Below, one piece after another: positions 1 through 64,000 of a stretch of DNA of 64,000 bases (within the stretch, counting starts at the first letter, position 1; the number at the start of each line of letters is the position of its first letter). Source of the stretch: Halobacteriovorax marinus SJ (GTDB lineage: Bacteria > Bdellovibrionota > Bacteriovoracia > Bacteriovoracales > Bacteriovoracaceae). The DNA lies in the NCBI RefSeq assembly GCF_000210915.2, contig NC_016620.1, positions 2,480,001-2,544,000 on the forward strand, read 5' to 3'. Both the position numbers and the translations under genes were made by a program. The notes under the pieces were generated by a model. That model was not told the origin of the DNA, did no database searches, and saw only the letters and a list, made by a program, of their open reading frames with translations.

Positions 1-25
1 AGACTGTTTTTTCCATAACGACTCT

Positions 26-943
26 TTAAAGCGGCACACGCTTATGGTAGGAGGGTTTATCTTTTAGTTCTTCAACTTGTTTTATTAGAAAATCAATTAT
101 TGTCGCAGCAATATTTTTGTCCATCGCCTTTTCAATTCCTTCAAGGCCAGGACAGGCATTCACCTCTAGAATTAGTGGACCATTATCACTACGTAGAATA
201 TCTATTCCGGCAACATTGAGTTTAAACTCCTTAGCGGCTTTTAGAGCAATTTCTCTTTCTCTGGGTGTGAGTTTTACTTTTTTTGCCTCACCACCGAGAT
301 GAAGGTTAGATCTAAAGTCTTCCCCATTAGAGCTTCTAATCATTGAACCCATGACTTTTCCACCAAGGATAAAAACTCTAATGTCTGTCCCCTTAGACTC
401 TTTTATAAACTCTTGAAGAATAAGGTTAGTACTTGTAAGACCAAAAGCTTCAATTATAGATTTTGCGGACTGTTTAGTTTCGGCCAAAACAGTTCCCTTA
501 CCTTGTAGCCCTTCAGTTAATTTAATAATTACTGGAGTTCCTCCCACCTTATCAATAAGTTTAGCTCCATTTAAAGAGTCATTAGAGATGGAGGAATTTG
601 GAAAAGGTAAATCCTTCCTTGATAAGATCTGTAACGTTCTAAGCTTATCTCTCGCTCTTGCAACACCAAGAGAAGAGTTTAATGAGTAAATTTCCATGGC
701 CTCAAATTGTCTTAATACGGCCATCCCATATGTACTTTTTATGATTCCAACTCTTGGAACAATGGCATCTAAGGAGCTTAAGGATTTTCCTTTGTAAAGA
801 ATATCGGGCTTATTATTATTTAGAATAAGATCGCAATGAGTATAATCAATATGCTCGACTTCAATACCTTTCTTTATGGCCTCTTCATAAAGTCTAGTAT
901 TAGTGTAGTTATCAGGGTTCTTATTTAATAGACCTATTCTCAC
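26..943 (-). CDS. rimK: RimK-type ATP-grasp ligase (S6 glutamate ligase family)
   Basis: ATP-dependent ligase of the RimK family, which adds glutamate residues to the C-terminus of ribosomal protein S6 or to related acceptors. The 305-residue product has the usual RimK length (about 300). It opens with a RimK-type N-terminal domain and continues with an ATP-grasp fold: a lysine and glycine-rich loop in VIIKLTEGLQGKGTVLAE, and a metal-binding end LILEVNACPGLEGIEKA. The ATG is followed directly by the expected MRIGLLNKNP start. No partner gene is visible because the gene lies at the window edge. The family is clear, but the true acceptor (S6, another protein, or a small molecule) cannot be told from sequence. 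Confidence 0.88.
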   Translation of the reverse strand: MRIGLLNKNPDNYTNTRLYEEAIKKGIEVEHIDYTHCDLILNNNKPDILYKGKSLSSLDAIVPRVGIIKSTYGMAVLRQFEAMEIYSLNSSLGVARARDKLRTLQILSRKDLPFPNSSISNDSLNGAKLIDKVGGTPVIIKLTEGLQGKGTVLAETKQSAKSIIEAFGLTSTNLILQEFIKESKGTDIRVFILGGKVMGSMIRSSNGEDFRSNLHLGGEAKKVKLTPREREIALKAAKEFKLNVAGIDILRSDNGPLILEVNACPGLEGIEKAMDKNIAATIIDFLIKQVEELKDKPSYHKRVPL

Positions 944-1170
944 GCTTTCTCCTAAATTTATGTGATATGAGTCTTTGCCAATTATCGACTTAACTCATTT
1001 TTTTTAAAACTCGTTTTTAGTCCCAATATACTTCAGTTTTTCCTAATTATCCTAAAAAACAACACAACTAACTAAAATTAAAAACAATTAACTTAAAACT
1101 AATCATTATAGAAATAAAACGATTTTTCAAAAATATAACTTCGTTCATAAAATAGGCTAAAGGAGTAAGA

Positions 1171-1626
1171 ATGTTACTGGTTAAAACGCTTATTAAATCT
1201 TCCCCTATTCATGGAAAAGGACTCTTTGCCAATCAAGACATTCCAGAGGGTACGCCTATTTGGAAGTATTCTCCGTCAACAACTCGGATTACAGCAATTG
1301 AAGAATTTATCTTCCAATGTCACTCCATGAGCCTAAAGGAGATAAGACGACACATGAATTATTCTTATCTAAGGGATGGAAACGTCTGGAGCGTCCTAGA
1401 TAAGACAAGATATATAAACCACGGTCAAAGTGCTAATATTGGCTTCTTAGATAATTTCTTAGAAATCTCCACTAGAGATATTCTAAAAGGAGAAGAGCTT
1501 ATTGAGAACTATCATAATTGCTATGACCTCTTTGATTTCTTCAACTTTGACTATTTCAAGATAAAGAAAAAAGATGACCTATTAGACCACTTACAATTGC
1601 ACTTAGGAGTGGCCAGCTATGCTTAA
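1171..1626 (+). CDS. SET-domain protein, first of a tandem pair
   Basis: Predicted SET-domain lysine methyltransferase-like protein, 151 residues, probably cytoplasmic. The signature pieces are an N-terminal SPIHGKGLFANQDIPEG stretch (the G-x-G of the S-adenosylmethionine site), RYINHGQSANIGF (the NH...N pseudoknot motif) and STRDILKGEELIENYHN (the GEEL-x-x-x-Y motif). There are no pre-SET or post-SET cysteine clusters, so this is a minimal SET domain. The ATG is preceded by AAGGAG at good spacing. It overlaps the next SET gene by 8 bases, so the two are probably translationally coupled. Its substrate is unknown; ribosomal or DNA-binding proteins are possible. Confidence 0.75.
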   Translation: MLLVKTLIKSSPIHGKGLFANQDIPEGTPIWKYSPSTTRITAIEEFIFQCHSMSLKEIRRHMNYSYLRDGNVWSVLDKTRYINHGQSANIGFLDNFLEISTRDILKGEELIENYHNCYDLFDFFNFDYFKIKKKDDLLDHLQLHLGVASYA

Positions 1627-2014
1627 TATTAAGACCTACATTGCTCCTTCTAAAATTCAAGGACTAGGACTCTTCAGTTCACAAAAGATAAAGAAAGGAC
1701 AGCTCGTTTGGAGCTTCGATGAGAGAATTGATATTAAATATACTATAGAGCAATGGGAAGAACTTAAAAGAGAACTCCATAGAGATTCATTCGATACACT
1801 TCAAAACTTTGCTTATAAAGAAAATGATTTCTATATCAATTGCATGGATAATGCTCAATATATGAACCATCATACATTCGACTTCAATATTGAAAACTCT
1901 AGCGACCTCTCCATGATGTTTGCCACTAGAGATATTAGTATCAATGAAGAGCTTCTATATAATTACTTCGAAAGCTCTGATGAAGATGATTATCATTTAC
2001 AATTTTTAAAGTAA
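1619..2014 (+). CDS. SET-domain protein, second of a tandem pair
   Basis: Second minimal SET-domain protein, 131 residues, a diverged paralogue of the upstream gene. It shares the opening pattern (IAPSKIQGLGLFSSQKIKKG), the pseudoknot motif QYMNHHTFDFNIE and the closing ATRDISINEELLYNY with the catalytic-type tyrosine. In the pseudoknot the usual small or cysteine residue after NH is replaced, and the closing motif has NEEL instead of GEEL, so activity may be altered. The start codon lies inside the end of the upstream gene. Its stop is immediately followed by the stop of the opposite-strand BI-1 gene (TAATTA), leaving no room for a terminator. Confidence 0.7.
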   Translation: MLNIKTYIAPSKIQGLGLFSSQKIKKGQLVWSFDERIDIKYTIEQWEELKRELHRDSFDTLQNFAYKENDFYINCMDNAQYMNHHTFDFNIENSSDLSMMFATRDISINEELLYNYFESSDEDDYHLQFLK

Positions 2015-2725
2015 TTACTTTCTTCTTCCCATTAACCTTAGTATTGATAGGAAGAGATTAATAAAATCTAAGTAAAGAGTGAGGGCTCCGTAAATAGTCT
2101 CTTTTCTATCCTCATCTGTTCCTTCATTACCAATGATATTAGAAGATTTAATCTTCTGAGTATCATAAGCAGTTAGTCCAGAAAAAATGAGCACTCCACA
2201 TATACCGTATATTTTACTAGCACCAGAGGTCATTAGACTCGGAAAGAAGATTGTTAAGATTCCAAATCCAATCATTCCCCAAAGGGCCATATGACAGAAA
2301 GTTCCAATTGGGCCTAGGTCTCTTTTAGTCACATAGCCAAAGAGACTTAATCCAGCAAAAGAGAAAGCTGTCAGTATAAATGCAGACTGAATACTTTCAC
2401 TTGTGTAAATGAGAAAGATTAAAGAGAGAGTTAGACCTGTCAATGCTGCATAAAGAAGATAAATGATTGTTGCGGCCATAGAAGAGATCGTTTTTACTTT
2501 CGCAGATAGATAAAATACGGCTCCTAGCTGAGCGATAAGTAGCCCATAGAATATAAACTTATTTCCAATTATAAGTGAGACTAGCTCCTTAGACTGAGAT
2601 ACGTAAAATGAAATAAATGATGTGAGGATTATTCCAAAACTCATCCACTTATAAACGCCACTCATAAAGCGCGCGTTCTCTTCGCTTATACTTTGCTCAC
2701 TTCTAGTCATATTATACGTATTCAT
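2015..2725 (-). CDS. Bax inhibitor-1 family membrane protein
   Basis: Integral inner-membrane protein of the BI-1/YccA/YbhL family (UPF0005), 236 residues, with about seven hydrophobic helices from residue 30 to the end. Family landmarks are the N-terminal SEENARFMSGVYKWMSFGI, the conserved GLTAYDTQKIK motif near residue 185 with its pore-related aspartate, and GALTLYLDFINLFLSILRL at the C-terminus. Bacterial members act as pH-sensitive calcium leak channels or modulate FtsH; which applies here is unknown. The start has an AAGGG ribosome-binding site. The next gene upstream on the same strand is yebC, 16 bases away, so the two may be co-transcribed. Confidence 0.88.
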   Translation of the reverse strand: MNTYNMTRSEQSISEENARFMSGVYKWMSFGIILTSFISFYVSQSKELVSLIIGNKFIFYGLLIAQLGAVFYLSAKVKTISSMAATIIYLLYAALTGLTLSLIFLIYTSESIQSAFILTAFSFAGLSLFGYVTKRDLGPIGTFCHMALWGMIGFGILTIFFPSLMTSGASKIYGICGVLIFSGLTAYDTQKIKSSNIIGNEGTDEDRKETIYGALTLYLDFINLFLSILRLMGRRK

Positions 2726-2741
2726 CTCGTACCCTTATTTT

Positions 2742-3473
2742 CTATAGATCATTAAAGTGTTCACTATATTCAATATTGTGATACACCTTTACGACATCAT
2801 CATCAGACTCAAGTTTTTCAATTAACTTCATATTATTTAAGTATGTTTCATCTGAAACTTCTTTAAAAGTTGTAGGAATTTGCTCTAATCCTGCCTCTTC
2901 TGGCTCTAGGTTCATTTCTTCTAACTTCTTAGAGATAGCGCCAAAAACTTCCATTGGCCCACTAACTTCAAATATTCCATCTTCAAGCTCAATTTCCTCA
3001 GCTCCACAGTCGATCATCTCTAGAGTGAAATCATCTTCGTCTAAATCACCTTGTGGAATCTCAAAAACAGCTTTACGAGTAAAAATAAATTGCAATGTTC
3101 CTGTTGTCCCTAGAGAACCTCCGGCTTTGTTAAAGTAAGATCTTACATTGGCCACAGTTCTAGTTGTATTATTCGTAGAAGTTTCAACAAAGATAGCAAC
3201 CCCATCTGGGCCATAACCTTCATAAGTAACTTCCTCGTATCCATCGTCATCACCACCAAGGCCTTTCTTGATAGCTCTATCAATATTATCTTTTGGAACG
3301 TTATTCTTCTTACACTTTTCTAAGGCAATTCTTAATAGGAAGTTAGTACTAGCATCATCTCCACCAGACTTAACCGCTCTTTGAACTTCAAAGAGAATCT
3401 TAGTATAAATTTGTCCTCTTAACTTATCTGCTGCACCTTTTTTCTTTTCAATATTGGCCCATTTTCTTCCCAT
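2742..3473 (-). CDS. yebC: YebC/PmpR-family protein
   Basis: Member of the YebC/TACO1 family, 243 residues, matching the usual length of about 240-250. It starts with the diagnostic MGRKWANIEKKKGAADK and contains the expected ALEKCKKNNVPKDNIDRAIKKG block and the YEGYGPDGVAIFVE motif. Family members were described as transcription regulators and, more recently, as factors that relieve ribosome stalling at proline-rich stretches. The ATG has an AGAGGA ribosome-binding site 4-5 bases upstream. It is probably transcribed with the BI-1 gene. The usual partners (ruvC/ruvA) are not present here. Confidence 0.93.
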   Translation of the reverse strand: MGRKWANIEKKKGAADKLRGQIYTKILFEVQRAVKSGGDDASTNFLLRIALEKCKKNNVPKDNIDRAIKKGLGGDDDGYEEVTYEGYGPDGVAIFVETSTNNTTRTVANVRSYFNKAGGSLGTTGTLQFIFTRKAVFEIPQGDLDEDDFTLEMIDCGAEEIELEDGIFEVSGPMEVFGAISKKLEEMNLEPEEAGLEQIPTTFKEVSDETYLNNMKLIEKLESDDDVVKVYHNIEYSEHFNDL

Positions 3474-3548
3474 AATTCCTCTTTCTATATACTTAATTTA
3501 AATTTATTTTATATTATCAGTAGTCAAATAGATTGACACCTATAAACT

Positions 3549-4088
3549 CTAGCCATTAACACTTCTCACTCGGAAAAGAACATGATCTTTAAGCTCTGAA
3601 TCGTCCTCAACCATAGGGTGTTTAAAGTCCCCATCAGTATCTCTTACCATACCAATCTTTTCCATAACCCTAATTGAAGCGAGATTAAGTCTTGAGGTAA
3701 AAGAGACAACTTCCTCGAGCCCCAACTCTTCAAAAGCAAAATCGAGAACGGCCCTTGCACCTTCACTAGCATACCCTTTTCCCCAGAAGTCTTTATAGAT
3801 CCTCCAACCGATTTCAGTACAAGGAGTGAAGTGAGTTTCATAACTTGGTCTTGCAAGACCAATAAAACCTATAAACTCTCCCGTTTCCTTTAACTCTACG
3901 GCCAATAATCCAATATCATCTTTGGAAATGCGCTCAATTTCTCTATTAATAAGCTTCTCACTTACGTCTCTAGCGTAAGTAGATGGAAAGAATTTCATGG
4001 TTTCCTCGTCAAGGTTAAGCTTCACGAAGGGATCAATATCGGAGTCTTTCCACTGTCTTAGTATTAATCTTTCTGTTTCTATAATCAT
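3549..4088 (-). CDS. GNAT acetyltransferase, RimJ/RimL-like
   Basis: GCN5-related N-acetyltransferase, 179 residues. It begins with the RimJ/RimL-type signature IIETERLILRQWKDSD, has a conserved GEFIGFIGL strand, and the acetyl-CoA loop in GWRIYKDFWGKGYASEGA. The C-terminal NLASIRVMEKIGM motif is typical of the group (Acetyltransf_3 type). The acceptor could be a protein N-terminus, a small molecule or an antibiotic; sequence does not decide. A GGAAG ribosome-binding site precedes the ATG. Confidence 0.85.
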   Translation of the reverse strand: MIIETERLILRQWKDSDIDPFVKLNLDEETMKFFPSTYARDVSEKLINREIERISKDDIGLLAVELKETGEFIGFIGLARPSYETHFTPCTEIGWRIYKDFWGKGYASEGARAVLDFAFEELGLEEVVSFTSRLNLASIRVMEKIGMVRDTDGDFKHPMVEDDSELKDHVLFRVRSVNG

Positions 4089-4196
4089 GGGACTTCCATC
4101 TTATTGCTATATGTGTTATATTAAATCATTATGAATATCTAATCATACTCAATTTTACATTTCCAAAAAAGCTAAATTAACCTCGAGGTGATTATC

Positions 4197-4220
4197 ATGA
4201 ATACATTTCTCTACTTCTAA
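4197..4220 (+). other. Possible 7-codon leader ORF
   Basis: A tiny open frame (MNTFLYF, then TAA) has a good GAGG ribosome-binding site and lies 34 bases before the next gene on the same strand. It could be a leader peptide or chance. Confidence 0.2.
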
Positions 4221-4254
4221 AACTCAATATTAAATTCTATTAGTAGAGGTATTT

Positions 4255-4539
4255 ATGCGCCTGTCGACCATCATCTTTGTTGGTCTACTTAACTATGTTC
4301 TCTTTGATCTAAGAAAAGCAAGAGTAAGTCTATTGCAAAAAGCTCAAGCTACGTCTTATGAACTCTCTGACGAGAAGAACCAAAGAAGCGAGAAGAAACA
4401 ACAAAGAAAATATAAGAATAAGAAATATAAGAAAAGAAAATTTTATCAATCTAAAAACTACTATGCTAGGAGCACGAGTTCTAAGGATAAGAGATATTCA
4501 AATCAAAGAACACTTAGAAGAATGTATAGGAATTGTTAG
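4255..4539 (+). CDS. Small lysine/arginine-rich protein of unknown function
   Basis: A 94-residue product I do not recognise. Residues 1-18 are hydrophobic (MRLSTIIFVGLLNYVLFD), and from residue 40 the protein is strongly basic with many lysine, arginine, tyrosine and serine residues and few acids. This suggests a membrane-tethered or nucleic-acid-binding peptide. AGAGGT precedes the ATG. The stop codon sits in the loop of a strong terminator, so translation ends inside the hairpin; this supports it as a genuine transcribed unit. A 68-residue frame in another phase overlaps and is also basic, so the coding assignment is moderate only. Confidence 0.5.
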   Translation: MRLSTIIFVGLLNYVLFDLRKARVSLLQKAQATSYELSDEKNQRSEKKQQRKYKNKKYKKRKFYQSKNYYARSTSSKDKRYSNQRTLRRMYRNC

Positions 4540-4558
4540 TTCCTATACATTCTTTTTT
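4521..4558 (+). terminator. Rho-independent terminator after the basic-protein gene
   Basis: A perfect 12-bp stem (AATGTATAGGAA with TTCCTATACATT) closes a 7-base loop and is followed by CTTTTTT. The TAG stop of the upstream gene is inside the loop. It also lies just beyond the stop of hmp on the opposite strand. Confidence 0.85.
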
Positions 4559-4560
4559 AT

Positions 4561-5772
4561 TTAAATACTTTCGACTGGACCAAATAGCTCATAATGAATT
4601 TGATTTTCCTCTACTCCCAGAGCTAGTAAGTCATTCTTAATAGACTTCATAAATGCTTTAGGTCCACAAATATAGAAATCAGAACTCTTATCATTAGAGA
4701 TGAACTCCGTTAAAAACTCTCTCGTAATAAAGCCTATATTTTCATTACTTCTCTTCTCCCTCTTTAGTTCATCGTAGAAAAAGAACGCTTTGAAATTAGG
4801 ATTCAGCTCTTGAATGGACTCGACTTCACTTTTAAAAGCATGAACTTCATCATTCTTATTTGCATGGATTAATTTTAATGATTGAGTAGACTTTCTATTT
4901 TGATTTAAACAATGAATCATACTTAGAAGTGGAGTGATTCCTATTCCTCCAGCGATACAAACTATATTCTTATCCGTATTTTGTGGCTGTAATGTAAATA
5001 TACCATTTGGATAGCCAACTTCGACAATATCACCCTCTTCAACTTGAGAGTGCATATAATTTGAAACATACCTTGCCGGAGTTTTATCCTCTAATGCGTC
5101 CTCTCTTTTTATACTTACTCTAAGAAAATTCTCATCCCCAAAACTAGATAAACTATAATTTCTCATTGTTGTCATTCCATCAAATGGAACACGAATAGTT
5201 ATATATTGACCCGCCTTAAAGCTTGGAGCCGGTAGCCCATCTTCACTAGATAAATAAAAAGATGAAATGATTGAACTTTCTTGAACCTTCTTTACAACAC
5301 GAAACTTTTTAAATTCATTGAAACCATTTTCTGATTTTAATTGTTCATTATAAAGATTTTTTTCTGCTTCTATAAGAATATCGGCAAGAAAGAAATAGGC
5401 TTTCTTCCAGGCTGAAATAATATCATCAGTTGCTCCATCTCCTAAAACTTCTTTGATAGATTCTAGTAAATTAACTCCCACAATTGGATAATGCTCTGGC
5501 TTTATTTTTAAAGAACTATGCTTATTGGCAATTAAAGAAACTGCTCCACTTAATGCTGAGAGATTATCAATATTTTTTGCATAAGCACAAATTGCGCCAG
5601 CAAGGGCCTCCTGTTGAGTTCCCATTTCTTGATGGGCACGATTAAAATATGGCATAACCTCAGGATTTTTTTCAAAAAGTTTCTTATAGAAATGCTTTGT
5701 AAGAAGTACTCCATGTTCTTCTAAAATTGGTGCAGTACTTTTAATAATTTCAATAGTCTTACTCTCTAGCAT
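4561..5772 (-). CDS. hmp: Flavohaemoglobin (nitric oxide dioxygenase)
   Basis: Converts nitric oxide and oxygen to nitrate using NAD(P)H, in the cytoplasm. The 403-residue product has the usual three domains: a globin domain with Tyr29 and proximal His85 (KHSSLKIKPEHYPIVG), a FAD-binding domain with the R-x-Y-S motif (MRNYSLSS), and a C-terminal NAD-binding domain with GGIGITPLLSM and YICGPKAFM. I chose the ATG at 5772, which gives the standard MLESKTIEIIKS start and has an AAGGGGA ribosome-binding site; the frame stays open upstream to 5817 but that would run through the operator. It is divergent from nsrR across a region with NsrR-like palindromes, so repression relieved by NO is expected. 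Confidence 0.95.
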   Translation of the reverse strand: MLESKTIEIIKSTAPILEEHGVLLTKHFYKKLFEKNPEVMPYFNRAHQEMGTQQEALAGAICAYAKNIDNLSALSGAVSLIANKHSSLKIKPEHYPIVGVNLLESIKEVLGDGATDDIISAWKKAYFFLADILIEAEKNLYNEQLKSENGFNEFKKFRVVKKVQESSIISSFYLSSEDGLPAPSFKAGQYITIRVPFDGMTTMRNYSLSSFGDENFLRVSIKREDALEDKTPARYVSNYMHSQVEEGDIVEVGYPNGIFTLQPQNTDKNIVCIAGGIGITPLLSMIHCLNQNRKSTQSLKLIHANKNDEVHAFKSEVESIQELNPNFKAFFFYDELKREKRSNENIGFITREFLTEFISNDKSSDFYICGPKAFMKSIKNDLLALGVEENQIHYELFGPVESI

Positions 5773-5796
5773 GATGCTCCCCTTAATATGTATCTT

Positions 5797-5821
5797 AAAT
5801 ATGTATTTTGAATACATATTT
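5797..5821. promoter_or_regulatory. NsrR-type operator in front of hmp
   Basis: A perfect 11-3-11 palindrome. Its centre, ATGTATTTTGAATACAT (5801-5817), matches the known NsrR consensus (ATGYATTT-N-AAATRCAT) at all defined positions except one. It lies 25-49 bases before the hmp start codon, next to the divergent nsrR gene. A partial copy of the same half-sites overlaps it at about 5787-5803. Confidence 0.8.
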
Positions 5822-5850
5822 ATTACGACAAGAGACTACCGTCAATACTG

Positions 5851-5875
5851 AAATATATATTTTATAGACATATTT
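5851..5875. promoter_or_regulatory. Second, imperfect NsrR-like operator, nearer nsrR
   Basis: The 17-base core ATATATTTTATAGACAT (5855-5871) fits the NsrR consensus less well; the extended dyad keeps 8 of 11 pairs. It lies 34-58 bases before the nsrR start and could serve autoregulation. Confidence 0.5.
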
Positions 5876-5908
5876 GCATTTCTCTAATATTTCAACGATA
5901 TATATAGT

Positions 5909-6340
5909 GTGAAACTAACAACTTATACCGATTATTCAATACGAGTTCTCATGTACTTGGGAATTAATAGCGAGAGACTTTGCACCTCTACTGAGATTTC
6001 TGCTGCCTATGGAATTTCGAGAAATCATCTTTCAAAGATCATTCATCAATTATCAAAACTTAAGTATATACAAAGTTATAAAGGGGCCTCGGGTGGAATA
6101 ACACTGCTAGAAAAACCAAAGAATATCAACCTTAGAAAATTAATCGAGCAAGTTGAGCCTGACTTTGACATAGTAGAATGCTTCAATCAAGACTCAGTAT
6201 TTCCTTGTAAAATTACACCATCTTGTAAATTAAAGTCAATTCTCAACTCTTCGCTAATAGAGTTTCTAAAAAATTTAGAAAAGTATACTTTGGCAGATAT
6301 AATTGAAAATAAAGATGAACTTAAATCAAACCTTATTTAA
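5909..6340 (+). CDS. nsrR: Rrf2-family NO-sensing repressor NsrR
   Basis: Iron-sulphur transcription repressor of the Rrf2 family, 143 residues. The N-terminal winged helix starts with the NsrR-like MKLTTYTDYSIRVLMYLG and contains the recognition region ISAAYGISRNHLSKIIHQL. Three cysteines in VECFNQDSVFPCKITPSCKLK (C-x8-C-x5-C) are the expected cluster ligands. The start is GTG with no clear ribosome-binding site; it is chosen because it gives the canonical N-terminus. Its position opposite hmp, with palindromes matching the NsrR consensus between them, makes the assignment strong. Its stop lies one base away from the stop of the convergent gene. Confidence 0.9.
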   Translation: MKLTTYTDYSIRVLMYLGINSERLCTSTEISAAYGISRNHLSKIIHQLSKLKYIQSYKGASGGITLLEKPKNINLRKLIEQVEPDFDIVECFNQDSVFPCKITPSCKLKSILNSSLIEFLKNLEKYTLADIIENKDELKSNLI

Positions 6341-6341
6341 T

Positions 6342-7115
6342 TTAACTTCTCTTCTCTAAGTTTATTGAAAATAAGAGAAAGGCTCCAGCTGCTGCGGTAA
6401 TAACGCTATAGTCGAGAGAACTCTTAACTCCAAATGAAATACTCATACTTAAAATAAAAGAAAGTAGTAAAAAGAAACTCGCAAGTGATGATTCTTTTAG
6501 TCTGAATCCTATTAATAAGAAAACAGATAAGATGACTTCTAGGAATGTTGCAATATATCCGCAGACATCAGAAAGAGCTCTTGGCATCCACGGAAGAAGA
6601 AGATGTGTATAATCTAAAAATGCTTTCATATTTCCCCAGACAACTCCAGGCTCCCCTGCATTCCCCCAAAGGCCAACCCTATCGGCTACAGCAGACAAAA
6701 AACATGCTGCCAGTGCAAATCTTAAAAAATATTGTGCGTTTCTATTCATTTTTTCTTCCATTGTTGCTGAATACTCAAGAGGACTCCTTAAGTCTTCACT
6801 AATATCCATTGGTTTAATTGCACTCACATTTCCACCACCAGTATTTCCCAAGGGAACAACTCCAAGGAACGACCCCACTATTCCAGATGGAATACGAATT
6901 GACTGAGCAAACATCTCCGCGAAGTCTTTTCTCTTAAGTGCGACTTTAAACATCCATATATGTGCTCTTGTATGAGCAATTACATTCATCTGCCCTAATA
7001 CATGGGCCCTTTCTAAATGTTTGAAAGATAGGTCTAACTTAGTTGAGTGAAAAGCTTCCTTTGCCTTACTCATTTCTAATTCGAATGCGTATAATAAATC
7101 ATCGTGCATACTCAT
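6342..7115 (-). CDS. DUF3703 domain fused to a DoxX-like membrane domain
   Basis: A 257-residue two-part protein. Residues 1-105 look like the DUF3703 family, with its histidine-rich motifs KHLERAHVLGQMNVIAHTRAHIWM and the VPLGNTGGGNVSAIKPMDI block. After a linker with EEKMNRNAQYFLRFAL, residues 125-257 hold about four transmembrane helices resembling DoxX-type proteins (FLRFALAACFLSAVADRVG). Neither family has a settled function; DoxX-like proteins are often linked to redox and thiol stress. I recall DUF3703 mainly as a stand-alone protein, so the fusion is notable. Its location between nsrR and katG suggests a role in nitrosative or oxidative stress, which is inference from position. Confidence 0.65.
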   Translation of the reverse strand: MSMHDDLLYAFELEMSKAKEAFHSTKLDLSFKHLERAHVLGQMNVIAHTRAHIWMFKVALKRKDFAEMFAQSIRIPSGIVGSFLGVVPLGNTGGGNVSAIKPMDISEDLRSPLEYSATMEEKMNRNAQYFLRFALAACFLSAVADRVGLWGNAGEPGVVWGNMKAFLDYTHLLLPWMPRALSDVCGYIATFLEVILSVFLLIGFRLKESSLASFFLLLSFILSMSISFGVKSSLDYSVITAAAGAFLLFSINLEKRS

Positions 7116-7237
7116 ATATTATATGACTCAATTCCTCGTGACTAGCCACAACTGACTGACAAACAAACTCAAATATAAATAACTTTATTTTTGTCCATTT
7201 GAAGTTACAATTAAACAAATTTTAATTCAATATTTAG

Positions 7238-9364
<2,127 letters not shown>

Positions 9365-9368
9365 AATA

Positions 9369-9400
9369 AAATGGCCAGGGGAATATCCTGGCCATTTTTT
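9369..9400. terminator. Bidirectional terminator between katG and arsH
   Basis: An 11-bp GC-rich stem (AAATGGCCAGG with CCTGGCCATTT) closes a 7-base loop and has a T-run after it on the plus strand and an A/T-rich tail on the minus strand. It serves the convergent katG and arsH. Confidence 0.88.
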
Positions 9401-10079
9401 ATTTTATCTTGTCAAAAGTCTCATTCCTCTTTGCTTTTCTTTCACTATACCTATCGACTAAGAAATCTGCATGAACTCTCGTTAATAAAGTAAAGCGCAT
9501 TAGCTCTTCCATAACATCAACTACTCTATCTCTATATGGGGATTCTTTCATTTGCCCATCTTCATCAAACTCGTTATATGCCTTGGCCACAGAGGATTGA
9601 TTAGGAATGGTGATCATCCTCATCCAACGCCCAAGAATTCTCATATTATTTACAGCATTGAAGCTTTGCGAACCACCACTCACTTGCATGAGAGCTAAGG
9701 TTCTCCCCTGCGTAGGTCTAACTGCACCAATACTAAGTGGTATCCAATCAATTATTGTCTTCATTAAACCGGACATATTCCCATGTAATTCAGGGCTAGA
9801 CCACAACTGTCCCTCAGACCAGAGACTTAACTCTCTAAGCTCTTGAACCTTTTCATGTTCAACCGATCGATCATTATCAAAGGTAGGAAGTCCATCAGGG
9901 TCAAAGAACTTTACATCAGCCCCCATAAACTCCAAGATTCGACCAGCTTCTTGCGCTAAAAGCCTAGAATAAGACCTCTCCCTAAGAGAGCCATAGAGAA
10001 TGAGTATTCTCGGTTTGTGATTGATTTGACTATCACTTGTAGCCTTTAAGTTAAATTCTTCTTTAGATAGGTAATTCAC
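9399..10079 (-). CDS. arsH: ArsH organoarsenical oxidoreductase (NADPH:FMN family)
   Basis: Flavodoxin-fold NADPH-dependent FMN protein that oxidises trivalent methyl- or aromatic arsenicals. The 226-residue product has the FMN-phosphate loop [14 protein letters not shown] and the ArsH-typical [20 protein letters not shown], followed by [25 protein letters not shown] favour the GTG at 10079, because a GGAGGT ribosome-binding site lies five bases before it and it overlaps the acr3 stop by one base (TAGTG), a classic coupling arrangement. An ATG at 10091 is in frame but has no ribosome-binding site. It is the last gene of the arsenic operon. Confidence 0.9.
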
Positions 10080-11110
10080 TAGTACCTCCATTTATTTGAA
10101 AGATGCACAAGACTTAGCATAATTGGAACTTCTATTAATACACCCACAACTGTAACAAGTGCTGCACCAGAGTTTAATCCAAATAGTGCTATTGCAACTG
10201 CCACTGCAAGCTCAAAGAAATTACTGGCACCAATCATTGAGCCAGGACTTAATATACAATGAGGAAGAGTCATCTTCTTTCCTACGATCCATGCTGCAAA
10301 GAAGATGAAGTAAGTTTGAATAATTAATGGAATTGCAATTAATACTATATGGATTGGATTTTCAATAATCTTCTCTCCTTGAAAGGCAAAGAGTAAGATT
10401 AAAGTCGAAAGCAGAGCAATTATAGAAACAGGCTTAAGCTTTGGTAAAAAACTTTGTTCAAACCAATCTTTCCCATGTGTCTTGATTAATGCCTTATTCA
10501 CAATAAAACCAGCAGCGAGTGGTATGACAACAAATATTACAACTGACGAAACAAGTGTATCAACAGGAATAACAACACTAGTGACTCCTAGAAGAAATTT
10601 AACAATTGGAATAAAAGCAACTAATAAAACGAGATCATTTATTGCAACTTGAACAAGCGTGTACTCTGGATCGCCTTTAGTAAGATAAGACCATACAAAT
10701 ACCATCGCTGTACACGGAGCGGCTCCTAGTAAAATAGCTCCTGCAATATACTCACTCGCAAGCTCAGGAGTTAAGTATGCTCCGTAAATCTTATCGAAAA
10801 AGATCCAAGCAAAGAAGGCCATTGAAAATGGCTTTATGAGCCAATTAACAACCAAAGTGAGAGCAAGTCCTCTAGGATTTCTCCCCACATCTTTTATAGA
10901 AGAGAAGTCTATTTGCACCATCATTGGAAAGATCATAAGCCAAACAAGAATCGCAACAGGTATATTAACTGTTGCCAGATTAAGTTCACTAAGAACACTT
11001 ATAGAACTTCCAAGAAATTTTCCTAAAAGTATTCCTCCGACAATACAAAGCGCAACCCAAAGACTTAAATAGCGCTCAAAAAAACCCATTTGCTCAGATT
11101 CATTACTCAT
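10079..11110 (-). CDS. acr3: Acr3-type arsenite efflux permease
   Basis: Inner-membrane arsenite/antimonite exporter of the BART superfamily, 343 residues with about ten transmembrane helices. Family markers include the N-terminal [21 protein letters not shown], the conserved [20 protein letters not shown] with the essential membrane cysteine, and [24 protein letters not shown] near the C-terminus. It overlaps arsC by four bases. It supplies the efflux step after ArsC reduces arsenate to arsenite. It is clearly Acr3 and not ArsB. Confidence 0.95.
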
Positions 11111-11538
11111 ACTTCTTCCTCTATGTATTTTTCGATCGAATCAATCATTAATCTTATTTCATCCCTTACTCTTCTATAGACACTGAGAATCTCTTCTTCA
11201 TCTTTCAAGTGACTTGTTAATCTCGGTGGATCATCAAATCCTGTATGAATAATCTTTCCACCAGGAAAGTAAGGACAGTTCTCAAAGGCATCTGAACAAA
11301 CTGTAAAAACAAAGTCCATAGCAATATCTGGTAGCTCGTCTGTTGTATTAGACTCGTGAGCACTAATATCAACACCACCTTCATTCATCACTTTCACAGC
11401 ATAAGGATTAAGGCCATGTTTCTTAGTTCCTGCTGAATAGAAATTATACTTATTCCCTTTAAGATGCTTTCCCCATCCCTCTGCCATCTGGGAGCGACAT
11501 GAATTTCCGGTACATAGAAATAAAATATTCTTCTTCAC
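11107..11538 (-). CDS. arsC: Arsenate reductase, thioredoxin-coupled (LMW-phosphatase fold)
   Basis: Reduces arsenate to arsenite with electrons from thioredoxin. The 143-residue protein has the phosphatase-like loop CTGNSCRS with nucleophile Cys9 and Arg15, and the redox relay cysteines Cys81 and Cys88 (VCSDAFENCP), then HTGFDDPPRL. This is the S. aureus pI258 / B. subtilis class and not the glutaredoxin-linked E. coli class. It lies ten bases after the regulator gene and overlaps acr3 by four bases. Confidence 0.95.
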   Translation of the reverse strand: MKKNILFLCTGNSCRSQMAEGWGKHLKGNKYNFYSAGTKKHGLNPYAVKVMNEGGVDISAHESNTTDELPDIAMDFVFTVCSDAFENCPYFPGGKIIHTGFDDPPRLTSHLKDEEEILSVYRRVRDEIRLMIDSIEKYIEEEV

Positions 11539-11548
11539 TTTAACTCCT

Positions 11549-11944
11549 TTAGAAGCATTCTAGAATGGGACAGTCACTTAAAGGTTGATTCTTATCAACA
11601 CAACAATCTGCTAAAGACTTTAAAGACTTCTTCATCTTTTTTAAGTCACTAATCTTCTCATCTATTTCTTTTATCTTGTTTTCGGTTTTCTCTAGGACAT
11701 GACTACACTTGGCGTGATTTCTAACTTTTAAATCTAAGAGTTCTTTTGCCTCTTTTAAAGTAAACCCTAGTTCTCTCGATCTTTTAATAAACTGAATTCT
11801 AACGATATAGTCCTTGCTATAATATCTATACGCTCCAGTTTTCTTAGGCTGCTTAATAAGCTCTTTGCGTTCATAGAAGCGGATCGTTTCAATATTGACA
11901 CCCGCCTCTTGTGCTAATTTTCCAATTGTAAAAAAATCTTTCAT
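11549..11944 (-). CDS. MerR-family metal-responsive regulator of the ars operon
   Basis: Transcription activator/repressor of the MerR family, 131 residues. The winged helix-turn-helix is MKDFFTIGKLAQEAGVNIET...IRFYERKELI, followed by a long dimerisation helix. Cysteines Cys80, Cys114, Cys115 and Cys125 (ADCCVDKNQPLSDCPILE) follow the layout of ZntR-like sensors (79, 114, 115, 124), pointing to a soft or heavy metal. I chose the ATG at 11944 because it gives the canonical N-terminus; the frame extends to a GTG at 11959, but that is inside the -10 box of the promoter. It heads an operon with arsC, acr3 and arsH, where an ArsR repressor would be usual. Confidence 0.87.
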   Translation of the reverse strand: MKDFFTIGKLAQEAGVNIETIRFYERKELIKQPKKTGAYRYYSKDYIVRIQFIKRSRELGFTLKEAKELLDLKVRNHAKCSHVLEKTENKIKEIDEKISDLKKMKKSLKSLADCCVDKNQPLSDCPILECF

Positions 11945-11950
11945 ACTCAT

Positions 11951-11982
11951 CTTATACACTCCGTACTATAGTACAGAGTCAA
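11951..11982 (-). promoter_or_regulatory. MerR-type promoter and operator of the ars operon
   Basis: On the minus strand a TTGACT -35 box (11977-11982) and a TATAAG -10 box (11951-11956) are separated by 20 bases, the over-long spacer typical of MerR-activated promoters. A dyad fills the spacer and touches the -35 box (11958-11979): ACTCTGTACTA facing TAGTACGGAGT, 10 of 11 pairs matching. It strongly resembles the classical mer operator. The expected transcription start is near 11944. Confidence 0.85.
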
Positions 11983-12092
11983 GATATCACACGAAGAAAT
12001 TCTTTATCAATCTACGAAAGTAGTTATCCAGTACACAAGCAAGCGTTAGCGCAGCGTATATTCGATAGAATTTTTTTGAAAATAAGGGTAAA

Positions 12093-12168
12093 TGGAGCGC
12101 GTGACAAGGTTCGAACTTGCGACATCTGCCATGGCAAGGCAGCTCTCTACCAACTGAGATACACGCGC
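12093..12168 (-). tRNA. tRNA-Gly (GCC)
   Basis: A full cloverleaf of 76 bases: acceptor GCGCGTG/CACGCGC, D-stem TCTC/GAGA, anticodon stem CTGCC/GGCAG around loop TTGCCAT (anticodon GCC), T-loop TTCGAAC, and an encoded CCA. Confidence 0.97.
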
Positions 12169-12243
12169 TTATTTTGAGAAAATTCTTATATAATAAATCG
12201 AATTTTAAGACAATACCTTAGATGTCTTTATCATCTAAAAATC

Positions 12244-12290
12244 TAAACTGTCTGATCTTTGATCACCAAAGTGGTTAGATAGACAGTTTA
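12244..12290. repeat. Nested hairpin between tRNA-Gly and an exported kinase-like gene
   Basis: A perfect 10-bp outer stem (TAAACTGTCT with AGACAGTTTA) encloses an inner stem (CTTTG-ATCAC-CAAAG). There is no T-run on the plus strand. It could be a leader structure of the following gene, an operator, or a terminator read on the minus strand, where GATTTTTAG follows it. The stretch 11983-12324 otherwise holds only the tRNA. Confidence 0.5.
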
Positions 12291-12354
12291 AGCGCCCATA
12301 AGTCATTAGAATCACTGCCATCAGATGGCATACCTTTTGCTTTTTATACACTCA

Positions 12355-13719
12355 ATGAATAAAATACTCTTTGCTCTAATATTTCTTAGCCTATCCTCAT
12401 GGTCTGCTGATCTTTCTCTTTTTCTAGAGAATGGGAACTTTAATGAAGAGTTCGCTAAGCAAATTCTCTCGGGAGATTTAAAGGATGGTGAGAGCATTCA
12501 CCTCATAGATAGAAGTCTTACTTTTAAGAAGATTCTTGGTAGCGGAAATACAACACTCATACTCAAAGTTCAAAATCCTGAAACGGGAGTAGACTTCGCT
12601 CTCAGACTTCCACATGGAAATACTGAGAAGCGCTACCATCTAAGTGATGGAATGAGATTTATCAATCATACATTTAATGGTTACGAAGAGCTAAATGATG
12701 CCGGTTTACCAATTCCTAAGATACATGACTACAATAAAGATCACTACCTTCTTGTAGATATTATTGAGCACGACTTTAGCCTTAGAACTTTCCTAGCGAG
12801 AAATAATACCTTTACTGAAGAGTCTAAGGAGAGGGCCTTAAAGTCGCTAATAGAATTTTCAAAAGAAACAGCACTCTTTGATTCAATAGGAGATTTTCAT
12901 CTTGAACAAGCCGTATATTCTAAAGATAAAAATAAATGGTTCTTGCTAGACTGGGCTTCAGGCCATCAATTAGCGCGTCAGCCATCCTCACCTAATGTTT
13001 TTTCAAGCTTTCTCTTTTATGAGAACAATATTGCTCTCGACGGTAATGGAAATGAGATATATGAAATTAATAGAGATGGTCACAAAATAAAAGTTGCGAG
13101 AGAGATAAGTGAGTTTGAAAAGGCTGCACTAGCATCAATAACAAATGCTATTGAAGAACAGAGAAGAGTTCAAACAGAATTAGACAATCTTGAATTAGAT
13201 AGAATTAAGCAAAAGCTTTCAACTCTTTCTGATCACAAGGAAGTTTTAGAAGTTTATAAGAATATTCACACTAAGCATTTAGCTTCTTTCTTCACTCTTT
13301 TACAAAAAGATTTTATCGCAAATCAATTAGAGAAGTTCCCAAGAGGAGCTCTAGGCGCAAGTGAGCTTGACTTACTAATGAATCACCTCGGAAAATTCAC
13401 TCCTTACTTTTTCTCTCAATTTGCAGAAAAGATAATCGACAATATTTATGATCTTGAAACTTTCAATCATCTCTATGTAAAACTACAGACAATAGGCCTT
13501 GATGAAGAACTTGAAGATGATATCGCTGGAGCAATTGCTAGAAATATGGAGAGGCTTCTAAGAAATACAACTAACGATCCTAAAATCTTAGATAGTGTTG
13601 AAAAATTGAAAAATGACTATGGCCTTATCAACTATATGGCAAAAGAGCACTTGGCCAATGCAGCTCAGTACTTAAAGCCTGCTACAAGCTGTAGAGACGT
13701 GATCTCTAGCTTTCTCTAA
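12355..13719 (+). CDS. Exported protein with an aminoglycoside-phosphotransferase/kinase-like fold
   Basis: A 454-residue protein with a signal peptide (MNKILFALIFLSLSSWSA) and a kinase-like N-terminal half. Visible landmarks: glycine loop LGSGNTTLILKV (residues 61-72), a strand FALRLP where Arg84 replaces the usual lysine, hinge-like YLLVDIIEHDFSLRTFL, a catalytic-loop-like IGDFHLEQ with Asp180 and His182, and LLDWASG with Asp199, as in APH/RIO-type kinases. Residues 240-454 are helical with no recognised domain. I start at 12355 because this yields a clean signal peptide; an ATG at 12325 adds ten hydrophobic residues. Neither has a clear ribosome-binding site. It may be an exported kinase, or a pseudokinase. 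Function and target are unknown. Confidence 0.6.
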   Translation: MNKILFALIFLSLSSWSADLSLFLENGNFNEEFAKQILSGDLKDGESIHLIDRSLTFKKILGSGNTTLILKVQNPETGVDFALRLPHGNTEKRYHLSDGMRFINHTFNGYEELNDAGLPIPKIHDYNKDHYLLVDIIEHDFSLRTFLARNNTFTEESKERALKSLIEFSKETALFDSIGDFHLEQAVYSKDKNKWFLLDWASGHQLARQPSSPNVFSSFLFYENNIALDGNGNEIYEINRDGHKIKVAREISEFEKAALASITNAIEEQRRVQTELDNLELDRIKQKLSTLSDHKEVLEVYKNIHTKHLASFFTLLQKDFIANQLEKFPRGALGASELDLLMNHLGKFTPYFFSQFAEKIIDNIYDLETFNHLYVKLQTIGLDEELEDDIAGAIARNMERLLRNTTNDPKILDSVEKLKNDYGLINYMAKEHLANAAQYLKPATSCRDVISSFL

Positions 13720-13817
13720 AAGCTCAGTAAACTACTGAAATTAAATCATTTTACCTACACCTATCAACTACACAATGCACCACTAAAGCAATATAATTAG
13801 ACTTCCTTAACAATTGT

Positions 13818-13846
13818 TTGACCCATCAACCAGACTCATCTATGAT
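13818..13846 (+). promoter_or_regulatory. Sigma-70-type promoter of the repeat-protein gene
   Basis: TTGACC (13818-13823) and TATGAT (13841-13846) are separated by 17 bases, and a GGAG ribosome-binding site and ATG follow at 13875. This is a near-consensus promoter. Confidence 0.7.
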
Positions 13847-13874
13847 GCCTCCAAATTAGACCTTGGAGAACTAA

Positions 13875-15071
13875 ATGAAATACTTATCGAGCATTGCTCT
13901 TTTATTAACTTGTATGATCTCAAGCGCACAAGCACTAGAGTATAATGCCCCTACTCTTATTTTTAACTCTTCTGCAGATAGCGGACACAATATGCCACCA
14001 AGAACTGTCTTCACAGATAGGGCCCCATCAATTAATGATCATGGTGAAATGGCCATTACTCTCACACTACTAGATGGTACATACGATACAGGAATTTGGG
14101 TTAAATCAAAATTTCAAGAGGGAATTCTGACTACAACAGGTGCTAGAGAATCATTCAATGACGTTCAAATAAATAATGATGGAGCACTCTTCTACACGCA
14201 CCAAACTCTCAATGGTATAAAAGGTGTTTATACTGCCACAGGAAAAAAAGAAGGTGGATATAATTTTACAAATCATATGGATGATGAAGAGATTATGCCT
14301 TACGAATCTTTTAGTAACCTCTTTCTAACAAAGAGTGGTGAATTATTTTTTACGGCGAAAAACTTTAAAGGTGATCTAGCTATATTTAACTATCATGCTG
14401 AATTTGGTCTAGATTTAATTACGGCCCAGAATCAAAGATCTCGCACTCCATATTCATTTGTCTTCTCTCCAAGCTATAATGACAATTCCGAAGCTGCCTA
14501 CAAAGTAAGAGTTGGTAAACGTGGAGAGCTTGATGACTCTCTACCTGATCAAATAATTTTAAGCAAAGGATCTAGTAAGAAGATCGTAGCTCAAGATCAA
14601 GATAGTGATCCAAATTCTAAATGGAAGAGTCTTAGAAATACAGTGGCCCTAAGTAATTCAGGAGCTGTTGCTTTTATAGCTCACGACGGAGTAGCTGAGA
14701 AATTAGTACTTATTGAAGCAAACGGAAACGAAAGAATTCTTGCGACAAAGGGAAAAGAACTAAAAGAATTTAGTTTCTTTTCAGTTATTATCAATGACAA
14801 AAACTGGGTTGCTTTTAGAGGTAAGGACTTAGAAGGAAACCATACGATCTTTATAGCAACAGAGAATGGTGTTCAGAAAGTTCTAACACAATTTGATAAA
14901 ATTAAAGTTCCATGGGGTGAAGCTCTTATTGCGTACGGACCACATATTCCATTTGGTGGTAATATTGATATGAATAACCATGGTGATATTATTGTCAACA
15001 CAGGACTAGCAAACTTAGAAAATACTCAAGACTACGGAAGTGGTGTTGTAGTTATTTACTCAAAGAAATAA
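13875..15071 (+). CDS. Exported repeat protein, probable beta-propeller
   Basis: A 398-residue exported protein (signal peptide MKYLSSIALLLTCMISSAQA) of unknown function. About seven spaced copies of a motif like (I/L)N-[ND]-x-G-x-[VA]-[AF] are visible: PSINDHGEMAI, QINNDGALFY, FLTKSGELFF, PSYNDNSEAAY, ALSNSGAVAF, IINDKNWVAF and DMNNHGDIIV. Such spacing (40-60 residues) suggests a seven-bladed beta-propeller, as in secreted proteins with N-x-x-G-x-x-A-F repeats. The gene has its own good promoter. It is likely periplasmic or released; a ligand cannot be named. Confidence 0.6.
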   Translation: MKYLSSIALLLTCMISSAQALEYNAPTLIFNSSADSGHNMPPRTVFTDRAPSINDHGEMAITLTLLDGTYDTGIWVKSKFQEGILTTTGARESFNDVQINNDGALFYTHQTLNGIKGVYTATGKKEGGYNFTNHMDDEEIMPYESFSNLFLTKSGELFFTAKNFKGDLAIFNYHAEFGLDLITAQNQRSRTPYSFVFSPSYNDNSEAAYKVRVGKRGELDDSLPDQIILSKGSSKKIVAQDQDSDPNSKWKSLRNTVALSNSGAVAFIAHDGVAEKLVLIEANGNERILATKGKELKEFSFFSVIINDKNWVAFRGKDLEGNHTIFIATENGVQKVLTQFDKIKVPWGEALIAYGPHIPFGGNIDMNNHGDIIVNTGLANLENTQDYGSGVVVIYSKK

Positions 15072-15081
15072 TCTTTCAATC

Positions 15082-15113
15082 AACTTTGGAGCTCCCCAGA
15101 GAGTTCCAAAGTT
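15082..15113. terminator. Hairpin between convergent genes, probable terminator
   Basis: A 13-bp stem with one G-T pair (AACTTTGGAGCTC against GAGTTCCAAAGTT) closes a six-base loop between two converging genes. The T-rich tail is interrupted, so efficiency is uncertain. Confidence 0.55.
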
Positions 15114-15137
15114 CGTCTACTTTCTTATTCCAAAAGA

Positions 15138-15509
15138 CTAGTACTTCGCATTTTGAAGCTTAAGTACATTCCCATCTAAGTCTTCAAATATCAGCATATG
15201 TCCCCAAGACTCATCAACCTCACCTAGTATTTTTGCCCCTGCAGCTTCTAAAACTTTTCTATCTGAAGAAACATCATCACTTGATAAAGTAAGAGTCCCA
15301 CCACAGTGAGCACCATGTGAATCTCTTGGAAAAGAAGGAATATCCTCTCCCTCTGTCCAGTGAAGTCCAACCATTACACCTCCACAGTCCATACTCGTCC
15401 AATGAGATGTTTCGTAGGAGATTTTCATATTCAATACTTCTGAGTAAAACTTAACAGCTCTACTCATGTCAGTAACATTATAATAAATATCATGAACACC
15501 TTGGATCAT
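15138..15509 (-). CDS. VOC/glyoxalase-family protein
   Basis: A 123-residue single vicinal-oxygen-chelate domain. It starts MIQGVHDIYYNVTDMSRAVKFYSEVL, a family-typical opening with a first metal-ligand histidine, and ends with the conserved FEDLDGNVLKLQN. These proteins range from glyoxalases and dioxygenases to resistance proteins; the substrate cannot be inferred. AAGGAG lies six bases before the ATG. No operon partner: the downstream neighbour converges and the upstream gene is 44 bases away on the same strand. Confidence 0.82.
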   Translation of the reverse strand: MIQGVHDIYYNVTDMSRAVKFYSEVLNMKISYETSHWTSMDCGGVMVGLHWTEGEDIPSFPRDSHGAHCGGTLTLSSDDVSSDRKVLEAAGAKILGEVDESWGHMLIFEDLDGNVLKLQNAKY

Positions 15510-15553
15510 AAAAAAGCTCCTTATTTTATTTCTTTAATTATTTAATATTACAA

Positions 15554-17440
15554 TTAATCACTAAGACTCTTTATGACTGAGGCGACATTAGCTATACGAA
15601 CAGGCTTAGATACAAAATCCAACATTCCAGCATCCAAACACTTTTGCCTATCTTCTTCTAATACATTGGCCGTCATTGCAACAATCTTACTTTCTTTATT
15701 ATTTTTTAAAATCTTTTTTGTAGCTGTTACTCCGTCCATGACAGGCATTTGCATATCCATAAAAATGAGTGAGTAATTTTCATTAGAACAAGCTTCTACA
15801 GCCACTTTTCCATTTTCTACTATGTCTACTTTATATCCGAGCTTAGCTAGAATCATTTCTCCAAGTTTTTGATTAACCCTATTGTCTTCAACTAGAATTA
15901 TCTTGTGAGGATACTTCTTTTCAAATCCATCATAATTGACATCTTGCTCCTCACTTTGAAATTCATTTCCTTTCTCAAATTCTAACTCAAAACTGAACTT
16001 ACTCCCTTCTCCTTTTCTACTCTCAACCTTTATCTTTCCGCCTAAAAGTTTGGCAAGCTTAGAACTAATAGATAACCCAAGTCCAGTTCCTCCAAACTTC
16101 CTTGTCACTCCCTCGTCTGCTTGAGTGAACTCTTGAAATAGTCTTGATTGCTCTTCTTCACTCATTCCAATTCCATTATCTTTTACCGAAAATAGGACTT
16201 TCACAATATTTCCGTTACACCCTGTAAGCTTAATATCTAGGAATACTTTCTCTTCATCGGGAGAGAATTTAACAGCATTACTTAGAAGATTTGTAATGAT
16301 TTGCTTTAATCTTACAATATCTGATTTTAAAAATTGAGGTATAGAATTATCAATTTTACTATGTATTGTAATCCCTTTTTCAGAAGCAATATTTGCTATT
16401 AAAGATGTTACATCTTCGACAGACTTCTTTAAGTTAAAACTAACTTTTTCTATAGAGAGTTTACCTGATTCAATTTTCGAGAAACTCAAAATATCATTAA
16501 TAATTGTTAGTAAACTGTCGCCACAACTATTAATAATAGATAGCATCTCTTCTTGAAGTGGATTTAAACTTGTATCTTTTAAAAGAGATGCCATCCCCAG
16601 AATTCCATTCATAGGAGTTCTTATTTCATGACTCATGTTTGCTAGAAATAAGGACTTCGCTTTTTCCGCGGCAAGAGCTTTATTTCTTGAATCCTCTAGC
16701 TCTCGCTGATATTTCTTTTGCTCACTAATGTCTCTTATGATTCCAGTTAAATATAAACCATCTTCAGTTCTTGCTTCTCCAACATTAATACTTATAGGTA
16801 CAACTCTTCCGTCTTTGGAAGTAAATTCCAACTCTTCAGTTTCACCAACCAACTTTGTAACATCAACCTTTAGATACTTATCAATATTAGTTCCTAATAA
16901 CTCTTTTTCACTAAGGCCAAATAACTTGATCAATTTATCGTTAACACTTTCTATTCTTCCACTAGAATCAATAACAAAGAAAGCATCTGGAGTTGTACGA
17001 AAAATAGATTGCAGCTTAGCATGATTTTTCCTATTAACCATTGCCTCTTTCTTTACACCTGTAATATCTCGAGATGAAGCATAAAGAAAAAAGTCCCCAT
17101 CTAATTCAATTCCCCTAGCATTAATTTCAACATTGAATATCTCACCATTCTTTTTCTCATGCTTTGTTTCAAAGATTTTAGGATTTTCAATTAAGTCTTT
17201 AATTACAGGTATCATATCTTCTACAGGGAAGTGTCTGTCCCAATCTTTTACATTAAGTTCATGCGCTTCCTCTAATGAGTAGCCCAGAAGATCTGCAAAA
17301 GTAGTACTGCAATAAACTACGTCACCATTTTGAGTTAGTATATGTACCCCATCGGAAGCATTCATCACAAGAAGCTTGAGGAGGGATAACTCTTTCTTGG
17401 GAGTATCATACTTACTTAAAAGATTATTCAATTTTGACAT
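15554..17440 (-). CDS. Soluble hybrid sensor histidine kinase (PAS-PAS-HisKA-HATPase-REC)
   Basis: A 628-residue cytosolic hybrid kinase with no transmembrane segment. Domains in order: PAS at about 20-135 (GVHILTQNGDVVYCS), PAS at about 145-260 (TPDAFFVIDSSGRIESVN), HisKA with the phospho-acceptor in FLANMSHEIRTPMNGILG, HATPase with the N-box (LLSNAVKFS), DNGIGMSEEE and [19 protein letters not shown], and a C-terminal receiver (VEDNRVNQK; MDMQMPVMDGV with the acceptor aspartate; KPVR). Probably a phosphorelay component whose output is encoded elsewhere. Input is intracellular, perhaps redox, a ligand or a partner protein. Confidence 0.92.
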   Translation of the reverse strand: MSKLNNLLSKYDTPKKELSLLKLLVMNASDGVHILTQNGDVVYCSTTFADLLGYSLEEAHELNVKDWDRHFPVEDMIPVIKDLIENPKIFETKHEKKNGEIFNVEINARGIELDGDFFLYASSRDITGVKKEAMVNRKNHAKLQSIFRTTPDAFFVIDSSGRIESVNDKLIKLFGLSEKELLGTNIDKYLKVDVTKLVGETEELEFTSKDGRVVPISINVGEARTEDGLYLTGIIRDISEQKKYQRELEDSRNKALAAEKAKSLFLANMSHEIRTPMNGILGMASLLKDTSLNPLQEEMLSIINSCGDSLLTIINDILSFSKIESGKLSIEKVSFNLKKSVEDVTSLIANIASEKGITIHSKIDNSIPQFLKSDIVRLKQIITNLLSNAVKFSPDEEKVFLDIKLTGCNGNIVKVLFSVKDNGIGMSEEEQSRLFQEFTQADEGVTRKFGGTGLGLSISSKLAKLLGGKIKVESRKGEGSKFSFELEFEKGNEFQSEEQDVNYDGFEKKYPHKIILVEDNRVNQKLGEMILAKLGYKVDIVENGKVAVEACSNENYSLIFMDMQMPVMDGVTATKKILKNNKESKIVAMTANVLEEDRQKCLDAGMLDFVSKPVRIANVASVIKSLSD

Positions 17441-17673
17441 GAAAATTTATCGGACTTCTAGGAGTAAACTATTAAATTAAATTTGTTCTCGCGGAATGAC
17501 ATTCCAGTGCTAAATCATCAACAATTACTAAAATAACGCTCTTATGATGTATTATTCTTTCTACTTCAATACTAAGAACCTTCCTCTTTTAGCTGACCAT
17601 TTACATCCGTTTTCTTATCAACGATGTCTACACGCGACCTAAAACTTTAGGCTGAGGTTTATCAGATATTAAG

Positions 17674-17702
17674 TGGTGCCCCGAAGTGGACGATTATCGA
17701 AC
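17674..17702 (-). repeat. Partial copy of the 3' end of tRNA-Phe
   Basis: On the minus strand this reads as a T-loop-like TTCGATAATC and then the tRNA tail TCGGGGCACCA. Fifteen of 17 bases match the 3' end of the intact tRNA-Phe 498 bases away in the same orientation, including the CCA end. Together the two sites bracket only the cupin gene. It may be a relic attachment site or a tRNA remnant. The 279-base gap 17441-17719 otherwise shows no gene. Confidence 0.55.
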
Positions 17703-17719
17703 TGCAATCATCAATTTAT

Positions 17720-18097
17720 CTAATCAAGCTCAAACTTAACATCATCATTCTTAGTATTTCTTCTAAAAATCAAAAATGTAGCTTCTGTACCAGTTCTATT
17801 CTCTAAATAATGTAGTAACTCTGAATTTGCTTTAAAAATGACAAAGTCACCACTTTCTAACTTAGTCTCTTTAGAACCTTCGACTGCAATGAGTTCCCCG
17901 TTAGTTACATAAATGATCTCGTCAATTGATCTATGATAGTGAGGAGCTGAAGCCTTTGTACCGGGCCTTACTTTCTCACTATATAAGAATAACTGATTCG
18001 TTTTAAAAACTTCTGCTGAAAGAGCAAATGGATAATCTTTTTCTGAGTTAGAAGTTGGCAACTTGTGATTAAGTTCACTAGAACGTTTTATTTCCAT
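17720..18097 (-). CDS. Cupin-fold protein
   Basis: A 125-residue single cupin domain. The two cupin motifs are present: SAPHYHRSIDEIIYVTNGEL (two histidines and a glutamate as metal ligands) and a second block around FVIFKANSELLHYLENRTG with another histidine. Such proteins range from dioxygenases and isomerases to small sensors. The gene sits alone between tRNA-Phe and a partial copy of that tRNA's 3' end, so it may have arrived with a small integrated element, although no integrase is present and its base composition looks like that of its neighbours. Confidence 0.82.
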   Translation of the reverse strand: MEIKRSSELNHKLPTSNSEKDYPFALSAEVFKTNQLFLYSEKVRPGTKASAPHYHRSIDEIIYVTNGELIAVEGSKETKLESGDFVIFKANSELLHYLENRTGTEATFLIFRRNTKNDDVKFELD

Positions 18098-18131
18098 TCG
18101 CTAATTGTAGAAAATATTTTGAAGAAAAGGC

Positions 18132-18168
18132 AAAAAAAAACCAGATGTGGGTTAACATCTGGTTTTTT
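18132..18168. terminator. Bidirectional terminator downstream of tRNA-Phe
   Basis: A stem CCAGATGT/ACATCTGG with a six-base loop is flanked by nine As on the left and six Ts on the right, so it can work on both strands. It follows tRNA-Phe on the minus strand and precedes the cupin gene. Confidence 0.88.
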
Positions 18169-18171
18169 AAA

Positions 18172-18247
18172 TGGTGCCCCGACGCGGATTCGAACCACGG
18201 ACACAAGGATTTTCAGTCCTTTGCTCTACCGACTGAGCTATCGGGGC
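18172..18247 (-). tRNA. tRNA-Phe (GAA)
   Basis: A 76-base cloverleaf: acceptor GCCCCGA/TCGGGGC, anticodon loop CTGAAAA with anticodon GAA, T-loop TTCGAAT, and an encoded CCA. Confidence 0.97.
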
Positions 18248-18345
18248 TTAAATTCTTTTTTGAAGTGAGGATTAAAATAATGGAATGTACTGATTTCGTC
18301 AAATTAATTCTTAATATAATTTAGATAATTTAGTATGTTATATGT

Positions 18346-19137
18346 ATGAGTATTAAAATTATAAAAACCAAAATTTCTTATTTAGATCAAAACTTAAATG
18401 CATTAATCTTCCTTCCCGAAGCAAATAGCAGTGACACAAAGGCCATTGGAGCTTTTACGCATGGCTATACTTCCCATAAAGCAAGTATCCTTAGTTGGTC
18501 TACTCGCTTAGCGGAAGAAGGTATTGCCAATATCCTTTTTGACCAACCAGGTCATTATCTGGGAACTTTCAGCGAAGTAAATACCTTAGAGGAGTATCAG
18601 CAACACGCCCCTCACCTATTTAATATCGCCAGAAATGAGCTTATAAAGTCTTACGAATTAGAGTTTGATACTGAGTTAGAGGGGAATGTTAAAACCATTC
18701 TGGGCGGTCATTCTCTAGGTGCTCTATTATCCCTCTGTGCTCTTGAAACTGGCGACTTTGATGATATAGAAACACTATCACTATGTGTCGGCTTAGGACT
18801 TCCTCCTAAAGGAGTCACACATATTTTTGATACGCCATTTTATAAATCAACTCTCAATATCAGAAGACAATTGGTATCTGCAGCCATATCGCCCGATGTG
18901 ATTTTTCCATGGATAAAAGAGAGGAAAGAAAATCTTCAAATAAGTTCTAGAAGAATCCACTTCATCACTGGTGCAGATGATATTGTCGTTGGAAAAGATG
19001 GGACTCAATTAATGGTTGATTCATTAAATTCTAATAATGAGGTTAGCTACGATCGCCCAACAAAACTTCCTCACCATACGCCTGAGCTTGCTGCTCCTCA
19101 TATTAAGAAGTTTTTAAAAGATGAAGGAATTATATAG
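18346..19137 (+). CDS. Alpha/beta hydrolase
   Basis: A 263-residue cytoplasmic alpha/beta-hydrolase. The nucleophile elbow is GGHSLGALLSL (G-x-S-x-G), with an oxyanion region in the opening AIGAFTHGYTSHKASIL, a likely acid aspartate in ITGADDIVVG, and a catalytic histidine candidate in KLPHHTPE near the C-terminus. It looks like a serine esterase or carboxylesterase of the dienelactone-hydrolase group; the substrate is unknown. The ATG has no obvious ribosome-binding site. Its last eight bases overlap the stop of the convergent kinase gene. Confidence 0.8.
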   Translation: MSIKIIKTKISYLDQNLNALIFLPEANSSDTKAIGAFTHGYTSHKASILSWSTRLAEEGIANILFDQPGHYLGTFSEVNTLEEYQQHAPHLFNIARNELIKSYELEFDTELEGNVKTILGGHSLGALLSLCALETGDFDDIETLSLCVGLGLPPKGVTHIFDTPFYKSTLNIRRQLVSAAISPDVIFPWIKERKENLQISSRRIHFITGADDIVVGKDGTQLMVDSLNSNNEVSYDRPTKLPHHTPELAAPHIKKFLKDEGII

Positions 19138-20984
19138 AGCTAATAACCTCTAATAATTCTTCCATATTTATAGGCTTGAGTAGAACTTCTTCAATATTGT
19201 ATGAAGAGATATCATTCTCTGAAAGAACTTTCTCTTCATGTCCAGTTAGAAGTATAATTGGCTTCTCGCCCCCACTCTCAGAGTAGGCCTTCGCAAATTC
19301 AAAACCACTCATCTCAGGCATCGAGAGATCTGTAAGAATAACATCCACCTCAAGGCCAGTTTTTAGTGCAGCAAGAGCAGCTAAGGGTGAAGTGTAGCAA
19401 AGAACTTCTGCTCCTTGCTCCTCTACAAAATCCTTATGCATATTTGCTATTATCTCTTCATCATCAAGAATTAAAACTCTACGACCTTTTAATGTAATCT
19501 CACCAAGTCTTTGAGTAGGATTTAACTCATTGGCCAGAAGGTCTTCTCCCTCAGAGTATACAGGTAGAAAAATAATAAATTTTGCGCCCTCTCCAATTTC
19601 ACTAATGAGCTCAATACGACCATTCATCTGTTCAATAATTGAATGAATAATCGACAGCCCCATACCTGTTCCCTTATTGATGGGTTTAGTTGAAAAGTAA
19701 GGTTCATAAATCTTTTCTTTCACCTCATCTGGTATCCCTGAACCATTGTCAGAAATAATGAGTTGGACTTCATTCTTTATATGGTTAACTTGTGTTCGAA
19801 CTTTAATGTAGCCATTCTTCTTATCGATTGAGTCTCTAGAGTTAGTACAGAAATTCATAATAATCTGCTGCATCTGAGTGATATCTCCGAGAATGTCCAC
19901 TTCTTGATCAAAGGTATAATCAATTTCTATATTTGCAGGAAGTGTTGATCTCATCATATCTAAACTAGTGCGAACAACATTCACTAAATTAATCTTTGAG
20001 TACTCTACTTTCTTTTGATGTGTATAAGTTAAGATTTGGCGAATAAGCTTATCCCCTCTTTCAGAGAACTCTACAATATTTCCAAGATACTTCTTAATCT
20101 TATCTAGTTTATTGGCCTCTAAATAATGTAAGCTCTGTTCTGCAGACCCTGAAATGAGATGAAGAATATTATTGAAGTCGTGAGCAATTCCACCAGAGAG
20201 CCTACCTAGGGCCTCCATTTTCTGTGATTGATTTAGCTTAACAATCAGTTCTTCCTTCTCCTGTCTATCTCTCTCAATTCTCTCAATATCGTGAATTAAG
20301 TTCCCCTTCATTTTATTAACTGAGTAGAGAACAATATCCAATTCATCAATGGTCTCCGAAGGCTTTCTATTGAGATCAATATCCTCTTTATCTAGGTTAT
20401 CTATATTAAAGTCTTTAAGCTTAGTCGATAGAACATTTAAAGGAACCATCACATGACCTCTTAGAATATAGATCATCACAAAGGCCACAATAAAAGTTTT
20501 GATGAGATTCGCGGTAAGTATAAATAGAGCGGTATTAAGAACATGTTCAATATATGGCTCTAAATCTGTTACGACTCTATGGTTTCCAAGCTCTCTCTTC
20601 TCCTTTATAGGAGTACATTAATGGCCAAGTTTTTTCTTTCTTTTGAATAAATTGATCTTCTGTTCCTGAAGAGAGAGTCTGCCCGTCGTAGTTAATCTCA
20701 ACATAAGTAAATTCACCTGTAGAAGATAGAGAATGTAGCTGCATCTTCAGTGCTTTTAAATCAAGGTGCCATAAGTTATATGAAAGTTCAGGAACAATAA
20801 GGTTTGAAACTCTTTTTATATCGTTATCTACTTTAGAAACGTTTTGCGAATAGTCACGGTAAAGTTGGATACCAGTTGAGATCACCGTAACTAAAGAACT
20901 AATAGCTATAATTTTTAATATAATTATTTTACTTAGAGATGAGAACGGCTTCTTCTCATTACTTAAAGTTGTATTTTCATTCAT
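19130..20984 (-). pseudogene. Hybrid sensor histidine kinase split by a frameshift in a GA repeat
   Basis: One kinase gene of about 618 codons is in two frames. The 5' part (20577-20984) encodes a short cytosolic tail, a first transmembrane helix (KIIAISSLVTVISTGIQ) and a periplasmic segment. The 3' part (to 19130) continues in another frame with EPYIEHVLNTALFILTANL, a second membrane helix, HAMP-like linker, HisKA (LGRLSGGIAHDFNNILH), HATPase (DNGSGIP; GTGMGLSIIHSI) and a receiver (ILDDEEII; TDLSMPEMSG). The break falls in (CT)4 at 20591-20598; one extra dinucleotide would join the frames as KGEERELGNHRVV. This could be a real mutation, slippage-based on/off switching, or a sequence error. 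The 3' part may still be translated from an internal ATG at 20488, as given by the open frame. Confidence 0.8.
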
Positions 20985-21055
20985 GTACTAACCCTATATG
21001 CATTTTTGACATTATATCTCGAATAAAAAAATAAAGAAATTAAGTTTGTTTTGGG

Positions 21056-22075
21056 TTACCTTTTTCCAGAGAAAAAACGTAGGTTTTTAAGAAGACCGAC
21101 TCTTCCTGTTCGCTCTATTGGTGTAGACTTAAACTTTCTTTGAAATCCTCTATTGGACATGTTTTCTAGATCTAAAATAACATCCTCTGGCGCTCGCTCT
21201 AGAAAGAACTCCCTCATCTCCCTTTCTTTATCCGATATTTCATTCTCATTTATTGAAACTTTCCCTACCCTCAATAATCTTTTATTCCAAGGGCAGACCT
21301 CTTGGCATATATCACAGCCAAAAATTTCTCCATTACTATCTTCCATCCCCTTGGGAGCCTCTTGTACACCTTTGAAGTCTTCAATTGTATATGTACTTAT
21401 ACAGAGATTTGAATTTAAAGTTCTCGTTTCGATATCGATGGCAAGAGTTGGACAACTATCTGCACACCGTGTGCATTGACCACAGTGATCAACCTCAAGC
21501 TCTCTCTGCGAAAGTTCATAGTCCTTAGAAAGAAGTAATGAGCCTAGAATAAAAAAACTCCCCTCACTCTTACTTATAAACATACTATTTTTACCAAACC
21601 AACCTAATCCGGCCCTAAAGGCAAGGTCTCTCTCAAGAATGGGCTGTGTATCTAAAGATAGTTTATAATCTAAAGTAGGATCAATTGCTTTGATTTGATG
21701 TGCAATGTCCTCGAGCGCTTCTCTAAGCTTAAAGTGATAATCGACACCACCAAAGCCAAGTACATAACTAGCAATTTTAAGGCCATTACTTAGTGGAGAC
21801 TTATAGAACTTGTCTAATTCGTATTTTTTATTTGCATAGGAAAATTGAAATACAATGGCAGACTTAAATTCGGGGTAGTACTTTCTGAGGTCCTCTCTCT
21901 TATCTCTTCTCTCACCTTCTAGATACTTTAGAATTCCGTTAAGACCTTTCTCTACCCAACTATAATAGTACTTCCATGTCTTAGGCCTAGACTCAGTTGT
22001 TACACCCCAGTCAACTATTCCATACTTCTTTAAGTTCTCTGAATTTAAAACTTCTTTAAGTAGGCGCTCTCTCAT
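21056..22075 (-). CDS. queG: Epoxyqueuosine reductase QueG
   Basis: Cobalamin- and iron-sulphur-dependent enzyme performing the last step of queuosine tRNA modification. The 339-residue protein has two [4Fe-4S] motifs, CGQCTRCADSCPTLAI and CDICQEVCPWNKR, and the conserved N-terminal DUF1730 region including FGGVDYHFKLREALEDIAHQI and DTQPILERDLAFRAGLGWFGKNS with the catalytic-type aspartate. It starts two bases after the stop of pyk, so it is probably coupled to it; the pairing may be incidental. queC elsewhere in the window (37.6 kb) supplies an earlier step of the same pathway. Confidence 0.94.
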   Translation of the reverse strand: MRERLLKEVLNSENLKKYGIVDWGVTTESRPKTWKYYYSWVEKGLNGILKYLEGERRDKREDLRKYYPEFKSAIVFQFSYANKKYELDKFYKSPLSNGLKIASYVLGFGGVDYHFKLREALEDIAHQIKAIDPTLDYKLSLDTQPILERDLAFRAGLGWFGKNSMFISKSEGSFFILGSLLLSKDYELSQRELEVDHCGQCTRCADSCPTLAIDIETRTLNSNLCISTYTIEDFKGVQEAPKGMEDSNGEIFGCDICQEVCPWNKRLLRVGKVSINENEISDKEREMREFFLERAPEDVILDLENMSNRGFQRKFKSTPIERTGRVGLLKNLRFFSGKR

Positions 22076-22077
22076 TC

Positions 22078-23757
22078 TTAAAATTTTGGAATAATTTCAA
22101 TTGCACCAGTTGGACAAACCTTGATGCATTGTAAGTCCATATTACAGTAGTGAATCTGATCCTTATTTAAGTAGGTATCCTTTGTAATAGGATTAACTTT
22201 CCAAATTGCATGAGGACAGATCTCAACACACCTTTGGCAACTAGCACAGATATTATGGTCTAGAAGGATTTTTTTTTTATCATCTGAAATTTCTTCTAAT
22301 GTATCTCCACCACTTCCAAGAACTTTAGGCACATCTTTTATAATGTCGACCTTTACTGAATTACTACTACCGGCCCTAAAGAATCGCCCATCCCCTCTAG
22401 TGATAACTAACTTATCCCCATTGACTAGGCCCAACTTCTTTTTCACTTTATTAATAACATGGTACTGAAAGTTGAAAGAATCTTCTCTGTAATTCTTCAA
22501 TAGGAATGGTTCGATTCCCCAATAGAGACACATTCTTCTTGCTGTCTTCTCTGTAGTCGTCACCCCAAGACAAGGTGTCGTCGGTCTAAACTTAGCAAGC
22601 TTTAAACATGAGATTCCTGATTCAGTTACAGCTAGGATTCTCTTTGCATAAACTTTCTCACCAATAAGTGAAGCGGCCACCATAACCGAAGCTTGAACAC
22701 TAGAGAGGTCCACATGTCTAAGTAGAGGTCTCTCCTTAGGTGTTTGCTCAGCATCCTCAATAATCTTTACCATCGTTTTTACTGCTTCAACTGGGTACGA
22801 GCCAGAAGCAGTTTCCCCAGATAACATCACAGCATCTGTTCCATCCCAAATTGCGTTGGCAACATCACTTGCCTCAGCTCTTGTTGGTGTTGGATTATTT
22901 GTCATACTCTCAAGCATCTGAGTCGCTGTAATAACAGGAATTCCCCTCTCGTTACAAAGACTAATTAATTTTTTCTGGATAGAAGGAACTAAGTGATTAC
23001 CTACTTCTACCCCCATATCCCCTCTTGCAACCATTATGACATCAGTAACATCTAATATACCTTCAATGTTATCAATGGCCTGAGGTTTTTCAATTTTTGA
23101 AATAATAGGAATATCTACTTTTAAGTCGTGAAGGAGAACTTTAACCTTTTGAATATCTTCACCCTTTCTAACAAATGAGAGAGCGATATAATCAATATTT
23201 TGGGTCAAAGCAAACATCAAGTCTTCACGGTCTTTATCCGTGAAACTAGGGGCCGAGACATCGCAATCAGGGAGATTAATCCCCTTATTTGACTTGAGCA
23301 CACCACCTACAGAGACTTTAATTTTATAAACATCGCGATCTCTACTTGTCGCTTCGGCCATAATAAGACCATCATCGAAGAGAATTCGTGCTCCATCAAA
23401 ACAATCATCTACTAGGTTTTCATAAATTGTAGGAATGTACTTATCTTTATACTCTGGGTAGTCCCCCATAAGCTTAGTTGGACCAATTACCCACTCCTCA
23501 CCATTTTCTAAATTGAGATTTTCTGTAAGTTTATCTACACGAATTTTTGGACCTTGTAAGTCTGCTAGAATTGCTACTTGTTTATCTACTTTGGTCGAGG
23601 CTTCCCTAATATTAGCAATCACTTCTTTGTGCGAATCATGAGTTCCGTGACTCATGTTAATTCGACAAACATTCATTCCCGCTTCAATTAGTTCTGATAT
23701 TTTTTCAACTGTATTAGATGATGGGCCTAAAGTGGCCACAATTTTTGCCCTTCTCAT
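22078..23757 (-). CDS. pyk: Pyruvate kinase with a C-terminal ferredoxin domain
   Basis: Glycolytic enzyme converting phosphoenolpyruvate and ADP to pyruvate and ATP. Residues 1-470 form a complete pyruvate kinase (MRRAKIVATLGPSS; IISKIEKPQA; MVARGDMGVEV; TATQMLESM; LSGETASGSYPVEAV). The chain is 559 residues, about 90 longer than usual. Residues 500-559 form a ferredoxin-like domain with Cys504, 507, 510, 514 (CASCQRCVEICP) and C538-x2-D541-x2-C544-x3-C548-P. An aspartate replaces the second cysteine of motif two, as in ferredoxins with a labile or modified cluster. The fusion is unusual. It suggests redox control of flux or a docked electron carrier, but this is inference. Start ATG has GGAAG. 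Confidence 0.92.
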   Translation of the reverse strand: MRRAKIVATLGPSSNTVEKISELIEAGMNVCRINMSHGTHDSHKEVIANIREASTKVDKQVAILADLQGPKIRVDKLTENLNLENGEEWVIGPTKLMGDYPEYKDKYIPTIYENLVDDCFDGARILFDDGLIMAEATSRDRDVYKIKVSVGGVLKSNKGINLPDCDVSAPSFTDKDREDLMFALTQNIDYIALSFVRKGEDIQKVKVLLHDLKVDIPIISKIEKPQAIDNIEGILDVTDVIMVARGDMGVEVGNHLVPSIQKKLISLCNERGIPVITATQMLESMTNNPTPTRAEASDVANAIWDGTDAVMLSGETASGSYPVEAVKTMVKIIEDAEQTPKERPLLRHVDLSSVQASVMVAASLIGEKVYAKRILAVTESGISCLKLAKFRPTTPCLGVTTTEKTARRMCLYWGIEPFLLKNYREDSFNFQYHVINKVKKKLGLVNGDKLVITRGDGRFFRAGSSNSVKVDIIKDVPKVLGSGGDTLEEISDDKKKILLDHNICASCQRCVEICPHAIWKVNPITKDTYLNKDQIHYCNMDLQCIKVCPTGAIEIIPKF

Positions 23758-23830
23758 TCAAGTGCTTCCTATAGATAAATTTTCATTTCCTATATTATAA
23801 CATCTTGATGAGAAAGGAGACAATTCTATT

Positions 23831-25771
23831 TTATGCTAATGAGTTTTTCTCTCTAGACATTTCGTCTAATTGCATTTGATTGATCTTTTGCATCTCTTCA
23901 ATTCTTCTTTCAAACTGATTTCTAATAAGATCTTTCTCTAACTCACTCTGATCTGCGAGTCTCTGATAGTTTGACTCTAATTCTTTAATCTTAGTCTTGA
24001 AGTTTCTTCTCGTTTCATTTCTCTCTAAATCAAGTTGTGATTCATATTTTTGAACGATTTCATTTACTTTTACATCATTTTTATGCTTTTCATCTAAGAA
24101 TTTTCTATCCAGCTCATCTTTAAGAGCTATTTTTTCTTTTGTATGAGTATCAGTCATTTTACGCATCTGTCTCTTAAATTCTCTAAAGTCTTCAACTCTA
24201 CGCTCTTCTTCAAAAGTTTTAATTTTGCTAATTTCAGCCTGCGATTCTGTCTCTAATTTAGCAAGTTTTTCTTCATATCTATTTACAGTCTGATTTAATT
24301 CTTTTTCTTTAGACTCAAGTCTTTGATTAAGACTTCCCTCTTTCTTTGACATACGAGAATTAAAATCATCCTTCAATTGCTCAACATTATTATGATGGGC
24401 CATACGAGTGTCATTAATAAACTTCGACTTTTCCTTAGCATGTTCATTTTGTAACTCTGAAATAGCTTCCTGATTCATAGTACTCATTTGATTTACAACA
24501 CGACCAAATTCTTGTCTTTGGTTTTGCAATCTATTATTAGCACTTTGACGATCCTTAATAGATTGTTGTTCATTATCTAATTGAGCTTTTACTAGTTTTG
24601 ACTTGTAATCACCAATCACGTTATCTGTACGCTCTTGATTTTCTTTTAAAGTTTTATTTTTAAAGTCTCTCGTTTCTTTTTCTAATGTATCAATTTGTTT
24701 GGCATGTGCAAGATTTCTCTCTTTTGCACTATTTTGAAATTGAGTAGACATTCTCTCTTTATCAAGCTGATCCTTATATCTCATATTATCAATGCTCTCA
24801 TTGATATTTTTGATCTTAGTATCGAACTTTCTTGTTAATTCTGCAGACTTTAGCTCATCTCTATCAGCTTGAGATCCACCTTTAAGCTTTTCTTGCATTT
24901 CTCTTTTATTTTGATAACTAGTTTGAGCGTATTGTCTCTCTAGCTCAGTAATTCTCTCTCTATTGAGCTTGGCCATCTGATCATTATTTTTATTATTTCG
25001 ATCATTAATATCATCAGTTAGCTTTTTAAAGTTCGCTGACATATTCTCAGCTTCTTTATTCTTTTGAGCATAAATAGAATCAACAGTTTTAGCATGGTGG
25101 TCATTTCTATTTCTCAACTCATCAGATTGAGTATTTCTAAGATTTTGTAAATCTCTTTGCTGCTTCTCTACCATTTTTGCTCTAGATGAATTTCCACTTT
25201 CAACAAAGTCAGCCAATTCATTCTTATGGCGTAACTCTTGCCCTTTCTTCTCAATATCTAGTGCAACTTTCTGCTCTCTAACAGCATCTTTCGTCGTTTT
25301 ATCAAACTCTGAAATTTTATCTTGAAAGTCCTTAGTTGCATGGTCCATTCTCTCACTATATCTGAGCTCAGCCTGCGCCGTTTTGTCGTTATAGTTTTGT
25401 TCACGAGATGAAACATCTTTATTATAAGAATCTCTAAGGTAGTTTAATCTATCGTCAAAATTTCTCTTTATGTCTTGTCTGTTATTTTCGAAGTCTTCTT
25501 GCTGAGAGGCTATCTCATTTCTAAACTGCTCCGTTCTTTGGAGCATGGATTCTTTAACCTCTTTATTCTTTTGATCTATAGTACTCGCAACATTTTGCTC
25601 AATCTCTGACTTGCTTTTCTCGTAATTATTTCTCTGCTTCGCCTGAACATTTTCATGGTTCTTACTAAGCTCATCTACTTCAGAATTATAATGATCTTTC
25701 AGCTCATCTGCTGCGTCTCTAAAGTTACTTCTTGCTTGTGAAAGTCTTGTACTATAGTCGTTAATATCCAT
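23831..25771 (-). CDS. Giant coiled-coil protein
   Basis: A 646-residue protein almost entirely of charged and polar residues (E, K, R, Q, N, D, S) with regular hydrophobic positions, predicted to be one long coiled coil from about residue 10 to the end. There is no signal peptide, transmembrane segment or enzyme motif. It starts MDINDYSTRLSQARSNF and lacks proline in the rod. Possible roles are cytoskeletal filament, scaffold or stalk; Bdellovibrio has a coiled-coil cytoskeletal protein (Ccrp) that stiffens the cell, but identity to it cannot be claimed. AGAGG precedes the ATG. It lies alone between pyk and a terminator. Confidence 0.75.
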   Translation of the reverse strand: MDINDYSTRLSQARSNFRDAADELKDHYNSEVDELSKNHENVQAKQRNNYEKSKSEIEQNVASTIDQKNKEVKESMLQRTEQFRNEIASQQEDFENNRQDIKRNFDDRLNYLRDSYNKDVSSREQNYNDKTAQAELRYSERMDHATKDFQDKISEFDKTTKDAVREQKVALDIEKKGQELRHKNELADFVESGNSSRAKMVEKQQRDLQNLRNTQSDELRNRNDHHAKTVDSIYAQKNKEAENMSANFKKLTDDINDRNNKNNDQMAKLNRERITELERQYAQTSYQNKREMQEKLKGGSQADRDELKSAELTRKFDTKIKNINESIDNMRYKDQLDKERMSTQFQNSAKERNLAHAKQIDTLEKETRDFKNKTLKENQERTDNVIGDYKSKLVKAQLDNEQQSIKDRQSANNRLQNQRQEFGRVVNQMSTMNQEAISELQNEHAKEKSKFINDTRMAHHNNVEQLKDDFNSRMSKKEGSLNQRLESKEKELNQTVNRYEEKLAKLETESQAEISKIKTFEEERRVEDFREFKRQMRKMTDTHTKEKIALKDELDRKFLDEKHKNDVKVNEIVQKYESQLDLERNETRRNFKTKIKELESNYQRLADQSELEKDLIRNQFERRIEEMQKINQMQLDEMSREKNSLA

Positions 25772-25838
25772 TGTGCCTCTACCTTCCTGGTTTTTTGGCG
25801 GTGATCCTGACCTTAATATTATACATGATAAGAAGAAA

Positions 25839-25869
25839 TAAAAAGGCCTGGTAAGAATTTTCCAGGCCT
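25839..25869 (-). terminator. Terminator of the DsbA-like lipoprotein gene
   Basis: Stem AGGCCTGG/CCAGGCCT with a ten-base loop, followed on the minus strand by TTTTT. It lies 34 bases after the stop of the thioredoxin-fold gene and before the coiled-coil gene. Confidence 0.88.
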
Positions 25870-25902
25870 AGTGATAAATATTTATTTTTGATTAAGTATT
25901 AA

Positions 25903-26958
25903 CTACTTAGCAAGTTCTTGATCAATTAGCTCAGAGAAAGTCTCTACTGGGTGAGCTCCATTAATCATCTTCCCGTTAACAAAGAAAGTTGGAGTAGATT
26001 TTACACCTACATTCTTCCCCTCTTCCATAGTGGCCTCAACCTTAGCTGTGTACTTTCCAGAATCTAAGCATTGAGTAAATTTTGCTTCATCAATCTTCAA
26101 GCTCTTTGCTGAGTTTACTAGACCTTGACGATCAAGTTTCGTCTGATCAGCAAACATTGCATCGTGCATTTGCCAGAACTTAGCCTTATCTTGCTCGTGA
26201 ACACAAAGTGCTGCTTCTGCTGCTTTCTTCGCATGGTTATGAAACGGAAGTGGAAAATTCTTAAAGACAACTTTGATTTTATTTCCATATTTCTTCTTTA
26301 GATCATTAATAATTCCCGCACCCTTTGAACAGAATGGACATTGAAAGTCAGAGAACTCAATGATCTCTACTTTTGCATCAGCACCACCCATGAATGGAGA
26401 ATCTCCAGCAGGGACATTGAAAACAGGTCTCATTGGCTCATTAAAGTAAATTTCAACTGGAGTCTTCTTAGTCTTAGCGGCTAACCACTTGTCTATAGCA
26501 GTTTTCTTCTCTTCAATAAGAAGGAATTGCTTAATTCTCTGCTTCATCTGATCATTTAAGTGCTCTTTAGGAATATTCTTCTCTTTTACAAAAGCATCGA
26601 TCTTCTTTTGAGAGATTTTCACATCGGCAGTAATAAACTTATCTAAATACTGGTCGTTTGTAAGACCTTTCTTCTTAGGGTCCTGCTCCATTAAAACTTC
26701 AAGAACAGTAGCCTTCATTTTATTCATTTTTAATTCAAAGACTTTCATCTCTGCTTCGTAGAGCTCACTTTCAATTCCTTTAAAAAGATCGTTCTTTGAA
26801 ATGACCTTGTCGCCAATCTTAACTCCTGCACTTGAATCTGGTGCCGGTTTAAATAGAAATGTAGGCTTTGATTCTACTGAGTTTGTACAAGAGTAAAATA
26901 GAACTCCTGCTAAAACTGCAATTGATACAGTTGTAAGAAAATTACCTTTTTTCATCAT
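25903..26958 (-). CDS. DsbA-family thiol-disulphide oxidoreductase with a SurA-like N-terminal part, probable lipoprotein
   Basis: A 351-residue exported protein. An N-terminal signal sequence ends in a lipobox-like LFYSC at Cys24. Residues 30-190 are helical and lysine-rich (KQRIKQFLLIEEKKTAIDKWL), resembling the N-terminal part of SurA/DsbA fusion proteins of deltaproteobacteria. Residues 195-351 are a DsbA fold with the active site FSDFQCPFCSKGA, FPLPFHNHAKKAAEAALC and the cis-proline loop GVKSTPTFFVNGKMI. It probably oxidises or isomerises envelope disulphides. AAGGAG precedes two adjacent ATG codons (26958 and 26955); the second has better spacing. Confidence 0.87.
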   Translation of the reverse strand: MMKKGNFLTTVSIAVLAGVLFYSCTNSVESKPTFLFKPAPDSSAGVKIGDKVISKNDLFKGIESELYEAEMKVFELKMNKMKATVLEVLMEQDPKKKGLTNDQYLDKFITADVKISQKKIDAFVKEKNIPKEHLNDQMKQRIKQFLLIEEKKTAIDKWLAAKTKKTPVEIYFNEPMRPVFNVPAGDSPFMGGADAKVEIIEFSDFQCPFCSKGAGIINDLKKKYGNKIKVVFKNFPLPFHNHAKKAAEAALCVHEQDKAKFWQMHDAMFADQTKLDRQGLVNSAKSLKIDEAKFTQCLDSGKYTAKVEATMEEGKNVGVKSTPTFFVNGKMINGAHPVETFSELIDQELAK

Positions 26959-27008
26959 GCGCTCCTTGCACTTATATATTTAGCGTTTCTAATTCTATCC
27001 CACTTGGC

Positions 27009-28772
27009 CTAATGGCTCAACTCATTCAGAAATTCTTTATATATTTCACAATTGTCTAACAATGAGTGGTGCGTTCCAGAGGAAACGAGTCTCCCCTTAT
27101 CTAAAACAAGAATCTTATTTGACTCAATGACTGTCTCTAATCTATGGGCAACAATAAACGTTAAGGACTGCTCCTGGATCAGGAGAATGACTTTCCTTAA
27201 GGCCAACTCAAGCCTCGAATCTAGCCCTGATGAAACTTCATCAAAGAGAACAATTGGCTTTTTCAAATAGCATGACCTAATCGCTGCCAGAAGTTGCTTC
27301 TGTCCAATTGAAATAGATTTTTGATCTAAAATCGTATCAGGACCTACTCCCCAAATCTCGGTGATATATGGAATTTGCTCTTCTACCCACTTCCAAAAGG
27401 AGTAGAAACTCTCTGGAATGTCTTCACATAAGCAGATATTAAAAGCGATACTCTCCGAGAATATATGAGAGTCCTGAGAAACAATTCCTACCAACTCTCT
27501 ATATCTAGTCACATCCTTAAACGAAGAGCCTGGAAAAGAAACTTGCTCACCATCGGTCCCACTAACTTTTATCTCTGCTCTTTGAGGAATGAGGTTTCCA
27601 CTTAAGATTTTTAAAAGAGTAGATTTTCCACAACCAGATATTCCAACTATACCTACAAGCTCACCGCGCTTGGCCTCAAATGAAATATTATTTAAGCTAA
27701 AGGCCGGCTCACCTTCTCTACGAACTGGGTAAGAAAATTCTTCTACCTCCACACTCACTGACTCTAGACTCTCCTCTTTCTTTGTATAACTCTTAGGAGA
27801 AGAGATCGTTTGATCTAAGTCGTTCATAAATTCACTTATTCTATCGACTCCACTGGCAGCTCTTTGAACGTTCGCAATTTTACCTGCAATATCTTTTACT
27901 GGCCCAATTGATCTTTGAATTAAGTCTACAATAACAAGAATCACTGCAGCTTGAGTAATATGACTATAAGGGAAAATAAGTACAACAAGTGCTAATAACA
28001 GAGGATAAAGTGATTCAGCAATTGAGTAGTATCCCGAGTCCCATACATTTGATTTTAAAATCTTACCAAGGTAGTCATCAAAAACAACTTCTGCTTTCTT
28101 TGAAGCATATCTCTCGTGGTTAGTGAAATAAGTCTCCCCTACACCTCCAACGAGATTGGCCACCGTTTTATAAACATTTCCTCTAGAATGCCTTACTGAG
28201 AGAAAGATTTTTCTCATATACTTACTTCCATAAATAAGCAAAGAGGCCGCGAGTACTTCTGCAACGACGAGAGTGACACCTGTTACAGTATTGATTGAGA
28301 TGAAGCTCAACATACAAGAAACAACAAAGAAGAGATCGATAAAGATTCCAAATGTCCCCGATGTAACAAGCTCACGAATACTTTCAGTATCATTTACAAT
28401 ACGGGAGAGGATTTCACCCTGAGGATACTTTTCTTCGTGCCCAGTATCACCTTCTTGAATTTCATAACTAAGAATCCACTTTTCAAAGCACCACGATCTC
28501 ACATTTTGAACTAAGTACTTTACGTACTTATTAACTCCTAATTGATATAGTGATCGATTGGCATACACTCCCATAAAGAGATAGAGAAGATGCTCAATAC
28601 TTTGATAGAAAATATTTTCATTCTCATAACTCTCTGCCAATTTCGCAACGAGCTTAGGAACCATGGCCCCAAGCCCCGCAGAGAGAACGAGACAAATAAA
28701 GATTAAGACTACATATCGATATGAGCCTTTAAAGAAGAAAATACTAGACCATTTGATTTTCGAAGTATTCAT
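27009..28772 (-). CDS. ABC exporter half-transporter, partner A
   Basis: A 587-residue type IV ABC exporter: six transmembrane helices (about 15-300) and an ATPase domain. Walker A is GISGCGKSTLL and Walker B VLFDEVSSGLD, with a catalytic glutamate. The signature is ISIGQKQLL, a degenerate form of LSGGQ. The H-loop is VAHRLET. Its start overlaps the end of the partner gene by 29 bases, so the two form one unit. The degenerate signature here complements the Asp-type Walker B of partner B, giving one intact and one degenerate ATP site, as in TM287/288 and LmrCD. Substrate unknown: peptides, lipids or drugs. Confidence 0.88.
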   Translation of the reverse strand: MNTSKIKWSSIFFFKGSYRYVVLIFICLVLSAGLGAMVPKLVAKLAESYENENIFYQSIEHLLYLFMGVYANRSLYQLGVNKYVKYLVQNVRSWCFEKWILSYEIQEGDTGHEEKYPQGEILSRIVNDTESIRELVTSGTFGIFIDLFFVVSCMLSFISINTVTGVTLVVAEVLAASLLIYGSKYMRKIFLSVRHSRGNVYKTVANLVGGVGETYFTNHERYASKKAEVVFDDYLGKILKSNVWDSGYYSIAESLYPLLLALVVLIFPYSHITQAAVILVIVDLIQRSIGPVKDIAGKIANVQRAASGVDRISEFMNDLDQTISSPKSYTKKEESLESVSVEVEEFSYPVRREGEPAFSLNNISFEAKRGELVGIVGISGCGKSTLLKILSGNLIPQRAEIKVSGTDGEQVSFPGSSFKDVTRYRELVGIVSQDSHIFSESIAFNICLCEDIPESFYSFWKWVEEQIPYITEIWGVGPDTILDQKSISIGQKQLLAAIRSCYLKKPIVLFDEVSSGLDSRLELALRKVILLIQEQSLTFIVAHRLETVIESNKILVLDKGRLVSSGTHHSLLDNCEIYKEFLNELSH

Positions 28773-30387
28773 ATGTCTTTGTCTCGCTAGCTAATAATTT
28801 ACTTTGTTCCCCGTACTCCATAAGTCCGTTCTCCTTATCTAAGTAGAGGATATAATCAGAGAGTTTTACAGTGGTTAAACGATGAGAACTCAAAATAAAA
28901 GTCCTCCCTTTAGTAAACTCACTCTCCTTAAGTTGGTTGAAAATTTGTTTCTCTAAAATTAAGTCTACTGAAGAGAATGGATCATCCCAGATAATAATCT
29001 CGGCGTCAGACATAAGACTTCTAATTAAGCAAAGTCTCTTACACTGTCCCCCAGAAAGTCTCTTTCCATTCTCGCCAACTTCTAGGTCTAGTAATTTATC
29101 TAAACTTGACTCTAAATAATCGAGACCAAAGAGCTTCAATAGGTCGTGGGCCATCTTCTCTCTTTGCTCAGTGACTTCGGTTCCTAGAAAAATATTTCCT
29201 CTCACTGAATCGTTATATAAGTACGGATCTTGAGCGACATAAGAAATTTTCTTACCTCTACTCATTAAAATATTTGCCATCTGTTTGATGACCTCTGATT
29301 TACCACAACCAGTAGTACCAATTAATACATTCCATTTGGACTCAACAATCTTTAAGTCAATTTTTTCATCCCACAACTTTACTCTATAACCCTCGGACGA
29401 ATCTTTATTATCGAGTAGAAGTTCTCTCTCCTCTTTACTCTCTGACTTAATGGCATTAATCAGTTCTTTTATTCTAGACCATGCTCCAGCAGATCTAGCA
29501 AAGACAACTCCAATCCAAGAGAGGAACATCATTGGTTCCAAGAAGAGAAATACAAAGCCAGAAAAAAGTACTAGTGACGAAGCACCAAGGGCCTCTACTT
29601 TGATTATATGAGCACCCCAAAGAAGAGACACTCCAACTCCAAAGGGTACGAGAGGAATAGAGAGAGCTATATTATTTCCTGCTTTATAGAAATTATATAA
29701 CTCGGCCATAGAGTGCTTCTTAAATAATTTAATAAAAGAGTTCTCTACATGGTAATTCTTAATCGTCTTCTTTCCTGTATAGGCCTCCATAATAAAGTTC
29801 TGAACCTCACCCTGCAGGTCTTGAGTTTTCCTATAGTACTTTTTATTGCGACTCACTATAATCGTGAAGATCACAAAGCTGACAAATACAGGAGTCAAGG
29901 CCATAAGTAATTTAGGACTAAAGCCAGAGAGCTTTGGAACGAGAACACTCATTGCAATAACAATATTTGCCACTTGTAAAAGCGCAAAACCAATTAAGGC
30001 CCTAACCTCTTCAAGGTCATTACCTACAACTTGAAATAGCTGACCAGCAGAAAACTTCTTGTAGCGAATAGGGTTTGAACTCTCGATTCTCTCAATCGCT
30101 TCAACTCTCAAATACTTTTGTAAAATTCGTGCAGGATAGAAAAAGAGTAATCTGGACGAAGTTCTAAATACAATTATTCCAAGGGCCAAGTAAGCAAACT
30201 TAATAGTATTGAATTCATGAGCTTCATTCATGACAAAGTCTGCCAGCTCTTTGGCCATAAAAGGCAATTCACTTTGAATATAATGAGTACAGTACAGGGC
30301 AATAAATGCGCCAACATACCAGGGAAAGAATTCTATAAACTGATTTTTTAACAGCTGTAAGAGGGTGACATCTAAACGTTTTTTCAT
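28744..30387 (-). CDS. ABC exporter half-transporter, partner B
   Basis: A 547-residue ABC exporter half: membrane domain (about 15-300) then ATPase. Walker A is GTTGCGKSEVI, the signature is canonical (RLSGGQCKRLCLIRSL), and Walker B reads IIWDDPFSSVD, with aspartate in place of the catalytic glutamate. The H-loop is SSHRLTTV. The pattern predicts that its own ATP site is degenerate and pairs with the weak signature of partner A. The pair likely forms a heterodimeric pump. Upstream, an intergenic region of about 140 bases separates it from the tRNA-Val promoter. Confidence 0.88.
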   Translation of the reverse strand: MKKRLDVTLLQLLKNQFIEFFPWYVGAFIALYCTHYIQSELPFMAKELADFVMNEAHEFNTIKFAYLALGIIVFRTSSRLLFFYPARILQKYLRVEAIERIESSNPIRYKKFSAGQLFQVVGNDLEEVRALIGFALLQVANIVIAMSVLVPKLSGFSPKLLMALTPVFVSFVIFTIIVSRNKKYYRKTQDLQGEVQNFIMEAYTGKKTIKNYHVENSFIKLFKKHSMAELYNFYKAGNNIALSIPLVPFGVGVSLLWGAHIIKVEALGASSLVLFSGFVFLFLEPMMFLSWIGVVFARSAGAWSRIKELINAIKSESKEERELLLDNKDSSEGYRVKLWDEKIDLKIVESKWNVLIGTTGCGKSEVIKQMANILMSRGKKISYVAQDPYLYNDSVRGNIFLGTEVTEQREKMAHDLLKLFGLDYLESSLDKLLDLEVGENGKRLSGGQCKRLCLIRSLMSDAEIIIWDDPFSSVDLILEKQIFNQLKESEFTKGRTFILSSHRLTTVKLSDYILYLDKENGLMEYGEQSKLLASETKTYEYFENQMV

Positions 30388-30484
30388 CCAGTATTTATAG
30401 CCTATTTATCACTAAGGGATAAGTTAAATTCTTGAATTTCTAGAATTTAATAAAGATGCTAGCGCTATGCAAGGTAATGAGAGA

Positions 30485-30513
30485 TTGACACCTTTTTAAA
30501 TCTCACCTATATT
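30485..30513 (+). promoter_or_regulatory. Promoter of tRNA-Val
   Basis: TTGACA (30485-30490), a 17-base spacer and TATATT (30508-30513), with the tRNA beginning 17 bases later. The near-consensus elements fit a strong stable-RNA promoter. Confidence 0.8.
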
Positions 30514-30529
30514 TTTTGAACACTTCAAA

Positions 30530-30604
30530 GCACCCGTAGCTCAGTGGGAGAGCATTCCGTTGACATCGGAAAGGTCACAAGTTCAATCCTTGTCGGGTGC
30601 ACCA
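30530..30604 (+). tRNA. tRNA-Val (GAC)
   Basis: A 75-base cloverleaf: acceptor GCACCCG/CGGGTGC, anticodon stem TTCCG/CGGAA around loop TTGACAT (anticodon GAC), T-loop TTCAATC, encoded CCA. Confidence 0.97.
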
Positions 30605-30624
30605 TAATCAATTAATATTTAAGC

Positions 30625-31485
30625 ATGAAATTTATTTTTACAATCCTTGTACTACTTAGCACTTCAGCCAATGCTACTGAAGAATTATTATTTTCAAACG
30701 AAGAAAAGCAGGTAAAGAAAATTACTCTAAGTGAATTGAAGAGTCGTTTTAAACCTCAGAAAGTCAGTGTGTTCAATCCCTATACTCTTAAACCTGAGAT
30801 TTACAATGCTTTTGATATGAAAGAAATTTTCAACTTTATTTATGGCAAGAAATGGAGAGACTCCTTTGCATTTCGTGTCTCAACAAAAGATAAATATAGC
30901 CCACTCATTGAAACGTATAAATTCAATGAGAGAAAGTCCTTCCTCGCCTATTCCCGTAGTGACAATAAAGAGTTTGTAAGTCTAACTTTCTATAAAGAAA
31001 AAATAGTAGACCTAGCTCCGTTTTACTTAATCTGGAATGAGAATAAAGAAGAAGTCCCTTCAAGAAGAATGTCTCATTGGCCATATAAAGTGATAGGCTT
31101 TAATTTGGTTTCAAGTTTTCCAGAGTATCTAATTCCTCCTAAGGACTCTAACCAGAAACTCAAATGGGGATATGAAAACGTAAGAAAGCACTGTCTCGCC
31201 TGTCATAGTCTATACGGACATGGCTCAACAAAAGCAGGCGAATTAATCTCAAATAACTTGACCAAGAAGTTCTCAGATAAAGAGCTAAAAAGGTTTATCA
31301 ATCAACCAAGAAAAGTAAATCCAAGAAGTAAAATGCCGATATTCTCTCCTAAGATCGATAACCGAGTCGACAGAATTAACAATATTGTAATCTATCTTAG
31401 GTACCTAGAAGAAAAATCAAAAGTAAAAAGAAAGAGTAAGACAGAAGCTCTTAATAAAGAGCTTCAAAAGAGAATTAAAAACTAG
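30625..31485 (+). CDS. Exported c-type cytochrome with an N-terminal extra domain
   Basis: A 286-residue periplasmic protein with a signal peptide (MKFIFTILVLLSTSANA). Residues 195-255 hold a class I cytochrome c with the haem site HCLACHSLYGHG and a later methionine ligand candidate in SKMPIFSPK. Residues 20-180 form an unrecognised domain somewhat like a molybdopterin-oxidoreductase-type beta fold (KVSVFNPYTLKPEIYNAFDMKE). The C-terminus is lysine-rich. The start ATG lies 20 bases after the tRNA-Val CCA end with no separate promoter visible, so tRNA and mRNA probably share a transcript. Role: electron transfer, unassigned partner. Confidence 0.78.
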   Translation: MKFIFTILVLLSTSANATEELLFSNEEKQVKKITLSELKSRFKPQKVSVFNPYTLKPEIYNAFDMKEIFNFIYGKKWRDSFAFRVSTKDKYSPLIETYKFNERKSFLAYSRSDNKEFVSLTFYKEKIVDLAPFYLIWNENKEEVPSRRMSHWPYKVIGFNLVSSFPEYLIPPKDSNQKLKWGYENVRKHCLACHSLYGHGSTKAGELISNNLTKKFSDKELKRFINQPRKVNPRSKMPIFSPKIDNRVDRINNIVIYLRYLEEKSKVKRKSKTEALNKELQKRIKN

Positions 31486-32596
31486 AGCCGATTGAAAATT
31501 TAAGTTCTTTCGTTCCTATATCATTAGACAAGCTAGACATAGCAAAGGATATTCTATCAATGAGATAGAGCTTTGTTTCATCAAACCTATAGCCACCACC
31601 AAAGGCCATAAAGTTTGCGTTCTCTGCGCCCTCACCATTCCACATCTGAAGGCCAAAACCAGCTTCGATATAGATATTAGTAAAGTTATAACTAGCATAA
31701 AGCCCGAGATCATAAATTAAAAAAGACTCTGAAGCCAGTAATTCCGTTTCAGGTGTCTTATAAGAGTGAAACCCTACTTCTCCTCTTAGACCAATACTGC
31801 TGCTAAAGAAATAATGAGGCGTCCACGCAAGTCCAAATGTAGTAAGAGAGTTGTCTTGATCATCAGAAATAGAGATATAGCTAAGTGAAAAGTCTAAGAG
31901 TTCATTTTCTCTTTTTGATGTAACTTGCTTAGCTCTACTTTCTTTTTTAGAACTGTTCTCACTCTGTTCAACAACCTCTTCTAGAGATTCTTCACTTTGA
32001 GATAATAACTTCTTTGATTCATCCTCTTTTAAGAAAGCTACTTCCTCTAGGTCTTCTTGCTTAGATTTATTTATAGTTTCTTTCTTTACTACTCTCTTAC
32101 TTCTTTGAGCCTTAGCCCTTACTCTTTGTGGAGTAGGTTTACGAACTTTCTTCGCCTTTGCTACTCTAGGAGTACTTGCTGCTGCAGCGACAACCTTACT
32201 TCCATCAACTTTCTTTAGTATTTTCTTTTGATCATTTTGAATGAGAGCAATAGTATAATTTGCCTTAAGATGAGGAATAGACTTAAGCTTTGTTCTTAGT
32301 CTTCTTGATTCGGTCACTCTATTAAAGTTTTTATTTAAAAAGTGACAACTATACTCTAAACGACATGCACTAACTCTTGGTGCGCTACTCTTACAACTCC
32401 ACTCCCCTTTGGGCTTTGGCATTTTCATACCACGACAAAGACGAGTACTACGGGCCATGGTTAACTCACCACTTGTTTTTATATACCCTAGCTGACTTCT
32501 GGTGCCTTCAACTTCTAGGTAGAAGCTTCCTTTATAATTCTGTGCCAAAGAGCATAGAGAAAATGTACTGAGTAAAATAATCCATAGTTTTTTCAT
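31475..32596 (-). CDS. Probable outer-membrane beta-barrel protein with a basic/acidic linker
   Basis: A 373-residue exported protein (signal peptide MKKLWIILLSTFSLCSLAQ). Residues 20-130 form a cysteine-containing N-terminal domain (SCKSSAPRVSACRLEYSCHF). A low-complexity linker of lysine/arginine then serine/glutamate follows (about 140-230). The C-terminal 140 residues alternate polar and hydrophobic strands (SLTTFGLAWTPHYFFSS; IGLRGEVGFHSY) and end in FSIGSSF, with the terminal phenylalanine typical of outer-membrane barrels recognised by BamA. The basic stretch could bind LPS or peptidoglycan. Function unknown. Its end overlaps the cytochrome gene tail by 11 bases. Confidence 0.68.
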   Translation of the reverse strand: MKKLWIILLSTFSLCSLAQNYKGSFYLEVEGTRSQLGYIKTSGELTMARSTRLCRGMKMPKPKGEWSCKSSAPRVSACRLEYSCHFLNKNFNRVTESRRLRTKLKSIPHLKANYTIALIQNDQKKILKKVDGSKVVAAAASTPRVAKAKKVRKPTPQRVRAKAQRSKRVVKKETINKSKQEDLEEVAFLKEDESKKLLSQSEESLEEVVEQSENSSKKESRAKQVTSKRENELLDFSLSYISISDDQDNSLTTFGLAWTPHYFFSSSIGLRGEVGFHSYKTPETELLASESFLIYDLGLYASYNFTNIYIEAGFGLQMWNGEGAENANFMAFGGGYRFDETKLYLIDRISFAMSSLSNDIGTKELKFSIGSSF

Positions 32597-32643
32597 AGAT
32601 TTATTTTACTTCGAATTTTCAGGACTTTAATAGACCCTACAAT

Positions 32644-32660
32644 TTTACCTAACAGGTAAA
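32644..32660. promoter_or_regulatory. Short palindrome upstream of ilvE
   Basis: TTTACCT-AAC-AGGTAAA, a 7-3-7 dyad between the divergent barrel and ilvE genes. Its half-site also occurs in the palindrome at 52047-52073. Possible operator, not proven. Confidence 0.35.
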
Positions 32661-32766
32661 CACCTAAAATCACATATTACTTGAGTCATACACCCTGATA
32701 ACTTAGCGCTTCGTTACGTTTCAAAGATTTAGTGCTAATATCTCGAAAAATTTCGCGAGGACATAT

Positions 32767-33840
32767 ATGACTATAAAGATAAATCCATTGGCGCTTGAGG
32801 CCCTAAAGAACTTTGAACTTCCACAGGATATAGGTTTTGGTAGAACGATGGTTCCAATTATGGCGGTATGCGATTATGAGAATGGAAAATGGGGAGAGCT
32901 TGAACTTCTTCCTTATGGACCACTAGAGCTCGATCCTACAGCAAAAGTCCTACACTATGGACAAGAAATTTTTGAAGGAATGAAGGCCTATCACTTCGAA
33001 GGACATGGTCCTTACCTTTTTAGAGCAGATCAAAATGCTAAGAGATTCAATGAGTCCGCTAAGAGAATGGCAATGGCAGAAATTCCTGAGGAGATCTACC
33101 TTGAAGCAGTAAGAGCTATTGTTGGACACTCTAATGATTTTATTCCAACACAAACTGGTGAGTCACTTTATATAAGACCTTTTATGATTTCTACAGAAGA
33201 GCACTTGGGTATTAAACCAAGTGAGAAATTTAAATTCATGGTTATCGCCTCTCCTTCAGGAGCTTACTTCACAACGGGATATTTAAAAGTCCTAATAGAA
33301 AAAGAGTATGTAAGAGCGTGTCCAGGAGGAATGGGTGCAGCTAAAACAGGTGGCAATTATGCAGGAAGTTTAGTCTCGGCCCAAAAGGCCAAGTCACTAG
33401 GCTTTCAGCAAACACTTTGGCTGGATGCTCTAGAAAAATGCTATATCGAAGAAATGTCTGGAATGAATTTCTTTGCAGTGATCGATGGCAAACTTCATAC
33501 ACCAGAAATCCAAGATACTATTCTCGATGGAATTACAAGAAACTCACTGGTTCAACTTGCAAAAGACCTAGGTTACCAAGTGATCGAAGAGAAAATGAAT
33601 ATTAATAACCTACTCGATGCAATTTCTAGTGGTAAGTGTACGGAGTGTTTTGCTTGTGGAACAGCCGCTATCATTACTCCTATTGGAACTCTTGGTGATA
33701 TAGAAGGTAATGAATGGAATGTTAAAAATCCTGAAGGTCCTGTTGCCAAAAAGTTACGTGAAACTCTACTCTCACTACAAGAAGGGAGAATTGAAGATAT
33801 TCATGGATGGAGAGAGACTGTAAAGGTTGTCTGTCACTAA
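32767..33840 (+). CDS. ilvE: Branched-chain amino acid aminotransferase
   Basis: PLP-dependent transaminase making or degrading leucine, isoleucine and valine. The 357-residue protein matches the longer class of BCATs (B. subtilis and eukaryote type). The PLP lysine is in GPGGMGAAKTGGNYAGSL-like sequence near residue 200, with FEGMKAYHFEGHGPYLFRADQNA and ILDGITRNSLVQLAKDLG motifs. GAGGA precedes the ATG. No other branched-chain gene is adjacent. Predators usually take amino acids from prey, so retention suggests a catabolic or salvage role (inference). Confidence 0.94.
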   Translation: MTIKINPLALEALKNFELPQDIGFGRTMVPIMAVCDYENGKWGELELLPYGPLELDPTAKVLHYGQEIFEGMKAYHFEGHGPYLFRADQNAKRFNESAKRMAMAEIPEEIYLEAVRAIVGHSNDFIPTQTGESLYIRPFMISTEEHLGIKPSEKFKFMVIASPSGAYFTTGYLKVLIEKEYVRACPGGMGAAKTGGNYAGSLVSAQKAKSLGFQQTLWLDALEKCYIEEMSGMNFFAVIDGKLHTPEIQDTILDGITRNSLVQLAKDLGYQVIEEKMNINNLLDAISSGKCTECFACGTAAIITPIGTLGDIEGNEWNVKNPEGPVAKKLRETLLSLQEGRIEDIHGWRETVKVVCH

Positions 33841-33846
33841 TAAAAA

Positions 33847-33869
33847 AGGCCCAAGCATAACTTGGGCCT
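33847..33869. terminator. Bidirectional terminator between ilvE and the antiporter gene
   Basis: Stem AGGCCCAAG/CTTGGGCCT with loop CATAA. On the minus strand six Ts follow, making a strong terminator for the antiporter; on the plus strand the tail is weaker. Confidence 0.85.
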
Positions 33870-33893
33870 CTCTAAAAATCTTTTTAATTTCTT

Positions 33894-35222
33894 TTAATGT
33901 CCAGAACCAACAATAATTGATGGTAGAAGCTCTAAACAAAGCATTGCAATAAGCGTTGGTCCAATTGCACCTAGTAAAAGTCCTAGAGGACTAATTCCCT
34001 CTTTTCCAAAAGAACCTTTTAATATACCAAATCCAGCTGGGTTTGGAGCGTTAGCAATTACAGTTAAACCACCACCAGCAACGGCACCGGCAACAAGATT
34101 ATACTTCGCTGAATCTGTTAACTCTACTAATGAACCAAGGTACGTTAGGGCCGCATTATCTGTAATTGCAGTTAGTGCTGTAGCACCAAAGAAGAGAACA
34201 ATATCATTCATCTTTCCAAGTACTGGTTGTAGCCACCAAGCTTGTTGTGCACCTAATGTTACTAGACCCGCAAGGAAGAAACCAACAAGAAGAGATTCTT
34301 TTAACTTAATTGCATCTTGGTATTGCTGAGTAATTGTTGCAAAACCAAGGAAGAAAAGGAATAGACCTAGGAAGAAAACCATGTGGTGAGCTGTATAAAC
34401 AACTAATCCCATGAAGATTAAGTGAGTTAAAGTCATCCACCAAGTTGGAACAAGAGCATTCTCTTGAGCTTCTTTAACTTGTAAACTTCCAGCTAGCTCT
34501 TTTCTAAATATTGCGACAACAACCGCTGTAGAAATAAGAATTGCTACAGTAGACTTATACCCAAAGTGAGTAATCATATGCATAAATCCCCAGTGCCACT
34601 TTCCTGCAACCATCAGAACAGGAGGAGCTGCAAAGTGAGAAAGTGTTCCACCAATTGAGATATTTACAAAGAGAAGTCCAAGCGTAGCGTACTTAAATTT
34701 ATGACTCATTTCATTTGAGTAGAAGTATTGTAAAAGAATAAGTGCAGTCACAGTCATTGCCGCAGGCTCAGTAATAAAAGAACCAAGAAGTGGTCCAATC
34801 ACAAGAGCAGAAACATAGAAAGCCATTTTTCCAGGTAGAGGAAGAACTTTAGATATTCCTAAAATGATCTTCTCAGCAAAGAGAATAACAGGTCTCGTAC
34901 CAGCAATACACATAATGACAAAAACAAAAGCTGGCTCTGTATAATTAAGCCCTTCTAGATATTTAATCGCCCCACCTACAACAGTGTGACCATCTTCTCC
35001 AAAAACCATTAGTCCTTGAGTTACACTCATGTAGCCAATTAAGATCGCCGCCCACATTCCAAATACGGCTTCAACCTCACCTAGGAAGTGAAATATATTC
35101 TCTCCCATAGAACCTTTTGGATACTTGTGAGCAAGGTGCTCAAATTTTGAAACGAGAAACGTGTGGAGAACAGCGCATACGAAAAGAATTGTCCCCACTA
35201 ATTGAACGTTAGTTGGATTCAC
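33894..35222 (-). CDS. Putative Na+/H+ antiporter (PF07399-like)
   Basis: A 442-residue membrane protein with about eleven to twelve transmembrane helices, resembling the putative Na+/H+ antiporter family found in chlamydiae and predatory deltaproteobacteria. Conserved-looking blocks are LGEVEAVFGMWAAILIGYM, GTLSHFAAPPVLMVA, and FFGATALTAITDNAALTYLG with a buried aspartate. The start is GTG, with AGGAG six bases upstream. It could set sodium or pH balance in seawater. The substrate assignment is by family resemblance only. Confidence 0.75.
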   Translation of the reverse strand: MNPTNVQLVGTILFVCAVLHTFLVSKFEHLAHKYPKGSMGENIFHFLGEVEAVFGMWAAILIGYMSVTQGLMVFGEDGHTVVGGAIKYLEGLNYTEPAFVFVIMCIAGTRPVILFAEKIILGISKVLPLPGKMAFYVSALVIGPLLGSFITEPAAMTVTALILLQYFYSNEMSHKFKYATLGLLFVNISIGGTLSHFAAPPVLMVAGKWHWGFMHMITHFGYKSTVAILISTAVVVAIFRKELAGSLQVKEAQENALVPTWWMTLTHLIFMGLVVYTAHHMVFFLGLFLFFLGFATITQQYQDAIKLKESLLVGFFLAGLVTLGAQQAWWLQPVLGKMNDIVLFFGATALTAITDNAALTYLGSLVELTDSAKYNLVAGAVAGGGLTVIANAPNPAGFGILKGSFGKEGISPLGLLLGAIGPTLIAMLCLELLPSIIVGSGH

Positions 35223-35330
35223 TTAACACTCCTAGTTGTTATTCCGAGTTCCAAACTCGGATTTAAGATATAAAAAGATAACTACTTAAATTTTAACTCA
35301 GGATTGTAAACTTAGGAATGAATTTTTTTA

Positions 35331-35356
35331 AAAGTTTGGGCCAAGAGATTGGCCCA
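35331..35356 (-). terminator. Terminator of the ferredoxin gene
   Basis: Stem TGGGCCAA/TTGGCCCA (35337-35356) with loop GAGA, followed on the minus strand by AACTTTT. It lies 12 bases after the ferredoxin stop. Confidence 0.7.
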
Positions 35357-35368
35357 TGAATTTAAACT

Positions 35369-35617
35369 TTAACCATCGTCTCCGATTGATGCCACTGGGC
35401 AAGCTTCCATTTGCTCAACGCAAAGTTCAACTTCCTCATCAGTGCTTGGTTGCTTAATGACGTAAGCATTTCCATCTTCATCTTCTGCGAAAAACTCTGG
35501 AGCACCTGTATAACAAACGTTACAAGCAATACACCCTTCTCCATTATCGTCATCTGGATCAGTACAGTACCAGGCACCAGCAATATTTTTCTCGTGCTTC
35601 ATGTCCTTATTGGCCAT
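35369..35617 (-). CDS. Single-cluster ferredoxin
   Basis: An 82-residue acidic protein (pI low by eye) with an electron-carrier [4Fe-4S] site: CIACNVCYTG near residue 30 and CVEQMEACPVASI near residue 70. This is the usual C-x2-C-x2-C...C-P pattern for monocluster ferredoxins. I start at 35617 (MANKDMKHEKN), where AAGGAG lies seven bases upstream; the frame is open to 35713 but without supporting signal. No partner is adjacent, and it is divergent from the phosphohexomutase gene. Confidence 0.88.
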   Translation of the reverse strand: MANKDMKHEKNIAGAWYCTDPDDDNGEGCIACNVCYTGAPEFFAEDEDGNAYVIKQPSTDEEVELCVEQMEACPVASIGDDG

Positions 35618-35816
35618 TATTAATCTCCTTAATCTTATCAGTTCTCTAATTATTATATCAATATTTAGCGAAAGACTATACCTTATGCCCCTAAAATAGA
35701 CTTCCTTTCTCAATCATTTCAAGTATATGCTCTACGTCATTCTTGTCACTTTTCTTTAATAATGGCACAATGGCGCTTCGAGTTTTATACGACTTTAGCA
35801 AACCGGAGAATAAATA

Positions 35817-37586
35817 ATGGAGCAAAGCGCATTAGAAAGAGCTACTGCTTGGGCCAACAATAAATATTTCAGTGAAGAATCTCGCAAAGAAATTCAAAAC
35901 CTCATCGATGAAAATAACGAGAAAGAATTAATAGAGAGATTCTATAAGGACCTTGAGTTTGGAACAGGTGGAATGAGAAGTATTATTGGTGCTGGTACAA
36001 ATAGAATCAATACATACACTATTAGAAAGGCCACTCAGGCACTTGCGAATGAAGTTATTCGCTCTGGAAAAGAAGAAGGTCTGAGCGAACTTAAAGTCGC
36101 TATCTCTTACGATAATAGACGCTTCTCTTTTGAGTTCGCTAAAGAAGTTGCCAGTGTTATGGCAGCCAATGGAATTCACGCCTATATTTATAAAAGATTA
36201 AATCCAGTTCCTCTTCTTAGCTTTAGTGTAAGACACCACAATGCTCAAGCTGGAGTAATGGTTACGGCGTCTCACAACCCACCAGAGTACAACGGCTACA
36301 AAGTTTTTTGGAATGATGGTGCACAAGTCACTCCTCCAAACGATTCAAATATTATTAATAATTATAACTCTATCACTGACTTTGCGAGTGTAAAGACAAT
36401 GGACTTCCAAGAGGGAGAGAGTAAAGGTCTTATCCACTGGGTTGGAGAAGATGTTGAAAATAAATATTTTGAATCAATTAACTCTAAGGCCATCAATCCA
36501 GAAATGTGTTCTGAAAACGGTGGAAAATTAAATATCGTCTACACTCCGATTCATGGAACGGGTTATATTCCATGTACTACAGCTCTAAGTAATTTAGGAT
36601 TCTCTAATGTCCAAGTTGTAGAAGAACAAAAGCTACCAGATTCAGACTTCCCTACAGTTAGCTCTCCTAACCCTGAAAACCCAGAAGCTCTGGCCATGGC
36701 CGTTAAGCTCATGCAAGACACTAAAGCTGACGTAGCTTTTGGAACAGACCCTGATACTGATCGTGTTGGACTTGCTTTTGAAAAGAATGGAGAGATGGTT
36801 TACTTAAATGGAAACCAAATTGGAATTCTCATGGTTCACTACATGATGAATGGTTTAACTAAATCTGGAAAAATGCCAACGAATCCATACTTTGTAAAAA
36901 CAATTGTAACGACTCCACTTCAAGATCAAATAGCGAAGAGCTTTGGAGTAGAGACATTTAATACTCTTACAGGGTTTAAATGGATCTGCGGAAAAATGAA
37001 TCAATTAGAAAAGACCAATCCAGAGAAAAACTTCGTCTTTGCCACTGAAGAATCATTTGGATACCTCAATCATGAATTTGTTAGAGATAAAGACGGCGTG
37101 AGCTCAATTACTCTTTTAAGTGAAATTTGTCTTCACTATAAATTACAAGGAATGGATCTAGTTGATGGTCTAGATAAGATTTATGAAGAGTATGGATTCT
37201 CATCAGAAACACTACTCAACTTAAATTATTTTGGGAAAGAAGGCTCAGAGAAAATCTCTCGTATTATGGATAACTTCAGAGGATATAGTGAGAAGACGTT
37301 CTGTGGCGAAGAAATCAGTTACTTAGAAGACTACTCTACTGGTGAGTCTAAATCTTTTACAGACTCTAAGATCTCCAAACTTGACCTTCCAAGTAGTAAT
37401 GTTCTAGGTTTCAATTTTACTAATGGTACTAAAGTCTATATGCGCCCTTCTGGAACAGAACCAAAGATTAAGTTCTACATCATGATTCAAGAAAAAGAAG
37501 GAAGCCTAGAAGAAAAGAAGCAAAAGGCCAATCAAAAAACACAAGAGTTCCTTGATTACATCAAAGAACAAGCTGATCAGGCCTAA
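35817..37586 (+). CDS. Phosphoglucomutase/phosphomannomutase family (PgcA/PGM2-like)
   Basis: Alpha-D-phosphohexomutase, 589 residues, the long form seen in B. subtilis PgcA and PGM2. The active serine is in MVTASHNPPEYNGYK, the metal loop is GTDPDTDRVG, the sugar loop is ATEESFGYL, and the phosphate-binding loop is MRPSGTEPKIKFY near the C-terminus. It interconverts glucose- or mannose-1-phosphate and 6-phosphate, or possibly pentose phosphates; family members vary. GGAG precedes the ATG. queC starts 16 bases downstream and is probably co-transcribed. Confidence 0.93.
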   Translation: MEQSALERATAWANNKYFSEESRKEIQNLIDENNEKELIERFYKDLEFGTGGMRSIIGAGTNRINTYTIRKATQALANEVIRSGKEEGLSELKVAISYDNRRFSFEFAKEVASVMAANGIHAYIYKRLNPVPLLSFSVRHHNAQAGVMVTASHNPPEYNGYKVFWNDGAQVTPPNDSNIINNYNSITDFASVKTMDFQEGESKGLIHWVGEDVENKYFESINSKAINPEMCSENGGKLNIVYTPIHGTGYIPCTTALSNLGFSNVQVVEEQKLPDSDFPTVSSPNPENPEALAMAVKLMQDTKADVAFGTDPDTDRVGLAFEKNGEMVYLNGNQIGILMVHYMMNGLTKSGKMPTNPYFVKTIVTTPLQDQIAKSFGVETFNTLTGFKWICGKMNQLEKTNPEKNFVFATEESFGYLNHEFVRDKDGVSSITLLSEICLHYKLQGMDLVDGLDKIYEEYGFSSETLLNLNYFGKEGSEKISRIMDNFRGYSEKTFCGEEISYLEDYSTGESKSFTDSKISKLDLPSSNVLGFNFTNGTKVYMRPSGTEPKIKFYIMIQEKEGSLEEKKQKANQKTQEFLDYIKEQADQA

Positions 37587-37602
37587 TAAATAGAGGAAAG
37601 AA

Positions 37603-38304
37603 ATGTCAGAAAAGTCCAATGAGTTAGCAGTTGTATTAGTTAGTGGTGGAATGGACTCACTTGTTACCGCGGCCATGGCCAACGAAAAACATCAAAGAAT
37701 GGCATTTCTTCACCTCAATTACGGTCAAAAAACTCAAGATCGTGAATTGAAATGCTTCAATGAAATTGCCGATCACTACAATGTTCCTAAGTCTCTTAGA
37801 AAGATCATCGATATCAGCTTCCTAAGCCAAATTGGAGGAAGCTCTCTAACTGATGACTCAATAGATGTAAAAGACTATAAAGGTGATAGCGAAGAAATTC
37901 CTGATAGCTATGTTCCCTTTAGAAATACGCACATAGTTGCCATGGCCGTTTCTTGGTCAGAAGTTGTGGGAGCAAAGAAGATTTATATCGGTGCAGTTTA
38001 TGAAGACTCTTCTGGTTATCCAGACTGTAGACCTTCATACTATCAAGCACTCAATAATCTAATTAAAGAAGGAACTAAAGACGGTGATATCGAAGTTGTA
38101 ACTCCCGTTATCCATATGAAGAAAGAAGAGATTGTTAAAAAGGCAATCTCACTCCAGGCTCCACTATCTTCATCTTACTCTTGCTATGCTAGAGGAGACA
38201 AGGCCTGTGGGATTTGTGACTCTTGTGCCTTGAGGCTTAGAGGTTTTCAAATCGCTGGTTTAGAAGACCCAATTGAATACGATCAAAGACCAAATTATCT
38301 TTAA
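37603..38304 (+). CDS. queC: 7-cyano-7-deazaguanine synthase QueC
   Basis: Makes preQ0 from carboxydeazaguanine, ATP and ammonia in queuosine biosynthesis. The 233-residue protein has the PP-loop LVSGGMDSLVTAAM, the conserved RNTHIVAMAVSWSEVVGAKKIYIG block and four zinc cysteines in SCYARGDKACGICDSCALR. The stop shares four bases (TTAA) with the stop of the convergent TPR gene. With queG at 21 kb, part of the queuosine pathway is in this window; the other que genes are not. Confidence 0.95.
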   Translation: MSEKSNELAVVLVSGGMDSLVTAAMANEKHQRMAFLHLNYGQKTQDRELKCFNEIADHYNVPKSLRKIIDISFLSQIGGSSLTDDSIDVKDYKGDSEEIPDSYVPFRNTHIVAMAVSWSEVVGAKKIYIGAVYEDSSGYPDCRPSYYQALNNLIKEGTKDGDIEVVTPVIHMKKEEIVKKAISLQAPLSSSYSCYARGDKACGICDSCALRLRGFQIAGLEDPIEYDQRPNYL

Positions 38305-38867
38305 GATTTCGCGAGACGATTAGTCACAACAGAAAGGGCCTTAGTCACATCATTGATGGCCCTTATATCTCCACTGACAACTCTAAGTTCTAAAGCTTCA
38401 CTAAGAAATTCCTCGGCCATAGTAATGCTATGCTGATCGTACTTTGATTTTGCATAGCTCTCTAAAATAAGGGCCTTAAACTCCATTATTTTAGGCTCAC
38501 TAGTTTCATTACAAATTTCTAGCGCCTGATTAAAGAATGAATCGGCCTTAGCAAACTTCCCCATCCAATGATACGTAATTGCGAGTTGAATTTTAGTACC
38601 AAAGCTAGAGAGCTTTTTCTTATGTTTATCAAAGAGTGCTATCGATTGTTCAAAGAAGTCATGAGATTCGTGGAGATCAGTAATAAGTCTTGAGTAGAAT
38701 CCAATATGAGAATAGATTTTAGCTCTTATCAGTTCTTGCTCCTCTAAAAGAGCTGCATCTTTTAACTGCTTAACACCACTGCGCATCTGCTCCACATCTT
38801 CAGGAGCTTCACGCAAGTCATCAGCTAAGAAATAATTCATATTAAAAGAGATATCGGCTAAATCCAT
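38301..38867 (-). CDS. TPR-like helical protein
   Basis: A 188-residue all-helical cytoplasmic protein with degenerate tetratricopeptide repeats (KIYSHIGFYSRLITDLHESHDFFEQSIALF; AITYHWMGKFAKADSFFNQALEIC; AEEFLSEALELRVVSGD). Likely a protein-binding adaptor. It is the last gene of a five-gene run starting at dnaE and starts one base after the pyrD stop. No function is known. Confidence 0.65.
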   Translation of the reverse strand: MDLADISFNMNYFLADDLREAPEDVEQMRSGVKQLKDAALLEEQELIRAKIYSHIGFYSRLITDLHESHDFFEQSIALFDKHKKKLSSFGTKIQLAITYHWMGKFAKADSFFNQALEICNETSEPKIMEFKALILESYAKSKYDQHSITMAEEFLSEALELRVVSGDIRAINDVTKALSVVTNRLAKS

Positions 38868-38868
38868 C

Positions 38869-39921
38869 TTACTTACAGTCTGAAATATTATTTAATAATT
38901 CGCTTAGAGTGAGCATCTCATTTTGCATGAGCTTTCTATCTATCCCCTCGCGAATATCGTGTAGAACTTGTGGCCCTTGAAAAATAAATGAAGAATAGAT
39001 TTGGCAGGCCACTCCACCCTTCTTCCAATAATCCCAAACATCATCAAAGCTAGAAATTCCACCGACTCCAATAAAATCAAGTTCAGGAAATTCAGCGTTC
39101 ACACTTAGGCATCTCTCACGAACAAGCTTCGCTCTTTGAGTAAGCAATTTCCCAGACACGCCTCCATTGCCTCTCTCTTCCATAATCGTTGTATTGGTCG
39201 CAATCACTCCACTCAAAGAGTACTCACTGGCCAAAGAGAAAATCCCCTCGATAGACTCTAGTGGTAAATCAGGAGATATTTTTATAAATAGCGGAGTTTT
39301 ACAATTAGTACGCTCTTCTTTTAAGGCCTCAAATATCTCTCTCATACTCTCATGTCTTTGAAGGTCTCGAAGACCTGGTGTATTTGGAGAAGAGACATTG
39401 ATAACGAGGTAGTCACAGTGATCTTTAAATGAATTATATAATTTCACATAGTCACTTGGAGCATTCTCCGCGCTAGTGTCTTTATTCTTTCCTAAGTTAA
39501 CACCGAGAACTTTATTTCCTTTGTCACTTGAGAGAATATTCTTTAGAACTTTTTCAGAACCCTTATTATTAAAGCCCATGCAATTTCGAAGAGACTCTTC
39601 TTCAATATAGCGAAAAAGTCTGGGCCTAGGGTTTCCGGCTTGAGGTAAAGGTGTCACAGTTCCCACTTCAACTGCTCCAAATGGAATTCGTGAAAAGAAG
39701 TTGATTGCACTTGCGTTCTTATCTAATCCAGCAGCAAGTCCTACAGGAAAACACCAGCTCATTGAATTAAGATCCACTCGGTACTTTTCTAAATCTTCTA
39801 GATCGCCACCAAAAGAATCCGCCATTGTGCGTGGAAAGTTTGAAAGGGCGGCAATCGATAATTCATGGGCCTTTTCAGCGTCCATCTTAAAGGCCATAAA
39901 TTTGAAAAAGTCATAGAGCAC
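38869..39921 (-). CDS. pyrD: Dihydroorotate dehydrogenase (quinone, class 2)
   Basis: Membrane-associated flavoenzyme of pyrimidine synthesis that oxidises dihydroorotate with quinone. The 350-residue protein has the class 2 N-terminal helix segment, PVGLAAGLDKNASAINFFSRIPFG, VNVSSPNTPGLRDLQ with the catalytic serine, TNTTIMEERG, and IGVGGISSFDD. The start is GTG with AAGG upstream. It sits 11 bases after the lipoprotein gene. pyrG at the window end serves the same nucleotide supply. Confidence 0.94.
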   Translation of the reverse strand: MLYDFFKFMAFKMDAEKAHELSIAALSNFPRTMADSFGGDLEDLEKYRVDLNSMSWCFPVGLAAGLDKNASAINFFSRIPFGAVEVGTVTPLPQAGNPRPRLFRYIEEESLRNCMGFNNKGSEKVLKNILSSDKGNKVLGVNLGKNKDTSAENAPSDYVKLYNSFKDHCDYLVINVSSPNTPGLRDLQRHESMREIFEALKEERTNCKTPLFIKISPDLPLESIEGIFSLASEYSLSGVIATNTTIMEERGNGGVSGKLLTQRAKLVRERCLSVNAEFPELDFIGVGGISSFDDVWDYWKKGGVACQIYSSFIFQGPQVLHDIREGIDRKLMQNEMLTLSELLNNISDCK

Positions 39922-39932
39922 TTATAATAACC

Positions 39933-40865
39933 TTAGTAGAGTTGAACAAAATCATTTTCGTGAACGGATCCACCGGAATGTAGTACAGCAATTGATCCAT
40001 CTTCTCCAAAGTAGTCAATGATCTCAATTGTTCCTTTAACAGTTCCCTTAGAGACTCCTATTAGAGCTCCTGTCTCAGGATCGAAAATCTCTTCCCCTTC
40101 TGACATAACCTTTAATATATCTCCAATATTGATTCCCGAACTTCTTCCAGCATTAATATAGATTTTAGTTCCAACGATCTTTGCAACCCTTCCTACCCAG
40201 TCAAGCTTTGAAGAAATCGCCAAAATATTTGGAATTGATTTTCTCACAGCAACTTGTACGACATAGCGAAGTAGCTCCCTTCTATACTGTAACTTGGACT
40301 CGCGATCACCTTGAAAGAATCTAAAACTACTATCATCGGCAGACGCTCTATGAGTCTCTGAATATATTTCTTTATTTCCATTAACATCAAAGATTCTCAC
40401 TTCAACCTTTGACTCCGTATAAGACTTAGTTTCTCTAACGACACCAATCTCATCTACTTTCTCTCTAATTCTCGCATCAATAATTCGACCAAAGAGAACA
40501 AAATTAAGACCCGCAACTTTTGCTTTACGCGAGAGTTGAACAAGCTTCACTCCTCCTCCAGCGTAAATTTCTTTAGAAGAACCAAAGAGTCTCTTTGCCA
40601 TTGGATCAACTACAAACTCACCTGTTCGAGATAGCTCTCTTCTAAACTCCTCAGTCGCAGTGATACCAAGATCCTCACCACCATAAGGAGACTCATTAAA
40701 GAATGTTAAGAGAGCAACTCTCTTCTTAACCCCGTTAAAGAACTTTCTAGGTTCTTGCCTAGGTCTACTTCCATGAGCAGAGCGATCAATTGTCCCTAAC
40801 CCACAAGAGCTTAACAATATGCAAATACTAGCGAGTGATAGAATTCTTCTTTGAAAAATCTTCAT
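39933..40865 (-). CDS. FlgT-like lipoprotein (flagellar outer-membrane ring candidate)
   Basis: A 310-residue predicted lipoprotein (signal ending in LLSSCG). Residues 45-200 have a TolB/CsgG-like alpha/beta region (RVALLTFFNESPYGGEDLG; KVAGLNFVLFGRIIDARI). The C-terminal third (VGRVAKIVGTKIYINAG; SGINIGDILKVMSEGEEI; GVSKGTVKGTIEIIDYF) closely resembles the C-terminal domain of FlgT, which builds the H-ring of the Vibrio sheathed flagellum. A role in a sheathed flagellum would fit a Bdellovibrio-like organism, but the homology and role are inferred. It follows the gene for an exported 473-residue protein with a four-base gap. Confidence 0.65.
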   Translation of the reverse strand: MKIFQRRILSLASICILLSSCGLGTIDRSAHGSRPRQEPRKFFNGVKKRVALLTFFNESPYGGEDLGITATEEFRRELSRTGEFVVDPMAKRLFGSSKEIYAGGGVKLVQLSRKAKVAGLNFVLFGRIIDARIREKVDEIGVVRETKSYTESKVEVRIFDVNGNKEIYSETHRASADDSSFRFFQGDRESKLQYRRELLRYVVQVAVRKSIPNILAISSKLDWVGRVAKIVGTKIYINAGRSSGINIGDILKVMSEGEEIFDPETGALIGVSKGTVKGTIEIIDYFGEDGSIAVLHSGGSVHENDFVQLY

Positions 40866-40869
40866 TTAT

Positions 40870-42291
40870 TTATCCTTGAGTACTCTCAGTCTTTTCAGAG
40901 ACAGGAATTTCCTTATCAACTAAATTAATCATAAAAGGATTCTCTTCATCTTGAAAAAAGATTCTCTTCTGATTATCTACTTCTAAGTTCTTTGTTCTTA
41001 GGAGTGTCCCTTTTAAATCTTCAACACTCCCTTTAAAGAAAACTCTTAGTTGTGCTCTCTCTCTATTAAATGAATCGATCTTAACTTTTAAACTATAAGT
41101 TAGGCCCATAGAAGTTAAATACTTTTCTACCTCATCAATTTGTCTTACTGAGTTGGCACCTATGATATCAACACGAAAACTCTTTCTGCCTAAAGGAAAG
41201 TGTGAGATGTCTCTAATAAGAGAATCCCACTTTGCGATAGGCAACCTGTATACAAGACTAGCTGAATTACTAGAGAGATCTTTCACTGTAGAGTATGTGG
41301 CCTCTTCACTGATGAAATCATAGTGAGATGCTAGGCGGTTTGATTGAAGATCAAATAGTAAGTACTCTCCTCCAAAATCAAACGTTCTCTTTTTAAATGT
41401 CGTATCTTCTGAAACCTTTTTAATATTGACCTTAACTTTCATCCAAAGAGAATCTTTGAGCTGATCGTCGACAGAAAGTAGAGCACTCTCTTGGGACTGC
41501 TCAATCTCCCCTTCAATATTTGAAATTTTATTTAAGGACATACTCGCTTCAGACAACATCTTTAGATGTGACTGAAGTTTTTCTTCTTCATAGGAAGTTG
41601 TAATAATAACATTGCTCACCTTCCCCTTAAACTTATCCTCAAACCATCTCTTCCAATGCTCCTTAAGAACACTTGTAAAGTCGTTCTCTAACTCAACACC
41701 AAGGTCTTGCCATGACATATCTCTCATTGAAAAATCTACTGTTAAAAATAAATTCTTATAGAATCTCTTTTCACCGCCTCTAGTGTAGCCATAGAAGATT
41801 TCATTAATAAGCTTTCTATTTACTTTCGCCTGAATATTCATATAACGACTATTAGGAAATTGAGGTGACCTAGACATCTTCTTTACTGAATAAGAAGACA
41901 GGACTTTCTCAAGCTTTCCATATCTCGCCTTTAAAGTAAGCTTCTTTGATCTAAGTTCATTGTCATACTTCTCTTTCTTACTACCTGAGAGTTTTGTCTC
42001 TGGAGTTGTTAACCCGTATGACTTATCAAGTTTCTCTTTGATTGGTGCGAAGTAACTATCAAATTTTTCATTATACTTGGCCCAGAAAACCTCTGAGTTG
42101 TGGCCCATCTTAGAAAGTTCTTTTGAAATAATATCTCTCACAGAAGCGTAGAGTAATTGCTTTTTAACAAAAGTAAGAGAGTCTCCGTCTCTTGAGACAA
42201 ATCTCCCCTCACCATTTGTTAATTCATCATTAGCCTGAATGTTATAGCTGAGCGCTAATAACATTAAAATCGTGATCATTCCCTTCATCAC
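40870..42291 (-). CDS. Exported protein of unknown function, partner of the FlgT-like lipoprotein
   Basis: A 473-residue exported protein with signal peptide MKGMITILMLLALSYNIQA and no recognised domain. Its first segment, NGEGRFVSRDGDSLTFVKKQLL, has the look of the small repeat domain at the N-terminus of FlgT and LPP20-type proteins, but this is weak. The rest is mixed alpha/beta with many lysines. It lies 20 bases after dnaE and four bases before the lipoprotein, so both are likely co-transcribed. GGAG suits either of two adjacent starts (GTG 42291, ATG 42288). Confidence 0.55.
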   Translation of the reverse strand: MMKGMITILMLLALSYNIQANDELTNGEGRFVSRDGDSLTFVKKQLLYASVRDIISKELSKMGHNSEVFWAKYNEKFDSYFAPIKEKLDKSYGLTTPETKLSGSKKEKYDNELRSKKLTLKARYGKLEKVLSSYSVKKMSRSPQFPNSRYMNIQAKVNRKLINEIFYGYTRGGEKRFYKNLFLTVDFSMRDMSWQDLGVELENDFTSVLKEHWKRWFEDKFKGKVSNVIITTSYEEEKLQSHLKMLSEASMSLNKISNIEGEIEQSQESALLSVDDQLKDSLWMKVKVNIKKVSEDTTFKKRTFDFGGEYLLFDLQSNRLASHYDFISEEATYSTVKDLSSNSASLVYRLPIAKWDSLIRDISHFPLGRKSFRVDIIGANSVRQIDEVEKYLTSMGLTYSLKVKIDSFNRERAQLRVFFKGSVEDLKGTLLRTKNLEVDNQKRIFFQDEENPFMINLVDKEIPVSEKTESTQG

Positions 42292-42311
42292 TACTTCTCC
42301 ATCCTTGAAGT

Positions 42312-45300
42312 TTATTGCATGGCCGGATCTTCAACTCTCCCATCAACAATAAACTGAACTGAATTTCCATTAAATAATTCGTTCACTCTCGCTGCCATCT
42401 GCGGTGTTGGGTTCACTAGAAAGTCCTCACCGAGGGGCAGTCTAGCTCTTCCATCGTTCGCACTAAAAATAACATGCGCAGGAACGCTTCCTCTATAACT
42501 AAGGAGTACTTGCTTAAAACGATCAAGTTTCGTCTCCGTTAGCTCCTCCATTTTAACATTAATTCGAATTGAAGTAACCCTGTCCTCGGCCTGATCTTTC
42601 AATAATTTCACGTTAGTAGGGAAAAACTTCCTCGGCTCCTCGGCCAAATTAACATTTCCACTCATCAGAACCGGCTCGTCTCCAGAAAGAAGCTCCCCAA
42701 ACTCGGCAAAAACCTTAGGAAATACAATACATTCAATCTTACCCGAGAGATCTTCAAGCTGAGCAAAGCACATACGATCACCCTTCTTCGTCATAATATC
42801 TCTCTTCTCAGATATTAGACCTGCGAGCATCATCTCTCTCTTATCTCCACCAGTTAAATCTCTAGCGGCAGCAATATCCATAGAGGCCAATTTCCCCATA
42901 ATATCGCTATATCGATCTAGAGGATGACCAGAGACATAAATCCCCATCAACTGAGCTTCATAAGCAAGCTTCTCTCTATCATCAAAGTCATTTGTAATTT
43001 GAATATCGAGCATCTTCATCGGATCATTTGACCCGTCATCATCACTAGAGGAACCACCCATATCAAAGAGACTTACTTGACCAAGCTCTTTTTCATGTTG
43101 AAGTTTCTTAGCATAAGTCACAATGAGTTCAGCATTTTCAAGCATGGTCTTACGGTTAAGCTTTGTTTCGCACTCATCAAATGCACCAACTTTAATCAGA
43201 GACTCTATAACTCTATTGTTCACGATCTTAAGAGAGACACGAGTACAGAAATCAATAAACCCTTTGAAAGGTCCGTTCTCTTCTCTCTCTCGAACAAGTT
43301 CTTCTACAGCGTTTTCACCAACGTTCTTAATGGCACCCATTCCAAAACGTATATTCTGTCCAATAACATTGAAGAGCCAAAGCGATTCATTTACGTCTGG
43401 AGGTAGAACCTCGACTCCATGGTTTTTAGCGTCGTTAATATAAACTGTAACTTTATCCGTATTTGATAATTCTGTAGAAAGAAGTCCTGCAAAGAAGCAC
43501 GCTGGATAATAGTATTTTAAAAATGCAGTTTGAAATGAGATATATGAATAAGCAACGGCGTGAGATTTATTGAAACCATATTCCGCAAAGCTGGCCATCA
43601 GTTGATAGAGCTCTCCCGCTTTTTCTACGTCAAAACCTCTTTCAGCTGCACCCTTTAAAAAGATCTCCCTATGCTCTTCAATCAAGGCAATCTTCTTCTT
43701 CCCCATCGCCTTTCTTAAAATATCCGCTTGACCAAGAGTATATCCGGCCAGCACTCGGGCAATATTCATAACCTGTTCTTGATAAACAATAATGCCGTAA
43801 GTATCTTTTAAAAGAGGTCTTAACTCTTCAAACGCGTAATGCTCTTTTTGTCTACCGTGCTTAATCTCCACGAATTGATCGTGCATCCCAGAACCCATTG
43901 GCCCCGGTCTATAGAGAGCGTTAATGGCGGTAATATCATCAATACTATCTGGCATAATTCTCTTACAGAGATCAATCATCCCAGATGATTCTAATTGGAA
44001 GACACCAATCGTATTACCGTCTCCAATGAAGTCATAAACTTTCTTATCTTCGTAATCAATTTCTTCAATATCAAAATCTTTAACATGATCTCTTTGAACA
44101 AACTTTGAAGCGTAATCAATAACTGTAAGTGTTTTTAGCCCTAAGAAGTCAAACTTAACCAGACCAATTTCTTCTGAGAAGTCTTTATCAAATTGAACAA
44201 CCTTCTCGCCCTTCGCCCCTTTAAATAAAGGACAATATTCAACAAGTGGTTTACTGGTAATGATAACACCTGCAGCGTGAATCCCTGCGTGGCGGTAAAG
44301 ACCCTCAAGTCTTCTAGAGATTGTAAAGATCTGTCTAATCTTTGAGTCTGTATCAATCAGCTCTTGAATCTTAGGCTCCATCTCAATGGCCTTCTCAAGA
44401 TTGATTCCAAGTTCATCAGGAATAAGCTTTGATAACATATTTGCTTCGGCGAAAGAGAGGTCAAAAACGCGTGAGACGTCTTTAACTACGGCCTTGGCCT
44501 GTAACTTACCAAAGGTAATAATCTGACCAACTTTCTCTTCACCGTATTTCTCTGTTACATACTCAATCACTCTTTGGCGACCTGCCTGACAGAAGTCAAC
44601 GTCAAAGTCAGGCATAGAGATACGTTCAGGGTTGATAAATCTTTCAAATAGAAGATTGTATGGAAGAGGGTCAATATTTGTAATAGTCATAGCGTAGGCC
44701 GCTAGAGATCCTGCACCGGAACCTCGACCTGGCCCAACTGGAATTCCATTATTCTTTGACCACTGAATAAAGTCCGCAACGATGAGAAAGTAACCAGGAA
44801 ATCCCATCTCGATAATCATATCGACTTCGTACTTTAATCTCTCCCAATACTTTGGTTCAAGCTCAGCCTTCCAATTATCTTCACTCACTAATTTGGTAAA
44901 GTGCGGTCCTCTAAATCTTTCTTCAAGGCCTTCCTTACACATTCTTCTAAAGTAATCGTCTTCCGTCTCACCCGTATCAATCGGATAGTCAGGAAGGTGA
45001 TAAATTTGATTACCTTGTTCATCTGTCCAGTTCAGCTCAACATTACATTTATCAGCAATCTCTAAAGTTGCATCACATGCTTCAGGTGCATAGTGAAATT
45101 GCTCACGCATTTTCTCTGGTGACTTGTAGTAGAACTCCTGTGAAGTCATCTTCATTCTATTTTCATCGGCAAAAGATTTTCCCGTCTGAATACAGAGTAA
45201 AACTTCTTGCGCTGTAGCGTCTTCCGGAGTCATATAGTGGGCATCATTAGTGGCCACAACTTTTACTTTCTTTTCCTTAGCGTACTCTAAAACCTTACGG

Positions 45301-45938
45301 TTTACATCAGCTTGCTCTGGGATTCCGTTTTCCTGAATCTCTAAGTAGAAGTCTTCATAACCAAATACTTCTTGCAGCTTTTCAATCGCACGCACGGCCT
45401 TCTCATCTTGCCCAGTAAAGAAGTTGTAGCCAACTTCACCTTTCAAGCAAGCAGTCGTACAAATAAGACCTTCAGAGTATTCTTTCAATAGTTCAATATC
45501 AGCGCGAGGCTTATAATAGAAACCTTCAAGGTAGGCCCTTGAAAGTAGCTTACATAAATTTTGATAACCTATATTATTCTTTGCCAAGAGAATAAGGTGA
45601 TGAATGTGGTGATTAGACTCTTCTTCATCTTGGTTTGATACACGGGCAGATCTTCTTGCAGACTTTCGGTCAAATCTCGAACCAGGCGTGAAATAAATTT
45701 CAGAACCTAGGATCGGTTTGATTCCCGCAGACTTACAACGCTTATAAAAATCAATAGCTCCAAACATATTTCCATGATCGGTTTGAGCTATCGCTGGAAC
45801 ACCCATCTCCTTAGCCGCAGGAATTAAATCCTTCAATCTTATAGCACCGTCGAGTAGCGAGTACTGGGTGTGCAAATGAAGATGAACAAAGCTATTTGGA
45901 TGTGTCTCTAGAAGCGATGAAGATTCGTTTTCACTCAT
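42312..45938 (-). CDS. dnaE: DNA polymerase III alpha subunit
   Basis: Replicative polymerase catalytic subunit, 1208 residues (E. coli 1160). The N-terminal PHP domain starts FVHLHLHTQYSLLDGAI and ends near residue 270. The palm holds the catalytic aspartates in ISMPDFDVDFC. The finger, helix-hairpin-helix, OB-fold and tail regions are intact (GVYVSGHPLDRYSDIMGKL; CIVFPKVFAEFGELL). I chose the ATG at 45938, which has GAGG upstream; an earlier ATG at 45959 is in frame. It heads a run of five genes including two envelope genes and pyrD. Confidence 0.97.
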   Translation of the reverse strand: MSENESSSLLETHPNSFVHLHLHTQYSLLDGAIRLKDLIPAAKEMGVPAIAQTDHGNMFGAIDFYKRCKSAGIKPILGSEIYFTPGSRFDRKSARRSARVSNQDEEESNHHIHHLILLAKNNIGYQNLCKLLSRAYLEGFYYKPRADIELLKEYSEGLICTTACLKGEVGYNFFTGQDEKAVRAIEKLQEVFGYEDFYLEIQENGIPEQADVNRKVLEYAKEKKVKVVATNDAHYMTPEDATAQEVLLCIQTGKSFADENRMKMTSQEFYYKSPEKMREQFHYAPEACDATLEIADKCNVELNWTDEQGNQIYHLPDYPIDTGETEDDYFRRMCKEGLEERFRGPHFTKLVSEDNWKAELEPKYWERLKYEVDMIIEMGFPGYFLIVADFIQWSKNNGIPVGPGRGSGAGSLAAYAMTITNIDPLPYNLLFERFINPERISMPDFDVDFCQAGRQRVIEYVTEKYGEEKVGQIITFGKLQAKAVVKDVSRVFDLSFAEANMLSKLIPDELGINLEKAIEMEPKIQELIDTDSKIRQIFTISRRLEGLYRHAGIHAAGVIITSKPLVEYCPLFKGAKGEKVVQFDKDFSEEIGLVKFDFLGLKTLTVIDYASKFVQRDHVKDFDIEEIDYEDKKVYDFIGDGNTIGVFQLESSGMIDLCKRIMPDSIDDITAINALYRPGPMGSGMHDQFVEIKHGRQKEHYAFEELRPLLKDTYGIIVYQEQVMNIARVLAGYTLGQADILRKAMGKKKIALIEEHREIFLKGAAERGFDVEKAGELYQLMASFAEYGFNKSHAVAYSYISFQTAFLKYYYPACFFAGLLSTELSNTDKVTVYINDAKNHGVEVLPPDVNESLWLFNVIGQNIRFGMGAIKNVGENAVEELVREREENGPFKGFIDFCTRVSLKIVNNRVIESLIKVGAFDECETKLNRKTMLENAELIVTYAKKLQHEKELGQVSLFDMGGSSSDDDGSNDPMKMLDIQITNDFDDREKLAYEAQLMGIYVSGHPLDRYSDIMGKLASMDIAAARDLTGGDKREMMLAGLISEKRDIMTKKGDRMCFAQLEDLSGKIECIVFPKVFAEFGELLSGDEPVLMSGNVNLAEEPRKFFPTNVKLLKDQAEDRVTSIRINVKMEELTETKLDRFKQVLLSYRGSVPAHVIFSANDGRARLPLGEDFLVNPTPQMAARVNELFNGNSVQFIVDGRVEDPAMQ

Positions 45939-46140
45939 ATTGAATGCCTCGTGATACATGCGTCGTGTGTGTGGTGTCGCATTTAATTTCTATAATTCAT
46001 TAAAGCAAATTCCTCATAAAATGTCAGTTGATTTCCCCTTTGACACGCGCATCATTCGGAGAAAATATCCTCCCAATGTCACACCGCGACTTCAAAGATT
46101 TTTCTGACTTTCTCTTGCTCTATTTCAGAAATCCATTATT

Positions 46141-46605
46141 ATGTTCAATTGCATGATTAAAATAATTTTCGCCTATATTTTCTTTATATTTCAGTGCTTT
46201 GGAAACTACGTCGAGTTTCCAAAACTCTATACTAGGGCCGAGATGAAGCTCATCTCTAAAAATGAGTTTAAGCAGATCTTGACAGAAGCTTCTAACGCAC
46301 TCCCCCTAAAAAAGAACTTCCCACCTCAAAAACCAGGTGAAGTTGCTACCATTCGTCACGAGTGGAAGGATGCTGGGGCCGCCCTTCATGAAATTGCACA
46401 AATAATCAAAGTAAATCAGCATCACACAACCAGTGGTCTAAAGTTTCTGAGAAACTGTGCCAAGAATAGAAGAATTAGAACTGAGTTTGCGGCCATTTGC
46501 CTAACTCACTATAGTGTCTTTTATAAAACCCATAATAAGGGTAAAATTAATAAGAGAGAGTTTCCACAGGAAGTGGTGAACCTCTCATCATTTATTACCG
46601 ACTAA
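46141..46605 (+). CDS. Small exported protein of unknown function
   Basis: A 154-residue protein with an N-terminal hydrophobic segment (MIKIIFAYIFFIFQCFG) suggesting a signal peptide, then a mixed helical domain with a cluster of histidines and cysteines (NQHHTTSGLKFLRNCAKN; FAAICLTHYSVFYK). I recognise no family. No ribosome-binding site is visible before the ATG. It stands alone between dnaE and the HAD gene. Possibly envelope-associated. Confidence 0.5.
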   Translation: MFNCMIKIIFAYIFFIFQCFGNYVEFPKLYTRAEMKLISKNEFKQILTEASNALPLKKNFPPQKPGEVATIRHEWKDAGAALHEIAQIIKVNQHHTTSGLKFLRNCAKNRRIRTEFAAICLTHYSVFYKTHNKGKINKREFPQEVVNLSSFITD

Positions 46606-46798
46606 CTGAGACATTCTACACACGATTAATGAGGTTAAATTTCAAATATGAAAGAAAGCCTCCCTATTTGAATCCTTATTTGCAGATCTAGCTATTCCAT
46701 CTGTAAATGAAGTTACAAATAGTTACGTATAGCAATAGTGGCTATTTATTACAGACTAGCTTGCTTGCAATAAAGGAATAGTTATAGGTTATGTCATT

Positions 46799-47692
46799 AT
46801 GGCCAAGAAAAAGAAGAAGATACCAGTCAGTACATCTCAGCTGGAGCTCTTTTCAGAGAGACCGACAGAGTTAGATAGAAATTTCCACTTAGGTGGAAAG
46901 AGTTTCTATTTCTTCGACTTTGATGACAATGTCGCAACCTTGGCAACAACAATTATTATCTTTCATAAGCAAACAGGTAGAGAGCTTCAACTCTCAAGTG
47001 CTGAGTTTGCGACTCATCATAGAAAGATAGGAATCGATGGAGTCTATAAAGACTTCTATATAGACTTCAATGACGAGAAAGGAAGTTTTAGAAACTTCAG
47101 AGACCAGAATTTCTCACTCAAAGATAAGAAACAGAGATTTATTCACGATATTGAAGAAGCTCTCTCAAAGAAAGATTTTAATTGGAAAGCGCCCTCTTGG
47201 AATTGCTTCTTCCATGCGGCCCATAATCAAAGACCTATTTCTGTTATTACGGCCAGAGGGCATGAGCCTGAAACAATTAAAAAAGGAATTGATCTTCTGG
47301 TTCAAGATGGTCACCTTACAAAGTCTCCGAACTACTTAAGTATCTACCCTGTTAGTAACCCTGATATCAGAGAGAAACTTTCAGCTGGTCAGGAGTCGGC
47401 CTCGATTGCAGATCTAAAAAGAGGGGCCATTAGAGAATCAGTAGAGAAGGCCATTGAAAAATATGGATATAGTGATCATCATAGATTTGGTATGAGTGAT
47501 GATGATCCACATAACGTGGAGCTGATTACAGAAGAGATGAAATCACTAAAGCAGGACTATCCGCAAATGAGTTTCTTCGTGATCCAAACCTTCAGTGATT
47601 CGTTCACTAAAACAGAAGTTCTTCAGCATAGAACCCGAGATATTATTACGAAGAAAGAATCTACTGCTGATCAGATGAACTTATTCCTATAA
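46799..47692 (+). CDS. HAD-fold protein with sliding-clamp-binding motifs at both ends
   Basis: A 297-residue protein. The HAD phosphatase motif I is FFDFDDNVATL (Asp40, Asp42), motif II is ITARGHEP, and the acidic motif is GMSDDDPHN, so a hydrolase is likely. The ends are unusual: a basic start MAKKKKK is followed by QLELF (residues 14-18), and the extreme C-terminus is QMNLFL (292-297). Both match the consensus for peptides that bind the DnaN sliding clamp (Q-L-x-L-F type). Together they suggest a phosphatase acting at replication or repair sites. Family and substrate are unknown; the gene has no close partner. Confidence 0.65.
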   Translation: MAKKKKKIPVSTSQLELFSERPTELDRNFHLGGKSFYFFDFDDNVATLATTIIIFHKQTGRELQLSSAEFATHHRKIGIDGVYKDFYIDFNDEKGSFRNFRDQNFSLKDKKQRFIHDIEEALSKKDFNWKAPSWNCFFHAAHNQRPISVITARGHEPETIKKGIDLLVQDGHLTKSPNYLSIYPVSNPDIREKLSAGQESASIADLKRGAIRESVEKAIEKYGYSDHHRFGMSDDDPHNVELITEEMKSLKQDYPQMSFFVIQTFSDSFTKTEVLQHRTRDIITKKESTADQMNLFL

Positions 47693-47729
47693 TAACAGTC
47701 ACTTACCACTGCCTATATTTTTGACGGCC

Positions 47730-47746
47730 TTTGAAATCATTTCAAA
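47730..47746. promoter_or_regulatory. Palindrome upstream of the DUF3943 gene
   Basis: Perfect 8-1-8 palindrome TTTGAAAT-C-ATTTCAAA, four bases after a TTGACG element. It may be an operator or chance. Confidence 0.3.
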
Positions 47747-47815
47747 AAGTAACTATTAAACCCAGAAACTCTCTAGAATTGTCTGAATAAGAGAATTTAA
47801 TTTAACGAGGTTTCT

Positions 47816-48865
47816 ATGTTTAAGTCGCTCCTACTTATCCCGGCCCTAGTGCTATCTATTTCTACGGCATCGGCCAATTCAGATAATGAAGTCCAATTAG
47901 ATGATTGGATGTTCAATCCATTATCTAAATTTGTAACAGAAGATCAGTGGAAGAAAATTACTGACGATATGTACGAGGAAAAAATAAAGAAAGAGAAGCA
48001 AGCAAGAATGTTTGGTGAAGGGAAAATTATCACTGTTGATACTAGAGATCAAAAAGAGTGTAAGTCACTTCAAGAAACTTTAAAAAGAACAACTGCTGCT
48101 TCAAATAGTGAACTAGAGAAATTATGTCAACAAGACGAGAAGAAGCCATACACATCTTTTGTCGTTGTTGGAGATCAAAATAGAACTTACCTATCATTAA
48201 ATGGTTTATCCGATAGACAAAGAAAACTAGCAGAGCAAACAAGAAACTTCACAGCGCTTGGTGCTGCTGCAATTGGTTTACTTTGGGTAATGCCAGAGTC
48301 TGTATCAAAGTGGGACAAAGATGAAATTACGAGTACAGGTCTTGGTAATAAGTGGAAAGAAAATGTTCAAGAAGGACCTGTTGTAGATAAAGATGACTGG
48401 ATGATTAATTATATTGGTCACCCAATCTCAGGAGCTGCGTACTATACAGTTGCTAGACACGCAGGCTTTAATAAAATGGAATCATTTGGATATAGTGTAA
48501 TGATGTCTACTTTCTTCTGGGAATATGGATTTGAAGCTTTCGCTGAAACACCTTCAATCCAAGATCTTCTCATTACTCCTATTATTGGATCACTTATGGG
48601 TGAAGCAATGTTCTCAATGGAGCAAAAAATTAAAGATAATGGAGGAAAGCTATTTGGATCAGAAAAAGTTGGTGGTTTTGCAATGGCGCTAATGAATCCA
48701 GCAGGAGCGATGCTAGATGGAATTAATGGCTTCTTTGAAACAGAAGTTATTAAGAGTTCAAGAACATATCTCTACACGCAAGGACCTTCACAGAATAGAT
48801 TTGGATCAGATAATTTCGAGATTCAAGATTCTGTTATTGGTATAGGAATCGAATTAAAATTCTAA
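47816..48865 (+). CDS. DUF3943-like outer-membrane protein
   Basis: A 349-residue exported protein (signal MFKSLLLIPALVLSISTASA). The central part, DDWMINYIGHPISGAAYYTVARH followed by EYGFEAFAETPSIQDLLITPIIGSLMGE, is the pattern I associate with the DUF3943 family. The C-terminus IGIGIELKF ends in phenylalanine, as in outer-membrane barrels. AGG precedes the ATG. It ends in a strong terminator. The function of the family is unknown to me. Confidence 0.7.
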   Translation: MFKSLLLIPALVLSISTASANSDNEVQLDDWMFNPLSKFVTEDQWKKITDDMYEEKIKKEKQARMFGEGKIITVDTRDQKECKSLQETLKRTTAASNSELEKLCQQDEKKPYTSFVVVGDQNRTYLSLNGLSDRQRKLAEQTRNFTALGAAAIGLLWVMPESVSKWDKDEITSTGLGNKWKENVQEGPVVDKDDWMINYIGHPISGAAYYTVARHAGFNKMESFGYSVMMSTFFWEYGFEAFAETPSIQDLLITPIIGSLMGEAMFSMEQKIKDNGGKLFGSEKVGGFAMALMNPAGAMLDGINGFFETEVIKSSRTYLYTQGPSQNRFGSDNFEIQDSVIGIGIELKF

Positions 48866-48870
48866 AAAAT

Positions 48871-48899
48871 AAAAAGGAAGACTAGGTCTTCCTTTTTTT
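48871..48899. terminator. Bidirectional terminator between the DUF3943 gene and guaA
   Basis: Stem AAAAAGGAAGAC/GTCTTCCTTTTT with loop TAG, T-run after it on the plus strand and A-run before it. It serves both convergent genes. Confidence 0.88.
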
Positions 48900-50466
48900 A
48901 TTCCCACTCTATAGTTCCAGGCGGCTTAGAGGTTATATCATAGACAACTCTCGTAACACCCTTCACTTCATTTGTAATTCTCGAGGAAACTTTAGAAAGA
49001 AAATCTCTTGGCATATCAGACCATGTAGCCGTCATACCATCAGAACTATTTACCATTCTCAGGCAAATCACTTCCTCATACGCTCGTGAATCCCCTTTTA
49101 CACCAACTGTTTTAATTGGAAGAAGAACAGTTAACGCCTGCCATGTCGATTCATATAGTCCACTTCGATGTAATTCTTCAAAGAGAATTTGATCGGACTC
49201 TTGAACCTTTGTTATAGATTCGGGAAAAATCTCTCCCAATATTCTAATTCCTAAACCAGGTCCTGGAAATGGATGTCTATAAACCCAATTATGTTCTAGG
49301 CTCAGTTCCTCACCAAGTTTTCGAACTTCGTCTTTAAACAAATGTCGAAGAGGCTCTAGTAATTTAAGTTTCATTCTCTCTGGAAGCCCACCCACATTAT
49401 GATGAGATTTAATTGTAACAGACTTTCCATCCTCTTCATGAGGAGAAATAGATTCAATGACGTCGGGATAGAGAGTTCCCTGTAAGAGGTAATCAAAGTT
49501 TATCCCATGACTCTCTTCAAATTCATGAACCTTTTTTTCAAAGACTTCAATAAAAGTATTTCCAATCATCTTTCTCTTCTCTTCAGGATCAGAAAGACCT
49601 TTCAACTTTGAAAGAAATAAGTCTTTTACGTCAATAATTTCAATATTAAGAGGTAACTTCTCTTGCAGTAACTTAATGTGACCTAAGTCTTGTGGACGCA
49701 ACAAACCGTGATCAACAAAGAAGCAATATAGATTATCTCCTAAAACTCTGTGGGAGAGCATCGCTGCCACTAATGAATCAACCCCTCCAGAAAAAGCACA
49801 GAGAACTTTCTTATCTCCAATAGCTCTGACCATTTCAGTGGCCTCTTCTAACATCTCACTTGCATTCCAGTCAGCATTGAGCTTAGCAATATTTTTATAG
49901 AAGTGATTTAAGATATCCTTTCCATGATCACTATGTTCAACTTCAGGGTGAAATTGAAGACCTAGAATCTTTCTCTTCTTATGTTCAATTCCTGCAATTA
50001 ATCCATTCCCACTTTTAATTGCAACTTCAAAGTCTTTTGGCACAATAGAAATATGATCAGAGTGACTCATCCAAACGTTAATATTGTCTGGACAACTTTC
50101 AAACTCATGCCCCTTGGTAAATTCAATTGTGGCGTGTCCATACTCTCCGATCGTTCCCCTCTCTACATTTCCTTCAAAGAACTTTCCAAGTATCTGCATA
50201 CCATAACAAATACCAAGAATTGGAAGGTCTTGATGGTTAAATATAAAAGAGTAATCATTCTCATCTTCAAAGACTGATTGTGGTCCCCCACTTAGAACAA
50301 GGGCATCTGGAAGCTGATCGTTTGCAAATAATTCACGACACTCTTTCAAAGTTATAATCTCACTAGAGTACCCTAGCTCTCTAGACTTTCTAGTTATGAG
50401 CTGAGTATATTGTGAACCAAAATCTACAATCCAAATTTTACGATCTATAAGTTTTTCGCTTTTCAT
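48898..50466 (-). CDS. guaA: GMP synthase (glutamine-hydrolysing)
   Basis: Converts XMP to GMP, 522 residues, normal length. The glutaminase half has GICYGMQILGKFF with the nucleophile cysteine and FHPEVEHSDHGKDI with histidine and glutamate. The ATP-pyrophosphatase half has the PP-loop CAFSGGVDSLVAAM, followed by the dimerisation domain ending in VVYDITSKPPGTIEWE. It starts seven bases after guaB, so a guaBA operon is clear. Confidence 0.97.
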   Translation of the reverse strand: MKSEKLIDRKIWIVDFGSQYTQLITRKSRELGYSSEIITLKECRELFANDQLPDALVLSGGPQSVFEDENDYSFIFNHQDLPILGICYGMQILGKFFEGNVERGTIGEYGHATIEFTKGHEFESCPDNINVWMSHSDHISIVPKDFEVAIKSGNGLIAGIEHKKRKILGLQFHPEVEHSDHGKDILNHFYKNIAKLNADWNASEMLEEATEMVRAIGDKKVLCAFSGGVDSLVAAMLSHRVLGDNLYCFFVDHGLLRPQDLGHIKLLQEKLPLNIEIIDVKDLFLSKLKGLSDPEEKRKMIGNTFIEVFEKKVHEFEESHGINFDYLLQGTLYPDVIESISPHEEDGKSVTIKSHHNVGGLPERMKLKLLEPLRHLFKDEVRKLGEELSLEHNWVYRHPFPGPGLGIRILGEIFPESITKVQESDQILFEELHRSGLYESTWQALTVLLPIKTVGVKGDSRAYEEVICLRMVNSSDGMTATWSDMPRDFLSKVSSRITNEVKGVTRVVYDITSKPPGTIEWE

Positions 50467-50473
50467 TTCTTTC

Positions 50474-51979
<1,506 letters not shown>

Positions 51980-52046
51980 TTATAACTTAAGTAGGGATAG
52001 AAAACGATACGAAATACTTGCTCATCGTGCCGTTAGGTCAAGCTAA

Positions 52047-52073
52047 TTAGCGTTTACCTGAGGTAAACGCTAA
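52047..52073. repeat. Perfect 27-base palindrome
   Basis: TTAGCGTTTACCT-G-AGGTAAACGCTAA, a perfect 13-1-13 dyad between the FecR-like gene and guaB, both on the minus strand. No T-run follows, so terminator use is doubtful. It may be an operator, possibly for guaBA or the gene it follows. Confidence 0.55.
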
Positions 52074-52099
52074 GCTAATAAATAAAATGATTTTTTGAA

Positions 52100-53239
52100 T
52101 TAATAAGATTGCTTATAGTCTTGATCGTAGCTTTTTAGCTCGTTAATTAAAGAGTTCACTTCTTTACTGTGACGCAGTTGCTTTTTGTATTCTCTTGTTA
52201 GAGATGACTCAAAAGCATCTTTCTTTATCTTTACAACTGGCTCAATACCTATTGAAGCTGGCTTTCTAGTTGTCTTTGTCTTAGTTGAAGCAATAGAGCG
52301 AGCTGCTTTATCTTTCTTTTGACCAAAGATATAAACCTTCACTCCCGATTTCTTACTATACTTAGAAACTTTCTTCACTTTAGGCTTTTTCATATTTACC
52401 GTCTGCATCTTCTTAGAATAGTAATCAGCGAGGGCACCATCAAGACTTTTTTCTGCACTATGGTCTCTTCTATAAATAATCTCGGCCTCAGACTTTTCTT
52501 TATCAAGCTCTACAATAGAAGCAATGGCCCTCTCCTTCTTCTGAGAAGGGGAAGATTTAAACATTCTTGTATCTTGAGCCGTTAGAATACTCTCTACAGG
52601 TTTAATATTCTTCTTTTGAACTTCTGACTTATCAAAGAGCGCTTGAAGCTTAGTAAAAGTATTACTTCCAACTGGTGTTGGGTTTCTAGGTGCTCCATTA
52701 TTGTATTCCTTAGAAATAAAAGAGAACTTCCCAGATGAAACATCAAGCTTTAAATAATCTTCAAAGAGATTTGCAAATGAAAAGTTTCCATTTAGAACAA
52801 GGATTTGTGTCTTAACAATACTATTGTCAAAGTCAACAATGGCCTCTCCTTCAGAAAATGAAACTACACTATTTGGTGTTTGAATTTTATAGTGATCAGA
52901 ATTTTTCTCATGAGATTGTACCCATAAATAACCATTTTGAAGTTCTAAAAAACCTTTTAAGATTTTTGCACTACTACCACCGGCAAAATGAAAAACTTGG
53001 TCTTTAAAGTTTTTTACAGTAAGTTGCCCCCCAACCTCTGTATATACTTCTTGGAAATCATAAATATGATCTCCTGGCTTAAGAGTTACAGTTTTACCTT
53101 TAGATACAAGAAAGGCATTTCCTTTTACAGAAGTCACCATCATCTCAGGCGAGTTTGCAAAAGTTAAACTCATTGAAATAAATGTAATAAAGAATGAGAG
53201 TAAACTAATTCTTTTTGTGTCTTTGTACAATTTTCTCAT
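52100..53239 (-). CDS. FecR-domain exported protein
   Basis: A 379-residue exported protein. After a signal peptide (LLSFFITFISMSLTFA) comes a FecR-like domain at about 35-170: VTSVKGNAFLVSKGKTVTLKPGDHI, GGQLTVKNF and YKIQTPNSVVSFSEGEAIVDF. The C-terminal 180 residues are lysine-rich and disordered-looking. FecR domains in non-siderophore contexts occur in envelope proteins with structural or peptidoglycan roles. The gene overlaps the end of the TPR gene upstream by 35 bases, so the two are translationally linked. Function is inferred from the domain only. Confidence 0.72.
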   Translation of the reverse strand: MRKLYKDTKRISLLSFFITFISMSLTFANSPEMMVTSVKGNAFLVSKGKTVTLKPGDHIYDFQEVYTEVGGQLTVKNFKDQVFHFAGGSSAKILKGFLELQNGYLWVQSHEKNSDHYKIQTPNSVVSFSEGEAIVDFDNSIVKTQILVLNGNFSFANLFEDYLKLDVSSGKFSFISKEYNNGAPRNPTPVGSNTFTKLQALFDKSEVQKKNIKPVESILTAQDTRMFKSSPSQKKERAIASIVELDKEKSEAEIIYRRDHSAEKSLDGALADYYSKKMQTVNMKKPKVKKVSKYSKKSGVKVYIFGQKKDKAARSIASTKTKTTRKPASIGIEPVVKIKKDAFESSLTREYKKQLRHSKEVNSLINELKSYDQDYKQSY

Positions 53240-53918
53240 AGTGTGAACTCAGTATTTTCCATTCAGGAGTGTTTCTATATTTTTTTCTAAATTCCTCAGC
53301 TGCACTAAAGAATTTATCTTCATTACCTATTTTTAAATTGGCCAAAGCCATCCATAACTTAGAACCTCTATAGAATTCTGAAGTTGGGTAAGCTTCAACT
53401 AATTTTTCAAAATTAGTGATTGCCCAATCATAGTGATTTCCCGATTCAAATGCAGCAACTCCTGCTTGAAATAAGAATTGGTCATCCATTTTCTTTGTTG
53501 GAAATTGGTGCTTATATGTATCAAAGAACTGAGCAGACTTTTCAAAGTTCTTTAGAGAAAATTCTTTCTTAGCTACAGCCAGCATTTGCTCAGGTGTCCA
53601 CTTATAAACATCAAACTTAACCATATCTCCAGTGTCATAAACTGGTGCAACAGAAGCAATTTTTCGAGCTGGTTTCTCACCCATTGACTCTTTTAATTGA
53701 ACGCTTAAATATTGGTTCTTAGTTTCAAGTGCTGCAATCTCTGTCTTTAATTTAGAAATCTCATACTTTAATTCTCTCTTCTCTTTTGAGAGTTGGAGAA
53801 TTGTATCCTCTTGATGATTAATTTGTGCCGATCTCTCTTCGATATGATTCATGAAACCACATGAAGTTACACTGGTGACTAGAGTTGCAAAAACTGTTAA
53901 TTTTATGGCCTTATACAT
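53205..53918 (-). CDS. Coiled-coil/TPR lipoprotein, YbgF/CpoB-like
   Basis: A 237-residue lipoprotein (signal ending in LVTSVTSCGF). A coiled coil covers about 30-75 (EDTILQLSKEKRELKYEISKLK). Residues 115-237 hold TPR repeats (AKKEFSLKNFEKSAQFFDTYK; GVAAFESGNHYDWAITNFEKLVEAYPTSEFYRGS), the layout of YbgF/CpoB that links Tol-Pal with peptidoglycan synthesis. The tol genes are not next to it. It overlaps the FecR-like gene by 35 bases. Confidence 0.72.
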   Translation of the reverse strand: MYKAIKLTVFATLVTSVTSCGFMNHIEERSAQINHQEDTILQLSKEKRELKYEISKLKTEIAALETKNQYLSVQLKESMGEKPARKIASVAPVYDTGDMVKFDVYKWTPEQMLAVAKKEFSLKNFEKSAQFFDTYKHQFPTKKMDDQFLFQAGVAAFESGNHYDWAITNFEKLVEAYPTSEFYRGSKLWMALANLKIGNEDKFFSAAEEFRKKYRNTPEWKILSSHYEKIVQRHKKN

Positions 53919-54018
53919 AGGTTATTCCTCTTAAAAACCTTAATCTTCTCTAAACTAATCGGACAAAACGCCAAAATATTTAGCAAAGTAGACTAAAATA
54001 AGAGAATTTTCTTAAAGA

Positions 54019-54840
54019 TTATTTATAGAGCTCTTGATATTTTTCAAATATATCAAGTAGTTGATCAATTCCAGAGACTATTGGAGCTGGACCGGGTTGT
54101 AGGAAAATCTCAGGTTTCAATTCGAAAACTTGAGCATTTTTGACCGCTGAGATTTCTGTGTAACCCTCTCTTTCGTAAATATGATTAAAGACGACTTTCT
54201 TTCCACACCAGCAAGCGAAGATAATATCTGGATTGGCCGCCACAACTTCTTCATTAGTTATAAATCTATCTGTAGCAAGGGAGTTCATACTCTTATCCAT
54301 ATGTATAACTTCTCCACCACAAATTTCGACAATCTCACTAAACCATTGAATACCGCAAATGAGAGGGTTATCCCACTCCTCTATATAAACTTTGGGTCTA
54401 TGTTTAAACTCAGACGCTCTTGCTCGGGCCATCGAAATTTTATTCTCAAGCTCTTCAATATAGCTTGAGGTCTTTTCCCCTTCGCCAATCATATGCCCAA
54501 GCATAGAAATATAGTTTAGAATCCCCTCCACAGAGCGATGATTTGCAATAAAGACATTTTGTCCCATAGCAATTAAATCCCTAGCTATGTCTTTTTGAAT
54601 ATCAGAAAAGCCCAGAATGAGATCAGCATTCATTGAGACAATCTTTTTGAGATTAGCACTAGTGAAAGCACAAACTCTCTTTTTCTTCTTCGCCTCTTTG
54701 GGCCTCTCAACAAAGGCCGAAACACCTACTATTAACTCACTTCTTCCCAGAGCGTAGAGAACCTCTACACTCTCTTCAGTTAGACAAACTATAGACTTTG
54801 GAAAATCTCTCACTACTACATTCCTTTTAATAAGGCTCAA
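54019..54840 (-). CDS. Cobalamin/iron-binding periplasmic-binding-fold protein, without a signal peptide
   Basis: A 273-residue protein of the BtuF/FhuD fold (PF01497-type): IVCLTEESVEVLYALGRSELIVGVSAF, VSMNADLILGFSDIQ, ANPDIIFACWCGKKVVFN and an end with LQPGPAPIVSGIDQLLDIFE. There is no N-terminal signal or lipobox, so it is probably cytoplasmic. Stand-alone cytoplasmic members of this family are often annotated as cobalamin-binding proteins. QueG needs cobalamin, but no other link is visible. The substrate is unproven. Confidence 0.75.
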   Translation of the reverse strand: MSLIKRNVVVRDFPKSIVCLTEESVEVLYALGRSELIVGVSAFVERPKEAKKKKRVCAFTSANLKKIVSMNADLILGFSDIQKDIARDLIAMGQNVFIANHRSVEGILNYISMLGHMIGEGEKTSSYIEELENKISMARARASEFKHRPKVYIEEWDNPLICGIQWFSEIVEICGGEVIHMDKSMNSLATDRFITNEEVVAANPDIIFACWCGKKVVFNHIYEREGYTEISAVKNAQVFELKPEIFLQPGPAPIVSGIDQLLDIFEKYQELYK

Positions 54841-54960
54841 TCATAACATTTAAATTGTAAATTTTTAGTAATTTTTCGGTGATATCTCTCAACTTTAATA
54901 GGCATATAACGATAATTTGATAATATATATAAGATAGCAATTCTTTTAAGGAATCCACAA

Positions 54961-57213
54961 ATGGGAACTTCTAAACTGCAACTCATTGTTGCACTTCTCC
55001 TAACTTTAACTTTTTCAACTTGGGTTAGTGCCTCTGGAGGAGAAGAAGATAAGATTCCAGATATTCCTGTAAAATTTGCGATATCGACTCTCAAAGTTGA
55101 AGATAATTATTACCTCGCACTCAATTATGAAAACTTTCCACATTGGCATACCTACTGGAAAAACCCTGGAGACGCAGGTCTTCCACTAAAATTTGATTTT
55201 CAAATTGATAATAAGAAAGAAAGTCTCACTGAATTAGAATGGCCAACACCTAAGAAATATATTGAAGAGGGAGATATGCTGGCCTTTGGATACGAGAAGC
55301 AGTATTCAATATTTTTCAAATTACCTAAGAACTTTTCTAATAGTACATTTAAAATTGATTCTAATTGGCTTGTTTGTAAGCATATATGTATTCCAGGTAA
55401 GGCCCATGTTGAAGGAAGCTTCAATGACTTTAAAGTTAATTTAAGTACTCCTGCTTCATTTGAGGTTTCAGAGGATCAATTAAAAGAGAGATTTGAGAAG
55501 CTTCCAAGAGAAAATTCAAATGCTCCCCATCTAGATCTAGTCCTTGCTAAAGATGGTAAAGAAGATAATAAGCTAGTTCTCTATTACAATCTCTCGAGCT
55601 TAGAAAATAAAGAAATTGATATAGCTAAGAATATTCTTACTCCATTTCCACACGAGCCATTTAATTTTATTAGAGAAAAGGTTTTTAAAGATAAGAAAGG
55701 AAATTACTACGCCAAGTATAATATTGAATGGGACGGCGAATATATGGAGCCAGAAATCCCTCTCCCTAAAGATGGTAAGTTCAAAACTCCGTATGAGCTT
55801 CGTTTTTTGTTTGCAAACCCTACAAGTGGTCAAACTGAGATTATTAAGCATAGCTTTCACTCTTTCTCACTAACTGCTAGTGAAAACTTTAATAAATTTA
55901 CAGAACTGCTCACTCCTGTAGAAACAAACTTAAGAAATAATTTAAAAGACTCTAGTCCTACAACTCTAGATACAACGAAAGCAAGTGCTAATGAGTCCAT
56001 TTTCTTTTACTTACTTCTAGCTTTTGTTGGAGGACTCATATTAAATTTCATGCCATGTGTTCTCCCGGTTATTTCCATAAAATTATTTGGGTTAATCCAA
56101 CATAGATCAGAGAGTAAATCTAGAATTCTTAAACACAATTTAAGTTATACATTAGGGATTCTTACTACATTTGTTATGCTCACAGTTGCTATCATTGCTC
56201 TAAAGTCCGCTGGGGAACAAGTTGGCTGGGGCTTCCAGCTTCAATCGCCAGTTTTTGTCCTGGCAATGATCGTAGTTCTTTTTGTATTTGCACTAAATTT
56301 ATTTGGACTCTTTGAGTTTAGAACACCTGGTGGATCAAAGCTTGGAGGACTAGAAACTAATGAAAGCTTCTTTGGAGATTTTTCTTCTGGTGTATTGGCA
56401 ACCATTCTCTCCACACCTTGTTCCGCTCCATTTCTAGGAACGGCACTTACATTTGCATTCACTTCATCTAATTTTACAATATTGGCGATTTTCCTCTTTG
56501 TAGGACTTGGACTGGCCTTCCCATTTCTGATTACAGGCTTTTTTCCTGCCACTATTTCATTTCTCCCAAAGCCTGGAATGTGGATGGAGAATTTAAAGAA
56601 ATTTCTAGGACTAACTCTACTCCTAACAATTATCTGGCTAATTGATGTCTTCTCATCGCTAACTGACCATATGGCAGGAGTAATGATAAAGCTCAATACG
56701 GCACTACTATTGTGCTTCTTTGCCTTTTATCTTGCTAAGAAAATCACTAAATCCAAGTTATGGATTGCAGTCTTTCACATCCTCTATATTGCTTTATTTG
56801 CGAATATTCTAATGACTCCTAAGAGTGATATTAGTAACAAGAGTCAATCAGCTCTTCTTCAAGAAAAGAACGCAAAAGGTCTACAGTGGGAAAAGTGGTC
56901 TGAAGATAAAATGAAACAATATGCAGGAGAGGGAAAGAAAGTATTTATCGACTTCACTGCAAAATGGTGTTTTACATGTAAAGTAAACGAAAGGCTTGTT
57001 ATCGAAACGAGTGCATTTAAAAAGTTAGTAGACGAAAAAAATGTTCAACTCTTACTTGCTGACTGGACTAAGAGGGATGAAGTCATTGGCTCTTGGCTTA
57101 AAAAGAATGGTTACGTTGGAGTTCCCGCCTACTTTGTAATTAATTCAAAGGGAGAATTAATAGACTTAGGAGAAACAATTTCAATTAGTGAAATAAGTGA
57201 GAGCTTGAATTAA
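54961..57213 (+). CDS. DsbD/ScsB-type thiol:disulphide interchange protein
   Basis: Carries reducing power from cytoplasmic thioredoxin across the inner membrane. The 750-residue protein has a signal peptide (LIVALLLTLTFSTWVSA), a long periplasmic N-terminal domain with WLVCKHICIPGKA (two cysteines), a transmembrane domain of about eight helices (about 345-620) with paired cysteines in FMPCVLPVISIK and STPCSAPFLGTAL, and a C-terminal thioredoxin domain with AKWCFTCKVNERL. It looks like ScsB/DsbD and not CcdA. AAGGA precedes the ATG. Its stop shares TTAA with gpsA. It can supply the DsbA-like lipoprotein at 26 kb, which is inference. Confidence 0.88.
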   Translation: MGTSKLQLIVALLLTLTFSTWVSASGGEEDKIPDIPVKFAISTLKVEDNYYLALNYENFPHWHTYWKNPGDAGLPLKFDFQIDNKKESLTELEWPTPKKYIEEGDMLAFGYEKQYSIFFKLPKNFSNSTFKIDSNWLVCKHICIPGKAHVEGSFNDFKVNLSTPASFEVSEDQLKERFEKLPRENSNAPHLDLVLAKDGKEDNKLVLYYNLSSLENKEIDIAKNILTPFPHEPFNFIREKVFKDKKGNYYAKYNIEWDGEYMEPEIPLPKDGKFKTPYELRFLFANPTSGQTEIIKHSFHSFSLTASENFNKFTELLTPVETNLRNNLKDSSPTTLDTTKASANESIFFYLLLAFVGGLILNFMPCVLPVISIKLFGLIQHRSESKSRILKHNLSYTLGILTTFVMLTVAIIALKSAGEQVGWGFQLQSPVFVLAMIVVLFVFALNLFGLFEFRTPGGSKLGGLETNESFFGDFSSGVLATILSTPCSAPFLGTALTFAFTSSNFTILAIFLFVGLGLAFPFLITGFFPATISFLPKPGMWMENLKKFLGLTLLLTIIWLIDVFSSLTDHMAGVMIKLNTALLLCFFAFYLAKKITKSKLWIAVFHILYIALFANILMTPKSDISNKSQSALLQEKNAKGLQWEKWSEDKMKQYAGEGKKVFIDFTAKWCFTCKVNERLVIETSAFKKLVDEKNVQLLLADWTKRDEVIGSWLKKNGYVGVPAYFVINSKGELIDLGETISISEISESLN

Positions 57214-58238
57214 TCAAGCTCAAACTTACTAGGTTGATTCATTAATTTTTTAAGAACATCTCCAGGTACAGCATTTTCATAAAGAACTTTATAAACACCT
57301 TGAAAAATATTTGCTCTAATCGCATATTTCTCACATAGTAGATGAACGGCTTTTGCCGTCTTATAGCCTTCTACAACAGTTCTTTGCGAGTTTATAATCT
57401 CCTCAGCACTTCTACCTTTTGCAATTTCAAGCCCGAATGTCTTATTCCTAGATAACTCTCCGGTAGTTGTTAAGATAAGATCACCCATTCCACTGAGTCC
57501 ATAGAAAGTCTCTGGTCTAGCATTGAACACCTTTCCAAAGCGTAGCATCTCAGCAATACCTCGAGTAATCATGGCCGCACGAGTGTTGTGATTATAGCCA
57601 AGACCCTCAATAATACCACCAGCGATGGCCAATATATTCTTAAGTGCACCACCTAAGAGTACACCCTTTACATCATAGCTAGGTAGTACTTTAAAATATG
57701 TTGTATCTAGCATCTTAGAAATGCTTTCAAGATTATGTTTAGACCTTCCGGCAGCAGTAACAAGCGTAACTTGCTCTTGAAGTATTTCTTTAGCAAAGCT
57801 TGGACCTGAGAGAAAGATAAACTGCTCTTTATACTCATTCCATAAATCAAAGAAGAGATCATCGGCCATCTCTAAGGTTTGCGGGTCAATTCCCTTAGAC
57901 AGAGAAACGAGAGGAATCTCTTGTTCAAAATACTTTGTAAAACGCTCGTAATTCTCTTTGAAGAAATCATTTATTCCAGCAGTAGGTAGTCCAGAAACGA
58001 TAATCTCAACCTTCCCCTTTGCCTTCTCATCAACTTCTTCCCAAGTAAGAGCGGGAACAATATTATCAGCGAGATTAATCCCCGGAAGATAGACTTCATT
58101 TGAGCCCTTTAATAGACTCTCATATACATCCACTGATCTAACCTTAAGAATTACATTTTTGAAATTATTGGCCAATACCGAGGCTATTGATGTTCCAAAC
58201 GCCCCTGCCCCAACAACTAGTGCATAATCATACTTCAT
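57210..58238 (-). CDS. gpsA: Glycerol-3-phosphate dehydrogenase [NAD(P)+]
   Basis: Makes sn-glycerol-3-phosphate for phospholipids. The 342-residue protein starts with the dinucleotide fold VVGAGAFGTSIASVLANN, has SLSKGIDPQTLEMADD, FLSGPSFAKEIL, the catalytic lysine in LGGALKNILAIAGGI, and NTRAAMITRGIAEM. AGGAG precedes the ATG. It is preceded by a small DUF493 gene 33 bases upstream. Confidence 0.95.
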   Translation of the reverse strand: MKYDYALVVGAGAFGTSIASVLANNFKNVILKVRSVDVYESLLKGSNEVYLPGINLADNIVPALTWEEVDEKAKGKVEIIVSGLPTAGINDFFKENYERFTKYFEQEIPLVSLSKGIDPQTLEMADDLFFDLWNEYKEQFIFLSGPSFAKEILQEQVTLVTAAGRSKHNLESISKMLDTTYFKVLPSYDVKGVLLGGALKNILAIAGGIIEGLGYNHNTRAAMITRGIAEMLRFGKVFNARPETFYGLSGMGDLILTTTGELSRNKTFGLEIAKGRSAEEIINSQRTVVEGYKTAKAVHLLCEKYAIRANIFQGVYKVLYENAVPGDVLKKLMNQPSKFELD

Positions 58239-58271
58239 TACATCTCCTATAATGGAATTAGTAATAGTGTA

Positions 58272-58532
58272 CTACAGAGAGAGGATTCCTGGAATTGTTG
58301 AAACTTTTTGATACATCTGAATAACTTCATCAGAAGAGTTACAAACACTGGTAAAGCTAACAGAAGTATACTTGCCATTTTTAGATGGTTTTTCAGATAA
58401 TTTATTACCCTCAACCATCCCCTCTAAAGTCTTTAATTCTGTACTTGGAACAATGAATTTAAATAAATATGGCGCAGGCCAAGTATATTGGTCATCTAAT
58501 AATGCTTTAAATTTTTCTAATTCTGATATCAT
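58272..58532 (-). CDS. DUF493/YbeD-family small protein
   Basis: An 86-residue protein of the DUF493 (YbeD) ferredoxin-like-fold family: a conserved core YLFKFIVPS near residue 22 and the closing QKVSTIPGILSL. YbeD resembles the ACT/regulatory fold, and its function is unknown. AAGG precedes the ATG. It may be co-transcribed with gpsA. Confidence 0.75.
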   Translation of the reverse strand: MISELEKFKALLDDQYTWPAPYLFKFIVPSTELKTLEGMVEGNKLSEKPSKNGKYTSVSFTSVCNSSDEVIQMYQKVSTIPGILSL

Positions 58533-58656
58533 TTCTGCCTTATAGTCTGAATTTATATAGCATAATTAAAACAACCGCCCCTTTCAGTCAAGTACGAGCA
58601 AAAAACTATAGTAAAATCAATATCTTCCGATAAGTACCTTATAAAAAGGATTTATT

Positions 58657-59742
58657 TTGAGACTGATTTTATTATTTGCGCTGCTATTTAACTTCTCCAA
58701 TATTCTCGGTGATGAGTATTGGCATTATAGAGAATACCTCGACAACTTCCCTATTCAAAAAACTAAGATTGCCAACTTAAAAAAACTGGTAGAAGAAGAT
58801 GCAAAAAAGTTAAACCAAAAACAAAACAAAACTGCGCAAATCGTATTTATCTATCCAGGCAAACAGATCTCTGATTATTGGAGAAGAAATATTACTGCAC
58901 TTGAAAAAAGACTTACCGACTCTGGAGTGAAGTTTAATATAAAACTTATTCCTGTTGAGACAGGTTCAAGTGTAAATGAAGAGACCAAAGATATTATAAG
59001 AGCAATTAAGAATAGGCCGGACTATTTAATCTTTACTCTAAATGTGAAAGATCATGCAAAATTAATAAATCAAATTCTATCATTCTCAAAGATTAAATTA
59101 ATCTTACTCAATATAACGACACCGCTTAAAACACTTGGGAAGAATCAGCCGTTCTTCTATGTAGGCTTTGATCATGAGGAAGGTTCTAAGAAAATTATAG
59201 AGACAATTAAAGAGCGTTACCCAGATGGAGGAGATTATATGGTGCTTTACCACTCAGAGGGCTATGTCAGTCAGATGAGAGGAGACTATATGATCAAGGA
59301 ACTTAGAGAAAGCAAAAAGTGGAATTTAAAAGCTAGATACTATACTAATGGTCAGGGTAAACGTGCAGAAATCGCAATTAATGACTTCTTTAAAAAGAAT
59401 AAGAAAGTTGATCTCATTATTTCCTGCTCAACAGATATAAGTTTAGCCGCAGCTAAATATAAAAATAAGAAAGATTTTATATTAAATGGATGGGGAGGCA
59501 GAAGCTCTGAGATTGATAATATACAGAGTAAGAAAAGTGGTATTGATTTTACTGTCATGAGAATTAATGATGATAGTGCCATTGCTGTAGCAGAAGCTAT
59601 AAAGCTTGATCTTCAAAATAAGTCCAATATGGTTCCTATGATTTTTTCAGGAGAGATGGTAATTATCGATAAAAATACCTCTAAAGAAAAACTCCGCTCT
59701 TTAGAGAAAAGGGCCTTTAGGTATTCTAATGAAGAAATCTAA
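58657..59742 (+). CDS. luxP: LuxP-type autoinducer-2 binding protein
   Basis: A periplasmic binding protein of 361 residues with signal MRLILLFALLFNFSNILG. It is clearly LuxP-like across its length: YPGKQISDYW, LNITTP, QPFFYVGFDHEEGS, LYHSEGYVSQMRGDYM, CSTDIS, NGWGGRSSE and VMRINDDSAIAVAEAIK. All residues I know to contact borated AI-2 in Vibrio LuxP are conserved in place: Gln70, Ser72, Trp75, Asn152, Arg208, Ser258-Thr259-Asp260, Trp279 and Arg302 (LuxP 77, 79, 82, 159, 215, 265-267, 289, 310). The start is TTG with AAGGA six bases upstream. It overlaps the kinase gene by 14 bases, as luxP precedes luxQ. Confidence 0.93.
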   Translation: MRLILLFALLFNFSNILGDEYWHYREYLDNFPIQKTKIANLKKLVEEDAKKLNQKQNKTAQIVFIYPGKQISDYWRRNITALEKRLTDSGVKFNIKLIPVETGSSVNEETKDIIRAIKNRPDYLIFTLNVKDHAKLINQILSFSKIKLILLNITTPLKTLGKNQPFFYVGFDHEEGSKKIIETIKERYPDGGDYMVLYHSEGYVSQMRGDYMIKELRESKKWNLKARYYTNGQGKRAEIAINDFFKKNKKVDLIISCSTDISLAAAKYKNKKDFILNGWGGRSSEIDNIQSKKSGIDFTVMRINDDSAIAVAEAIKLDLQNKSNMVPMIFSGEMVIIDKNTSKEKLRSLEKRAFRYSNEEI

Positions 59743-61831
59743 AGATATTAAAATTTCTTATCTCTTAGGAATTATCATTATTGTCATAGTAACCCTAGTG
59801 ACGATTCCTCTTTTCTATAATCAATTCAACTCCTCTATGCTCCTACTTAAAGATAAAACGATTGATGACTTTAAGGATGAAGAGAAGTTAACGGAAGTAT
59901 TTATAACATCTCAACTAGAGGCCAAGAGAGTTCAGTTGCGAGAAGCTGCGAATAATTTTGAATTAAGAAAATTATTAGAGTCAAAGGGAAGTAGTGCCTT
60001 AACGAACGTTCTTAAGAAGGTAGTCACATCCCCTATTGACGCGGACTTTATTTTTCTATCATATGATGGGAGTGAGCAAATTACAGATGTTAGTCTCAAT
60101 ATTTTAAATACGAAGCAAATCATAAATGATTACTTAGAAAATCATTCCATTGAAAGAGACTTTGAACTCTATACGACAAAGACCTCTAACCTTATCGCAT
60201 TTCTAAAAGAAGACATCATATCAAGAAAGACAGGTCGTATTCTTGCAACTATGCATACAGGATATATTCTAAATAATAGAGCAAGTTTCTTTAACAACTT
60301 ATCTCTTAAAGTTTTAAAGACTAATTTCTACTTTATTATTAATGACAATGTTTATTCTAGTTCAGGAGTCATGAGCGTTGATGACGCAAAGGCCATTACT
60401 TCTGCTAAAGTAGGAAGCTTAATTCAATCAAATAAGAAATTATTCTATATAACAAAAGTAAAACTTGATGATATTTACAGTATCAAGGTCGCTTTTGAAA
60501 CAAGCTCCAACTACGTTAAAAATCTTAAAAGTTCTTATATATACAACTTTCTGATTACAGTTCTAACCTCCATCTTACTTTGTATTATAGCTATCTATAT
60601 CGCGAATAGATTGATCACTCCTCCATTAGAACATATCGTGAATACTATTAGTTTACTAATGATTCGAAACTTAAGGTCGACACCAAGAAGAAGTTTTATT
60701 AGAGAGTTTAATTTAATAGAAGATAACTTCATCTCCGTCTTTGATAAGTTTCAGCAAAAGAAGTCTCAACTTGCAAGTTTTGTGAGTTCTTCACCAATTT
60801 CAATTTTGATTTTAGATTACAAAGGTAAGATTATTCAAACTAATGATGCGAGTATAAACCTATTTGAGATCAGTGATAAGAATGGAAATATTTTAAAAGA
60901 TAGCGCTCTAAAAAATTGCGATGACTTCAAAGAGATGCTCTCAACAATAAAAGATCGTAAGAAAATTTTTGAAGATGAATTCAACTTTAAGTCAGGTGAA
61001 AAGTGGAAGAATACTCTTTGGACAATTCACCAAGACAATAAAGAGAATTATATATTCATTCAATGTGTAGACAATACTGAAAAGCTTGAAACTCAATCTA
61101 TCATTGAGGCCCAAAGATCAAAGTCAGTTCACAATCAAAAACTTGCTGCCATTGGGGAGATTGCAAGTAGTGTCGCTCATGAAATTAATAATCCAATGGG
61201 AATCGTATCACTCTCTCTAACAATGCTTGAAAACGAGCTTGAACAACTAGAGATCAACAGTGAAAAGAAAAAAGAGAATATAAGAAAGTCTATTTCCAAT
61301 ATTGAAAACTCTGTTGAGAGAACATCGCAGATCATCTCAAACTTACTGGATTTCTCTAGAGAAGGAAGTAAAGACCGCTTAGAGTCTAAAAACCTAGACC
61401 TCGTTTTAAATAAAACCCTTCTCTTTATTGAAGAGAAATTAAAAAAGAATAAGATTACTCTCAATACGCAGGGACTAGATAAAGATATAAATATTTACAT
61501 AAAGGAAACACAATTCTCTCAAATACTTGTCAATCTCTTCAATAACTCAATTGATTCCCTAATTGGACAGGAGCGCAGAGAGATTGACCTCTCAACAAGA
61601 GTTGAAGACACAACTTGCTACCTTCACTTTAAAGACACCGGAAGAGGAATACCAAAAGAGCTGGAAGAGAAAATCTTCTCGCCATTTTTTACCACAAAAT
61701 CAGTTGGTAGTGGAACAGGCCTTGGACTTAGTATTTCCAAAAACTTATTACTTGAAATGTCTGGTGATATAAAACTTGAGAGAGAAGATTCAGGAGCTCA
61801 CTTTATTGTGAGCATCCCTATAAAAAATTAA
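59729..61831 (+). CDS. LuxQ-like sensor histidine kinase lacking a receiver domain
   Basis: A 700-residue membrane kinase, probable partner of LuxP. Order: first helix (11-30), a periplasmic sensor domain (about 31-268) in the place of the LuxQ sensor, second helix (272-292), a linker, PAS (about 350-450, [19 protein letters not shown]), HisKA with His484 ([14 protein letters not shown]), and HATPase with [16 protein letters not shown] and [13 protein letters not shown], ending at residue 700. Vibrio LuxQ is longer because a receiver follows; here it is absent, so phosphate must go to a separate regulator, not seen in this window. It shares 14 bases with luxP, showing coupling. Confidence 0.87.
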
Positions 61832-62392
61832 TTAGAACTTGACGAGATTACCATCGAGATCATGTATCTCAGGAGTTTTCCCGTGAGCATATCTCAAGAT
61901 GTCTATCACTTCTCTAGCAGAACCAATTCCAGACATAGATGTGATATAGTCCGCTTTCTCTCTCACCTCTAAAGATGCACCAGGAACAGTTGCTGAAAAA
62001 CCACTGGCCATCATTAGTGGAATATCAAAGAACTCATCTCCCATGTAGAGAATTTCTTCTCTTTCATATCCCTGTGCAAGAAGCTCTTTAAAAGACTCTC
62101 TCTTATCCTCATTACCGTAGTAAACAAAATCAAGTTTTAAGTTCTCTTTAAATCTTTTAAGTACACTTAGAGAGTCTCCACCAGTGATAACTCCAACTTT
62201 AAAACCAAAGCTCTTTAGCATCTTAAGTCCATAACCATCACGTGTATCGGTGAATCGATTCCACGCCATTTCATCCCCACTGTACCAAACTTTTCCATCA
62301 GTTAAGATTCCATCAACATCAAATGCAACGACTTTGATTTTGAGAAGTTTTTCTTCAAATTTCTTAGCAACTTCTTTTAGATTAATTTCCAT
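61832..62392 (-). CDS. kdsC: 3-deoxy-D-manno-octulosonate 8-phosphate phosphatase
   Basis: Small C0-type HAD phosphatase of Kdo (lipopolysaccharide core) synthesis, 186 residues. Motif I is VVAFDVDGILTDG, followed by RDGYGLKMLKSFGFKVGVITGG (motif II threonine) and MGDEFFDIPLMMASGFSATV. I use the ATG at 62392 with AAGGA at good spacing; a TTG at 62395 is possible. It overlaps the end of kdsA, forming a pyrG-kdsA-kdsC unit. Confidence 0.92.
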   Translation of the reverse strand: MEINLKEVAKKFEEKLLKIKVVAFDVDGILTDGKVWYSGDEMAWNRFTDTRDGYGLKMLKSFGFKVGVITGGDSLSVLKRFKENLKLDFVYYGNEDKRESFKELLAQGYEREEILYMGDEFFDIPLMMASGFSATVPGASLEVREKADYITSMSGIGSAREVIDILRYAHGKTPEIHDLDGNLVKF

Positions 62393-63191
62393 CAACTACA
62401 TCCTTAATTTGTATTAGCTTCCTTACAATGCTCTGAACTTTATCAATAGGTAGAGCCGTTGCCGAGTCAGAGAGTGCTTTTTCAGGGTTTGGATGACACT
62501 CCATAAAAATCCCGTCAGCTCCAGCAGCAACTGCTGCTTTGGCCAATGTAAATATCTGCTCTCTCTTCCCACCTGTCTGAGTACCTAAACCACCAGGTCT
62601 TTGTACGCAATGAGTAGCATCATGAATAGTCCTTACACCAAAGCTTTTCATAATCTGAAAGCTTGCCATATCTACGACAAGATTATTATATCCAAAGCTT
62701 GTCCCTCTCTCAGTAAGAAGAATCTTATCTTTTGAGAGGAAGTTGAGCGCTTTATCTACAATATTCTTTGTCTCTTCCGGGCTTAGGAATTGCCCCTTCT
62801 TCACTTTTAATTGTCCATTATATTTTGCACAAGCTTCTGCACCGGCCAAGATCATATCTGTCTGTCGACAAAGAAATGCTGGAACTTGTAATGTTTGAAC
62901 GACGCTTGCAATTTTCTCAGCTTGTTCAGGATGATGAAAGTCCGTAATTGTTGGAAGAGAATAAGTCTTCGCAACTTTCTCTAAAATCTTTAGACCGTCA
63001 TCGATCCCTGGTCCTCTATAAGAATCAATAGATGATCTATTGGCCTTATCGAAACTTCCTTTAAAGTGTAACTGAATTCTCCCCTCAAACTCTTTGAGGT
63101 CTTCAACTAACTTACCTGCAATATCCATTGCTAAAGTTTCACTTTCTAGAACACAAGGTCCAATAAAGAAGTCCATTTTTTTATTTTCCAT
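62382..63191 (-). CDS. kdsA: 3-deoxy-D-manno-octulosonate 8-phosphate synthase
   Basis: Condenses arabinose-5-phosphate and PEP in Kdo synthesis. About 269 residues (usual 270-285). It shows FFIGPCVLESETLAMDIA, HFKGSFDKANRSSIDSYRGPG, QVPAFLCRQTDMILA, KKGQFLSPEETKNI, LTERGTSFGYNNLVVDM, THCVQRPGGLG and FMECHPNPEKALSD. The frame is open further upstream inside pyrG, but the ATG at 63191 (or 63176) gives the normal N-terminus. The first eleven bases overlap the pyrG stop, a coupled arrangement. Confidence 0.93.
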   Translation of the reverse strand: MENKKMDFFIGPCVLESETLAMDIAGKLVEDLKEFEGRIQLHFKGSFDKANRSSIDSYRGPGIDDGLKILEKVAKTYSLPTITDFHHPEQAEKIASVVQTLQVPAFLCRQTDMILAGAEACAKYNGQLKVKKGQFLSPEETKNIVDKALNFLSKDKILLTERGTSFGYNNLVVDMASFQIMKSFGVRTIHDATHCVQRPGGLGTQTGGKREQIFTLAKAAVAAGADGIFMECHPNPEKALSDSATALPIDKVQSIVRKLIQIKDVVDGN

Positions 63192-64000
63192 ACTGATCTG
63201 CCTTTTCAATAAATGCTTTAAATAGTGGGTGCGCCGAATAAGGTCGCGATTTAAACTCAGGATGATACTGACAAGCAATGAAGTGAGGATGCTCACTCAG
63301 CTCCACAACTTCTACCAAGTCCAATTCCTTATTAATACCAGAGATAACCATTCCTGCTTCGCTAATTTTAGAAGCATAAATATTATTCACTTCTAGCCTA
63401 TGTCTATGTCTTTCACTAATAATTGAGGCGCCATATACCTTCTTAGCATATGATCCATCGAGAAGTTCACAGTCATAGGCACCAAGTCTCATTGACCCGC
63501 CCTTTGATCCCTCTTGGCTCTGACCTTCCATGAAATGGACGACTAAGTCGCCTCCACTTCCAAATTCTTCACTCGTAGCAGTTTCAAGTCCAACAATATT
63601 TCGAGCGTATTCAATCATTGCTAACTGCATTCCTAAACAGATACCAAAGAAAGGAAGCTTATTCTCTCTCGCATACTTTATCGCGGCAATTTTCCCCTCT
63701 GTTCCTCTTTGACCAAAGCCACCAGGAACGAGAATACCTTGCACATTAGAGAGAACTTCATCATTGCCTTTTTCTAACTCCTCAGCATCAATATAAACAG
63801 GTTCAAGCTCTAGCTGACATGAATTTGCTGCATGGTTGAGGGCCTCATCAAGAGATTTATATGATTCAACTAACTCCGTATACTTTCCAACGATTCCAAT
63901 TTTTACTTTTCTCAGAGGGTTCTTAAAGTTAAACACAACTTTTTCCAAATCATCTATCTTCGGAGCTGCTGCCCAAATTCCAAGTAAGTTCGCAATTCTC
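63181..64000 (-). CDS. pyrG: CTP synthase, C-terminal part (runs off the window)
   Basis: Makes CTP from UTP with glutamine as nitrogen donor. The window holds about 273 codons: the end of the amidoligase domain (LGIWAAAPKIDD) and the glutaminase domain with VPGGFGQRGTEGKIAAI, FGICLGMQLAMIEYARN (nucleophile cysteine) and ACQYHPEFKSRP (histidine, glutamate). The codon at 63948 that can look like a start is a TTG inside the gene; the reading frame continues without a stop to the window edge. Confidence 0.95.
   Translation of the reverse strand, partial: RIANLLGIWAAAPKIDDLEKVVFNFKNPLRKVKIGIVGKYTELVESYKSLDEALNHAANSCQLELEPVYIDAEELEKGNDEVLSNVQGILVPGGFGQRGTEGKIAAIKYARENKLPFFGICLGMQLAMIEYARNIVGLETATSEEFGSGGDLVVHFMEGQSQEGSKGGSMRLGAYDCELLDGSYAKKVYGASIISERHRHRLEVNNIYASKISEAGMVISGINKELDLVEVVELSEHPHFIACQYHPEFKSRPYSAHPLFKAFIEKADQYGK

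Follow-up and report, generated by a model that had tools for sequence, protein, structure and literature searches.

A probable LuxP-LuxQ-type autoinducer-2 receptor in the luxS-lacking marine predator Halobacteriovorax marinus SJ

A LuxP homologue with an intact autoinducer-2 (AI-2) pocket and an overlapping gene for a membrane kinase with a LuxQ sensor fold are encoded by Halobacteriovorax marinus SJ, an obligate marine predator whose genome has no luxS. We consider it probable that the two proteins form a LuxP-LuxQ-type AI-2 receptor and that the predator is an AI-2 'listener'. The pair was found in a stretch of 64,000 nucleotides (contig NC_016620.1, positions 2,480,001 to 2,544,000; hereafter the window), where it is inserted between two genes that adjoin each other in most of the relatives lacking it (Table 1).

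Table 1. Features of the luxPQ locus (positions are those of the window)
Feature	Position	Strand	Evidence or remark
DUF493 gene, left border of the luxPQ insertion	58272..58532	-	directly next to kdsC in relatives that lack luxPQ
AAGGA, probable ribosome-binding site of luxP, 6 nt upstream of its TTG start codon	58646..58650	+	direct reading
luxP homologue, periplasmic AI-2-binding protein (predicted binding), 361 aa	58657..59742	+	phmmer against PDB, PF13407, AF2 model, Foldseek
Probable signal peptide of LuxP, MRLILLFALLFNFSNILG	58657..58710	+	by eye from the translation, hydrophobic stretch
Span with the seven AI-2 hydrogen-bonding residues Q70, S72, W75, N152, R208, T259 and R302	58864..59562	+	alignment, residue list of PMC9687752
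luxQ-like membrane histidine kinase, 700 aa, without receiver domain and without adjacent response regulator	59729..61831	+	
Periplasmic LuxQ-type sensor domain between two transmembrane helices	59816..60547	+	hydropathy, hhalign, PF09308, Foldseek
Kinase core, HisKA (H484, HEINNP) and HATPase_c; N, G1, F and G2 boxes intact	61154..61825	+	
kdsC-like HAD phosphatase, right border of the luxPQ insertion	61832..62395	-	

The LuxP homologue

An earlier note on this DNA had read the gene at 58657-59742 as luxP by eye, and the searches bore this out. Residues 19-358 of the protein matched four PDB LuxP sequences (phmmer, E 6e-83 to 2e-82), with about 40% identity to Vibrio harveyi LuxP in the alignment, while the next PDB match was a sugar-binding protein at E 0.0096. 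Judged from these comparisons, the homology to LuxP is far beyond chance. The AlphaFold2 model (pLDDT 89.4) had LuxP structures as its best eight PDB fold matches in Foldseek, with E values passing from about 1e-34 for LuxP chains to 1e-15 for the next solute-binding proteins. It was superposed on AI-2-bound LuxP (1jx6) with an rmsd of 1.6 A over 341 columns (target-normalised TM 0.95), against 3.4 A for apo LuxP. Homology, contact residues, fold and tree position all place the protein in the LuxP family.

According to a previous study, AI-2 is hydrogen-bonded in 1JX6 by Gln77, Ser79, Trp82, Asn159, Arg215, Thr266 and Arg310 (PMC9687752). The window protein has the same residue at each of these seven positions: the alignment pairs Q77, S79, W82, N159, R215, T266 and R310 with Q70, S72, W75, N152, R208, T259 and R302, and Trp289 is conserved as W279. 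The conservation of the AI-2 contacts at matching spacing that the note had stated is thus borne out, and the model retains the ligand pocket in the fold of AI-2-bound LuxP. We also aligned 86 LuxP-like proteins, including the V. harveyi receptor, together with one transporter-linked relative from Ruegeria. The seven contacts are identical in the window LuxP and five relatives of its phylum and invariant or nearly so among the 86 LuxPs, of which almost all likewise keep W289; the Ruegeria protein differs at two of them (Q77 to D, N159 to A).

It is unlikely, though worth weighing, that the pair senses another cyclic sugar or sugar-borate instead of AI-2, such as a pentulose from digested prey. 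LuxP has the Peripla_BP_4 fold of sugar-binding proteins, the V. harveyi receptor also responds to L-xylulose and L-xylosone with borate (PMC12921845), and the window protein shares only about 40% identity with LuxPs that have been tested. Because of this level of identity and the binding of AI-2 mimics by LuxP, the native ligand of the window LuxP could differ from AI-2. However, the seven contacts and W289 are kept across the genus and in almost all of the 86 LuxPs, and the model fits the AI-2-bound form better than the apo form, which argues for AI-2.

In the Campylobacterota-group LuxPs L029 and L109, Gln77 is replaced by Glu, and in L107 Ser79 is replaced by Thr; these substitutions in the AI-2 site may alter ligand preference. 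R215 is missing in one divergent LuxP-like protein (L106). Since these four sequences deviate, the AI-2 contact motif, as read from the alignment, is not immutable across the wider LuxP family.

The LuxQ-like kinase

The note had identified LuxP correctly and understated it, and had overlooked the adjacent LuxQ-type kinase, whose gene overlaps luxP by 14 bp. Hydropathy places the two transmembrane helices of the kinase at aa 11-29 and 274-292. A Pfam scan of the window kinase alone gave no LuxQ-periplasm match at E 0.1. When a profile of five Halobacteriovorax sequences was compared with nine LuxQ-type periplasmic domains by hhalign, they were matched with 99.4% probability (E 5.7e-21, 234 columns), and a whole-genome search with PF09308 had this kinase as its sole match, at E 2e-4 and below the curated cut-off. 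The best six PDB fold matches of the modelled sensor domain (pLDDT 77.5) were all LuxQ periplasmic domains, and its identity to the solved LuxQ domains is about 11-17%.

The cytoplasmic half is of another kind. The closest NCBIfam model to the kinase core is AtoS, and Pfam detected HisKA and HATPase_c only, with no Response_reg in the protein, whereas V. campbellii LuxQ shows Response_reg. The NCBIfam LuxQ_Vibrio score is 119.6 against a cut-off of 1200. The kinase therefore has the LuxQ-type periplasmic domain beside luxP without the hybrid architecture and C-terminal receiver of LuxQ, and because of the absent Response_reg and the low LuxQ_Vibrio score it is LuxQ-like in its sensor half and not a LuxQ equivalog.

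We regard it as highly improbable that luxP serves only as the binding protein of a sugar ABC transporter, unrelated to signalling. The Ruegeria relative, about 24% identical, does adjoin ABC transporter genes, but no transporter ATPase or permease genes lie beside luxP in the window, where the neighbours are the kinase and housekeeping genes; the overlapping gene encodes a kinase with the LuxQ sensor fold, and a very long branch separates the LuxP clade from the Ruegeria protein.

Locus and distribution

The 'Bdellovibrio-like' label given in the note holds for this genome, which belongs to the genus Halobacteriovorax. A search of 369 genomes of the phylum found LuxP in six, five of them of Halobacteriovorax and one (G050) of another genus (g16) of the same family; G047, which is likewise of g16, did not belong to the six carriers. 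The luxP-luxQ pair is adjacent in all five Halobacteriovorax genomes and in G050, and it lies between DUF493/gpsA and kdsC/kdsA/pyrG in all five genomes of the genus. We read six family members that lack luxPQ: in five of them kdsC and DUF493 lie side by side, and in the sixth (G003) the site is occupied. Because kdsC and DUF493 adjoin in relatives without luxPQ, an insertion in the Halobacteriovorax lineage is the most likely origin of the pair, as far as gene order tells. The G050 pair has different neighbours from those in Halobacteriovorax, which suggests a separate transfer or a rearrangement. No mobile-element or plasmid context was seen at the locus, which is a conserved housekeeping cluster, and a promoter and terminator scan there was no richer than shuffled sequence.

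In G003, a cytoplasmic PAS-HisKA kinase and a type-3 solute-binding protein are encoded in the gap between kdsC and DUF493 (L122, 2318-3385 and 3382-4122). Over 261 aa, this kinase and the core of the window kinase share 32% identity. The window kinase may have arisen when a LuxQ sensor was fused to a resident kinase; general kinase similarity could also explain the likeness.

Elsewhere in the window, a 379-aa protein without Pfam match at E 0.001 is encoded at 52100-53239 on the minus strand, beside a YfiO/TPR-like protein; it is possibly exported, having an N-terminal hydrophobic stretch.

Phylogeny of LuxP and its partners in other bacteria

In the LuxP tree, the Halobacteriovorax proteins group together (100/99) outside the Vibrionaceae-plus-Aliagarivorans clade (96/93), and the LuxPs nearest to them are those of Campylobacterota. 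The outgroup was one generic sugar-binding relative (Ruegeria) on a very long branch, and the root is unsure. With this single such outgroup, the window protein did not fall among generic sugar-binding proteins, the placement that the note had named as the one to watch for. Recent transfer from Vibrio prey was also considered and is unsupported, the Halobacteriovorax LuxPs lying outside the Vibrionaceae clade (root unsure). A scan of viral contigs found no LuxP relative.

The annotated non-Vibrio LuxPs precede LuxQ-periplasm proteins with varied outputs. LuxP is followed by a LuxQ-periplasm protein with GGDEF-EAL in Neptuniibacter (L084), by a LuxQ-periplasm kinase in Thalassobaculaceae (L073), by a LuxQ-periplasm hybrid kinase with Hpt in Desulfocapsa (L037), and by a LuxQ-periplasm protein with GGDEF (L029) or a kinase (L079) in Campylobacterota; in Oceanimonas (L044), the open frame of the LuxQ-periplasm protein adds PAS domains only. 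No luxS was found in the Desulfocapsa, Thalassobaculaceae and Neptuniibacter genomes, which are MAGs and maybe incomplete, and luxS is present in the genomes of the remaining annotated non-Vibrio LuxPs (L029, L044, L079). LuxP with LuxQ-periplasm appears to be a mobile sensor module that has been coupled to c-di-GMP enzymes, kinases or hybrid kinases in several phyla of marine bacteria, in part without luxS.

Absence of luxS and possible signalling route

The genome searched is complete (3.44 Mb in two contigs, 100% completeness). The absence of luxS that the note reported for the window extends to the whole genome, where PF02664 had no match, and luxS was likewise not found in the five relatives carrying luxP; an SAH hydrolase is present. 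Because luxS is absent and SAH hydrolase is used instead, the cell cannot synthesise AI-2 by the LuxS route, and the alternative of own signalling offered in the note is excluded in its LuxS-based form. There is still a slight chance that the pair serves true quorum sensing, reporting the predator's own population by means of AI-2 that is formed independently of LuxS. AI-2-like compounds can arise without LuxS in other organisms, for example MHF made by Cff1p in yeast (cited in PMC12921845). Such signalling has against it the lack of luxS in the complete genome and in the five luxP-carrying relatives, and the replacement of the LuxS route by SAH hydrolase.

A search for LuxU and LuxO gave, at the level of domains only, five Hpt matches and several sigma-54 activators in the genome, and several NtrC-type activators are encoded. 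NtrC-type activators are the usual partner class of AtoS-like kinases.

As a LuxP-LuxQ-type receptor, the pair would work as follows. AI-2 from prey or neighbours would enter the periplasm and be bound by secreted periplasmic LuxP, most likely as S-THMF-borate, the borate diester forming in borate-rich seawater. The LuxQ-like kinase encoded next to it would carry LuxP on its periplasmic domain, and binding of AI-2 would alter the pairing of LuxP with this domain and shift the kinase between kinase and phosphatase states. Because the kinase has no receiver domain, it would be expected to phosphorylate a separate response regulator directly, with no relay through LuxU to LuxO. Since the cell makes no AI-2 by the LuxS route, the system would listen to nearby AI-2 producers, possibly prey.

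Relation to known AI-2 receptors

Compared with the LuxP-LuxQ systems of V. harveyi and V. cholerae (1JX6, 2HJ9, 1ZHH, 3C38), the window pair has in common the LuxP fold with all AI-2 contacts, the order of luxP followed by luxQ, and a LuxQ-type periplasmic domain between two transmembrane helices. It differs in that Vibrio LuxQ is a hybrid kinase, whereas the window kinase core is AtoS/NtrB-like and has no receiver domain; furthermore, its periplasmic domain is very divergent and the host has no luxS. The LsrB and dCache AI-2 receptors likewise sense AI-2 in the periplasm but are of different families, the top fold matches of the window protein being LuxP.

LuxP was still described as restricted to Vibrio in 2025 (mBio, PMC11796354). 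Rezzonico and Duffy (2008, PMC2561040) reported LuxP homologues in marine Oceanospirillales and deltaproteobacteria that are luxS-negative, in the genera Neptuniibacter, Marinomonas, Desulfuromonas and Desulfovibrio. These LuxPs resemble the present case in the lack of LuxS, in lying beside PAS-containing signalling proteins in several cases, and in the same listener hypothesis; however, the organisms belong to other phyla or classes, the output domains are others, and none is an obligate bacterial predator. The note had held that LuxP was not known in Bdellovibrio-like predators. This does not stand, as in the part of a 2024 survey available to us Bacteriovorax marinus SJ is entered as an 'AI-2 listener' with LuxP present and LuxS absent (PMC11069264). 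In that part, presence and absence are stated on the basis of 28 LuxP candidates, whose tree is not displayed, and the pocket, a partner kinase, the insertion site and predation are not discussed. A search of the open literature for Halobacteriovorax LuxP or Bacteriovorax AI-2 found nothing beyond this survey. The presence of the receptor was thus already known, while the LuxQ-type partner with its swapped kinase, the insertion and the phylogeny were not found published in the open literature searched.

Prey sensing through luxPQ is plausible, its only link to predation being the lifestyle of the genus. We tentatively suggest, as a possibility we would put at rather less than even, that the predator acquired LuxP-LuxQ, rewired it to its own kinase circuit and eavesdrops on the AI-2 of prey to tell that prey is present or to time its attack or intraperiplasmic growth phases. 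LuxP stands here beside a LuxQ-type partner in a predator that does not make AI-2 by the known route and is likely to meet AI-2 producers, and, if the pair works in this way, the predator would be eavesdropping on a quorum signal of other bacteria.

Follow-up and report, generated by a model that had tools for sequence, protein, structure and literature searches.

A putative LuxP-LuxQ-type autoinducer-2 receptor with a receiver-less transmitter of separate lineage in Halobacteriovorax marinus SJ

In the window analysed here, a stretch of 64,000 nucleotides of the Halobacteriovorax marinus SJ chromosome, a luxP-like gene overlaps the gene of a LuxQ-like histidine kinase that has no receiver domain. 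We consider it probable that the two genes form an AI-2 receptor with a non-hybrid, lineage-specific transmitter, operating without a LuxU/LuxO relay and on foreign AI-2. LuxP would bind borated AI-2 in the periplasm and dock on the membrane kinase at its LuxQ-type periplasmic domain, from which the signal would run via the membrane helices and a PAS domain to the non-hybrid HisKA-HATPase transmitter. Since this transmitter has no receiver, the kinase would work as a one-step sensor kinase, and because of its HExxN motif probably as a phosphatase too, exchanging phosphate with a separate response regulator whose gene lies elsewhere. The AI-2 sensory module would have been joined to a PAS-kinase lineage of Halobacteriovorax and a second genus, here called g3.

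The gene for the predicted AI-2-binding periplasmic protein LuxP (58657-59742, forward strand) starts with TTG and encodes 361 amino acids; that of the kinase (59729-61831, forward), delimited by its open reading frame and by domain searches, starts with ATG and encodes 700. The pair lies between a DUF493 gene on the left (58272-58532, reverse; PF04359) and, on the right, the gene of a KdsC-like HAD phosphatase (kdsC, 61832-62395, reverse; Pfam HAD hydrolase), which by synteny are the borders of the insertion site. The same arrangement is found in all five Halobacteriovorax genomes, always with a receiver-less kinase; the coupling of kinase and luxP proposed in the initial annotation is supported. 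The 14-base overlap of the two genes (59729-59742, forward), also noted there, is confirmed by their coordinates; among the relatives compared, G044 and G045 share these 14 bases, and the overlap is 1-4 bases in G043 and G046. Overlapping luxP and kinase genes are usual in Vibrio as well (-4/-1), and the overlap, taken in the initial annotation to argue for a single unit, is thus ordinary. In at least nine other genomes kdsC and DUF493 stand side by side, and in several genera the gap between them holds kilobase-sized, differing inserts (L194, L195, L197, L201, L204, L222); this gap appears to take up insertions repeatedly. The same window contains two further kinases that are hybrids, with HATPase and then receiver in one frame (15572-16321 and 19142-20242, both reverse).

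The window LuxP matches the solved V. harveyi LuxP at an E-value of about 1e-82 over residues 20-358 (phmmer), with 41% identity in the alignment, and Peripla_BP_4 is found at E 8e-18 (Pfam). Its N-terminus, MRLILLFALLFNFSNILG, is hydrophobic and resembles a signal peptide, while staying under the hydropathy threshold used. The AI-2/borate contacts, which we take to be those of structure 1JX6 (a single numbering offset fits all eight), were mapped through the alignment to the span 58864-59562 (forward): Q70, S72, W75, N152, R208, T259, W279 and R302, corresponding to V. harveyi Q77, S79, W82, N159, R215, T266, W289 and R310. All eight are identical across the seven aligned proteins (the window LuxP, five family relatives and V. 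harveyi LuxP), and all fall inside the 76 invariant columns among 331 gapless ones (hypergeometric P 6e-6 for falling in the invariant set under random placement in gapless columns). Judged by sequence, the LuxP assignment is genuine, far beyond chance, and the conserved contacts suggest that the protein binds AI-2. In the LuxP tree the window protein stands outside the Vibrionaceae-type clade (support 100/99), and recent transfer of luxP from Vibrio is therefore unlikely.

The kinase gene has the setting and layout expected of luxQ: it adjoins luxP, and two membrane segments (residues 11-29, 59759-59815, and residues 274-292, 60548-60604, both forward; Kyte-Doolittle scan) flank a periplasmic tandem sensor domain (residues about 31-272; 59819-60544, forward). 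We modelled residues 31-285 with AlphaFold2 (pLDDT 84), using an alignment that includes LuxQ rows, so that the model is not wholly independent of them. The five solved structures closest to it are LuxQ periplasmic domains from V. cholerae and V. harveyi (Foldseek, E 3e-10), with VIA-align Z-scores of 19.2-17.3 against 14.5 for the next structure. Identity to LuxQ in this region is about 13-17%. The Pfam LuxQ-periplasm family (PF09308) was not reached by the window kinase itself in the Pfam search; it was reached by one orthologue in the genus (E 5e-11) and by the more distant family member in G050 (1e-10). By its model, the sensor is of the LuxQ-type periplasmic fold, in line with the LuxQ-like character first ascribed to it; a domain belonging to an unrelated ligand class, raised at the same time as the contrary outcome, did not emerge, with LuxQ on top in both Foldseek and VIA-align. 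Fold and conserved contacts together lead us to infer that LuxP docks on this domain.

The cytosolic part begins with a PAS domain (residues about 347-452; 60767-61084, forward), for which the PAS_8 match is weak in the window protein and significant in orthologues (E 1e-4). It is followed by HisKA (residues 476-546; 61154-61366, forward; PF00512, E 2e-12), with the phospho-acceptor His484 (codon 61178-61180) and the HExxN motif, invariant in the genus, and by HATPase_c (residues 593-699 of 700; 61505-61825, forward; PF02518, E 2e-20), which lies at the protein end and has its N, G1, F and G2 boxes intact. The domain search that had been suggested for this kinase thus recovers both transmitter domains firmly, PAS weakly, and the LuxQ periplasmic family only through the relatives named above. 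Pfam finds no Response_reg in the 700 residues; the protein ends 33 residues beyond the G2 box (GTGLGL), and in the intact Vibrionaceae LuxQs surveyed about 178-202 residues, the receiver, lie past that box. None of the five genus genomes has a receiver at the kinase end. In all five the protein stops at an identical position and kdsC follows, and the kinase is therefore not the product of a frameshift or truncation. Its stop codon (61829-61831) abuts the stop end of the convergent kdsC, which leaves no receiver in frame or adjacent downstream. The initial annotation, which had the protein stop after the HATPase domain at residue 700 and had named a downstream in-frame receiver as what would speak against it, was correct here.

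Whether the transmitter itself descends from a LuxQ is a separate matter. Had a LuxQ-type hybrid kinase merely shed its C-terminal receiver, the domain order up to HATPase would be the same, as is seen, and the NCBIfam model LuxQ_Vibrio does align along residues 8-699 (E 1e-34; 119.6 bits, with the cut-off of 1200 not reached). We nevertheless regard this origin as very improbable, because the HisKA-HATPase core scores far higher against non-hybrid kinases of its own genome (up to 132 bits) and a short g3 kinase (139 bits) than against the cores of Vibrio LuxQ, none of which exceeds 80 bits. The core tree separates the two lineages: Vibrio LuxQ cores group with hybrid cores, those of the H. 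marinus genome included (support 100/100), with the Halobacteriovorax cores apart, and the window core forms a clade with the short kinases of g3 (98/97). A joint clade of the window core and Vibrio LuxQ was rejected by the AU test in a tree with more rows (dlnL 111, p-AU 1e-80), as was the joining of Halobacteriovorax and Vibrio LuxQ cores in an earlier tree with fewer rows. Receiver loss from a Vibrio-type LuxQ is rejected on the core tree and the AU test. Of the description of this protein as a LuxQ minus its receiver, the sensor and the missing receiver stand; the transmitter as a whole belongs to another lineage, with an orthologue in g3. That orthologue occupies the DUF493-kdsC gap of the two g3 genomes (G003 and G002) as a cytosolic PAS kinase of 355-371 residues, and luxP, membrane segments and a LuxQ sensor are all absent from g3 at this site. 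In searches with the G003 kinase, the five Halobacteriovorax kinases come first (108-152 bits, four of them at 134 or more), against 97 bits or less for the paralogues in the window genome. Among 126 genomes of the order, matches to the g3 kinase at E 1e-30 or better are confined to g3 and the five genus kinases, one each. Synteny and core relationship combined thus give the C-terminal half of the window kinase a sensorless syntenic orthologue; the AI-2 sensory module appears, from sequence comparison, to sit on a lineage-specific PAS kinase known only from Halobacteriovorax and g3. The history may also have run the other way, with the same mechanism as its outcome: an ancestor possessed LuxP, the LuxQ sensor and the core, and g3 lost the sensory half and kept a decaying cytosolic kinase. 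We find this variant quite possible. The long branch of the g3 kinases, and NNG instead of DTG at the G1 box of both, fit decay; against it, the site is empty in most other genera, g3 has no trace of luxP, and the rooting of the core tree cannot tell gain from loss. Both short kinases (L199:3818-4885, forward; L222:6079-7194, reverse) keep the acceptor His and have a changed G2 box; they are possibly phosphatase-only or decaying, and the loss of the G1-box Asp fits decay as well as repurposing.

The window kinase most likely passes phosphate directly, His to Asp, to a regulator encoded at an unlinked site. In the genome (a chromosome of 3,435,933 bases and one further contig of 1,973 bases) 56 receivers were matched. 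About 33 of them have no kinase within 4 kb and could serve as partners, and 16 of the 31 histidine kinases have no receiver gene within that distance, so that an orphan kinase is ordinary in this genome. No regulator adjoins luxPQ in any of the five genus genomes. One-step transfer to a putative unlinked regulator would be the simplest reading, since a receiver-less kinase needs no Hpt. A longer chain, from the kinase to an unlinked receiver, then to a LuxU-like Hpt and a LuxO-like sigma-54 regulator, could draw on the five Hpt domains over the cut-off, one of them a lone Hpt of 113 amino acids, and on two NtrC-type response regulators. We think such a chain unlikely: direct passage of phosphate from a receiver-less kinase to an Hpt is not expected, and no LuxO equivalog was found in the genome, where the two NtrC-type regulators score 234 and 322 bits against a cut-off of 800. 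This agrees with the prediction in the initial annotation that output must use something other than LuxU/LuxO, and the orphan regulators and Hpt proteins it proposed to look for are those just counted; its supporting argument, the absence of luxU and luxO from the window, is weak, given that PMC2561040 found luxS, luxPQ and luxUO apart from one another in every strain it examined. An NtrC-type candidate that we tested as partner proved nearly universal in the order and common in relatives without luxPQ, so its distribution is no pointer to luxPQ. At L140 (G000:C1:1278835-1284072), a single hybrid kinase lies in a cluster of receiver-domain genes; these number six or seven, and one carries ankyrin repeats. 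The nature of the input can be doubted too, since LuxP falls in the sugar-binding Peripla_BP_4 superfamily: its ligand might be a sugar or some other compound, and the two proteins might form a nutrient sensor. This is quite unlikely in our view, as the eight AI-2 contacts are all invariant, the best matches are LuxP proteins with sugar-binding proteins appearing only at E 0.01-0.2, and the partner kinase carries the LuxQ sensor fold.

Halobacteriovorax are marine obligate predators. A search for luxS gave no match in the H. marinus genome or across 129 genomes of the order, with control genomes positive, and this absence is the more telling fact. Because luxS was not found in the order, the AI-2 sensed by the proposed receptor is most likely made by other bacteria, with prey such as vibrios a plausible source. 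Routes to AI-2 that do not need LuxS have been proposed, two of which are mentioned in PMC7584622, so the absence of luxS is no strict proof that the organism makes no AI-2 of its own. The genomic evidence suggests that Halobacteriovorax probably listens to AI-2 from other bacteria, perhaps its prey, and we infer an ecological use of this sensing. More speculatively, and with some doubt, the LuxP/LuxQ sensory half may be a portable AI-2 cassette on a PAS kinase confined to the genus and g3, through which a luxS-less obligate predator would read prey AI-2 in one step, perhaps inside the prey periplasm. The only other LuxP in the order is in G050, a member of another genus, and the kinase there is also receiver-less; the kinase core of this second LuxP-kinase pair (L023:6521-10726) is distant, and a porin-like gene follows the pair after 28 bases.

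We scanned 84,980 species for LuxP and obtained 289 relatives, of which the best 80 were used to survey partners. Among these, the intact Vibrionaceae partners are hybrid kinases, and receiver-less partner kinases occur in one Campylobacteraceae and one Thalassobaculaceae MAG. An epsilonproteobacterial MAG (L037:11050-12990) and Neptuniibacter (L092:3502-6558) have luxP followed by a LuxQ-periplasm/PAS protein ending in GGDEF and GGDEF-EAL, respectively, so that in both LuxP-type AI-2 sensing is apparently wired straight to c-di-GMP. In Oceanimonas/Oceanisphaera (L052:7239-9080, L083:2905-4815, L053:2633-4228, L102:3001-3954) the LuxQ-like partners have the sensor and no output domain, ending after PAS or soon past the second membrane segment, just before glmS. 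Three large kinases flank luxP in Desulfocapsa (L045:7024-18154), one of them with LuxQ-periplasm, receiver and Hpt. LuxS is also missing from the genomes of Thalassobaculaceae, Neptuniibacter and Desulfocapsa, all three of them MAGs and perhaps incomplete. The LuxP sensory pair is thus found on hybrid kinases, receiver-less kinases of more than one core type, diguanylate cyclases and GGDEF-EAL proteins. If our reading is right, LuxP-based AI-2 sensing is not tied to the Vibrio relay, and a predator without luxS has retained a conserved AI-2 receptor, so that eavesdropping on prey can be put to a direct test.

Listeners that combine LuxP with varied partners had already been reported, this species included by its LuxP: PMC11069264 lists Bacteriovorax marinus SJ in its class of "AI-2 listeners", which have LuxP without LuxS, and gives no LuxQ, kinase architecture or locus for them. 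LuxP had been stated to be present only in Vibrio (PMC7584622), and two Bdellovibrionota genome papers (PMC4511183, PMC11656739) do not mention quorum, autoinducer, Lux or histidine kinase. In the literature searched, which takes in few of the subscription journals, we came upon no account of the kinase, of its differing core or of the locus. The transmitter resembles non-hybrid, one-step sensor kinases of the AtoS/NtrB type, AtoS being its best NCBIfam match (E 1e-45; 156 bits, under the 646-bit cut-off); it differs in its LuxQ-type sensor and in having no AtoC-type regulator adjoining. The short g3 kinase shares the site, the PAS-HisKA-HATPase module, the orientation divergent from DUF493 and the clade, and differs by lacking luxP, membrane segments and LuxQ sensor and by the replaced G1-box Asp. 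With the LuxPQ systems of V. harveyi and V. cholerae (PDB 1ZHH, 2HJ9, 3C38) the window pair has in common a LuxP with all AI-2 contacts, the LuxQ-type periplasmic fold, the overlap of luxP and kinase gene, the cytosolic PAS and HisKA-HATPase; unlike them, its kinase lacks a receiver and has a core of another lineage, in a genome without a LuxO equivalog or luxS match. It is also similar to the LuxP operons with varied PAS-bearing partners in the luxS-negative Neptuniibacter MED92, Marinomonas MED121 and Desulfuromonas acetoxidans, for which sensing of other species' AI-2 was proposed (PMC2561040). The partner is a PAS/AAA/DNA-binding regulator in Marinomonas (PMC2561040) and a GGDEF-EAL protein in the Neptuniibacter MAG, whereas in the window it is a receiver-less histidine kinase.
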